From contig CAMZLH010000018.1 of NCBI GenBank assembly GCA_947311565.1, positions 1-39,796 on the forward strand: a stretch of DNA of 39,796 nt, in the 5' to 3' direction. Within the stretch, counting starts at the first letter, position 1. Every line of letters starts with the position of its first letter. The notes under the pieces were generated by a model. The model was not told the origin of the DNA and did no database searches. It saw only the letters and a program-made list of their open reading frames with translations. Source of the stretch: an uncultured Nitratifractor sp. (GTDB lineage: Bacteria > Campylobacterota > Campylobacteria > Campylobacterales > Sulfurovaceae). Below, one piece after another: positions 1 through 39,796 of the stretch. Both the position numbers and the translations under genes were made by a program.

Positions 1-1
1 A

Positions 2-1696
2 AATGGTAAGAAAGTTTTAGATGAAGAGAATAGTGAATTAATTATAGAAGAGAATGATGACTATATAGAGAACTTTTTTGGCGAAAATATTAATGTGACA
101 GCTATTGTGGGGAAGAATGGGAGTGGGAAGAGTAATGTATTTGAATCATTACTTTGTAATTTAATGTATGATGGTAATACGCCAATTGATGAGAGCATGG
201 GTATATTAAGTGTATTCTATAATGAATCAAATGAAAAATATTATTTTAAGGAATTAAGTGGTGGACTTCTAAATGTTAGAGTAAATAAAATAAATAATAC
301 AGTTATTTCTTTTGAGGATAGAGAAAAATATAGCTTAGGAGATAGTCAACCATTTACATTTCATTATAATTACAGTTTGGAATGGCTTGACACAAATGAA
401 AATAATTTAGATTTAGATAGGCTATATCATAAAACAGATGATTATAGTACTCCTATTTTATTACAGCCAAATAAGTCAGATAAAAAGATACATTTATCAA
501 ATATAGACTACCTAGCAACAAAAGATATGTTGTATTTTGCTATACAAAATAAAAAAACATTTGAAGATATTGAAAAGTTTTTTGTAGCTGAAAAATGTAA
601 ATTGTCATATGAATCAAGAAATATTTCAAAAAATAATGATTTTATTTTTTCAAAAACTGAAGAAATTGCATCAGAAGGTTGGAATGCTGATTATTTTAAA
701 AATTATTCATATTATTATATACTCAGAAAAACAATTGACAAATATAAAGATAGTGGCTATTCAGTTATTAAGAATGTAATCTTTAAGGAATTTTTGGAAC
801 AAGATAACTTAGATGAAAACTTTGATAGTTTAATTGGTTGCATAAAATCATATAAATTTGCTAATTTATATGATGATTCTATTGAATATAAAGTAAAAAA
901 AATAAAAGATACATTTGATTTTCTTGACTATATAGAGGAACATGAAACTGAAGATTTAGAATTTGAATTACTAAGTGGTGAAAAAGTTATAAATGAAAAT
1001 GAAAAACTTTTATTAAAACTTCCTCCTTGGGTAGATGTTGAATTTTTTGATAAAAATAATGTTTCATTTTACTCTTTGAGTTATGGACAAAAATTTATTA
1101 TTAAATTTATTTATAGTTTATTGAATCAATTAGAAAATATAAAAGCTCATGATTATAAAGATGTGATTTTGTTATTAGATGAAGTTGAGCAAGGTTTGCA
1201 TCCTCAGTGGCAAAAAGATTTTTTAAATTTTTTAATCAATGTGTTGAAAGAATATGATTCTTTTAAATTTAAAATAATTTGTTCTACACACTCACCATTT
1301 ATTTTGTCTGATTTGCCAATAGAAAATATCATCTTTTTAGATACCGATGAAAAGGGTAATTGTATAGTAGTCGATGGGCTTAATGATAAAAAAGAGACTT
1401 TTGGTGCAAATATCCATACCCTGCTAAGTGATAGCTTTTTTATGGAAGGTGGGCTTATGGGGGAGTTTGCAAAGAGAAAAATTCAAGAGATAATAGATTT
1501 TTTAAATGATAAAAAGAGTATTAATGAAATATCTGTTAAAGAAAATAATATCAAAAAAGTTATAGAAGCTATAGGAGAGACATTTTTAAAAGATAAGCTT
1601 TTGCAAATGTATGAAAAAAAGTATCCAAAAACTAATGAGGAGAGGATTAGAGAGTTAGAAGCTGAAATAGAAAGGATAAGAAGTGGTAAAGATTAA
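2..1696 (+). CDS. Septu/PtuA-like AAA (ABC-type) ATPase, 5' end cut by window
   Basis: An ATPase of the OLD/RecF/PtuA type, probably the nucleotide-sensing subunit of an anti-phage pair with the next gene. Seen: Walker A GKNGSGKS at about 109-132, an ABC signature-like SLSYGQK near 1075-1091, Walker B VILLLDEVEQGLHP near 1163-1203, an H-loop CSTHSPF near 1281-1301, and a C-terminal TFGANIHTLLSDSFF segment that I associate with ATPases partnered with HNH nucleases. The frame is open to the left edge and a plausible beta-strand precedes the Walker A, so the gene begins outside the window; the GTG at 95 is internal. The C-terminus is a charged helix. It overlaps the HNH gene by 14 bases, implying coupled expression. 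The ATPase fold is certain; the Septu assignment is inference from the pair. Confidence 0.8.
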   Translation, partial: NGKKVLDEENSELIIEENDDYIENFFGENINVTAIVGKNGSGKSNVFESLLCNLMYDGNTPIDESMGILSVFYNESNEKYYFKELSGGLLNVRVNKINNTVISFEDREKYSLGDSQPFTFHYNYSLEWLDTNENNLDLDRLYHKTDDYSTPILLQPNKSDKKIHLSNIDYLATKDMLYFAIQNKKTFEDIEKFFVAEKCKLSYESRNISKNNDFIFSKTEEIASEGWNADYFKNYSYYYILRKTIDKYKDSGYSVIKNVIFKEFLEQDNLDENFDSLIGCIKSYKFANLYDDSIEYKVKKIKDTFDFLDYIEEHETEDLEFELLSGEKVINENEKLLLKLPPWVDVEFFDKNNVSFYSLSYGQKFIIKFIYSLLNQLENIKAHDYKDVILLLDEVEQGLHPQWQKDFLNFLINVLKEYDSFKFKIICSTHSPFILSDLPIENIIFLDTDEKGNCIVVDGLNDKKETFGANIHTLLSDSFFMEGGLMGEFAKRKIQEIIDFLNDKKSINEISVKENNIKKVIEAIGETFLKDKLLQMYEKKYPKTNEERIRELEAEIERIRSGKD

Positions 1697-2594
1697 CTTT
1701 AATCCTAAACTTTTTGAAACTCATATTGTAGAGATAACATCATTTATTAAAAAAAAGGTCGATATTGCTTTAAAAAAATTTTATCTTTATAAAGAAACAA
1801 TAGATTGCTTAATTTATCTATCAAATAAACAAGAGATTAAAAAACTACTTTCTGCAAATGTTGAACAATTAAAATTATACATAAAATTTTTTGAAACCAA
1901 TTTTCCATCTTCTGTAAATACAGATAGCGAATTAAATAAAGTATTAAGATTTAAGATATTTGGAAAAGAATATGACAATTGGATTACAAGAACTAAATAT
2001 GGTGCATATAGATTTGTTAAAGAATTAGATTTAAAAACCTGTCCTTACTGCAATAGAAACTACACATTTACAGTTGTAAATGCAAATGGAAAAATGCGAC
2101 CACAAATAGATCACTTTTATCCAAAATCTAAATATCCATTTTTTGCTATGAGTTTTTATAATCTTATACCATCTTGTCCAAGTTGCAACCATACTAAAAA
2201 AGAAAAGTTTAGTAATGACTTGATAAATCCATATATTGTAAAAAATAAAGATATAAGTTTTACATATATACCAAATAAAATAAATTTTTCAGAAGTTGAA
2301 AAAAATAGATATAATTTTAATAGTTTTGATATAGAAATTAGTGGTAATTCAGCAAATATAGAAATTTTTAAATTAAAAGAACTTTATAAACAGCATAAAG
2401 ATATAGTGTTAGAACTACTTATCAAAAAAGCTTATTATCCAAAAAGTTATATAGAAGAACTTTCAAAGTTTGGTTTTAGTGAAGATGAGATTTATAGGTA
2501 TCTTTTTTCTAATTATAAACAAGATAAAGACTTACACAAACGCCCACTCTCTAAGCTTATTAAAGATATATCGAGTGAGCTTGGGATTTTATGA
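1683..2594 (+). CDS. HNH endonuclease, PtuB-like
   Basis: A 303-residue HNH nuclease, the likely effector of the ATPase/HNH pair. The HNH core is at residues 120-170: CPYC at 120-123, the catalytic DH at 143-144, NLIPSCPSC at 160-168, and a following NH. The paired CxxC motifs would hold a structural zinc. The N-terminal 115 residues are helical and lysine-rich. The start is GTG, 14 bases inside the ATPase gene, with an AAAGGA about 8 bases upstream, so the two are translationally linked. In Septu, PtuB is an HNH protein adjacent to the ATPase PtuA; length and arrangement fit. No reverse transcriptase or retron RNA is visible, though sequence upstream is missing. The low GC matches the ATPase gene rather than lpxB. 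Confidence 0.8.
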   Translation: MVKINFNPKLFETHIVEITSFIKKKVDIALKKFYLYKETIDCLIYLSNKQEIKKLLSANVEQLKLYIKFFETNFPSSVNTDSELNKVLRFKIFGKEYDNWITRTKYGAYRFVKELDLKTCPYCNRNYTFTVVNANGKMRPQIDHFYPKSKYPFFAMSFYNLIPSCPSCNHTKKEKFSNDLINPYIVKNKDISFTYIPNKINFSEVEKNRYNFNSFDIEISGNSANIEIFKLKELYKQHKDIVLELLIKKAYYPKSYIEELSKFGFSEDEIYRYLFSNYKQDKDLHKRPLSKLIKDISSELGIL

Positions 2595-2610
2595 GGTTAA
2601 AGGATAATAT

Positions 2611-3651
2611 TTGGCAAAGCAAAAGATTTTAGTTAGTGCGTTGGAGCATTCGGCAAATGTGCATCTTGGCTCAGTGTTGAAGCATTTGGATAGTTATGAG
2701 TTGGTGGGGGTTTTTAGTAGAGAGTTTGGAAGCCCAATAGTAGATATGCAAGAGAGGTCCATTATGGGGTTTAGTGATGCTATTAAGTCATTGCCGTTTT
2801 TTTTGAAATTGGCAAAGCAGATGGTAGAGTTAAGCAGTAGTGCCGACAAGGTGCTTTTAATTGATAGCTCTGGGTTTAATTTGCCTTTGGCTAAAAAGAT
2901 TAAAAAGAGGTATCCAAATAAGCAGATAATTTACTATATCTTGCCACAGGCTTGGGCTTGGAAGAAAAAGAGAGTCTTTGCACTTGCTAAAAATGTAGAT
3001 AGATTGCTATCTATTTTGCCGTTTGAAAAAGATATATATCCAAGCTATGCTAATATAGAGTATGTGGGGCATCCACTGCTTGACCAAATAAGAGAGTTTA
3101 AAACTTCTACTCCAAGCGAGGTTAAAAATATTCTGTTTATGCCTGGTAGCAGAAGAGCCGAGATTGCCAAGCTTATGCCAATATTTTGCGAAGTGGCAAA
3201 GCAGTTAAAACTAAATGCCACAATTGCTGTGCCAAAGCACTTTAAAGATAGTTTGGAAATTTATGGCAATCTTGATGGGTTTAATATTGAATACAACTCT
3301 AAAAAGGCTTTAAAAGAGGCTGATTTTGCTTTTATATGTAGTGGAACTGCTACTTTAGAGGCAGCTATTATTGGCACACCATTTGTATTAAGCTATATCG
3401 CAAAGCCGCTCGATTATTTTATTGGCACAAAGCTTATAAAGCTAAACTATATAGGACTAGCCAATATATTCTTTGAAAAGATGGGCAAAGATGCTATGCA
3501 TAAAGAGTTGTTACAAGATAAAGTAAATATAGAAAGCTTGGTAAGTGAGTTTAGTAATTTTGATTATAAAGGCTTTTTAGACTCTTCAAAAATTTTACGA
3601 AACTACTTAATAAGTGGTAGTAGCAAAAGAGTAAGTCATTTCTTAAATTAG
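2611..3651 (+). CDS. lpxB: Lipid-A-disaccharide synthase
   Basis: LpxB joins UDP-2,3-diacylglucosamine to lipid X to make the lipid A disaccharide at the inner face of the cytoplasmic membrane. The 346-residue GT-B protein shows the family motifs YYILPQAWAWKKKR, a glycine-rich GSRRAEI, and SGTATLEAAIIGTPFVLSY near the C-terminus. Length is normal for Campylobacterota LpxB. The start is TTG, preceded by AAAGGATAATAT with good spacing. It follows the HNH gene by 16 bases in the same direction, so it may be read through from the defence-like pair; that pair probably was inserted upstream of a core gene. It ends in a convergent arrangement with rpmA. Confidence 0.93.
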   Translation: MAKQKILVSALEHSANVHLGSVLKHLDSYELVGVFSREFGSPIVDMQERSIMGFSDAIKSLPFFLKLAKQMVELSSSADKVLLIDSSGFNLPLAKKIKKRYPNKQIIYYILPQAWAWKKKRVFALAKNVDRLLSILPFEKDIYPSYANIEYVGHPLLDQIREFKTSTPSEVKNILFMPGSRRAEIAKLMPIFCEVAKQLKLNATIAVPKHFKDSLEIYGNLDGFNIEYNSKKALKEADFAFICSGTATLEAAIIGTPFVLSYIAKPLDYFIGTKLIKLNYIGLANIFFEKMGKDAMHKELLQDKVNIESLVSEFSNFDYKGFLDSSKILRNYLISGSSKRVSHFLN

Positions 3652-3733
3652 AATTAATAAAGAGATACTTATTTTACAAGTTCTAGTAGTAATTTAAAAA
3701 TTATATAGTAAAATTTTGGGATTTATAGTAAAT

Positions 3734-3766
3734 TTTTAGTTTCAAAGAAAATCTCTGAAACTAAAA
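3734..3766. terminator. Bidirectional terminator between lpxB and rpmA
   Basis: Inverted repeat with 11-bp perfect arms (TTTTAGTTTCA / TGAAACTAAAA) and an 11-nt loop. The arm ends supply T-runs on either strand. It lies between the convergent lpxB and rpmA stop codons. Confidence 0.6.
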
Positions 3767-3773
3767 TAGTAGA

Positions 3774-4028
3774 TTATGCAGGAACTACAGATACTCTTTT
3801 TTTAGCTTTAGTTTTATTATCAAATTTAACAACACCTTCAACTACTGCAAAGATAGTATGATCTTTACCTAATCTAACGCCTGTACCTGGAACAACTTTT
3901 GTTCCTCTTTGTCTAATAATAATATTACCTGGTATAACTTTTTCGCCACCAAACTTTTTAACGCCTAAACGTCTTCCAGCTGAGTCACGATTGTTCTGAG
4001 TTGATCCCTGACCTTTCTTGTGTGCCAT
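3774..4028 (-). CDS. rpmA: 50S ribosomal protein L27
   Basis: L27 sits at the peptidyl-transferase centre of the large subunit. The 84-residue product begins [10 protein letters not shown] and contains [12 protein letters not shown] and the [13 protein letters not shown] core, all diagnostic. There is no cleaved Firmicutes-type N-terminal extension. The ATG has an AAGGAG Shine-Dalgarno a few bases upstream. It lies 9 bases after rplU and is co-transcribed with it, the usual rplU-rpmA order. Confidence 0.98.
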
Positions 4029-4037
4029 CTCTTCTCC

Positions 4038-4343
4038 TTATGCTATTTTAGTTATTCTAACTCTTGTAAAGTCTCTTCTGAAACCTCTTTTTAGTTTAGA
4101 ATCTTTTCTTCTTCTTTTCTTAAAGATAATAACTTTTCTATCTCTACCTTCGTTAATCACTTCGCCCTTAACTACTGCACCCTCTACTAATGGTGTTCCA
4201 ATTTTTAGTTCACCATCATTTAGCATTAGCACCTCTTTAAACTCTACCTCTGTTTTTGGCTCTAAGTTCATTTTATCAAAAGAGATGATATCACCCTCTT
4301 TAACTTTAAACTGTTGCCCACTTGCTTTGATAATTGCGTACAT
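4038..4343 (-). CDS. rplU: 50S ribosomal protein L21
   Basis: A 101-residue L21, a 23S rRNA-binding protein of the large subunit. It starts [18 protein letters not shown], the conserved L21 N-terminus, and ends with the basic [12 protein letters not shown] tail. First gene of the rplU-rpmA operon, with a clear -10 box upstream at 4384-4389. Confidence 0.98.
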
Positions 4344-4383
4344 TTTTACCCTTTAATTTGTCTCTAGACTCAATTAGTGCGGG

Positions 4384-4389
4384 ATTATA
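4384..4389 (-). promoter_or_regulatory. -10 box of the rplU-rpmA promoter
   Basis: A perfect TATAAT on the minus strand 41 bases before the rplU start. No good -35 is visible, as is usual for the housekeeping sigma factor in Campylobacterota. The G/C-containing bases just downstream fit a transcription start. Confidence 0.6.
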
Positions 4390-4460
4390 ACTAATTTGTC
4401 TTTAAATGAATTTTAAATTTTATATAAAATCTCAAATATTGTAAACTATTAGCAATTTTT

Positions 4461-5183
4461 TTACAAAAAACTGATTAACGAAGCTGTAATTGCAACATTT
4501 AAAGACTCTACATCTCTATTCATTGGAATTTTAACTTTTAACTCTGATAATTTACTAATCTCTTCGCTAACTCCCCTGCTCTCATTACCTAGTATAAATA
4601 TTGCATATTTAGGTATATCTAAACTAAAAAGATTCTCTTGGCTACTTAACTCTAAAGATATTAAAGTAGATTTAGACTCTAACGCTTTTAAGCTTTTATA
4701 TAGAGAGTTACTCTCTATAATTGGTAGTTTAAAAATTGTTCCAACACTAGCTTTTATTGTTAAAGCTGATACTAATGATGCACTACCTTTTTTAGGTAAA
4801 ATAATAGCATCTATATAGCCAGCAGTTGCAGAACGAATTATCATACCTAAATTTTGGGGGTTCTCTATACCATCTAGTGCTAAAACTCTATAGCTATCTA
4901 AATTATCTAAAAAGTCAATATCAACAAGATTATTCAGTATAATATCTAATGCAACGCCTTGATCTTGTTTTCTATTTTTACTAATTCGACTAAGAGTATC
5001 TTTATTATGGTATTTAATCTCTATATTTCGTTTTTTTGCTAATTTTGTAATTTTTGTTAGCTTATCAGACTCTTTATTAGATTTAGAGAGATGTAACGCA
5101 TAAATTTTAAGTTCAAAATTTTCTAGTGCCTCTAATACAGGATTTCTACCATATATAGTGATAAGATTTTTAGGTAGAGACAT
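4461..5183 (-). CDS. rlmB: 23S rRNA (guanosine-2'-O)-methyltransferase, TrmH/SPOUT family
   Basis: A SAM-dependent 2'-O-ribose methyltransferase of the SPOUT (knotted) class, best matched to RlmB, which modifies 23S rRNA. The 240 residues begin with the substrate-binding domain (IYGRNPVLEAL). The three SPOUT motifs follow in order: ENPQNLGMIIRSA, ILGNESRGVSEE and IPMNRDVESLNVAITASL, the last forming the knot and SAM pocket. Length is normal. The gene abuts the stop of the upstream membrane-protein gene. TrmH-like tRNA targets cannot be excluded from sequence alone. Confidence 0.88.
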   Translation of the reverse strand: MSLPKNLITIYGRNPVLEALENFELKIYALHLSKSNKESDKLTKITKLAKKRNIEIKYHNKDTLSRISKNRKQDQGVALDIILNNLVDIDFLDNLDSYRVLALDGIENPQNLGMIIRSATAGYIDAIILPKKGSASLVSALTIKASVGTIFKLPIIESNSLYKSLKALESKSTLISLELSSQENLFSLDIPKYAIFILGNESRGVSEEISKLSELKVKIPMNRDVESLNVAITASLISFL

Positions 5184-5642
5184 CTATAAAATATCTCTTA
5201 AAACAATAGCATAGTGCATTACAAATAGATTTAGAATAAAAATTAGCATAGATGAAGCACGAGATATAATATTCTCTATTTTTGTTCTCTCTTTACCATT
5301 TGTTCTATAAGCAATTATAAAATGTACTATTGTAGCAATTGTTAAGACAATTACTATAGATACTTTATAAATTAATGCATCTGAAATTTTACTGCTGTTA
5401 GGGTGTAGTAAGATATCAAAAAGATTATAGTTTATACCCAAAATAATACCAGTAGCAAGCAAGCTTATAAGCGCAAAAACTTCGAACCAGCCAAATATTG
5501 GTCCTACATGTGGATATACCTCTTTTTGTGCTTTTTTGTCTCTAAGTGTAACACCTAATACAAACATAAATACACTACCACCTATCCAAGATATAGCCAT
5601 AATCAGATGAATATGAAACGCCCACTCTTTTATAAAATCCAA
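5184..5642 (-). CDS. Small four-helix membrane protein, CopD/HemJ-like
   Basis: A 152-residue integral membrane protein with four predicted helices. Helix 1 contains HIHLIMAISWIGGSVFMF, with His residues and a W-x-GG pattern like the CopD (copper resistance D) and HemJ superfamily; helix 3 carries a further His (IATIVHFIIAY). This suggests a haem- or metal-binding membrane protein, but the specific role is unknown. It lies between lepA and rlmB with minimal spacing, so it is probably expressed with them. Confidence 0.6.
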   Translation of the reverse strand: MDFIKEWAFHIHLIMAISWIGGSVFMFVLGVTLRDKKAQKEVYPHVGPIFGWFEVFALISLLATGIILGINYNLFDILLHPNSSKISDALIYKVSIVIVLTIATIVHFIIAYRTNGKERTKIENIISRASSMLIFILNLFVMHYAIVLRDIL

Positions 5643-5652
5643 TAAAACCCCT

Positions 5653-7464
5653 TTATTTATCTATCTTAAGTACTGCCATAAATGCCTCTTGAGGCACCTG
5701 AACTTTACCAATAGCTTTCATTCTCTTCTTACCAGCTTTTTGCTTCTCTAGTAGCTTTCTTTTTCTAGTAATATCACCACCATAACACTTAGCAGTAACA
5801 TTTTTACCCATAGATTTAACATTACTTCTTGCAATTACATTATTTCCAATACTTGCTTGAATAGCAACTTCAAATAGTTGTCTTGGTATTAGCTCTTTTA
5901 GCTCATTAACAAATGCTAATCCTCGTGTTCTTGCCTTCTCTTTTGGTACTATTATAGATAGTGCATCTACCACTTCGCCTGCAACTTTTATATCTAGTTT
6001 AACTAAATCACCCTCTCTAAAACCTATTGGCTCATAATCAAAACTTGCATAACCTTTGGTAGTACTTTTTAGTTTATCGTAAAAATCCATAACTATTTCA
6101 TTCATAGGTATATCATACTCTAAAAGAACTCTATCTTCATTTATATAGTCCATTTTAATCTGAATACCTCTTCTATCGTTAAGAAGTTTAATTAAATTTC
6201 CTACAAAATCATTTGGTGTAAGAATTGTAGCTTTTACATATGGTTCGTAGATAGACTCTATTTTAGAAGCATCAGGTAGTTCACTTGGGTTTTGAACAAC
6301 TACTTGAGTTCCATCAGTCTGCTTTACTTCATATACAACTGTTGGTGCAGTAGCTATTAAATCTAAGTTAAACTCTCTCTCTAAACGCTCCTTAATAACC
6401 TCCATATGTAGCATACCTAAAAAACCTACCCTAAAGCCACTTCCAAGTGCTAAAGAACTCTCTGGTTCAAAAGCTAGAGCAGCATCATTTAATTTAAGCT
6501 TATTTAGTGCATCTCTTAAATCTTCAAACTTATCTGTCTCTATTGTATAGATTCCTGCAAATACAAAAGGCTTTGCAGGCTCGAATCCAGGAATTGGCTC
6601 TGCTGTTGGATTTTTATAGTCTGTAATTGTATCACCAACCTTTAGACCCTCTACCGTTTTTAAACCCATTACTACTATTCCAATCTCGCCAGTCTCTATA
6701 GAATTAGTTTTAATTGGTGCAATTGGGTTTGGATACATTAAGTTTAATACTTGATTCTCCTCTTTAGAGCCCATAATTTTAATCATCTGCCCTTTTTCGA
6801 TTTTACCATCAAATACTCTAACTAAAGCAAGAGCCCCTAAATAGTTATCGAACCAACTATCATATATTAAAGCTTTAGTTGGTGCATTTTCATCTCCTGT
6901 AGGTGCTGGAATTCTATCTACTATTGAATCTATTAAATCTTTTACACCTAAACCACTTTTAGCCGATACTAAATTATGCTCTGTACAATCTAAACCAATA
7001 GCATCTTCTACCTCTGTTAACACTCTATCTGGGTCTGCACTTGGTAGATCTATTTTATTAACAACAGGCAGTAACTCTAGGTTGTTATCTAGCGCTATAT
7101 ATACATTGGCAATTGTTTGTGCCTCTACACCTTGCGCAGCATCTACTATTAATAATGCACCTTCACTAGATGCAAGAGAACGGCTAACTTCATAACTAAA
7201 ATCAACATGTCCTGGAGTATCTATAAGATTTAAGATATATATCTCTCCATCTTTTTCATAATTTAAACGCACACTTTGAGCTTTTATTGTAATTCCACGC
7301 TCTTTTTCGATATCCATAGTATCCATTACTTGTGCACTCATTTTTCTATCGCTTACTGCTCCACACTCTTGGATAATTCTATCTGCTAGAGTAGATTTAC
7401 CATGATCAATATGTGCAATAATAGAGAAGTTCCTAATATTTACTTGCTGTATCTCTTTTGCCAT
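5653..7464 (-). CDS. lepA: Elongation factor 4 (LepA)
   Basis: A ribosome-bound GTPase that can back-translocate or assist stalled ribosomes. The 603 residues have the full GTPase set: AHIDHGKST (G1), RGITI (G2), DTPGHVDF (G3) and NKIDL (G4). The C-terminal domain unique to LepA is present, including [20 protein letters not shown]. coli LepA is 599 residues. It starts 8 bases downstream of the prs stop and probably shares its transcript. Confidence 0.97.
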
Positions 7465-7472
7465 TAATAACC

Positions 7473-8405
7473 TTAAAAATTAAAAAGTGAATTAACACTT
7501 TCATTATTATTTATTCTTCTAATTGACTCTCCAAGTAGATCAGCAATACTTAAAACAGTAATCTTAGCTGACTTTTGAGTTAACTGTATAGTATTAGATA
7601 CTACTAGTTCATCTAACTCACCATTCTCTATTCTGTCAAATGCCGGACCAGATAAAACTGGATGTGTACAGTAAGCCATAACAGATGTAGCCCCATTTGC
7701 TTTTAGTGCTTTTGCACCCTTTACCATTGTTCCTGCTGTATCTATCATATCATCTATTAGAACAATATCTTTCCCCTCTACGCTTCCAATTATATTCATA
7801 ACTTCAGCTTCGTTAGCTTTTTGACGACGCTTATCTACAATTACCATATCTAAGCCTAATTTCTCTGCAAAATATCTTGCTCTTGCTACCCCTCCAATAT
7901 CTGGAGAAGCGATAACTGGATTTTTAAGATTTTTATTTTTAATATAGTCCATAAATAGTGATGCCCCATATAAATTATCTACAGGAATATTAAAGAAACC
8001 TTGAATCTGAGAAGCATGTAGATCTACAGTTACAACTCTTGTAACGCCTGCTGTCTCTAACATATCTGCTACTAATTTTGCTGATATAGGAACTCTAGGT
8101 GCCGCCTTTCTGTCTTGTCTTGCATAGCCAAAATAGGGAATAATTGCCGTTATAGATTTAGCAGATGAACGCTTAAGAGCGTCAACCATAATTAAAAGTT
8201 CCATTAAATTAGCATTTGCAGGAGCAGAAGTTGGCTGAACAATATATACATCTTTTCCACGAACTGACTCTGCAATTTGTATATTTATCTCACCATCTGA
8301 AAAACGATTAATTTTTGCACCCGATAGTGGCATATCTAAATAGTTTGCTATCTCTTCTGAAAGATCTGGGTTAGCTGTGCCTGAAAAAATCATATAATTA
8401 CTCAT
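7473..8405 (-). CDS. prs: Ribose-phosphate pyrophosphokinase
   Basis: Makes PRPP from ribose 5-phosphate and ATP for purine, pyrimidine, histidine and NAD synthesis. At 310 residues it has the family length. Visible motifs are [21 protein letters not shown] (ATP site), [14 protein letters not shown] (metal site) and the PRPP loop [12 protein letters not shown]. An AAAGGT ribosome site precedes the ATG. It leads a prs-lepA-membrane protein-rlmB run. Confidence 0.97.
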
Positions 8406-8450
8406 TGTCTACCTTTTAAACTTTTTTGAAATCTTACTCTATTTTTACTA

Positions 8451-8993
8451 TTATCTTGCTATTTTTTGTGCTATTTCTATAATTAGCTTATCAAAAAGCT
8501 CAGATAAGTTCCGAACTATACTATCTACATCTTTGCTACTCTCTCTTTTTAATAAAAAGTTTTTAGAGATAATTGTTGAACCAGAAGCTCTTGTTATGTA
8601 GTAACTACCATTAACTGCTACATATCCACTATCATACATAAAGTTATCTAGATGAATATCTACGATATATCCTATTTTACTCTTAGCCTCCCATGGGTAT
8701 AAAAATACATTTGGGTTACTTAGACTCTTCTTTAATATATTTATACTCTTTTGTGTCAAGAGTTTACTAGGTATATCAGCAAAATCTGCATCTAAACTCT
8801 TAACCTCTATGCCATCTTTTAGTAGAATATGTTCACTATCTAAATAACTTGGTACTACAACTTTTTTTATGCCAATATCTACTTTTGTATTAGCTATCTG
8901 TTCTATACTACTTGATGGAAAAATGTAACTACTACTTTTACTGCTACAACCACTAAGTAGCAATAGTAAAATTAAGAAAAATATACTTTTCAT
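8451..8993 (-). CDS. pqiC: PqiC-like outer-membrane lipoprotein of the PqiABC lipid transport system
   Basis: A 180-residue lipoprotein: a hydrophobic signal is followed by the lipobox LLLSGC, so the mature N-terminal Cys is at residue 16. The rest matches the ABC-transport auxiliary lipoprotein (DUF330/PqiC) pattern, with VVVPSYLD near the start, an ADFADIPS segment and a C-terminal amphipathic helix. In E. coli PqiC forms an outer-membrane ring that docks the PqiB tube. It begins 2 bases after pqiB and is the last gene of the pqi operon. Confidence 0.78.
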   Translation of the reverse strand: MKSIFFLILLLLLSGCSSKSSSYIFPSSSIEQIANTKVDIGIKKVVVPSYLDSEHILLKDGIEVKSLDADFADIPSKLLTQKSINILKKSLSNPNVFLYPWEAKSKIGYIVDIHLDNFMYDSGYVAVNGSYYITRASGSTIISKNFLLKRESSKDVDSIVRNLSELFDKLIIEIAQKIAR

Positions 8994-8995
8994 AT

Positions 8996-10618
8996 CTAAT
9001 CTCCAAATATTAATGAGTTAGGTTTTTTATTAAGCTTGTGAATCAATCTATTTGTAGCATCTGTTGTATTATGTAACTCTTGTAGTGTAGCATCTAGTTT
9101 GTCTCCAAAAAGAGAGTTAGAGCTATAACCATTAAGTAAACCTTTTAAATCTTTTAGACTATTCTTAAACTCAATAATAGTTTTATTTAAGTTACCAGAT
9201 ATATTTTGAAAACTCTTATTAGATACTACTTTGTTAATTGACAGTACAGTTTTATTAGCATTTTTTAATATACTATTAAGATTCTTTATTGGCTCTTTTG
9301 TATTATCTATAATTGAGTTAATATTATTAATTGCTTTATCATAATCGATCTTCTTTAATTTATAAGCGATACTATTTAATGTAGCTATTAAATTAGACTT
9401 CTCTAAATCTTTTGTTGGGAATATATAAGCACTATATCTTTTATCTTTTATAAGCCCTACGAATGTTTCATTATTCTCTGTTAATATTATTGTAGACCTA
9501 TTTAGTAAAAAGTTACTCTTTATTAATTTAGCTACAAGCCCTTTTTTAGCTAACTCTTTAAAGTTATCAAAACCATCTCCATCTTTTGTACTAAAGTTTG
9601 CAAAATCTATCTCTCCAATACATTTTGCTTCGAAATTTCTAAGTTTTTTACTATATAAAATATTTAACTCTTTAATCTCACCGACCTTAAAACCTTTATA
9701 TTTAATCTCTGTATCGCTATCTAAAGAAGAGACATCACCTTGAAACTCAAATATAAATCGTTTTATCTCAGGTCTAGACAATCCTACCCTTATATTCCTT
9801 GCATCTGTAGCACTTCTATATAATCTATATATTTTACTATAATCTTGTTTATAATCTATATCAAAAGCTGTATCAAAAGATATACCACCTAAAACTAAAG
9901 TCTGTAAAGGGGCAACATTAAACTCTAATCTATTATCATTTAACTTCATATCTAATGCCGATTGCACCCAAAATTTTGTAGTACTATTAACTAAAGCTGC
10001 ATAATTTTTATATATTTTAGCCATAGATATAATATTTTTACTCTCTGTATCTAAATTAATATTAACAATCTCACCAACTTGTTGACCTTTAAAGTATATA
10101 GGAGTAGATTTTTTTATACTAGATGAGAAAGATGACTCAATAGCATAATATACATCATCTCCTATCTCTACATATTCAGAGTCTAAACCATTAAACTCTC
10201 TAACTCTATCTGTTCCACTCTTTGCAGACATACTTATATATGTACCACTTAAAATAGTATCTAAACCTTTAACTCCAGTATAGTCAACTTCTGGTTTTAC
10301 GATCCAAAACTTCGTAGTCTCATTTAAAAATTTCTCTGCATCTTTATTTACTCTTGCATATACAATGACACCATCTTTTTCATTATTTATCTCTATATTT
10401 GTAACTTTACCAATAGATACATCACGATACTTAATTACACTACTGCCTGCTATTAAACCATTGCTTTTAGCAAACTCTATACGTATTTTAGGACCTAACT
10501 TACTAAAGTGCTCATAGACAAGCCAGCCTCCAATTATTAAAGCGATAAATGGAACAATCCAAATTGAAGTAAAGAAGCTAAAACTGCTCTTATTATCTAT
10601 TTTTGGCTCTTTAATCAC
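8996..10618 (-). CDS. pqiB: PqiB-like MCE-domain protein (intermembrane lipid transport)
   Basis: A 540-residue periplasm-spanning protein. One N-terminal membrane helix (IWIVPFIALIIGGWLVYEHF) is followed by three MCE/MlaD domains, at about residues 45-135, 155-250 and 275-380, each with the G..V.Y.G..VG.V pattern. A long helical C-terminus with NxxL repeats then forms the needle. Three MCE domains distinguish PqiB from single-domain MlaD and seven-domain YebT. It starts at a GTG inside the end of the second pqiA gene. With PqiA and PqiC it would move lipids between the membranes. Confidence 0.88.
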   Translation of the reverse strand: MIKEPKIDNKSSFSFFTSIWIVPFIALIIGGWLVYEHFSKLGPKIRIEFAKSNGLIAGSSVIKYRDVSIGKVTNIEINNEKDGVIVYARVNKDAEKFLNETTKFWIVKPEVDYTGVKGLDTILSGTYISMSAKSGTDRVREFNGLDSEYVEIGDDVYYAIESSFSSSIKKSTPIYFKGQQVGEIVNINLDTESKNIISMAKIYKNYAALVNSTTKFWVQSALDMKLNDNRLEFNVAPLQTLVLGGISFDTAFDIDYKQDYSKIYRLYRSATDARNIRVGLSRPEIKRFIFEFQGDVSSLDSDTEIKYKGFKVGEIKELNILYSKKLRNFEAKCIGEIDFANFSTKDGDGFDNFKELAKKGLVAKLIKSNFLLNRSTIILTENNETFVGLIKDKRYSAYIFPTKDLEKSNLIATLNSIAYKLKKIDYDKAINNINSIIDNTKEPIKNLNSILKNANKTVLSINKVVSNKSFQNISGNLNKTIIEFKNSLKDLKGLLNGYSSNSLFGDKLDATLQELHNTTDATNRLIHKLNKKPNSLIFGD

Positions 10619-11207
10619 TATCTTTTCCCTCTTTTATTAACCTAATATCTATAGACATAGCAGATAACATTGTAAAAAATACCATCAGTACAAATGCAGT
10701 TGCACCAACACCCGCAGTAATCTTTACACTACCTACATGCACTACACCTGCTAGTATTGAAACTACAAATACATCTACCATAGACCAAGGACCAATAATC
10801 TCTGTAATATGATATAACTTAGATTGATCCATTTTTCTACTGCCTACTCTAGGCTTTTTATAGTTTATTAATATATATAATATCAAAAAAAACTTCAATA
10901 AAGGTACAAATACAGAAGCTATAAAAATGATAATAGCAATTGGATATGAACCCTCTTCCCAAAGTACAATAACACCCTCTAAAATTGTATTTGAAGATAT
11001 AATACCAAATTTATCTATAACTAAAATAGGATAGACATTAGCAATAATATAAAAAAGTATTGCCGTAATTAGCATTGCCCAAGCACTATTTAAACTATTA
11101 GACTTAGATTGAGTTATTCTATTTTTACATACTCTACAGTATATCTCTCCATCTCTTTTTAGATTAACACTTTCGCATATTTTACAGCTAATATATCTAT
11201 TTTTCAT
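10611..11207 (-). CDS. pqiA: PqiA-like membrane protein, second half
   Basis: A four-helix membrane protein that corresponds to one half of E. coli PqiA. It starts with a zinc-ribbon (CKIC...CRVC, residues 7-30) and then carries a PqiA domain with GPWSMVDVFVVSIL. I prefer the ATG at 11207 because it overlaps the upstream stop as ATGA; a TTG two codons earlier (11213) is also possible. E. coli PqiA is one protein of about 417 residues with two such halves; here each half is its own gene. It ends 8 bases into pqiB. Confidence 0.8.
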   Translation of the reverse strand: MKNRYISCKICESVNLKRDGEIYCRVCKNRITQSKSNSLNSAWAMLITAILFYIIANVYPILVIDKFGIISSNTILEGVIVLWEEGSYPIAIIIFIASVFVPLLKFFLILYILINYKKPRVGSRKMDQSKLYHITEIIGPWSMVDVFVVSILAGVVHVGSVKITAGVGATAFVLMVFFTMLSAMSIDIRLIKEGKDSD

Positions 11208-11833
11208 CCACAATACTCTCTACTATAATATGTCCAAAGTTCAACAGGTTTAATGTTTTTTAATACAAATATATCTACTATTACAAAAAGTACTAAAGCA
11301 ACAGCAGACAATCCAAAATGAATCTCTGCATAACCAAATAGCTTAACTAAGGCAACTAAAATACTAACTGTAAAGATATCTATCATCTCCCAGCTTTTAC
11401 TAATTACCAAAAAAGCTATTAGATGTCTAGTTAAAGATTTAAATATCTTTAACTTTATAAAAACACCAACTATAATATAAGATAACATAACAGATAGTGG
11501 AGCAATAACTAATACAACTAAAACGATAGAGCCTACAACAAAAAAGTCTTCATTATATAAAGAGTATATCATACTAGGTATTGTTAAAGCATTGATCTGA
11601 CCAGTAATTAAAACTGTAATAATTGGAAAACTATTAGCAATAATAAATAGAATAAGTGATGTTATAGAGAAAGCTAAACCCTTATTAAAAGAGTCTTCTA
11701 TATTTCTATATAAAACTTCATTACACTCTATACACTTAGCTACCTTTTTTTTTGGTAGCTCTACTCTTTTTTGTAGTGTTTCACATCTCCTACAAATTAT
11801 CAACTCATCTAAATTAGGTTCCAACCTCGACAC
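11204..11833 (-). CDS. pqiA: PqiA-like membrane protein, first half
   Basis: About 209 residues: an N-terminal zinc ribbon (CRRC...CIEC) and four membrane helices with SKSWEMIDIFTVSILVALVKL, the PqiA signature that the next gene also carries. It equals the N-terminal half of a full PqiA. The start is uncertain: GTG at 11833 lies 20 bases inside the end of truD; a TTG at 11824 has a better-placed AAAGG. Translation is probably coupled to truD. Confidence 0.78.
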   Translation of the reverse strand: MSRLEPNLDELIICRRCETLQKRVELPKKKVAKCIECNEVLYRNIEDSFNKGLAFSITSLILFIIANSFPIITVLITGQINALTIPSMIYSLYNEDFFVVGSIVLVVLVIAPLSVMLSYIIVGVFIKLKIFKSLTRHLIAFLVISKSWEMIDIFTVSILVALVKLFGYAEIHFGLSAVALVLFVIVDIFVLKNIKPVELWTYYSREYCG

Positions 11834-12890
11834 CTTTTAATATATCTACTAATACTGTTGCATAAGAGCCCTTTGGTAGATAAAATCCTAGCTCATAGTG
11901 TGCATTTTCTGGTATATATTTTTTACTATTAATTTCTGGAAATATCCAAGCATACCTTCTGCTTCCCATCTCTTTTATAGTTATATCATACCCTTTTTCT
12001 ATCTCTAATGCAATATCAATTGCTCTTTTTACTCTTTTTCCAGCTATAAGACCAGTTGGTGATATATCTTTTTTACTAAACCTATCTACTGCTACATCAA
12101 TCTCTTCATAAAAAACTCTACCATATGGATAGTGCATATAGAAGTCACCATCTATTAACTTAAAAAACTGTTTTTGCTTATCAACACCCTTTAGAGAGTT
12201 AGTAGGTAGTTCTAAAATTTTCTCTATATCAGAAGAGTTAAAACTGCTAAATAGTCTTGAGATCTCTACTCTTTTAGCTAACCAATTATTAAATAGTAGG
12301 CTTTGGTAGCTACTAATTAAAAATTCTCGTTTTTTTCTATCTCTTATTTTTAACTTACCATCAACAATTGCTTTACCATCAAGATAGTTCTCTCCACTAT
12401 TTCCAAAGCGCTGTGCACCAAAGTAATTTGGCATACCCTCTTTGCCTATCCACTTTAATACAGACTCTATTTTATCTAAATTGGCACCATGAACTCTCTT
12501 AAACCTAAGCCAAAACTTATTTCCCTTTAAATGCCCTACTCTTATCTTATTATCGTGTATATGCTCTTCTAATATTTTTATCAAATTATGCTCAAAACTA
12601 TCTAGCTTCTCTTTATACTTTTTAGGCAAAGATATATACTGAATTGTAATAGCATTTTTATCTTTTAAACCAGCATAACCAAACTCTCTTTTTGCTATAC
12701 CTAAGTGATTACTTAAAATATCTAGCATCTCCCATGTTGTAAGGTTCTTTTTTCTTACCTTTAGCACTAGGTGTTCGCCTACCCCACTAAACTCATATAG
12801 TGGCACCTCTTCTACGCTAAAATCTTTGCTACTTGGTTTAAATAGAAACTCATTATTAATCGATAGTGGTGATATCCAACTACTTTTCAT
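11814..12890 (-). CDS. truD: tRNA pseudouridine(13) synthase TruD
   Basis: Makes pseudouridine at position 13 of tRNA. The 358 residues include the catalytic Asp in YAGLKDKNA (about residue 78), the conserved NYFGAQRFG motif, an inserted TRUD domain in the middle, and a C-terminal IPENAHYELGFYLPKGSYAT segment. It starts 11 bases inside the end of trmA and overlaps the first pqiA gene, so it belongs to a tightly coupled operon. Confidence 0.95.
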   Translation of the reverse strand: MKSSWISPLSINNEFLFKPSSKDFSVEEVPLYEFSGVGEHLVLKVRKKNLTTWEMLDILSNHLGIAKREFGYAGLKDKNAITIQYISLPKKYKEKLDSFEHNLIKILEEHIHDNKIRVGHLKGNKFWLRFKRVHGANLDKIESVLKWIGKEGMPNYFGAQRFGNSGENYLDGKAIVDGKLKIRDRKKREFLISSYQSLLFNNWLAKRVEISRLFSSFNSSDIEKILELPTNSLKGVDKQKQFFKLIDGDFYMHYPYGRVFYEEIDVAVDRFSKKDISPTGLIAGKRVKRAIDIALEIEKGYDITIKEMGSRRYAWIFPEINSKKYIPENAHYELGFYLPKGSYATVLVDILKGVEVGT

Positions 12891-14001
12891 TATCTCTCCT
12901 AACTAAATATACACCACTCTCTATATGTGTAGTGTATGGAAACTGATCAAACATTGCAGATTTTATAACTCTATGCGTTTTGTTTAACTCCTCTAAATCT
13001 CTAGCAAGTGTAGTAGGGTTACAAGATATATATACTATATATTTAAACTTTTGTGCCAATTTTAAAGAGCTCTCATCTAAACCAGCACGAGGAGGATCTA
13101 CTAAAATTGTAGAGAAATTATAATCATCTAACTCTATATCCTTTAGTCTCCTAAACTCTCTATCTTTATTTAAGGCAGATGCTGTCTCTTCGGCATTTAG
13201 TCGAACAAACTCTATATTATTTATATTATTTAATATACAGTTTTCTTTAGCTGCTTTTATTGAGTTAGAACTTATCTCTGTAGCTAAAACTTTTTTAAAG
13301 TATTTACTTAAAACTATAGTAAAGTTACCAAGTCCACAATAGGCTTCTAAAAAGTCATCACCATTATCTTTAATGCACTCTTTTGCCCAAGATATCATCT
13401 CTTTATTTATATATGGATTTGGTTGAGTAAATCCACCTTCATAGTATCTGTATCTATATGTTATGCTATCTATATCTAAAGTCTCTTCAATATACCCTTT
13501 ATCTAAAACAATTTTTTGTTTTCTTGCTCTTCCAATAAGAGAAATATTAAATTTATCTTGAAGTTCTTTTGCACTTATCTCCCAAGAACTATCTAATTTT
13601 TTGTGATATATCAAAGTAACTAATAGTTCTCCATTTAAAGAGCCTAAATACTCTAAACTAAATAGTTTGTGCTTTAAAATTTCTACACTGTTAATATACT
13701 TCAACAACTCTTCCCAGATATCACTAATTGGCTCTATAACTTTAGGACACTGAGATAAAAGCTCTACCCCATTTTTATCTATATTGCTCATAGCATAGTG
13801 TGCAATACCCTCTTTATGCCATATTTTAAACTCTGCTCTTGCTCGATGTGCAGAGTTTGGAGATTTAAAAACCTCTAATTCATTACCAATATAGCTGCCA
13901 ATTAACTCTAAAACTCTAATTTTTTTTATATTTAGAGCCTCTTCGTACTCTAAATCGTAGCTACTGCATGAGCCACATCTTCCAAAATGTCTACAATTCA
14001 C
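12880..14001 (-). CDS. trmA: tRNA (uridine(54)-C5)-methyltransferase TrmA
   Basis: Forms 5-methyluridine at tRNA position 54 with SAM. The 373-residue protein has FLEAYCGLGNF (SAM site), VDPPRAGLDE and the catalytic ISCNPTTLARDL near the C-terminus. Its N-terminus has clustered Cys (CRHFGRCGSCSS), reminiscent of the Fe-S sites of RlmD/RumA relatives; Campylobacterota members are normally annotated as TrmA. Start GTG at 14001 with AGGA six bases upstream. Divergent from glmU across 56 bases. Confidence 0.88.
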   Translation of the reverse strand: MNCRHFGRCGSCSSYDLEYEEALNIKKIRVLELIGSYIGNELEVFKSPNSAHRARAEFKIWHKEGIAHYAMSNIDKNGVELLSQCPKVIEPISDIWEELLKYINSVEILKHKLFSLEYLGSLNGELLVTLIYHKKLDSSWEISAKELQDKFNISLIGRARKQKIVLDKGYIEETLDIDSITYRYRYYEGGFTQPNPYINKEMISWAKECIKDNGDDFLEAYCGLGNFTIVLSKYFKKVLATEISSNSIKAAKENCILNNINNIEFVRLNAEETASALNKDREFRRLKDIELDDYNFSTILVDPPRAGLDESSLKLAQKFKYIVYISCNPTTLARDLEELNKTHRVIKSAMFDQFPYTTHIESGVYLVRRDNEK

Positions 14002-14023
14002 CTAAATTCCTATATATTTTTGA

Positions 14024-14029
14024 TATAAT
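14024..14029 (+). promoter_or_regulatory. -10 box of the glmU operon promoter
   Basis: Perfect TATAAT in GATATAATTC, 28 bases before the glmU ATG. An AAAGGA ribosome site follows at 14046-14051. It lies in the short divergent gap with trmA. Confidence 0.55.
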
Positions 14030-14057
14030 TCTACAATATTTTACCAAAGGAATATAA

Positions 14058-15350
14058 ATGTCGCTGTCAATTATTGTTCTAGCCGCAGGAAAAGGCACTA
14101 GAATGAAGTCTGAACTTCCAAAAGTTCTACATAAAATTAGTGGAAAACCTATGCTCTTTCATATTCTAGAAGAGTCTAAAGAGTTAAGCTCTAATATAAC
14201 TGTAATATTAAGCCATAAATTTAATTTAGTTAAAGATAAATTAGAAGAAAATTTTAAAGATTTAAATATTGTAAAACAAGATTTAAAAAACTACCCAGGT
14301 ACGGGAGGTGCTTTAAAAAACTTGAAATTTATAGGAGATAAAGTTTTAGTCTTAAATGGTGATATGCCTTTAGTTACGAGCAGTACACTAAAAACATTAG
14401 TAGAATCAAAAGCTGATATTGCAATGACTATACTTGAGCTAAATAATCCTACAGGTTACGGTAGAGTAGTTATAGAAAATGGCTTTGCAAAAGAGATAGT
14501 AGAACAAAAAGATTGTAATAAAGAGCAACTTAATATAAAGAGTGTAAATGCTGGAGTCTACTGCTTTAGTAAAGATATTTTAGAGAATTTTGTACCAAAA
14601 ATAGATAATAAAAATGCACAAAATGAGTACTACTTAACAGATATTATCAAAATGGCTGTAGAAAATGGTAAAAGAATAGAGCCAATAGTAGTAGATGAAG
14701 ATGAATTTATGGGTGTAAACTCTAAAATTCATTTAGCACAAGCTGAAAACTTTATGCAAAGTAGAATAAAAAATAGCCTTATGGCTGAGGGTATTATTAT
14801 GAGAAATCCTGAATCTATATATATAGACTCAATGGCTAAATTTAGTGGAGAGTCTATTTTAGAAAACGGAGTAACAATCGAGGGAGATTGCGAAATTATA
14901 TCATCTCATATAAAAGCTTACAGTGTTGTTGAAGAGTCTATTGTAAAAAATAGCTCAATTGGACCGATGGCTCATATTCGTCCAAAATCTACAATAACAG
15001 ATTCACATATAGGTAACTTTGTAGAGGTTAAAAAATCTACACTAAATGATGTAAAAGCAGGACATTTAAGCTATCTTGGCGATAGCAAAATTGATAGTGG
15101 CACAAATATTGGTGCAGGTGTAATTACATGTAACTATGATGGTAAAAATAAGTATCAAACAAAAATTGGTAAAAATGTATTCGTTGGTAGCGACTCTCAA
15201 CTAGTTGCACCTCTTACAATAGAAGATAATACTATGGTAGCAGCAGGAAGTACAATAATAGATGATATTCCTACAGGAGCTTTAGCAATTAGTAGAGTTA
15301 AACAGAAGATAGTAAATGGCTTTTTTAAGAAATTTTTTAAAGGTAAATAG
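14058..15350 (+). CDS. glmU: Bifunctional N-acetylglucosamine-1-phosphate uridyltransferase / glucosamine-1-phosphate acetyltransferase
   Basis: Makes UDP-GlcNAc for peptidoglycan and lipid A. The N-terminal half has the nucleotidyltransferase motif [18 protein letters not shown] and GDMPL. The C-terminal half is a left-handed beta-helix with GHLSYLGDS (catalytic His) and [11 protein letters not shown]. At 430 residues it is slightly shorter than E. coli GlmU (456) because the C-terminal tail is short. First gene of a six-gene operon also seen in Campylobacter; it overlaps coaBC by one base (TAGTG). Confidence 0.96.
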
Positions 15351-16627
15351 TGAATTTAGTAGATTTAAAAGGTAAAAGAGTATTAATTGGAGTTACTGGC
15401 TCTATTGCTGTTTATAAAGCATGTGAGCTTGTAAGACTATTTATAAAAAGTGGTGCAGATGTAAAGGTTGTAATGAGTAGCAGTGCAACAAAATTTGTTA
15501 GCCCATTAACATTTGAAGCACTTACAAGAAACAGAGTATTAACTGAAGATTCAGAAGATTGGGCAAACGATATAAACCATATAGATTACGCTCAAAAATG
15601 TGATACTTTTATTATTGCACCAGCAACTGCAAATACAATTAATAAACTAGCTAAAGGTATTGCCGATACAATTTTACTACAGTGTGCACTAGCTTATAGA
15701 GGTAATTTAATAATAGCACCATCTGCAAATACACAGATGCTTAAAAGCCACTATACCGAAGGCTCTTTAAAGATGCTAGCAGTAAACGATATTGATATTG
15801 TAAAACCAGTTGTGAAAACTCTTGCTTGTGGCGATGAGGGAGAAGGTGCTTTAGCGGAACCTCTAGATATCTACTATAGAGGTGTAAAAAACCTTTTATC
15901 AGATGAGTTTTGGAGCAATAGAAGAGTAGTAATAACAGGTGGTGGAACAAGAGAGGCGATAGATAGCGTTAGGTTTATTAGTAACAACTCTAGTGGTAAA
16001 ATGGCAAACTCTTTAGCATTAGCACTCTATTTTAAAGGCGCAGATGTATGTTTAATTACTACAAAAAGAGATAACTCTATGCCAAAAGAGATATATACTC
16101 TAGATGTAGAAGATGCTGAAGAGATGTTTGAGTACACAACAGATGCTATAAGAGTTGCAAAAAAAGGTGTAATGAGCAGAGCCTCTTTAAATAACCCAAA
16201 TGCAATTGGAATGATACAGAAGAGTCCATATCTATTTATGGCAGCAGCAGTAGCAGACTATAGAGTTAAATATAAACAAGATGGAAAACTCAAAAAGAGT
16301 ATGCTAGGCTCAGAATGGAATTTAGAGTTACTAGAGAGTATTGATATTTTAAAATCTCTAGATAAAAGTGGAATAATAAGTGTTGGATTTAAAGCAGAAA
16401 AAGATGAAGCCACTGCTAAAGATAGTGCAACAGAGATGATAGATAAAAAAGGTATTGATGCAGTCTGTTTAAATATTTTAGGTAAAGATAATAATTTTGG
16501 AAGTGACTTAAACGAAGTTACATGTATCTCTAAAAGTAGAGAAGAGCACTTTAAACTAGATAGTAAACTAAATATTGCATTTAATATTTTAAGCTTTAGC
16601 AAAGAGTTGGAGAGCAGTATTGAGTAA
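15350..16627 (+). CDS. coaBC: Bifunctional phosphopantothenoylcysteine decarboxylase / phosphopantothenate-cysteine ligase
   Basis: Carries out two steps of coenzyme A synthesis. The N-terminal flavin-dependent CoaC part has GVTGSIAVYKA, the catalytic-His region INHIDYAQ, APSANTQM (a PxMN-like motif keeping the Asn) and LACGDEGEGALAEP with the active Cys. The CoaB part has VVITGGGTREAIDSVRFISN and SSGKMANSLA. At 425 residues it has the family length. Start GTG directly at the glmU stop. Confidence 0.95.
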   Translation: MNLVDLKGKRVLIGVTGSIAVYKACELVRLFIKSGADVKVVMSSSATKFVSPLTFEALTRNRVLTEDSEDWANDINHIDYAQKCDTFIIAPATANTINKLAKGIADTILLQCALAYRGNLIIAPSANTQMLKSHYTEGSLKMLAVNDIDIVKPVVKTLACGDEGEGALAEPLDIYYRGVKNLLSDEFWSNRRVVITGGGTREAIDSVRFISNNSSGKMANSLALALYFKGADVCLITTKRDNSMPKEIYTLDVEDAEEMFEYTTDAIRVAKKGVMSRASLNNPNAIGMIQKSPYLFMAAAVADYRVKYKQDGKLKKSMLGSEWNLELLESIDILKSLDKSGIISVGFKAEKDEATAKDSATEMIDKKGIDAVCLNILGKDNNFGSDLNEVTCISKSREEHFKLDSKLNIAFNILSFSKELESSIE

Positions 16628-17300
16628 TAGTATTAAACATTTAGCAGTTATTATGGATGGTAATGGTAGATGGGCAAAATCTAAAGGTATGGCTAGAGTA
16701 AAAGGGCACGAAAAGGGTGCTGAAGTAGTTAGAGAAATTACAACTTTTTGCTCTAATCATAAAGAAATAGAAACCCTAACACTATATGCATTTAGTACAG
16801 AAAATTGGAAACGACCAAAGCTAGAGGTAGATTTTTTAATGAAGCTATTAAATAGATACCTAAAAAAAGAGCTAGATACATATAATAAAAATGGTGTAAA
16901 GTTTGAAACTATTGGAGACTTAGCACCATTCTCTAAACAACTAAAAGAGACTATTACTAAAACAAAAGAGGCGACAAAAGATAATAGTAAATTAACTCAA
17001 GTTTTAGCACTAAACTATGGAGCACAAGATGAGATTGTACGAGCCGTAAATAGTTTAATCGATAAAAATAGAGAGATAACTATCGATACACTATCAAATG
17101 CTCTAGATACTCCATATAAAGATATAGACCTACTTATAAGAACTAGTGGAGAGATTAGACTATCTAATTTTTTACTATGGCAAGTAGCTTACAGTGAATT
17201 CTATTTTACTAATACACTATGGCCAGATTTTAATAGTAGTGAGTTAAGCGCTATATTAGAAAATTTTAATTTAAGAGAGAGAAAATATGGATCAATTTAG
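16620..17300 (+). CDS. uppS: Isoprenyl transferase (undecaprenyl diphosphate synthase)
   Basis: Builds the C55 lipid carrier for cell-wall synthesis from farnesyl diphosphate and IPP. The 226 residues have the catalytic HLAVIMDGNGRWAK motif, TLYAFSTENWKRP and the C-terminal RTSGEIRLSNFLLWQ and LWPDF motifs. Start TTG, 8 bases inside coaBC, with GGAG upstream. It overlaps the prepilin peptidase gene by 14 bases. Confidence 0.96.
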   Translation: MSNSIKHLAVIMDGNGRWAKSKGMARVKGHEKGAEVVREITTFCSNHKEIETLTLYAFSTENWKRPKLEVDFLMKLLNRYLKKELDTYNKNGVKFETIGDLAPFSKQLKETITKTKEATKDNSKLTQVLALNYGAQDEIVRAVNSLIDKNREITIDTLSNALDTPYKDIDLLIRTSGEIRLSNFLLWQVAYSEFYFTNTLWPDFNSSELSAILENFNLRERKYGSI

Positions 17301-18027
17301 TCTTATAACAATTTTTGTAGCACTTTTTGGTATAAGTTTTGGATCATTTTTAAATGTACTAATATATAGAGTACCAAATAAAATAGATATATCAAATCCA
17401 CCATCTACTTGTCCTAAATGTAATAATAGACTTAAATGGTATCACAATATACCTATTCTATCTTGGTTAATACTTGGTGGTAAATGTGGTTTTTGCAAGA
17501 GTAAAATATCTGCTATATATCCAACTATAGAGTTAATAAATGGACTTATATGGGTATCTTTATACTTTAAGCTAGGTTTAGTCTGGTATCTTCCTTTTGT
17601 AGCACTATCTTTTAGTATGCTTTTAGCATTAACTATGATAGATTTTAAATACTATGCTGTTCCAGACTCTATAAATATAGCAGCATTAATTTTTGCATTA
17701 ATTGCACCAAGTTTTACAGATAATTTATTAAATGCTATATACTCTGGTGTTGGCTTTTATCTACTTGGATTTACAGTTAGTAAACTAGCCAAGAAAGATG
17801 CATTAGGTGAAGCAGATATTATAGTAGCAGCCACAATGGCAGCCCTTTTAGGATACCCAGCATTTTTTATTGCAATGTTTTTATCTGCTATTTTAGCTAT
17901 GTTACCATCAATATTTGCTAAAGATACCATGGTACCATTTGTACCATTTTTAGCTTTGGCAACTTATATTACATACTTAAATAAAGAGTTTTTAATAAAC
18001 CTACTAGAGGTCTTAATGTATGGATAG
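17287..18027 (+). CDS. Prepilin peptidase (type IV leader peptidase, A24 family)
   Basis: A membrane aspartic protease that cleaves and N-methylates type IV prepilins or type II secretion pseudopilins. The 246 residues start with GISFGSFLNVLIYRVP, then two CxxC pairs (CPKC...CGFC, about residues 42-80) of the methyltransferase domain. The two aspartate motifs are MIDFKYYAVPD and GEADI. Several membrane helices. No pilin genes are in the window; the gene sits in the conserved glmU-truA operon, as in Campylobacter. Confidence 0.92.
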   Translation: MDQFSLITIFVALFGISFGSFLNVLIYRVPNKIDISNPPSTCPKCNNRLKWYHNIPILSWLILGGKCGFCKSKISAIYPTIELINGLIWVSLYFKLGLVWYLPFVALSFSMLLALTMIDFKYYAVPDSINIAALIFALIAPSFTDNLLNAIYSGVGFYLLGFTVSKLAKKDALGEADIIVAATMAALLGYPAFFIAMFLSAILAMLPSIFAKDTMVPFVPFLALATYITYLNKEFLINLLEVLMYG

Positions 18028-19024
18028 ATTAAAAAGTTTTATTTTAAGTAATTTCTCAAAGAGTTTTATAACACTTTTTGTTCCATTTTTTACAATTTTA
18101 TCTTTAATATATATTATAAATATCTCTAAGCTATCATCTAAAATTACACTAGATGGAGTAGATTTTTTTACATTTTATCTATATGTACTTCCAGATATAA
18201 TATTCTCAACAATACCATTAGCTTTTATAGGTGGTGTAATTAATGCGTTTGCAAACCTTTCACAAACTAATGAGATTACTGCAATATTCTCTATTGGTTA
18301 TAAACCTAAAAAATTAATTCAATATATTGCACCTATAGCAATTTTATTTACTATTTTAATAGCAATATTAGGTATTTTTATATCTCCTTATGCTAACCAG
18401 AAGATGAATAACTTTAAATCTAAAAAGATATTTGAATCAAATCTAAAAGTACTTCCAAAAAAACTTAGTCAACACTTTGGAAATAGTCATATATTTATTG
18501 AAGAGAATATAGATGGAATTTTTAAAAGTGTTACAATGTTTAGAGTAAATAATGATAAAACAGTACAACTTTTAGTATCAAAAAATGGTTATATTAAAAA
18601 TGATAAAAATGGAACTAGCTATCTAAGTCTAAATAATGGATCAATATATAAACATAAAATAGATAATTTTGAAATAGTAGATTTTAAAAATATGAAAATA
18701 TATAATAGCTCTAAATTCTATTCTAAAAAGATTTTAACTACACTAGAGTTTTGGGATAGTAATAGAGAAAAACTATACTACTATATTTTAATATCTATAT
18801 CTCCAGTTGTACTTTTTATGCTATATATTGCATTTGGTATATATAACCCAAGGTACCAAAAAAATAGAGCCTATATCTATATACTAATGAGTGTTATATT
18901 AATATATATACCATCTATTTTAACTAGAAAAAGTGGAAGTCTCTATATGCTAATTGCAACAATTATAGTTTGGTTTGCTATCTCTATTCTTGTATATAAA
19001 AAACGAGTTGCACAAAGGTTATAG
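18020..19024 (+). CDS. LptF/LptG-family LPS export permease
   Basis: A YjgP/YjgQ-family membrane protein, a permease subunit of the Lpt complex that extracts LPS from the inner membrane. The 334 residues show the expected topology: N-terminal helices (SFITLFVPFFTILSLIYI, IIFSTIPLAFIGGVINAF with the coupling-helix NEITAIFSIGYKPKKLI), a periplasmic beta-jellyroll-like centre (residues 130-240) and three C-terminal helices. LptF and LptG cannot be told apart with certainty here. Overlaps the upstream gene by 8 bases. Confidence 0.85.
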   Translation: MDRLKSFILSNFSKSFITLFVPFFTILSLIYIINISKLSSKITLDGVDFFTFYLYVLPDIIFSTIPLAFIGGVINAFANLSQTNEITAIFSIGYKPKKLIQYIAPIAILFTILIAILGIFISPYANQKMNNFKSKKIFESNLKVLPKKLSQHFGNSHIFIEENIDGIFKSVTMFRVNNDKTVQLLVSKNGYIKNDKNGTSYLSLNNGSIYKHKIDNFEIVDFKNMKIYNSSKFYSKKILTTLEFWDSNREKLYYYILISISPVVLFMLYIAFGIYNPRYQKNRAYIYILMSVILIYIPSILTRKSGSLYMLIATIIVWFAISILVYKKRVAQRL

Positions 19025-19762
19025 TTGAGAGTTTTAGCAATAATAGCTTATGATGGCTCAAAATTTTTTGGCTTTCAAAGACAAAAAAATATTAATAGTA
19101 CTATCGTAGAACAAATAGAGATAGCTCTAAAGAGCTTAAATATTAACTCTAAAGTGATTGGAAGTGGCAGAACAGACAGGGGTGTACATGCAGTTGGTCA
19201 AGTTATACACTTTAATCTACCTCTCTTTTGGCAAAAAAAGTCTTTAAAAGATTTACAATACAATATAAATATTAAACTTAAATATATAGAGTTTAAATCT
19301 ATTAGAGTGGTTGATAACTCTTTTCATGCACAATATAGTGCAAAACTTAGAGTATATCGCTATATTTTAAAATTAAAAAAACCAACAATATTTGAAAAAG
19401 AGTATGTCTCTTACGAAGAGTTAAACAGTATAGAACTTTTTAAAAAAGCAATAAAGAAATTTAATGGTACGCACAACTTTAAATTCTTAAAAAAAGAGGG
19501 CTCACCTACAACAACTGATATTAGAGTAATATATAAAACTAAAGTAGTTAAACTACAAAATTATCTTATTATATATTTCTATGCAGATGGATATTTACGT
19601 TCACAAGTTAGACTAATGATTGCAGCTGCTTTAAGTGTTGCTAATTATAAAATAAGTTTAGAAGAGCTTCAAGAACAGATAGAAACCAAAAAAAAGTATA
19701 TAACCAAGCCAGCTGATGGTGCAGGTCTATACTTATATAAGGTAGAATACTCTCTATCTTAA
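19025..19762 (+). CDS. truA: tRNA pseudouridine(38-40) synthase TruA
   Basis: Makes pseudouridines in the anticodon arm. The 245 residues contain YDGSKFFGFQRQ and the catalytic motif GSGRTDRGVHAVGQ, plus FLRSQVR-like YLRSQVRLMIAAAL near the end. Start TTG directly after the permease stop codon. The 3' end overlaps that of the opposite-strand cysE by 9 bases. Confidence 0.95.
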   Translation: MRVLAIIAYDGSKFFGFQRQKNINSTIVEQIEIALKSLNINSKVIGSGRTDRGVHAVGQVIHFNLPLFWQKKSLKDLQYNINIKLKYIEFKSIRVVDNSFHAQYSAKLRVYRYILKLKKPTIFEKEYVSYEELNSIELFKKAIKKFNGTHNFKFLKKEGSPTTTDIRVIYKTKVVKLQNYLIIYFYADGYLRSQVRLMIAAALSVANYKISLEELQEQIETKKKYITKPADGAGLYLYKVEYSLS

Positions 19763-20452
19763 AATAGATTTAATATAATTTAGATGTTTTGCTTTAAGCT
19801 CTCTCTCTTTATCTTTATCTACACTACCACTATCAAATGCACTCTCTAATAGTTCTATTCTCTCTAATAGATATACAAATAGATCTTTCTCAATATCTGG
19901 CATAATATTATGTCGTAGGGGCTCTTTATTATCTTGTCTTTTTATAATATGAGCTGGAACACCAACAGCTGTACACTCTTGTGGTACATCTTTAATAACT
20001 ACAGAGTTAGCACCAATTTTTGCATCTTTTCCAATAGTAATGTTACCTAAAACTTTTGCTCCTGCACCTATTGTTACGCCATCTTCTATTGTTGGGTGCC
20101 TTTTCCCTTTAGATAAACTAACTCCTCCAAGTGTCACCTGCTGATATATCAATACATTATTGCCAACAACTGCTGTCTCTCCAATTACAACTCCTGTTGC
20201 ATGATCTATAAATACTCCTCTTCCTATTTTTGCACCTGGATGTATATCTATGCTTGTTAAAAACTGACCAAGAGCAGATATAAATCTAGGAATAAACCTT
20301 AACCCTAATGTATATAATTTATGACTGATTCTATAAAAAAATAATCCCCAAACTCCTGGATAGTTAAAAAATAATTCAAATGTAGAGTGAAGTGCTGGGT
20401 CATTCTTTTGTATTGTCTTAAAGTCTTCTATAATTAATTTCAATAGATCCAT
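19754..20452 (-). CDS. cysE: Serine O-acetyltransferase
   Basis: Acetylates serine for cysteine synthesis. The left-handed beta-helix domain shows IDIHPGAKIGRGVFIDHATG, VVIGETAVVGNNVLIYQQVTLGG and hexapeptide repeats to about residue 175; the SATase N-terminal helices precede it. I choose ATG at 20452 (232 residues, MDLLKLIIEDF) because it starts one base after the speA stop; a longer frame would run back into speA by 44 bases. speA-cysE adjacency is typical of the group. Confidence 0.93.
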   Translation of the reverse strand: MDLLKLIIEDFKTIQKNDPALHSTFELFFNYPGVWGLFFYRISHKLYTLGLRFIPRFISALGQFLTSIDIHPGAKIGRGVFIDHATGVVIGETAVVGNNVLIYQQVTLGGVSLSKGKRHPTIEDGVTIGAGAKVLGNITIGKDAKIGANSVVIKDVPQECTAVGVPAHIIKRQDNKEPLRHNIMPDIEKDLFVYLLERIELLESAFDSGSVDKDKERELKAKHLNYIKSILR

Positions 20453-20453
20453 C

Positions 20454-22316
20454 TTATACCTTATTTGCTTGTATGGTTTTAAGATAACTATTTTCACTTA
20501 AATATAGATAAAGCTTACCTAAAAGTATCTCTTTTTGCTCACTATTAATTAATTTAGAATCTTCTATTATGCTCTTTAAGCGTTTATCAATCTCTCCTAT
20601 ATCATAATCTAAATCATCCAATATATCTACTAAATTTTGTGCCTCTAAAATAGAATCTATATAGTAATCTCCATCTTTATTAAACTTAATCACTGCCTCA
20701 GTTGGATGTGTAAAGAGATTATGTTTCATTCCTAAAACCTCTTGGTATGCACCAGTTAAAAAGAATGCTAAAAAATACTCCTCTTTTTGGACATCTATAT
20801 CGTGTAGCTTAAGTGGCGATTTAGCACTATATGCTATCTCACCATCACTATCACAAGTTATATCCCATATAGAAGCAGCTTGAGTAGCCTCTTTACTTAA
20901 GTTCGATATTGGCATTATTGGAAACTCTTGCCCTAAACCCCAAAAATCTGGCATAGATTGAAATATAGAGAAATTAACTAAATACTTCTCTTGTATCTTA
21001 TTTTGTAATCTAACTAACTCATCACTATTATCTTTTACCAATAGAGATATAGATTTTTTAATAATTAAATTTACTAAAATCTCAGTATTTGAGCGATCCT
21101 CTAAATCTATATATCCCAAATCAAATAGTGTCAACAGACTATCTAAATGATCTATTGCATCGTGCAGATACTCTCTAGCACACTTTTTATCTATCGTTGT
21201 ATATAGTTCATAAAGTTCCTCTATAAGAGGTGGATTTTTGCTCTTTAATCTTAAACTCTTTTCGTGATACTCTTGAGAAAATAGCTCTAGAACTGGTGCT
21301 ATTAAAACAGTATGGTTCGCAGCAATAAACCTACCAGACTCTGTAAAGATATCTGGCTCTTTAACACCTTTATTTTTAGATATTTCTTGCATTAAATATA
21401 TTACATCATTAGCAAACTCTACTATAGAGTAGTTTCTATTTTCGCTTCTTTTAGTTTGCGAATACTCTACAGCCAAACCACCACCTATATTTATAGATGA
21501 CAATCCACTAGCCCCTCTATTTTTTAAATCTGCATATATATTACCAGCCTCTCTTAGAGCCTTTTTTAGTGGTCCTATCTCTTCCATTTGTGATCCAATA
21601 TGAAAGTGTATCATGCTAAATCTATCAATCAACCCTACTCTATCGAGCATATCACAAGCTTCTAAAAGCTCTGTAGATGTCAAACCAAACTTAGAGCTAT
21701 ATCCACCACTCTTAGCCCAAGCCCCAACACCTGAACTATGCATTCTTATTCTCATACCAATATTTGGAGTTACTAAGTCACTAAACTTCTCTTTAAACTC
21801 TCTAAAAACCTCTATTATTGTCTCTAACTCATTAAGTCCCTCTATTGTTACGGTAATATCGTGTCCACTCTTTGCAGCAATAAAACATAGAGATATCATC
21901 TCTTTATCTTTAAATCCATTTACTGTAATAGGTGCACCTAATGGTGTCTTTGCCATTGCAATAATTAGTTCTGCTTTACTACCAGCTTCTAAACCATAAT
22001 TGTACTCTTTAGATAACTCTGTAATCTCATTAACGAAATTAGGATACTGATTAACTTTAAGAGGAAAAACCGCTCTAAATTTACCACTATAGTTAAACTC
22101 ACTAGATGCTCTTTTAAACTCGTTAAATAGCAAATCTACCTGTTTTTTAATTAAGTGTGAAAACCTTAATAAAATTGGTCCTCTATATCCTCTATCTCTA
22201 ATATCTTTAGTAATAGTTAATAAAGATGGGGTAGATTTGTAGTTTACTACTACAAAATCACCATCTATTTTAAAATTATCCATACCCCATATCGATAAAC
22301 CATAATCTTTTGGCAT
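20454..22316 (-). CDS. speA: Biosynthetic arginine decarboxylase
   Basis: A PLP enzyme turning arginine into agmatine, the first step of polyamine synthesis. The 620 residues begin YGLSIWGMDNF, carry the PLP lysine in FPLKVNQYP (near residue 110), HFHIGSQ and GGGLAVEYSQ, and the substrate-site SIWDITCDSDG near residue 495. Length fits the family (630-660). Preceded by a -10 box and divergent from the cold-shock gene. Confidence 0.96.
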   Translation of the reverse strand: MPKDYGLSIWGMDNFKIDGDFVVVNYKSTPSLLTITKDIRDRGYRGPILLRFSHLIKKQVDLLFNEFKRASSEFNYSGKFRAVFPLKVNQYPNFVNEITELSKEYNYGLEAGSKAELIIAMAKTPLGAPITVNGFKDKEMISLCFIAAKSGHDITVTIEGLNELETIIEVFREFKEKFSDLVTPNIGMRIRMHSSGVGAWAKSGGYSSKFGLTSTELLEACDMLDRVGLIDRFSMIHFHIGSQMEEIGPLKKALREAGNIYADLKNRGASGLSSINIGGGLAVEYSQTKRSENRNYSIVEFANDVIYLMQEISKNKGVKEPDIFTESGRFIAANHTVLIAPVLELFSQEYHEKSLRLKSKNPPLIEELYELYTTIDKKCAREYLHDAIDHLDSLLTLFDLGYIDLEDRSNTEILVNLIIKKSISLLVKDNSDELVRLQNKIQEKYLVNFSIFQSMPDFWGLGQEFPIMPISNLSKEATQAASIWDITCDSDGEIAYSAKSPLKLHDIDVQKEEYFLAFFLTGAYQEVLGMKHNLFTHPTEAVIKFNKDGDYYIDSILEAQNLVDILDDLDYDIGEIDKRLKSIIEDSKLINSEQKEILLGKLYLYLSENSYLKTIQANKV

Positions 22317-22358
22317 AAATATACTCCATTTTCTCTATAAAGTTAAAAAAACAGCAAT

Positions 22359-22364
22359 ATTATA
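22359..22364 (-). promoter_or_regulatory. -10 box of the speA-cysE promoter
   Basis: Perfect TATAAT on the minus strand, 43 bases before the speA ATG. It lies 33 bases from the oppositely directed -10 box of the cold-shock gene. Confidence 0.5.
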
Positions 22365-22396
22365 CTAAACTTAATAGACTCTTTATATTAAAAAGC

Positions 22397-22402
22397 TATA
22401 AT
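22397..22402 (+). promoter_or_regulatory. -10 box of the cold-shock gene promoter
   Basis: Perfect TATAAT on the plus strand, 132 bases before the start codon. It implies an untranslated leader of about 125 nt, long as in other cold-shock mRNAs. Confidence 0.5.
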
Positions 22403-22488
22403 GATTAACGAAAAAGATGAGGATAGATTCTCTTCTTGCAATGAGTTACTTAGTGTTACCCTGCTAGAAATACTTCCTACAGATTTTC

Positions 22489-22505
22489 CGCTTATTTTAT
22501 AAGTG
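22489..22505 (+). promoter_or_regulatory. Hairpin in the cold-shock mRNA leader
   Basis: Seven-pair stem CGCTTAT/ATAAGTG (one G-U) with a TTT loop. It is followed within about 6 bases by a T-run and then the AAAAGG ribosome site. It may work as an attenuator or a temperature-sensitive leader element, as leaders of cspA-type mRNAs do. A second weak hairpin (GAGGA/TTCTC) lies near 22420-22435. Function is inference. Confidence 0.35.
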
Positions 22506-22533
22506 TTAAAAATTTTTTTATAAAAGGTACAAA

Positions 22534-22752
22534 ATGTCTAATGTTTTAGAAGGCACAGTTAAATGGTTCAACGATGAAAAAGGTTATGGTTTTATTAGTC
22601 AAGATAATGGAGAGGGTGATCTATTCGTTCACTTCCGTCAAGTTAATAATCCAAGTGGTGGTAGAGTATCACTACAAGATGGTCAAAAAGTAACTTACGA
22701 AATCGGTGAAGGTCAAAAAGGACCACAAGCAGAAAACGTAACACCTTGCTAA
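22534..22752 (+). CDS. CspA-family cold-shock protein
   Basis: A 72-residue single-stranded RNA/DNA-binding protein with one cold-shock domain. RNP1 is KGYGFIS and RNP2 is [22 protein letters not shown] is the standard N-terminus. It likely melts mRNA structure. The Shine-Dalgarno AAAAGG sits 7 bases before the ATG. Transcribed alone from its own promoter with a long leader, and followed by a strong palindrome. Confidence 0.95.
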
Positions 22753-22754
22753 AT

Positions 22755-22778
22755 AGTAGCTGCATTAATGCAGCTACT
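22755..22778. terminator. Palindrome between the cold-shock gene and hypF, likely terminator
   Basis: A 10-bp perfect stem (AGTAGCTGCA / TGCAGCTACT) with a TTAA loop immediately after the cold-shock gene stop and before the convergent hypF stop. The T-run after it is poor on both strands, so the terminator role is inferred from stem strength and position. Confidence 0.5.
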
Positions 22779-22807
22779 TAGCTTCTTAACTCTAAATATT
22801 CACAATA

Positions 22808-25273
22808 TCAATTTACAACTCCATAATAGGCTTGTCCAAGCGAAATAGCAGCATCATTTGATGACATATTCTTTGACAACATTAATCGTTTATTAATATC
22901 ACTATTTAAAATAATATTCACTAAAGTTCTATTTTGAAATACACCACCACATAAAACTACTCGATACTCTAAATACTCTTTTGATATATCAATAACCATC
23001 TTAGCAATAGTATTTATAAATTTAGTTGCAATCTGCTCTTTTGAATCTTTTAAAATCTCTTTTACTATTTGGCTTAAATCTATTTTTCTATCAACTATTT
23101 TATAAGAGTAACTATCTTTAATTTTAAAGTTATATAAAGATTCTATCATCATTCCACTCTCGCCCTCATAACTGCTATTTTGCATAATATCTGCAAAAGA
23201 TGCAACAGCATCAAATAGCCTACCAATAGAGCTTGTTTGTGGGGTATTTATACCATCTTTCCAGCTTTTATGTAACAATTTTATCTCATAATCTTTAAAA
23301 GATTTTATTGTTGGAGAATTTAATTTTAAAACTTCATCTAAACTAAAAGAGTCAAAAAGCAGACTTAGAGCTACTCTCCTTGTCTCTTTAATTGCTCTTT
23401 TCCCTCCAAGCAACTTAAATTGTTTAAGAGATAGCACTCTTTTAAAATCTTTAATATTTGCAATAAAAACCTCTCCTCCCCACAAAGTTCCATCACTCCC
23501 AAACCCAGTACCATCAAAACTAAAACATAAAGCCTCATTTGTAAAATTATGCTCAGCCATTACAGCCAAAGCGTGTGCAAAGTGGTGTTGAACTTTAGTA
23601 GTTTTTAACTTTTCATTTTTCGCTTTTAACTCATTAGCTACTTTTACAGATTCATAATTTGGATGTAAATCACTAACAATAATATTTGGCTCAAACTCAT
23701 AAAATCTCTTAAACTCTTTAATAGTTCTCTTAAAATACTCAACACTATCAATAGTATCCAAATCACCAATATGAGGAGAGATTATAATCTTATCATCTAA
23801 AGTAATGGCGATAGTGCTCTTTTGGTTTGCACCAACAGCTAAGATAGAGTTTAGTAGGTATGAGTTAGTATGTAGATTCGAGGGTTTACTATCTCCTCTA
23901 TCATACCCAGCTTGACTGGGTATCTCACTATTTATAGTATTACTTTTACGATAATAGTGAATAAATTTAGTTTTTAACTCTTCATTTTTCACTTTTAACT
24001 TAATAGATAATGGTGCTACTCCTCTTGCTACTCTAATCCACTGCACATACCCATCAATTACTTGCACAACACTATCATCTATTGAGTGAACTATCTCTCT
24101 ATTGTAATCTAATATAGCATCTACAACACTGCCAAGCTTTACTTCAAGCTCTTCTATATCTCTAATAATTGGCTCTCCACTAATATTTGCACTTGTTACA
24201 ACTATTGGAAAATCGATATTTTCAAAAAGTAGATAGTGAATAGGCATATATGGTAACACTATCCCTACCCTATCAATATTTGGGGCAATAGAATTTGATA
24301 AATTAGAACGCTTACTATCTAACAAAACTATAGGTCTAATATTAGAAGTTAAAAGCTCCTCCTCTTTTGGTAAAATTTGAGCATACTCTTTTGCCATCTC
24401 TAAAGAGTTACACATTATAGCAAATGGCTTTGCTGGTCGTCTCTTTCGAACTCTAAGCTCTTCTACAACTCTACTATTTGTAGCATCACAAACCAAATAA
24501 AACCCACCAACCCCTTTAATAGACAAAATAGCACCATCTTTTAAAAGATTAGCAACAGTTTTAAAAATTTGATCTACATAATCAACTTGATCAACTCTCT
24601 TCTCTGCGTCATACTCAGCTTGACTGATTATCTTATTATGCAAATTAGCACTTTTGCAATAGTGGCGACCAAATTTAGTTTTTAACTCTTCATTTTTAAA
24701 TTTTAACTCTAATGTCGGTCCACACTCCCAGCAACTTATAGGTTGGGCATGGTAGCGTCTATCAAGAGGGTCCATATACTCCTCTTTACAACTGCTGCAC
24801 ATCTTAAAGTCACTCATAGAGGTATTGACTCTATCATAAGGTACATCTTTAATAATACTCCATCTTGGACCACAATTAGTACAGGTAATAAATGGATGTT
24901 TATATCTTTTGTTACTTTTATCTTTAAACTCAGTTAAACAATCGCTACACAAAGTTATATCAGGAGCAACAGAGGTTATCTTATTAGCACCATCAATAGA
25001 GTCTAAAATCTTAAACTCCCCTACTTTACTATCACTATCTCTAACACTAATAACCTCAATAGAGTCAATCTTGCTAAGAGGTGGTGGATTGTTTTTTAAT
25101 CTATCTAAAAAGTTATCTATCAGCTCCTCTTTACCAACTATCTCTATCTCAACACCGCTTCCATCATTTAAAACCCAGCCACAAAGATTTAAACTCTTAG
25201 CCAAATTATAAACAAAAGGTCTAAACCCAACCCCTTGCACAATACCTTTAATCGTAACTTTAACTCTTTTCAT
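22808..25273 (-). CDS. hypF: Carbamoyltransferase HypF, with repeat-derived insertions
   Basis: Makes the cyanide ligands of the [NiFe] site from carbamoyl phosphate, passing the group to HypE. Domains in order: acylphosphatase (VKVTIKGIVQGVGFRPF), two zinc fingers (CSDC...CTNC and CSSC...CWEC, about 109-184), YrdC-like (IKGVGGFYLVCDAT, RKRRPAKPFAIM) and the Kae1-like part (VQHHFAHALAVMAEH, FDGTGFGSDGTLWGGE, GGVFQNRTL). The start is ATG 25273, 14 bases inside the TPR gene; a TTG five codons earlier is possible. At 821 residues it exceeds the usual 750-770: residues about 190-225 and 425-470 are insertions encoded by repeats (KNEELKTKF...ISQAEYD and KNEELKTKF...PSQAGYD), with a third short piece KAKNEKLKT before VQHH. 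All catalytic motifs survive, so it is probably functional. Confidence 0.93.
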   Translation of the reverse strand: MKRVKVTIKGIVQGVGFRPFVYNLAKSLNLCGWVLNDGSGVEIEIVGKEELIDNFLDRLKNNPPPLSKIDSIEVISVRDSDSKVGEFKILDSIDGANKITSVAPDITLCSDCLTEFKDKSNKRYKHPFITCTNCGPRWSIIKDVPYDRVNTSMSDFKMCSSCKEEYMDPLDRRYHAQPISCWECGPTLELKFKNEELKTKFGRHYCKSANLHNKIISQAEYDAEKRVDQVDYVDQIFKTVANLLKDGAILSIKGVGGFYLVCDATNSRVVEELRVRKRRPAKPFAIMCNSLEMAKEYAQILPKEEELLTSNIRPIVLLDSKRSNLSNSIAPNIDRVGIVLPYMPIHYLLFENIDFPIVVTSANISGEPIIRDIEELEVKLGSVVDAILDYNREIVHSIDDSVVQVIDGYVQWIRVARGVAPLSIKLKVKNEELKTKFIHYYRKSNTINSEIPSQAGYDRGDSKPSNLHTNSYLLNSILAVGANQKSTIAITLDDKIIISPHIGDLDTIDSVEYFKRTIKEFKRFYEFEPNIIVSDLHPNYESVKVANELKAKNEKLKTTKVQHHFAHALAVMAEHNFTNEALCFSFDGTGFGSDGTLWGGEVFIANIKDFKRVLSLKQFKLLGGKRAIKETRRVALSLLFDSFSLDEVLKLNSPTIKSFKDYEIKLLHKSWKDGINTPQTSSIGRLFDAVASFADIMQNSSYEGESGMMIESLYNFKIKDSYSYKIVDRKIDLSQIVKEILKDSKEQIATKFINTIAKMVIDISKEYLEYRVVLCGGVFQNRTLVNIILNSDINKRLMLSKNMSSNDAAISLGQAYYGVVN
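23600..23631 (-). repeat. 32-bp heptamer-built AT repeat inside hypF (copy 3)
   Basis: Minus strand: four 7-base units of GTTAAAA type (GTTAAAA, GCGAAAA, ATGAAAA, GTTAAAA) framed by A and ACT. Encodes KAKNEKLKT in HypF. The same unit recurs at 23969, 24677, 30276 and, as a variant, 37621. Confidence 0.7.
23903..23923 (-). repeat. TCAAG-loop palindrome inside hypF
   Basis: Perfect 8-bp stem (ATACCCAG / CTGGGTAT) around the loop TCAAG on the minus strand, followed by GAT. Read in frame as PSQAGYD. Paired with the heptamer repeat at 23969-24000 as one composite insertion of about 100 bp. Confidence 0.7.
23969..24000 (-). repeat. 32-bp heptamer-built AT repeat inside hypF (copy 2)
   Basis: Minus strand units GTTAAAA, GTGAAAA, ATGAAGA, GTTAAAA framed by A and ACT; translated as KVKNEELKT. 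It differs from copy 1 (24677) in only a few bases, and the 35-45 bases after it are also similar between the two copies. Confidence 0.7.
24611..24631 (-). repeat. TCAAG-loop palindrome inside hypF (one mismatch)
   Basis: Stem ATAATCAG / CTGAGTAT with one mismatch around TCAAG on the minus strand, followed by GAC; read as ISQAEYD. Same arrangement and frame as the copy at 23903. Confidence 0.65.
24677..24708 (-). repeat. 32-bp heptamer-built AT repeat inside hypF (copy 1)
   Basis: Minus strand repeat translated as KFKNEELKT, directly after the second zinc finger of HypF. It is the upstream half of a composite insertion that ends with the palindrome at 24611-24631. Confidence 0.7.
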
Positions 25274-26387
25274 TAATTTTAGACTCAATATACGCTAAAT
25301 TTTTTCTCATAACATCTAAATTTGGATGCCCATTTGGAAATAGCTTACTCAAAACCTCAACAGCCCGTTGCATATACTCTCTTGCCTCTTTTAACCTATT
25401 GGTATCAGAATACAATAGAGCTAAATTGTTATAGGTTGCAGCAGTAGATGGATGCTCAATGCCTAGCACACTTTCTCTTATCTTTAAAGCTTTTAAGTAA
25501 TACTCCTCTGCCTCTTCATATTTGCCTTGATAGCGATAGAGTCCAGCTAAATTGTTATAGGTTGTAGCAGTAGATGGATGCTCAATGCCTAGCACAGTTT
25601 CAACTATCTCTAAAGCTTTTAAGTGATACTCTTCTGCCTCTTCATATTTGCCTTGAGAGCGATAGAATTCAGCTAAATTGTTATAGGTTGTAGCAGTATC
25701 TGGATGCTCAACGCCTAGCACACTTTCTCTTATCTCTAAAGCTTTTAAGTAATACTCTTCTGCCTCTTCGTATCTGCCTTGAGATTCATAGAGTCCAGCT
25801 AAATTGTTTAAGAGCAAAGCTCTCTCCTCTTCTCTTAAATCACTCTCATTTACTCTATTTCTAAGTCTGGCAATCTCTGCTATTTTGTCAGATTGTCTCA
25901 TAGCTCCATATTTGTATTGTAGTGGTAGTTCATTTATATCTTGAAGTAGCTCTAAATCGCTATTTTTGCTACTATCTTCAGTCTTTACAACTGTTGTTCT
26001 AAACTCCCATAAATCTGGTATATAGGTTATAGCATCGCTATATAGCTTATCTTCCAAAGCTTTTGGATAAAATACTACTAAATTTACACCGTAAGAGGCT
26101 ATTTTGTCTCGTCGTTGATTAAATGGATAATAAAGCTCTTTTGTCTCTAAAACTCTTTTAAAATCATCTATATAGACTATATTATTGTTTTGATATATAT
26201 CTTTGGCAAACTCTTTATACTCTTTTGATATATCCAGTGTAGTCTGTTTTGCATTTGGGTAGTTTGACTCTAAAAACTCTTTTACTCTGTCGATATCAAG
26301 CGTAGTGTTATATAAGAGAACTACAAACCTAAAACGGTTTGGGTTTATTACTTTTTTTAAGTTATTAATAAGCTCATTGTCTATCAT
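25260..26387 (-). CDS. Tetratricopeptide-repeat protein with uncharacterised N-terminal domain, partner of the ATPase upstream
   Basis: A 375-residue protein in two parts. Residues 1-165 form an alpha/beta domain (RFRFVVLLYNTTLD, then FNQRRDKIA at 89-97, VNLVVFYPKA at 101-110 and PDLWEFRTTV at 124-133). Its 'N..RD....PLVFW.P......APD.WS.RS' pattern resembles a domain in many TPR proteins of cyanobacteria and other multicellular or predator-exposed bacteria. Residues 185-370 are about four to five 42-residue kinesin-light-chain-type TPRs (NNLA.LY..QGKYEEAEEYYLKAL.I...LG.EHP.T). Three units are near-identical in DNA. It overlaps the ATPase stop as ATGA, and its own end overlaps hypF by 14 bases. 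No catalytic motif is recognised; a sensor, scaffold or effector role with the ATPase is inferred. Confidence 0.8.
   Translation of the reverse strand: MIDNELINNLKKVINPNRFRFVVLLYNTTLDIDRVKEFLESNYPNAKQTTLDISKEYKEFAKDIYQNNNIVYIDDFKRVLETKELYYPFNQRRDKIASYGVNLVVFYPKALEDKLYSDAITYIPDLWEFRTTVVKTEDSSKNSDLELLQDINELPLQYKYGAMRQSDKIAEIARLRNRVNESDLREEERALLLNNLAGLYESQGRYEEAEEYYLKALEIRESVLGVEHPDTATTYNNLAEFYRSQGKYEEAEEYHLKALEIVETVLGIEHPSTATTYNNLAGLYRYQGKYEEAEEYYLKALKIRESVLGIEHPSTAATYNNLALLYSDTNRLKEAREYMQRAVEVLSKLFPNGHPNLDVMRKNLAYIESKINEKS
25420..25797 (-). repeat. Three tandem 126-bp repeats in the TPR gene
   Basis: Units begin at 25420, 25546 and 25672, exactly 126 bases (42 codons) apart, with a fourth partial match from 25798. 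Synonymous sites are largely conserved too, so the repeats arose or were homogenised recently and may vary in number. Confidence 0.85.
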
Positions 26388-27706
26388 TTTTCTCTAAACT
26401 TTTCCAAAAGCTCTTTTAGTCTGCTATTTTCTAATACTATTGGATTTATTTTATTAGACTTACCAAACTCTCCATACTCAAAAATGATATTTCTTGATTT
26501 CATATCTAAAAAGATATCCGAATCAAACATAACCTCGTTATCTAAAACCTCTTGTATTATCTTGAACTCATCTTTAGATTTAATAACAGCTATTTCGCTG
26601 CCTATCATCTCTATAGATTTTAAAACACTCTCTTTATCTATTGTCTCTTTTGTAGATTTTAGAAAAGCTCTGCTTATTATCTGTAGTGTTTGTCTTGGAT
26701 GCCCTGCTCCAAACTCTATAATCAAATCTATAACACTATCATCTTTAAAAAGCTCTTTTGATACTCTTTTAAGTATAAACTCTCTAAAACACTCTTTCGC
26801 CCCTTGAGTTTCTAAATCTATCAGAGGAAAACTCATCGTAACTGCATTGTGAACAAGCTGATTTTTGTATGTAAAAAGCTCAATAGGCAGAGTGACTATC
26901 ATATGTGTATTTAACATTGTTAGTTTATTGGAGTCATCTACCAAGATTTTTTTTCTATCTTCTAATGAACCAATCTTTTCAAAACCATCAACAATAAATA
27001 GTATATCTTTGTAGCTACTGTGTTCTTGTAGTTTTGTAACGATTGAATTTACCAACTCATTAAATCTGTCACTAAACATTTTGTAATTATTTTTTATAAC
27101 TCTTCTTATAGTCTCTTTACTTTCACTAGAGCCTTGGAGCCTCATGGTTGTATTTGCTACAACGCCTATAAGTTTGCCTAAGATAGAATCTTGTGCATTT
27201 GCACCTACTTCTATCTTAGCTGAAGTGTCAAGTTTGACATTTGACTCTTTTATAATAGTGCTTGTGTACCACTCGTAAAACTCCTCTATCCTGACATTAG
27301 ATACATTAGCACCTTTGCTCTCAAGCTTTTTCAATAGTTTTTTTAACATCAACATTAAAATATCTACTGTATCTATATTGCTTGTATCCATCTCCTCTTC
27401 TGAGATATCAATAAATACTGTAAAGTAGCAATTTGTCTCATCTATCTTTTGAGCCAACTTAAGAAGTTCAGATGTTTTGCCAGTGCCTCTGTAGCCAGAT
27501 AAAAATATCTTACTACTACGATTTATTTGATTACAATCTTTAGTATTTGGCTCTATATTGAGTTGTAAAAAGAGTTCTCTTTCAGTAAAGTCTTTTCGAT
27601 ATGGTGTCAAATCTGTATAAAAAGGGCTATTGCTACTAACTGGTATATTAAATGCTACAGCATCTTGAATTTCATAAAAATTTTCAGCTTTTTTATTATT
27701 TTGCAT
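26384..27706 (-). CDS. STAND-like P-loop ATPase paired with a TPR protein
   Basis: A 440-residue ATPase. After a 65-residue N-terminus (SPFYTDLTPYRKDF.ERELFLQLNI) comes Walker A GYRGTGKT at 71-78, preceded by KIFLS, then YFTVFIDIS (92-102) and Walker B KDILFIVDGFEK with Asp240. The C-terminal third has an Orc/Cdc6-like pattern (FGAGHPRQTLQIISRAF) and a winged-helix-like end (IIFEYGEFGKSNKINPIVLE). This suits the STAND/archaeal-ATPase superfamily, many of which are signalling or immune switches. The gene overlaps the TPR gene by 4 bases and has its own -10 box. Placed between hydE and hypF, it has no obvious part in hydrogenase maturation. The exact family and function are unknown to me. Confidence 0.78.
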   Translation of the reverse strand: MQNNKKAENFYEIQDAVAFNIPVSSNSPFYTDLTPYRKDFTERELFLQLNIEPNTKDCNQINRSSKIFLSGYRGTGKTSELLKLAQKIDETNCYFTVFIDISEEEMDTSNIDTVDILMLMLKKLLKKLESKGANVSNVRIEEFYEWYTSTIIKESNVKLDTSAKIEVGANAQDSILGKLIGVVANTTMRLQGSSESKETIRRVIKNNYKMFSDRFNELVNSIVTKLQEHSSYKDILFIVDGFEKIGSLEDRKKILVDDSNKLTMLNTHMIVTLPIELFTYKNQLVHNAVTMSFPLIDLETQGAKECFREFILKRVSKELFKDDSVIDLIIEFGAGHPRQTLQIISRAFLKSTKETIDKESVLKSIEMIGSEIAVIKSKDEFKIIQEVLDNEVMFDSDIFLDMKSRNIIFEYGEFGKSNKINPIVLENSRLKELLEKFREK

Positions 27707-27733
27707 ACTAAGTTACCCTATATCTTTTAGGTT

Positions 27734-27739
27734 ATTATA
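27734..27739 (-). promoter_or_regulatory. -10 box of the ATPase-TPR(-hypF) transcript
   Basis: Perfect TATAAT (in GATATAATAACC) on the minus strand, 27 bases before the ATPase ATG. No convincing -35. It suggests the ATPase, TPR and hypF genes can be read from their own promoter. Confidence 0.5.
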
Positions 27740-27828
27740 TCATAAAATATATTTCAATTTAAATCACTAAGATAAATAAATGTTTAAAAATATTAAAAAG
27801 CCTCTCTTTAAAAGTATTTAATCTTTTG

Positions 27829-27846
27829 GTAAGGCTAAAGCCTTAC
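27829..27846. repeat. Intergenic palindrome between hydE and the ATPase gene
   Basis: Perfect 8-bp inverted repeat GTAAGGCT-AA-AGCCTTAC. Short intergenic palindromes of this kind are common in such genomes. There is no T-run on the minus strand, so a terminator role for hydE is unclear. Confidence 0.5.
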
Positions 27847-27941
27847 ATCCTGATATTTCTTAAATGGCACAACCAATTATTTTAATTTTTAATTGCTCCC
27901 AACTCAACCCTACTCACTACCCACTAAATCCTCTCAACTAT

Positions 27942-29348
27942 TCACTTAAAATCAAGTGCAATCTCTTTACTAAAGTATGGTTTAGATATTTGGAATTTGC
28001 TTAATATTCGGCTATATACAACACTGTTGGAAAATATATCTCCAAATAGGATAAATTTATCCAATTTAAACTCTTTTTTTAGCTGACTAAATACAGATAC
28101 TACCATATCTCCGTATGCTTCAAAGATACTATATGCAAGGTAGTGTGGTTCTACATCTGCTAGTTTAAAACTAATAATTGAGCCTATCATTGCTGGGTAG
28201 TCAAAGCCATCTTCGCTAAAGTTCATATCTATCTTTAAGCCACCGTTTCCGTGAAACTCTAAACTCTTATCGCTTAAGGTCTCAAAACTTGGTTCATCTA
28301 TCTCTAAAATTGTTGCTATTGTTTTAAAAAGGTCTAAATTGGCATCTAACTTTTGGCTAACTTGTGGAAACTTATTTTTAAAGTTGTTTAATAGTCTGCT
28401 TCGTTTATCATCTTGGCTCATATCTTCTAAAAGTTTTTGCAGACTAAACTCTTGAAACTCTATTGCCCTTTTGCATCCAACTTCGTTTTTAACTATAAAG
28501 CTAATGCCTTTTTGGCTTAGGTTTACCCCTATAGTTTCACTATAATTTGGCTCTTTTGCTATATTTAAAAATCTGTTTATTACTACATCTTCGCTTAAAT
28601 TATCTAAAGCTTTACTAGCTCTGTTATCGTATATAAAGTGCATGTTATCTTGAACTAAAATTATCTCTGGTTCATTCTCTCTTTGGTTAAAAAATAGTGT
28701 TGTAATCTCACTATCTTTTGCATTTAGGGCTGCAAGTGAGCTTTTTATATTGTATGGTGCTTGAACTCGTAAAAACTTTTTGCCTGTAAGTGCTTTTAGC
28801 TCTTCATCTTTTACTGTTAGCTTTAGTGTAGGTTTTTCTATTGAAAATAGTGCTTTTATCTCGTTTTCTGTTACAATAAATAGCTCATCTATTTTAGATG
28901 CATCTGCAATAAGTGTTGTATCGTGAGCATTAAAATGTGGCGAAAAGTAGCTATTATCAACATCTTGCACTACATCTTTATTTGCATAGTGATGACACTC
29001 TATTGTATCATCAAGATAGTTTTGGCTTGCGGGGTTTGTAATCTCTTCTATGCAAATTGGACAAGGAGCAATTTTGTATGGTTGGCTTATTAATTTATCT
29101 GCCTTTGGCTCTAACTCTACAACTTGGGTATCGATTTTGCCAAGATATAAAGAGTGGGGTAGATACTTTTGTGTAAAGTTGCTAAATCTCTCTAATGCTT
29201 TACCATCCTTATCGTTTAGTATTAACTCTATTTTGTCATCTTTAAACTCTACACTACCCTCTATTAAAGACTCATCAATTACATTTTGTAAAAAACCTGC
29301 AAAATACTCTTTGTCGCTATTAAACTCTATTGTCTGTTTTATTGCCAT
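27942..29348 (-). CDS. hydE: Hydrogenase maturation protein HydE (HypF-related)
   Basis: The fifth gene of the Campylobacterota hydABCDE set, needed for active membrane hydrogenase in this group. It is 468 residues and looks like a reduced HypF: an acylphosphatase-like N-terminus (GSVEFKDDKIELILNDKDG), a remnant of the first zinc-finger block (CPICIEEITNP...CHHYANKD, near 95-122) and a C-terminal Kae1-like motif FILFGDIFSNSVVYSRIL that parallels GGVFQNRTL of HypF. The YrdC part is not recognisable. ATG overlaps the hydD stop by one base (TAATG). Exact reaction unknown. Confidence 0.75.
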   Translation of the reverse strand: MAIKQTIEFNSDKEYFAGFLQNVIDESLIEGSVEFKDDKIELILNDKDGKALERFSNFTQKYLPHSLYLGKIDTQVVELEPKADKLISQPYKIAPCPICIEEITNPASQNYLDDTIECHHYANKDVVQDVDNSYFSPHFNAHDTTLIADASKIDELFIVTENEIKALFSIEKPTLKLTVKDEELKALTGKKFLRVQAPYNIKSSLAALNAKDSEITTLFFNQRENEPEIILVQDNMHFIYDNRASKALDNLSEDVVINRFLNIAKEPNYSETIGVNLSQKGISFIVKNEVGCKRAIEFQEFSLQKLLEDMSQDDKRSRLLNNFKNKFPQVSQKLDANLDLFKTIATILEIDEPSFETLSDKSLEFHGNGGLKIDMNFSEDGFDYPAMIGSIISFKLADVEPHYLAYSIFEAYGDMVVSVFSQLKKEFKLDKFILFGDIFSNSVVYSRILSKFQISKPYFSKEIALDFK

Positions 29349-29911
29349 TATCTTCCTTTTCCTATTAAATCTTTGTGTTCGCTTTGTGGGTTGTCGTATA
29401 GATATAAAATCTCTTCTATTGTTAATTCTTTCTCTTTTTTTATAAGCTCAACTCCACTTATTTGTAACTCTTTTAGTGCTGTATCTATAAATAGTGGAAA
29501 TGCTTTTAGCAAAGTGTCACTCAAACCCACTTTTACACTCAAAATATCCTCTGGCACAATACCTACAATATTTACATCACTTAAATTTCCATTTAGTGCT
29601 GCAATCTCTAACATCTCTACAATCTCAACTTCGTGAGCTGTCTGCTTATAACTACCAAGCCCTAAAAGCTCTTCTCCTGGAATGTTGTAGATGCTTCCTA
29701 CTTTATCGTTATTCATTGTGATTGTATCTAAAATTATAACCTTGTCGTAATCTGTATAGTATGTCATAAGTTTAAATCCAAGCACCCCACCATCTACAAA
29801 AGTTACATCTCCATTTACAATATAGTTCTCTTCTAAATATCGTTGTGCATAGACACCCACACCCTCATCTCTAAAAATTATAGTCCCTGCACCAATAACT
29901 GCTATTCTCAT
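29348..29911 (-). CDS. hydD: Hydrogenase maturation endopeptidase HydD
   Basis: A HyaD/HupD-type nickel-dependent protease that removes the C-terminal tail of the large subunit after metal insertion. The 187 residues begin IAVIGAGTIIFRDEGVGVYA, with the nickel-binding Glu in the DEG motif; the other ligands fit LDTI (near residue 62) and the His of QTAHEVE (near 93). HydB in this locus has a cleavable tail. The C-terminus (ELTIEEILYLYDNPQSEHKD) extends past the minimal protease. AAAGGA lies 9 bases before the ATG. Confidence 0.9.
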   Translation of the reverse strand: MRIAVIGAGTIIFRDEGVGVYAQRYLEENYIVNGDVTFVDGGVLGFKLMTYYTDYDKVIILDTITMNNDKVGSIYNIPGEELLGLGSYKQTAHEVEIVEMLEIAALNGNLSDVNIVGIVPEDILSVKVGLSDTLLKAFPLFIDTALKELQISGVELIKKEKELTIEEILYLYDNPQSEHKDLIGKGR

Positions 29912-29933
29912 ATAGTATATTCCTTTGTCCCAA

Positions 29934-29963
29934 ATTATGCAATATAAATCACCTGCCTTTCAA
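29934..29963 (-). promoter_or_regulatory. Candidate hydDE promoter
   Basis: Minus strand -35 TTGAAA (29958-29963), 18-base spacer, -10 CATAAT (29934-29939). Each box matches the sigma-70 consensus at five of six bases. It would start transcription about 15-20 bases before hydD, downstream of the hairpin at 29970-30049, making hydDE separable from hydABC. Confidence 0.45.
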
Positions 29964-29969
29964 TAGTCA

Positions 29970-30049
29970 TTGTGCCGTGGGCATTTACAAAAAATCATCG
30001 CCTAACCTTTCGATTAAGCTCAAATTTTTTGCAAACACCCACAACACAA
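29970..30049 (-). ncRNA. 80-nt long hairpin, probable structured RNA upstream of hydD
   Basis: Arms 29970-29995 and 30024-30049 form a 26-bp stem without a mismatch when read as minus-strand RNA, using five G-U pairs. On the plus strand those five become C-A mismatches. The 28-nt cap folds further: UU/U and tandem G-A next to a G-C, then CUUAAUC/GGUUAGG (7 pairs, two G-U), closed by a GAAA tetraloop of the GNRA class. The strand-specific wobble pattern argues for selection on an RNA. It lies between a terminator-like hairpin (30111-30128) and the hydD promoter. It matches no RNA family I can name; a foldback mobile element is the main alternative. Confidence 0.5.
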
Positions 30050-30110
30050 GCACTATCACTAATTTTGGCAATCCTATTACATAATTTTGGTTTATAAAAT
30101 CTTTAAAAAC

Positions 30111-30128
30111 CCTATCTATAAGGATAGG
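30111..30128 (-). terminator. Terminator-like hairpin downstream of hydC
   Basis: Minus strand stem CCTATC-CTTATA-GATAGG followed directly by GTTTTTAAAG. A short but classic intrinsic-terminator layout that could end the hydABC transcript. Confidence 0.5.
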
Positions 30129-30169
30129 CACAAACTTACGAAGCGACTACAAATAAGGCTTTTAAAAAC

Positions 30170-30217
30170 TTTTAGAAACTCTACAAAAGGAGGCAACCAA
30201 AAGTAGAGTTTCTAAAA
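30170..30217. terminator. 15-bp inverted repeat in the hydC-hydD gap
   Basis: Perfect arms 30170-30184 and 30203-30217 (TTTTAGAAACTCTAC and its complement) around an 18-nt loop. On the minus strand it is followed by GTTTTTAAAAG, so it may act as a first terminator or an RNA-stabilising structure at the end of hydABC mRNA. Confidence 0.5.
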
Positions 30218-30275
30218 ATATTTAAATATACAAGATGTGAACCTTTATGCTCACTAAAATATAAAAAACAATATT

Positions 30276-30307
30276 AGTTTTTAACTTTTCATTTTCAACT
30301 TTTAACT
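30276..30307 (-). repeat. 32-bp heptamer-built AT repeat, intergenic copy
   Basis: Same family as the three copies in hypF; minus strand units GTTAAAA, GTTGAAA, ATGAAAA, GTTAAAA. Same orientation relative to transcription as in hypF. Confidence 0.7.
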
Positions 30308-30392
30308 CTCTATCAACACCTGCTCATTAACGGGCTTTATTTAGCAACTTGATTTATTTAAACAAACCTCATTTTCCATATTCTGTGTATAG

Positions 30393-30415
30393 ATACCCCA
30401 ATCAAGTTGGGGTAT
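30393..30415 (+). repeat. TCAAG-loop palindrome, intergenic
   Basis: Perfect 9-bp stem ATACCCCAA / TTGGGGTAT around TCAAG, followed by GAC. The stem differs from the hypF copies while the loop and the following bases are the same. Confidence 0.7.
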
Positions 30416-30429
30416 GACGAAAGCTCGTC

Positions 30430-30452
30430 ATTGTCGGGCTTGACCCGACAAT
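30430..30452 (-). repeat. TCAAG-loop palindrome, intergenic, opposite orientation
   Basis: Perfect 9-bp stem ATTGTCGGG / CCCGACAAT; the loop is CTTGA on the plus strand, TCAAG on the minus, followed by GA. Head-to-head with the copy at 30393. Confidence 0.7.
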
Positions 30453-30521
30453 CTAAATCATTAAAAAACTAAAACCTCATTTTTAGTAAACAATATTCTG
30501 TAATCAGTAATCAGAATATAG

Positions 30522-30544
30522 ATTACCAAGTCAAGCTAGGTAAT
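30522..30544 (+). repeat. TCAAG-loop palindrome, intergenic (one mismatch)
   Basis: Stem ATTACCAAG / CTAGGTAAT with one mismatch around TCAAG, followed by GAC. Confidence 0.65.
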
Positions 30545-30602
30545 GACAAAATTTGTTGCTTCGTGAAAAACCTTAATCTTACCAACCTAAAGCCTAACTA
30601 CT

Positions 30603-31307
30603 CTACTTCTCTTCCTTAACATACTTACTACCACCAAATACGATATTAATATCTCCCTCTTTCCAGAAAATTGTTCTCCATACTTGATAGTATATATGAA
30701 ACATAACCCATGTAATTATAGAATACATAACTGTATGATGAGAGATTCTAACATCCATATTTGTTCCACCAGTAAAGGCAATCGTCCAATCAGTTACAAA
30801 GTGCAACATCCATGGCCACCAATCTCCAATAGAGCTATGCCCACTCTCTAATCCATGCACATATAGTTGCAATCCAGTCAAAAGCATCCAAGCTAACATT
30901 GCATGAAATATTAAAAAGTAAACTGTATTAAAGCTATCACTATGAGTGCTATCAAATTTTTTACTTCTATTAAATGTTAATAAATTAACAATTACAGCCA
31001 TAAACTCTTTTATATTTTTACCTGTTGGCAAAATCTTTTTATATGGCTTTTCAAAACGACTAAAGAAATATAAATATGCAATCACAATCGAGCTAACATC
31101 AAATATAATAGCTACCATTAAATGCACCCATCTATTCCAAGCCATTACATACTTATCTACTGCTGGGTCTGCAATTAAGCTTTGGTAGTAAGGGTGCCCA
31201 ATATAGAGCCCAGTAACAACAGCTGCAAGCATAGAGATAGCAACCACCCAGTGGTTAATTCTCATAAAGCCTGTCATCCTTTCTACTTTTTTATATCCAG
31301 GTTTCAT
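30603..31307 (-). CDS. hydC: Ni/Fe-hydrogenase b-type cytochrome subunit HydC
   Basis: The 234-residue membrane cytochrome b that takes electrons from HydA and reduces the quinone pool, probably menaquinone. Four membrane helices with haem-ligand His candidates: INHWVVAISMLAAVVTG (helix 1), the helix 2 HLMVAIIFD region, LQLYVHGLES and SHHTVMYSIITWVMFHIYYQ (C-terminal). Motifs match the HyaC/HupC/HydC family. It starts 10 bases after hydB and ends the hydABC transcript. Confidence 0.93.
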   Translation of the reverse strand: MKPGYKKVERMTGFMRINHWVVAISMLAAVVTGLYIGHPYYQSLIADPAVDKYVMAWNRWVHLMVAIIFDVSSIVIAYLYFFSRFEKPYKKILPTGKNIKEFMAVIVNLLTFNRSKKFDSTHSDSFNTVYFLIFHAMLAWMLLTGLQLYVHGLESGHSSIGDWWPWMLHFVTDWTIAFTGGTNMDVRISHHTVMYSIITWVMFHIYYQVWRTIFWKEGDINIVFGGSKYVKEEK

Positions 31308-31317
31308 TGTACCCTCC

Positions 31318-33060
31318 TTATATTGAACAGCTTGTGTTTACTTTAAAGCTTCCAAGCTCTTTGCCTTTTGTATCAACAATATGCACTGCACAAGCAATAC
31401 AAGGGTCGAAACTATGTATAGTTCTTAAAATCTCTAAAGGTTGCTCTGGATCGGCTACTTTTGTTCCAATAAGTGCTGCTTCATAAGCCCCTAATCTACC
31501 TTTATAGTCTATCGGAGCTGCATTCCAAGTAGATGGAACAACAGCTTGATAGTTCTCTATTTTACCATCTTTAATAACAACCCAGTGTCCTAAACCACCT
31601 CTTGGCGCTTCTGCCATACCATAACCTTTTGCATCTTTAGATACTTTATCAAAGTCAAACTCTGTCCAAGTAGAGTGGTCGCCACTTGCAACATTTGCAG
31701 CCAACTCATCTACCCAGCCCATCATTACATCTACCATAAGCTCTGTCTCGATAGCTCTTGCAGCAGTTCTACCAACTGTAGAGAATACCACGCTAACTGG
31801 TGCTGCTTTACCAAGGTTTAATTTGTCGCCAAGCTTAGCCAAGAAACTAGTTGCATACTTAGTAATATTCTTATCTTTTGCAGCAAGTCCTATAACAATT
31901 CTTGCAAGTGGACCAACCTCTACTCTGTTATCATCATAAAGTGGAGATTTAATCCAGCTATACTTCTCTTTTGTTTTAAGATAAGCCATACCATCTTCTT
32001 TCTTCTCTAAACCTGTATATTCAGGCTCTGTTTTACCCTCGTAAGGGTGAAGATTTGTTTTACCTTTATACCAAGCATGAGATACATCTTCTGTAATTTT
32101 ACTTTGGTCTAATGGAATTAATTTACTTAAATCACCATTTAAAACAACACCACTAGGGAATAGCTGAGCAGCTTTATAGAAACCTGTGTCATCTAACTTA
32201 AAGTCACCATAACTCATAAAGCTCTTCAATCCGCCACCTGTGCCATCGAGTGCCTCATCTGCATATACAGTTCCAGCCATCAATACATCTGCAAGATAAG
32301 CTCTTTTTACAAATTGAGTATATTTATTTAATAAAGACTTAAATTCAGCAACTCTTGCCGGGTTAGTAATATCTTGAACACAAGTTACACCACCAACAAC
32401 AATACTTTGAGGGTGAGGCATTTTACCACCAAATATAGCCATCATCTTAGATGCTTCTCTTTGCATATCAAGAGCTTGCAGGTAGTGAGCAACGGCGATT
32501 AAGTTTTGCTCATTAGATAGTTTATAGTGTTTATTACCCCAATATGCATTTGCGAATAGTCCTAATCTTCCTTGCTTAACAAACTTTGTAAGTCTCTCTT
32601 GAATTGTCTTTAACTCACCCTCTCCAACACCCCAAGGCTTGTCTGTCCAGTTGAATGCCTCTTGTGCAGCAGCTTTTGGATCTGCCTTTAGTGCAGCTGT
32701 AATATCAACCCAGTCAAGTGCATGCAGATGATAAAAGTGAACCGTATGGTCATGCAGATACAAGGCACCTTGAAGTAAGTTTCTTACAATTCTTGCATTT
32801 TTAGGAATAGTAACATTAAATGCATGTTCTACTGCTTCTATACTTCTTTGGTAGTGAGTTCCAGTACAAACACCACAAATTCTCATAGCTAAAAGCCCCG
32901 CATCTCTAGGATCACGACCCTTTAAGATTGTCTCAATTCCTCTAAACAGTGTAGAGCTTGCATATGCTTCTTTAATTACATTGTTATCATCAATAACAGC
33001 CTCTATTCTTAAGTGTCCCTCAATTCTTGTAATTGGATCTACTATAATGTGTTTACCCAT
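31318..33060 (-). CDS. hydB: [NiFe] hydrogenase large subunit HydB
   Basis: The catalytic subunit of a group 1 membrane-bound uptake hydrogenase. The nickel ligands are RICGVCTGTHY (Cys62, Cys65) and DPCIACAVH (Cys554, Cys557, His560). After His560 there is a 20-residue tail (IVDTKGKELG...) that HydD should remove. The 580 residues match the Wolinella/Helicobacter/Campylobacter HydB length. No signal peptide: it is exported with HydA by the Tat pathway. It starts 3 bases after hydA. Confidence 0.97.
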   Translation of the reverse strand: MGKHIIVDPITRIEGHLRIEAVIDDNNVIKEAYASSTLFRGIETILKGRDPRDAGLLAMRICGVCTGTHYQRSIEAVEHAFNVTIPKNARIVRNLLQGALYLHDHTVHFYHLHALDWVDITAALKADPKAAAQEAFNWTDKPWGVGEGELKTIQERLTKFVKQGRLGLFANAYWGNKHYKLSNEQNLIAVAHYLQALDMQREASKMMAIFGGKMPHPQSIVVGGVTCVQDITNPARVAEFKSLLNKYTQFVKRAYLADVLMAGTVYADEALDGTGGGLKSFMSYGDFKLDDTGFYKAAQLFPSGVVLNGDLSKLIPLDQSKITEDVSHAWYKGKTNLHPYEGKTEPEYTGLEKKEDGMAYLKTKEKYSWIKSPLYDDNRVEVGPLARIVIGLAAKDKNITKYATSFLAKLGDKLNLGKAAPVSVVFSTVGRTAARAIETELMVDVMMGWVDELAANVASGDHSTWTEFDFDKVSKDAKGYGMAEAPRGGLGHWVVIKDGKIENYQAVVPSTWNAAPIDYKGRLGAYEAALIGTKVADPEQPLEILRTIHSFDPCIACAVHIVDTKGKELGSFKVNTSCSI

Positions 33061-33063
33061 CTC

Positions 33064-34284
33064 TTATACCTCCTCTTTCTTACCTGCAGCTGCACTAATA
33101 GCTGCGTGAATTCCAATACCAATACCTGCTACTGTTAGTAGTCCTAAACCAAACTCATCAACTGTCTTTTCAACACCACCTGTTGGTGCTTTAAAGTGTG
33201 TATCTGCCATTGGTCTCTCTTGTGCATACTTATCCCAAAATTGTGGCTCACTACATCCTATACATCCATGTCCAGCACCAATTGGCCAGTTTGTTCCACT
33301 ATTGTATCTAACAACAGAACAGTTATTAAATGTCATAGGTCCTTTACAACCCATCTTATATAGACACCAGTTATTCTCTGCACCTTCATCTCCCCATGCT
33401 TCTACAAACTCTCCAGCATCAAAGTGTGCTCTTCTTTCGCAATTGTCATGAATTCTGTAACCAAATGCAAATTTAGGTCTGTTAAGGTGGTCAAGCTCTG
33501 GCACTTGCCCTGTTAATACAAAGTGTAAAATTGTCCCTGTAATGTTTGCTGGGTTTGCAGGACAAGCAGGAATATTAATAATTGGTTTACCTTTAACAAT
33601 ATCTTGAACTCCCACAGCACCAGTTGGGTTTGGAGCAGCAGCTGGAACACCACCAAATGTAGCACATGTACCAACAGCAACTACTGCTGCAGAGCTTCCT
33701 GCTACTCTAAGTAGATGTTCTTCAAATGTCTCACCCTTAGCACCAATTGTTCCATATTGCCCATCCATATGTAATGGAATAGAGCCCTCTACAACACAAA
33801 GGTATTTACCTGCAAATGTCTTCATTGCCTCATCTAAATGCTCTTCAGCCTGATGTCCTGCTGCTGCCATAAGAGTTTCGTTAAACTCTAAAGAGATAGT
33901 CTCTAATATAAGTTCATCTATAGTAGGTGCATCACTTCTTAAAATTGCCTCGGAGTTACCAGCACAATCTTGCAACTCAATCCAAATTACAGGTACTCTA
34001 TTCATTAGTTCAGCAGCTTCTGCCATAAGAGGAGTAAACGAAGCCGGAAGCATCATAGCCGCACAAGCAGCACTTGCCCACTTCATAAAGTCTCTTCTAG
34101 TAAGCCCCTCAGCCTCTAATACTTTATTAATATCTACCTTAGAAGCTGCTGGAGCATTTCGTAGCTCATTTAACCTCTTTTGCATAGTCTCTTTAAGCTT
34201 ACTATAATAAGCCTCACCTCTGTTGGTGTTTACCTTAACACCTTTAGCACTAAACATCTTCATCAATGCATCGCGTCTGTCCAT
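33064..34284 (-). CDS. hydA: [NiFe] hydrogenase small subunit HydA, Tat-exported
   Basis: Carries the Fe-S relay from HydB to HydC. I use the ATG at 34284 (406 residues) because GGAGGT lies six bases upstream; a TTG ten codons earlier is inferior. The Tat motif TRRDFMKWA is at 62-70 after an unusually long n-region, then a hydrophobic stretch to about 90. Cluster ligands: VGTCATFGG and NIPACPAN (proximal), RIHDNCERR, CLYKMGC, NNCSVVRYN and GHGCIGCSE (distal and medial). The first proximal motif reads DCAGNSEA: Cys107 is present but the second Cys of CxxC is Asn110. A C-terminal membrane anchor (GLGLLTVAGIGIGIHAA) ends the protein. Confidence 0.95.
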   Translation of the reverse strand: MDRRDALMKMFSAKGVKVNTNRGEAYYSKLKETMQKRLNELRNAPAASKVDINKVLEAEGLTRRDFMKWASAACAAMMLPASFTPLMAEAAELMNRVPVIWIELQDCAGNSEAILRSDAPTIDELILETISLEFNETLMAAAGHQAEEHLDEAMKTFAGKYLCVVEGSIPLHMDGQYGTIGAKGETFEEHLLRVAGSSAAVVAVGTCATFGGVPAAAPNPTGAVGVQDIVKGKPIINIPACPANPANITGTILHFVLTGQVPELDHLNRPKFAFGYRIHDNCERRAHFDAGEFVEAWGDEGAENNWCLYKMGCKGPMTFNNCSVVRYNSGTNWPIGAGHGCIGCSEPQFWDKYAQERPMADTHFKAPTGGVEKTVDEFGLGLLTVAGIGIGIHAAISAAAGKKEEV

Positions 34285-34290
34285 TATAAT

Positions 34291-34296
34291 ACCTCC
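34291..34296 (-). promoter_or_regulatory. Strong ribosome site deciding the hydA start
   Basis: Perfect GGAGGT on the minus strand, six bases before the ATG at 34284. Stronger than other ribosome sites in the window. Confidence 0.7.
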
Positions 34297-34299
34297 AAG

Positions 34300-34313
34300 T
34301 GAATAGTCATTCA
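34300..34313 (-). promoter_or_regulatory. Palindrome in the hydA leader, possible operator
   Basis: TGAAT-AGTC-ATTCA, an interrupted palindrome right before the hydA ribosome site. Size and spacing would suit a dimeric regulator, but no partner is shown by sequence. Confidence 0.3.
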
Positions 34314-34419
34314 AAATTGTAACATATAAAATAGACTTACACTTAAATTGAAAATAAATTATTTACTTTCTAATATAGTTTTCGGAGTTGGGGTAACAGG
34401 TGTTAGGATTTAGGTTTTT

Positions 34420-34535
34420 GGCTTTAGTGGGTAGGATATAGTTAGGAGTTAGCAGGGTTTATTAGTTTGTAGAAGTAATTATATATTTTTTTAATAGATA
34501 AAACAACTACTAACTAAACCCTACCCACTAAAGCC
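34420..34535. repeat. Foldback pair of a 16-bp repeat between hydA and hupL
   Basis: GGCTTTAGTGGGTAGG at 34420-34435 and its exact complement at 34520-34535, 84 bases apart, in the gap after hupL (on the minus strand) and before hydA. The second arm ends just before the hupL stop. Surrounding bases are also CTAA/TTAG-rich repeats. Part of the family seen at 27900, 35790, 36010 and 36078. Confidence 0.65.
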
Positions 34536-34538
34536 TAA

Positions 34539-35876
34539 CTATTTAACAGTGCATACGCTACAGACATCAAATGCTTTAAATATAAGTTCTAATGGATCAC
34601 TCTTTTTAGATCTAATAAGTGCTTTTTGTACTGGTGTAGGGTTCTCTTTGGTATTAAACGACAAATTCCATTGTGTTGGTGTAGTTATTTGATAATCTTC
34701 TATTTTGCCATCTCTTACACTTACTTTATGAATCAAAGAGCCACGAGCAGCCTCTACTACCCCTACTCCTTCGCCATTTGTCAATATTTTGGGTTCTATA
34801 TAAAAAGGTCTGTTTAAATATATCTGCTCTATTAACTCTTGAGTATACAAAAGTAACCTTGGTACTTCGCAAACTCTAGCAAGTATTCTACTAAATAGAG
34901 AATCTTGAAACTTTCTGTGAGCCTCTTTTATTAAAGGGGTCTTCAAAAGCATAGCTCTCGAGAGTGGTCCAACCTCGTAAAATTTACCCTTATATGTTGC
35001 AAGTTTTGCTTCACTTTGCTTTATATCAAAACTCTCTACATATTTTGTATCAATATTTGTTGCAACTCTTGTCTTTATAGACTTTCCACTCTTAAATAAC
35101 CCCTCTCCAAATACTATAAATTTATCATTGCTTTTACCAAGTTCAGTGTATCCTTTATCTAAAATAGTCTGCATTGCTCTTGGCATATCACCACTTTTAC
35201 TAAGCATAACATCTATTCTATCGCAACTTACAAAGTTTTGTAAATCTACATCTATTAAACTCTCTTGAAATATCTTAATAAGGCTATTTAAACTACTCTT
35301 AAACCCCACAATTTCTAAAGGTGTCAAAGCACCAACAACCCCACCAGGTATTGCATAAGAGTTGTGTGGATACTGCCCAGCAAGCATTGCAATCATTTTA
35401 GATATCAACTGTGATGGTTTAGTTGCCTTTAAAATCTGAACATCAAACCCAAGTAGAGGTTCAATAGTTAAATAAAACCACTTAAAGTGATTTTGCAAAA
35501 GCTCTAAGCTAAGTGTAATCTCTCGTAAAATCTTAGCATTTTTAGGTACTTCTATACTATCATAGCAATCCTCAATAGCTCTAACAGTAGCGATTAAATG
35601 TGCATGATTACAGATACCACAAACTCTAGGATTTATAACCAAAGCATCATTTACACTCTTGCCAATTAAAATCTTCTCAATATGGCGACTTTGAAAAAAC
35701 TTAATCTTAACATCATCTACCCTATCCCCATCAAAGCTATACTCTACAACCGCTTCACCCTCTATTTTTTCTATAACTTCGATGGTTTTAGAGTTAGTAG
35801 GAGTTAGTGGGCAGGGTTTAGTGGGTAGTGAGTTGGATTTGGTAGGTAGATTGTTATCTTTATTTATATCTTTCAC
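34539..35876 (-). CDS. hupL: Group 2-type cytoplasmic [NiFe] hydrogenase large subunit HupL
   Basis: Large subunit of a second, cytoplasmic [NiFe] hydrogenase. Seen: VIEKIEGEA near residue 36, the first nickel motif PRVCGICNHAH and the C-terminal FDVCSVCTVK. At 445 residues it is short. It ends two residues after the last Cys: the Pro of DPC is Val, the usual His is Lys and no cleavable tail exists, so proteolytic maturation is not required. Start GTG at 35876 with AAGGAAAG upstream. Residues about 9-29 (LPTKSNSLPTKPCPLTPTNS) are encoded by the same repeat found in nearby gaps. No signal peptide. hupS lies 232 bases upstream. The group 2 (perhaps 2d) assignment is from motif resemblance. Confidence 0.9.
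   Translation of the reverse strand: MKDINKDNNLPTKSNSLPTKPCPLTPTNSKTIEVIEKIEGEAVVEYSFDGDRVDDVKIKFFQSRHIEKILIGKSVNDALVINPRVCGICNHAHLIATVRAIEDCYDSIEVPKNAKILREITLSLELLQNHFKWFYLTIEPLLGFDVQILKATKPSQLISKMIAMLAGQYPHNSYAIPGGVVGALTPLEIVGFKSSLNSLIKIFQESLIDVDLQNFVSCDRIDVMLSKSGDMPRAMQTILDKGYTELGKSNDKFIVFGEGLFKSGKSIKTRVATNIDTKYVESFDIKQSEAKLATYKGKFYEVGPLSRAMLLKTPLIKEAHRKFQDSLFSRILARVCEVPRLLLYTQELIEQIYLNRPFYIEPKILTNGEGVGVVEAARGSLIHKVSVRDGKIEDYQITTPTQWNLSFNTKENPTPVQKALIRSKKSDPLELIFKAFDVCSVCTVK
35789..35850 (-). repeat. CTACTAA/CCACTAA-type repeat forming the HupL N-terminus
   Basis: Minus strand text of CCACTAA, CCCACTAAC and CTACTAAC units, the same type as the repeats at 34520, 36078 and 27905. Here it lies in frame after the hupL start and encodes a Pro/Thr/Ser-rich tail. 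Confidence 0.55.
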
Positions 35877-36009
35877 TCTCTTTCCTTACTTTTATGATAT
35901 TTGCTTAATCTAGTTATCATTTTAGATCTTTTATTTAATCTTTTAGTCCAATCTAAACCGATATTTTTACTGATATATTCTATCTCTATACCAATATAAA
36001 ATAGTAAGG

Positions 36010-36093
36010 AGTGAGTAGGATTTAGTTAGTAGTTATTTTATCTATTCAAAAAAACACTTAATTACTATTACAAACTACTAAATCCTACTCACT
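36010..36093. repeat. Foldback pair of a 16-bp repeat between hupS and hupL
   Basis: AGTGAGTAGGATTTAG at 36010-36025 and its exact complement at 36078-36093, 52 bases apart, in the 232-base gap between hupS and hupL. No gene is visible in the gap. Could form a large hairpin in the hupSL mRNA and alter the ratio of the two subunits. Confidence 0.65.
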
Positions 36094-36108
36094 ACTTACT
36101 AAAACCTG

Positions 36109-36993
36109 CTAACTATCCCCTTCTTCCAAAATATTCTTATAAAACCTCTCTATCTTAAATGCTTTTGCAACTCCTGCAAGGCTTAGGTAGGCTCTTTTTG
36201 GCACACCAAGTGGTAATTTTGCAGGAATTCCCATATGTTTTGTGGTTTGCCATAGATTATCTTTTGGAAAGTCTGGCTCGGTGCATCCATGACATGGTTC
36301 GCCAACTCTTGTTTTAGAGTTTACCTCATTCCACAAAATTTTATTGCAACTGCCTCGTGTATAGGTAGCTTGGCACCCATGTTCATAGAACATACACCCC
36401 TCCAACTCTCCAAAGTTGTGATTATCTATTTTATACTCAAAATACTCATTTCTTGTACAACCATTATGAACCATCCACCCATAAAAGGATTTTGGTCGAT
36501 TATACTCATCTAAAGAGAGTGGTAAATTACTACTAAGCATATCGATTACACCAGCTAAAATCTCTGGTAAAATTGGACATCCTGATACTGAGACACTCTT
36601 CTCTTTAAAAGATAAAAATCTATTATGAGCAGTATAATTTTTATACAAAAACCCATATCTATTAGAGTGCTTTTGCATAAAAATACCACCAAAAGTAGCA
36701 CATGTTCCAACTGTTAAAATATATTTTGCCCTTTTTGCATACTCTACCAATATATCTTCAAAATTAATATCAAACTTCTTTAAATCACTATCTAAAGTTC
36801 CTTCAAGTACCAAAATATCAATACTCTCATAAACTTTTAACTCAAAAATATCCCTTAAAGAAAAAGTGCTTGGTAAAATAGTATGATACAAAAAGTTATG
36901 CCTACCTAAAAACTCCTCTAAACTTGGTAAATTCAGAAAAGAGTGAGAGTTGCCATTACAAGTAATGGCACTTAGCCATAATATATTTGCCAC
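36109..36993 (-). CDS. hupS: Group 2-type [NiFe] hydrogenase small subunit HupS
   Basis: The 294-residue Fe-S subunit partnering HupL. It starts MANILWLSAITCNGNSHSFLN without any Tat signal, so the enzyme is cytoplasmic. Cluster motifs: Cys12 of CNGN (Asn15 at the second Cys position), VGTCATFGG, VSGCPI, HNGCTRNEYF, GCMFYEHGC, GSCNKILWN and EPCHGCTEPDFP. The CxGN form resembles what I recall of cyanobacterial HupS. Start GTG at 36993 with AAAGG 8 bases upstream, 2 bases after the restored tetR frame ends. Confidence 0.92.
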   Translation of the reverse strand: MANILWLSAITCNGNSHSFLNLPSLEEFLGRHNFLYHTILPSTFSLRDIFELKVYESIDILVLEGTLDSDLKKFDINFEDILVEYAKRAKYILTVGTCATFGGIFMQKHSNRYGFLYKNYTAHNRFLSFKEKSVSVSGCPILPEILAGVIDMLSSNLPLSLDEYNRPKSFYGWMVHNGCTRNEYFEYKIDNHNFGELEGCMFYEHGCQATYTRGSCNKILWNEVNSKTRVGEPCHGCTEPDFPKDNLWQTTKHMGIPAKLPLGVPKRAYLSLAGVAKAFKIERFYKNILEEGDS

Positions 36994-36995
36994 TT

Positions 36996-37584
36996 TTAAG
37001 CCTTTAAAGCGTTATAGATATTCTCGCTAATGTCGTTAATATACTCTGTTAAGCTCTTTGGCAGTATCTCTTCGCCTTGCAAAAATACCATTCCTCCAAG
37101 GTAGCCCATAAAAAGCCCAAAGGCACTAAAGAAGTCTTGGTTTTTTAGATCTCCCTTGGCTACCCCCCTCTTCAAAAAATATCATTATCTCTGTAACAAA
37201 CTCATTAACACATATCATACCCTCACATCCACTCTTAAAAACCTCTCTATTACTTAGATAGACTCTTAAAAAAAACTCTATCATTTGTGGGTCATTTTGT
37301 GCTACTTTAAAATATTCTGCTACAATTTTTCTAATTTTCTCTTCTGTGGTTAAATTACTCTCATTTACTGCTCTAATATCTTTTGCAAGGTATTTAGAAA
37401 TAAATCTCAAAGCCTCTTGTGCAAGCTCTTCTTTTGATTTAAAGTAGTTATACATATTGCCAACACTCATACCCAAATCTTTAGCAATTATTGGGATTGT
37501 AGTAACATAAAAGCCATTTTGTGCAAATAGCTTTAGAGAGCCTTTTATAATCTCTAATTTTCTCTTCTCTTTATTGCTACTCAT
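36996..37584 (-). pseudogene. TetR-family regulator, frameshifted at a G6 tract
   Basis: A TetR-type repressor gene. The helix-turn-helix is intact (LKLFAQNGFYVTTIPIIAKDLGMSVGNMYNYFKSKEELAQEAL). The frame as read stops at 37126 after 152 residues with a nonsense tail (GSQGRSKKPRLL). One G fewer in the run at 37163-37168 would restore EEGVAKGDLKNQDFFSAFGLFMGYLGG...NALKA and a stop at 36996, about 195 residues, a normal TetR length, ending 2 bases before hupS. So the C-terminal ligand-binding half is cut by a +1 error at a homopolymer: a mutation, a phase-variable switch or a sequencing error. It leads the hupSL operon and probably controls it. Confidence 0.75.
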
Positions 37585-37604
37585 AAAAGCCTCGTTTTTT
37601 AACT

Positions 37605-37610
37605 ATTATA
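37605..37610 (-). promoter_or_regulatory. -10 box of the tetR-hupSL promoter
   Basis: Perfect TATAAT in GGTATAATAGTT on the minus strand, 20 bases before the tetR ATG. The upstream side runs straight into the heptamer repeat at 37621, which would occupy the -35 region. Confidence 0.5.
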
Positions 37611-37620
37611 CCACTTTTAA

Positions 37621-37652
37621 AGTTAAAAATGAAAAGTTAAAAGTTAAAAACT
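37621..37652 (+). repeat. 32-bp heptamer-built AT repeat, variant copy between hypA and tetR
   Basis: GTTAAAA, ATGAAAA, GTTAAAA, GTTAAAA units framed by A and ACT; same 32-base length as the hypF copies, about 28 of 32 bases shared, but in the opposite orientation. It sits directly upstream of the tetR -10 box. Confidence 0.6.
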
Positions 37653-37721
37653 CTCCACCTCTTATATAGTTTTTAATTTACCTATTATTTTTTCACTCCT
37701 GACTACTAACTACACACTCTC

Positions 37722-38063
37722 TTACTCCATCTCAAGAGTCATCAAATACATATCTTCACCATCTATAACATTTGTATTTAAACCACTACATTTAGGACAA
37801 GCCATAACCAACTCATCGAGTTCACTATCATTTTTGCAATCGTTACAATATATAATAACCTTTTGTATATTCATCACAAAATCACACCCATCACAAATCG
37901 TCCCCTCTTTAAATGTATCAAAAGCAGTTTGTAATAAGTCTGGCTCTACACCACTTAAAACACCAATCTTTGTAACAACCTTTTTAACTTTAGTTACACT
38001 ATTTTTCTCTGCTATCTCTTCACACTGATTTAGCAGCGCTTGAACTATACTATATTCGTGCAT
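37722..38063 (-). CDS. hypA: Hydrogenase nickel-insertion protein HypA
   Basis: A nickel metallochaperone that, with HypB, loads nickel into hydrogenase (and urease in Helicobacter). The 113 residues start MHEYSIV, whose N-terminal Met-His holds nickel. The zinc site is CNDC...CPKC near residues 73-94, with 17 residues between the pairs. Length is normal. It follows hypX by 20 bases; hypB is not in the window. Confidence 0.96.
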   Translation of the reverse strand: MHEYSIVQALLNQCEEIAEKNSVTKVKKVVTKIGVLSGVEPDLLQTAFDTFKEGTICDGCDFVMNIQKVIIYCNDCKNDSELDELVMACPKCSGLNTNVIDGEDMYLMTLEME

Positions 38064-38083
38064 TTTAATCTCCTTATTATATT

Positions 38084-39727
38084 TTATCTACCAAACTTAA
38101 GCCTCTTAGGCGTTTTAAGAGGGCATATCTTATATACAAACTCATATCTAAGCTTATGAAACTTACTATCTTCATTCCAAAACTCTGGATGCATTCTTTT
38201 TATCTCTACCTCTTTTTTACTCTCTATAAAATCTCTGTTTTCTATCAAAAAATCCTCTTTATCCCATAGATAATCATCCAATCTATCACTATTGCTTACC
38301 AAACCTTTACAAAACTCTTTTAGCTTTTGCTCATACTCATCAATTGCAAAAACCTCATCAACAAGTCTAATTTTTCTACCCTCTTTTGCAGATATTGTCA
38401 AACATCTATCAAGCAACTCTTTAGCCTTTTGCTCTCCTACTCTCTTTGGCAAAGTATATGTATGGTACTCACTGCCACTAAGCCCAATTGTTTTGTAGTG
38501 AGGATTTAGCACAACATCCTCTCTTGCAACCACATAATCACAAGCAGTTGCCAAAAAGACCCCTCCAGCACCTGCATTTTTACCAACACTTGCCACCATC
38601 ACAACTTCAGGCGAAAATATAACCGATTTTATCAAATCATTTATAGCATTTATATTGCTCCAGCCATCCTCTCCACTCTTTTTGCTATCTTCTAAAATAT
38701 TTAGGTTTATCCCATTGCTAAAGAATTGCTCACCACCCATTAGCACAATCACTTTTACTTGCTCTTTTAAATACTCTATCGCATACTTTAGCCTAACACA
38801 CTGCTCAGCTCTAAAAGCACCATTATGAAAGTTAAAATGCAAATATGCAACCTCACCTTCTATATCGCAACTTATCTCATAAAATGTCTTATAACTCTTA
38901 TCAAAAATAATAGGCAATCTATGCTCTTTAATCCCTTTTAACCTATCTTTTAAAACATATGTAGCAGGAAGCTTAAATCTACTAAGCTCCATCAAGTGGC
39001 TAATCCAAATAGCCCCATCAATCGTGCCAAGACAAATTGCACCATCTCTTTTTGCTAAAATCTCTTTTGGTTTACCTCTTAACCTCTCCTCTTCCCAAGC
39101 ACCAAACAGATAACACTTCATATCTAAAATCTCATCAAGCACCCCAGGATGGCTATCACTCATATTTATCTTTTTTATAATCTCTTTTGTGGTATCTCTT
39201 TGCCAATCAATAGCTCTGTGGCTTTGAGTTAATCTTTTGTGCATTGGCAAAACTGGCGGTTTTTTAAACTTTTTTGCTTTAATAGCCTCTAAAAACTCAT
39301 CAAGCATCTTATAAAAAGTAGCCTTAACCTCATCTCGATAAATAGAAGCCTTCGAAGCAAACCTCATCTTAAAATTTTTGCTTACAACCACATCTCCACC
39401 ATCAAACTCACCATTTGCCTTTAAGATAGTCACACCCCACTCATCTTTTTCAAGCCTTATAGCATTATCAATTGCATAAGCCCCTCTATCTCCTAAAATT
39501 CCAGGATGCACAATATATATATCATACTTTTCAAAAATCTCTCTTGGCACAAACCTCTTTAAAAACGGACACAAAATAAAATCTGGCTTAAACCACTCTA
39601 CCTCTTCTATCATCCGATCATCATTTATAGCATAAACCACATCCACCTCAAACTCTAAATCCTTAAAATAGGTATATGCAACTTGAGATAGTGAATTAAA
39701 CGAAGTAATAAGCAGTGTAACCCTCAT
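38084..39727 (-). CDS. hypX: HypX/HoxX, CO-ligand synthesis enzyme for [NiFe] hydrogenase
   Basis: A 547-residue two-domain enzyme. The N-terminal half is a formyl-tetrahydrofolate hydrolase/transferase fold (ILCPFLKRFVPREIF, HPGILGDRGAYAIDNAI). The C-terminal half (from about residue 285) is crotonase-like (GGEQFFSNGINLNIL, SVGKNAGAGGVFLATACDYVV, NPHYKTIGLSGSEYHTY). HypX takes a formyl group from N10-formyl-THF and releases CO for the active-site iron, mainly under aerobic conditions; the Aquifex enzyme has a similar length (about 540). Its position at the head of hypA-hupSL-hydABC supports this role and suggests hydrogenase assembly in the presence of oxygen. Confidence 0.92.
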   Translation of the reverse strand: MRVTLLITSFNSLSQVAYTYFKDLEFEVDVVYAINDDRMIEEVEWFKPDFILCPFLKRFVPREIFEKYDIYIVHPGILGDRGAYAIDNAIRLEKDEWGVTILKANGEFDGGDVVVSKNFKMRFASKASIYRDEVKATFYKMLDEFLEAIKAKKFKKPPVLPMHKRLTQSHRAIDWQRDTTKEIIKKINMSDSHPGVLDEILDMKCYLFGAWEEERLRGKPKEILAKRDGAICLGTIDGAIWISHLMELSRFKLPATYVLKDRLKGIKEHRLPIIFDKSYKTFYEISCDIEGEVAYLHFNFHNGAFRAEQCVRLKYAIEYLKEQVKVIVLMGGEQFFSNGINLNILEDSKKSGEDGWSNINAINDLIKSVIFSPEVVMVASVGKNAGAGGVFLATACDYVVAREDVVLNPHYKTIGLSGSEYHTYTLPKRVGEQKAKELLDRCLTISAKEGRKIRLVDEVFAIDEYEQKLKEFCKGLVSNSDRLDDYLWDKEDFLIENRDFIESKKEVEIKRMHPEFWNEDSKFHKLRYEFVYKICPLKTPKRLKFGR

Positions 39728-39796
39728 CTATTTAAGCTCCAATTTTAACATTAAAATGAAATATTCAACCTTATTGGTTTAAATATTTCTCTCCAA

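What the first reader, a model, noticed from the sequence alone, without database searches (positions are those of the whole stretch)
29970..30049. Strand-specific 80-nt hairpin with a GAAA tetraloop between a terminator and the hydDE promoter
Seen: two 26-base arms pair with no mismatch on minus-strand RNA, but five positions pair only as G-U; the other strand would have five C-A mismatches. The cap forms another 7 pairs (two G-U), a tandem G-A internal loop and a GNRA tetraloop. Such one-sided wobble drift is the mark of an RNA kept folded by selection. It is bounded by a terminator-like hairpin and by a separate hydD promoter, so it may be a free small RNA or a processed leader of the hydrogenase maturation genes. 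I recognise no known family.
Basis: partly seen in the sequence, partly recalled or inferred. Interest (0 to 1): 0.7.

Follow-up and report, generated by a model that had tools for sequence, protein, structure and literature searches.

The report
Jumping DNA encoding a folded RNA
The hairpin is the core of a 162-base jumping element, scattered through many Campylobacterales genomes and probably moved by IS1380-type transposases, whose RNA fold has been preserved by matched mutations on one strand only, so evolution appears to be keeping a folded RNA inside a genomic parasite.

Summary
The hairpin is real and strand-specific (minus-strand RNA -46.9 kcal/mol, plus -19). It is not a stand-alone hydDE leader or a single-copy sRNA gene. 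It is the centre of a 162-nt palindromic miniature transposon (MITE; window 29929-30090) with CCC...GGG ends, sitting between 5-bp direct repeats. Its relatives occur in 26 of 299 sampled Campylobacterales genomes, in at least 15 genera. Perfect 5-bp target duplications flank 47 of 68 copies in an independent set (chance about 4), and one exact empty site was found in a sister species. IS1380-family insertion sequences in the same family of bacteria share the ends (CCCAAAT..) and the 5-bp duplications, so an IS1380-type transposase is the likely mobiliser. No intact IS with the window copy's exact end was found. The GNRA loop is not conserved, and the 'separate' hydD promoter lies inside the element. 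Best reading: an IS1380-mobilised MITE carrying a conserved rod-shaped RNA, probably working like NEMIS or ERIC. Transcription and RNA function are untested.

The parts
29929..30090 (-). Whole mobile element (MITE), 162 nt, nearly full-length imperfect palindrome; structured RNA reads on the minus strand
   Evidence: homologous dispersed copies begin and end here; family length 157-168 nt; minus RNA -75.6 kcal/mol
29970..30049 (-).
   Evidence: covariance-model hit 29966-30053 at 101 bits
30075..30090 (-). Left terminal inverted repeat (CCAAAATTATGTAATA, minus strand); next to it TAGGAT, where many related copies have the -10-like TAGAAT
29929..29944 (+). Right terminal inverted repeat (CCCAAATTATGCAATA read inward on the plus strand)
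30091..30095 (.). 5-bp target duplication, left copy (ATAAA on minus strand)
   Evidence: 5-bp duplication is general in the family
29924..29928 (.). 5-bp target duplication, right copy (ACAAA on minus strand; 1 mismatch to the left copy)
29997..30022 (-). Conserved 3x3 internal loop (UGA on the left side, GAU on the right side) enclosing the cap helix
   Evidence: loop columns U 40/40, G 33/40, A 38/40; partner side G 39/40, A 40/40, U 40/40
29934..29963 (-). Promoter-like match TTGAAA-18-CATAAT facing hydD, formed by the element's own right arm and end
   Evidence: pattern match only, not evidence of function

Best explanation
This is a miniature non-autonomous transposon of 162 nt with CCC...GGG inverted ends that inserts with a 5-bp A/T-rich duplication (consensus near TTWAA). 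It is most likely moved in trans by IS1380-family transposases. Shown: dispersed copies, 5-bp duplications, an exact empty site, shared ends with an IS1380-family IS, and a rod-shaped RNA fold conserved by compensatory change on one strand across many genera. Inferred: when transcribed, by read-through or from a -10-like box in the left end, the RNA folds into a rod spanning the whole element with two conserved internal loops. A double-strand-specific nuclease such as RNase III, or a binding protein, then recognises the rod, so the insert is processed out of or insulated within host mRNA, as reported for NEMIS and ERIC. That would make insertions between genes tolerable and would explain why the lineage keeps the fold. 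The G-U-rich arms also keep the DNA from being a perfect, unstable palindrome while the RNA stays fully paired.
For: Mobility: copies scattered in the same and other genera; 21/35 and independently 47/68 perfect 5-bp duplications, with no signal at other lengths; exact empty site with one TTTAT. Transposase: IS1380-family IS copies in G220 end in CCCAAATCCGTAAATAG with duplications TTAAA, ATGAT and TTTAT; MITE copies in the same genus end in CCCAAATCCGGAAATAG or CCCAAATCCTGAAGTAG; the G453 IS ends in CCCAAATCACGAAAT, as does MITE copy L191. RNA: 34/37 pairs with double-sided change, 94.9% of cells paired against 75.3% in shuffles and at most 47% when slid; G-U 261 to A-C 15; all 35 aligned copies fold better on the same strand; changes within close subfamilies also favour G-U over A-C, 34 to 10 distinct. 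DDE transposition of double-stranded DNA needs no one-strand fold, which points to RNA (established knowledge).
Against: No transcript was tested. No intact IS1380 element with the window copy's own end (CCCAAATTATGCAATAG) was found, and the own genome has no IS1380 hit. A truncated IS1380 in G032 lies next to CCCAAATTTTGCAATC, which is suggestive only. The -10-like TAGAAT occurs in 73 of 125 left ends and 1 of 125 right ends, but this could be a by-product of how the ends pair. The nuclease step has no direct evidence. Orientation toward neighbouring genes shows no clear preference, so a fixed cis-regulatory role is unlikely.
Confidence: 0.8

Rival explanations
1. The element is a mobile small-RNA gene: a promoter in its left end makes a free rod-shaped RNA that acts in trans, for instance by binding a host protein or the transposase mRNA, and this activity rather than passive processing keeps the fold.
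For: Two nearly invariant internal loops in otherwise fast-changing arms; near-fixed length of 157-168 nt; TAGAAT in 73 of 125 left ends but 1 of 125 right ends; MITE-derived sRNAs are reported in Coxiella (PMC5896051).
Against: No transcript, terminator or target known; the window copy has TAGGAT, not TAGAAT; some subfamilies lack the box.
Confidence: 0.3
2. Plain MITE: the palindrome is only a by-product of the transposon ends, and the strand bias is inherited from one founder by descent.
For: All copies share ancestry; MITEs are commonly palindromic; 5-bp duplications and IS1380-like ends explain the mobility.
Against: Arms diverge strongly between subfamilies yet stay paired through double-sided changes (265 cells against 85 in shuffles); distinct G-U changes outnumber A-C within subfamilies 34 to 10; internal loops are conserved far from the ends.
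Confidence: 0.08
3. Leader or processed RNA of the hydrogenase maturation genes hydDE.
For: The element ends 17 nt before the hydD start, and a promoter-like match facing hydD lies in its right end.
Against: Most relatives have hydC-hydD gaps of 0-110 nt, too short for the element; other copies lie beside unrelated genes in all orientations. At most this one copy may supply a promoter.
Confidence: 0.05
4. The strand-specific fold is used as single-stranded DNA (as in integron attC sites or IS200/IS605 ends) rather than as RNA.
For: One-strand hairpins are used this way in known systems, and G-T is tolerated better than A-C in DNA (own knowledge).
Against: Precise 5-bp target duplications, IS1380-like ends and an empty site indicate double-strand DDE transposition, which such single-strand systems do not leave.
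Confidence: 0.05

Closest known systems
NEMIS / Correia elements (Neisseria)
   Same: Intergenic MITE of similar size with long inverted ends, duplicated target, and transcripts forming a long hairpin; RNase III processing and promoters reported for Correia (PMC10969869, PMC2229807)
   Different: Unrelated host phylum; TA at the ends instead of CCC ends with a 5-bp duplication. I found no report of cross-genus covariation, which is the main evidence here; the search was not exhaustive.
ERIC / IRU and YPAL (enterobacteria, Yersinia)
   Same: Palindromic repeats of 127-168 bp in multiple copies, RNA folds, orientation-dependent effect on mRNA stability for ERIC (PMC2229807)
   Different: Different ends, target duplication and hosts. 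Sequence relation was not tested directly.
QMITE1 / QMITE2 (Coxiella burnetii)
   Same: MITEs giving rise to stable structured small RNAs; QMITE2 is 150-190 bp (PMC5896051)
   Different: QMITE1 is 300-400 bp with 2-3 nt repeats and QMITE2 has 7-11 nt repeats; no orthologues in other genomes were found for QMITE1.
IS1380 family insertion sequences
   Same: Terminal sequence CCCAAAT... and 5-bp target duplications, seen here in G220
   Different: Autonomous, about 1.66 kb, with a transposase gene; the MITE carries only the ends plus the structured RNA region.
RUP (Streptococcus pneumoniae)
   Same: MITE assigned to an IS family by matching ends and target (PMC2229807)
   Different: IS630-related, TA target; no structure signature reported beyond its ends.

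Membership tests
MITE (non-autonomous miniature transposon) | Short (<~400 bp), no transposase gene | tested here: met
   157-168 nt; on average 2-5 stops per frame
MITE (non-autonomous miniature transposon) | Terminal inverted repeats | tested here: met
   CCC(A/G)(A/G)AT.. and its inverse, in 96 of 125 copies by a fixed rule
MITE (non-autonomous miniature transposon) | Target site duplication of fixed size | tested here: met
   5 bp: 47/68 perfect, null mean 3.9, max 11 in 1000 shuffles; window copy 4 of 5
MITE (non-autonomous miniature transposon) | Multiple dispersed copies and an empty site | tested here: met
   empty site in G220 for the G032 copy L175
IS1380-mobilised MITE | Ends and duplication size match an IS1380-family IS | tested here: met
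   For subfamilies of another genus of the same family: CCCAAATCCGTAAATAG and 5 bp
IS1380-mobilised MITE | Intact IS1380 partner with the window copy's exact ends | tested here: not met
   No IS1380 (PF13701) in the own genome; no IS-size end pairs in three complete genomes searched with a related end pattern; only a truncated IS1380 near CCCAAATTTTGCAATC
Conserved structured RNA family | Covariation supporting one fold on one strand | tested here: met
Known Rfam family | Match at or above the gathering score | tested here: not met
   Window copy: nothing near threshold. 20 loci with divergent copies: only flanking tmRNA, tRNA-Sec and purD
NEMIS/ERIC-type RNA-processed repeat | RNase III or RNase E processing of the transcript | not testable with these tools
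   Needs RNA from the host or a heterologous assay
hydDE leader RNA | Conserved upstream of hydD in relatives | tested here: not met
   hydC-hydD gap is 0-110 nt in most relatives

The most novel reading that the evidence does not exclude
A selfish structured-RNA gene: a mobile element whose product is a free rod-shaped RNA with two conserved internal loops, made from a promoter in its own left end and needed for the element's spread or persistence, and carried between genera of Campylobacterales by swapping IS1380-type ends.
Probability: 0.25. Interest if true: 0.85.

Novelty: new variant of a known kind. Interest (0 to 1): 0.62.

Why it matters
Bacterial MITEs with hairpin transcripts are known. 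Here a family spanning at least 15 genera keeps one strand's RNA fold through compensatory change while the ends diversify with IS1380-type transposases. That separates selection on the RNA from selection on the transposon ends and makes a long-standing question testable: is the hairpin of such repeats a by-product, or what lets them persist? No Rfam family was matched, so a covariance model could annotate many now-unlabelled repeats and warn against calling them host riboregulators.

Tried and rejected
Rfam: no family. Plasmid and phage collections: no match. DDE_Tnp_1 (PF01609) transposases as mobiliser: few, no matching end pair; one near-match end in L164 belongs to a different IS with its own ends. 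Solitary left ends first suspected to flank an IS turned out mostly to be short palindromic derivatives of about 34-75 nt. IS-length pairs of the MITE end in three complete genomes: none. GNRA tetraloop as a family trait: rejected, loop is NNNA. Leader of hydDE: rejected. Conserved coding frame: rejected as the driver, mean 2-5 stops per frame, although 15-22 of 125 copies are open in a given frame of the opposite strand, so chance in-frame fusions are possible. An empty site at the window locus itself could not be aligned because the relatives at hand lack similar flanks. Literature searches found no description of this family; the library is open-access only.

Full report
Observation. The minus strand of window 29970-30049 folds into the reported hairpin at -46.9 kcal/mol (z -11.9), the plus strand at only -19. 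The pairing continues outward to the ends of a 162-nt unit: -75.6 against -33.3 kcal/mol for 29912-30110.

It is a dispersed repeat. A 389-nt query around the hairpin matched a unit of about 166 nt, and little outside it, at many places in same-genus genomes (nine copies of 81-94% identity in G006; many in G007, G009, G001 and G008) and in a few other genera. An end-pattern search counted 125 ends in G007, 71 in G009 and 8 in the own genome, with almost none for the reversed control pattern. A covariance model of the core hit 26 of 299 Campylobacterales genomes in 15 of 81 genera, up to 14 copies each (14 is the per-genome scoring cap, so a lower bound). Among named genomes it hits Sulfurimonas, Hydrogenimonas, Nitratifractor and SZUA-451 MAGs. 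The window's own family is probably Sulfurovaceae (inference from those matches).

It transposes. Aligned copies end in CCC...GGG. Exactly 5 bp flanking the two ends are duplicated: 21 of 35 perfect, mean identity 0.897 against a shuffled 0.717 (sd 0.025), with no comparable excess at 3, 4, 6, 7, 8 or 9 bp. In an independent set, mostly from other genera, 47 of 68 are perfect, against a mean of 3.9 and a maximum of 11 in 1000 shuffles. Target consensus is near TTWAA and element length 157-168 nt. A copy in G032 (TTTAT-162 nt-TTTAT) has an exact empty site with a single TTTAT in the 94%-identical sister genome G220. The window copy has ATAAA and ACAAA, one mismatch, and an altered left end (CCAAAA for CCCAAA), so it is an older insertion.

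What moves it. PF01609 transposases were few and had no matching end pair. The 5-bp A/T-rich duplication and CC start suggested the IS1380 family (own knowledge), and the search bore this out. G220 has near-identical IS copies of about 1.66 kb whose transposase matches PF13701. Their ends read CCCAAATCCGTAAATAG and their duplications are TTAAA, ATGAT and TTTAT. MITE copies of the same genus end in CCCAAATCCGGAAATAG (L255) or CCCAAATCCTGAAGTAG (L211). A second IS1380 in G453 ends in CCCAAATCACGAAAT, like MITE copy L191. For the window's own end, CCCAAATTATGCAATAG, only a truncated IS1380 beside CCCAAATTTTGCAATC was found. The own genome has no IS1380 hit, and three complete genomes have no IS-length pairs of the related end. 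The family assignment is therefore well supported; the exact partner is missing.

The RNA. In 35 copies oriented by BLAST and aligned arm to arm without a wobble bonus there are 2002 Watson-Crick, 357 G-U and 45 A-C pairs; every copy folds better on the same strand. In 40 diverged cores aligned without gaps, 94.9% of cells pair (shuffles 75.3%, slid partners at most 46.8%) and 34 of 37 pairs have changes on both sides. There are 265 double-change cells against 85 in shuffles. On this strand G-U outnumber A-C 261 to 15. The shuffle control ignores relatedness, so I also counted distinct changes within close subfamilies: 34 G-U against 10 A-C replacing Watson-Crick pairs (binomial p 0.0004), though these are not fully independent either. 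Two unpaired motifs are nearly fixed while the arms change: a 3x3 loop UGA/GAU under the cap (a potential tandem G-A motif) and a 2x2 loop GC/UG lower down. The tetraloop varies except for its last A, so the GAAA of the window copy is accidental. In one search, and for the copies taken from the model search, orientation followed the better model score, which could favour G-U; one search used BLAST orientation and is the cleaner evidence, and the 17:1 ratio is far beyond what such a choice could produce.

Setting. Most copies are intergenic. Neighbour orientations are spread over all four classes (36, 26, 26, 17, a simple ORF caller), which argues against a fixed leader or 3'-end role. At the window locus the hydC-hydD gap is 691 nt, against 0-110 nt in most relatives, so hydDE does not need the hairpin. 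The best promoter match facing hydD lies inside the element's right arm, so this copy might supply a promoter to hydD after separating it from hydC. That is speculation.

How it works. Shown: a MITE with 5-bp duplications, IS1380-type ends, and a strand-specific RNA fold kept by compensatory change. Inferred: the element is transcribed at least sometimes on the structured strand, by read-through or from the -10-like TAGAAT found in 73 of 125 left ends but 1 of 125 right ends. Its rod is then processed by a double-strand nuclease or bound by a protein, making insertions tolerable. The precedents are NEMIS and ERIC for processing and QMITE for MITE-derived sRNAs (PMC10969869, PMC2229807, PMC5896051). 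G-U-rich arms would also avoid a perfect DNA palindrome while keeping the RNA paired. I put the MITE at about 0.95, selection on the RNA at about 0.9, IS1380 mobilisation at about 0.85 and RNase-type processing at about 0.35.

Novelty. The kind (hairpin-forming MITE) is known. The combination of cross-genus covariation, nearly invariant internal loops and changing IS1380-type ends was not found in the papers searched, and the RNA matches no Rfam family. I rate it a new variant of a known kind.

Noticed in passing
window 30161-30226: Another inverted repeat (24-nt arms, 92% complementary, 18-nt loop AAAAGGAGGCAACCAAAA) in the same hydC-hydD gap.
   Followed up: partly
window 30272-30310 and about 30390-30480: Two further short repeat families in the same gap: one recurs near 23596, 23967, 24675 and 37616 in the window, the other on contigs C51, C65, C60, C46 and C21 of the own genome. 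The gap is a pile-up of repeats.
   Followed up: partly
L055 2944-2985, L057 3099-3142, L056 2683-2757, L059 1511-1586, L156 about 1501-1549: Short palindromes of about 34-75 nt with the same ends but no RNA core; in L055 and L059 they sit between perfect ATAAA duplications. The ends alone seem enough for movement.
   Followed up: partly
L218 (G301:C2): A diverged relative of the core lies next to the tmRNA gene (Rfam tmRNA match at 580-954, core at 1001-1087).
   Followed up: no
L182 1420-1590 (G230:C47): A copy appears to sit between two tRNA genes, judged from flanking sequence only.
   Followed up: no
L215, L216, L217 (G168) and L194 (G274): A different multi-copy repeat (about 273 nt shared among the G168 copies) hits the model weakly and has a similar capped hairpin but other ends.
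   Followed up: no
L177 1501-1729 (G074): Two core hits head to head within 230 nt: an element next to a partial or second-subfamily copy.
   Followed up: no
L270, L273, L275 (G126) and L289, L292, L302, L304, L306: A separate IS group with weak PF13701 similarity and ends CTCAACTTTCGCA, widespread in Campylobacterales.
   Followed up: no
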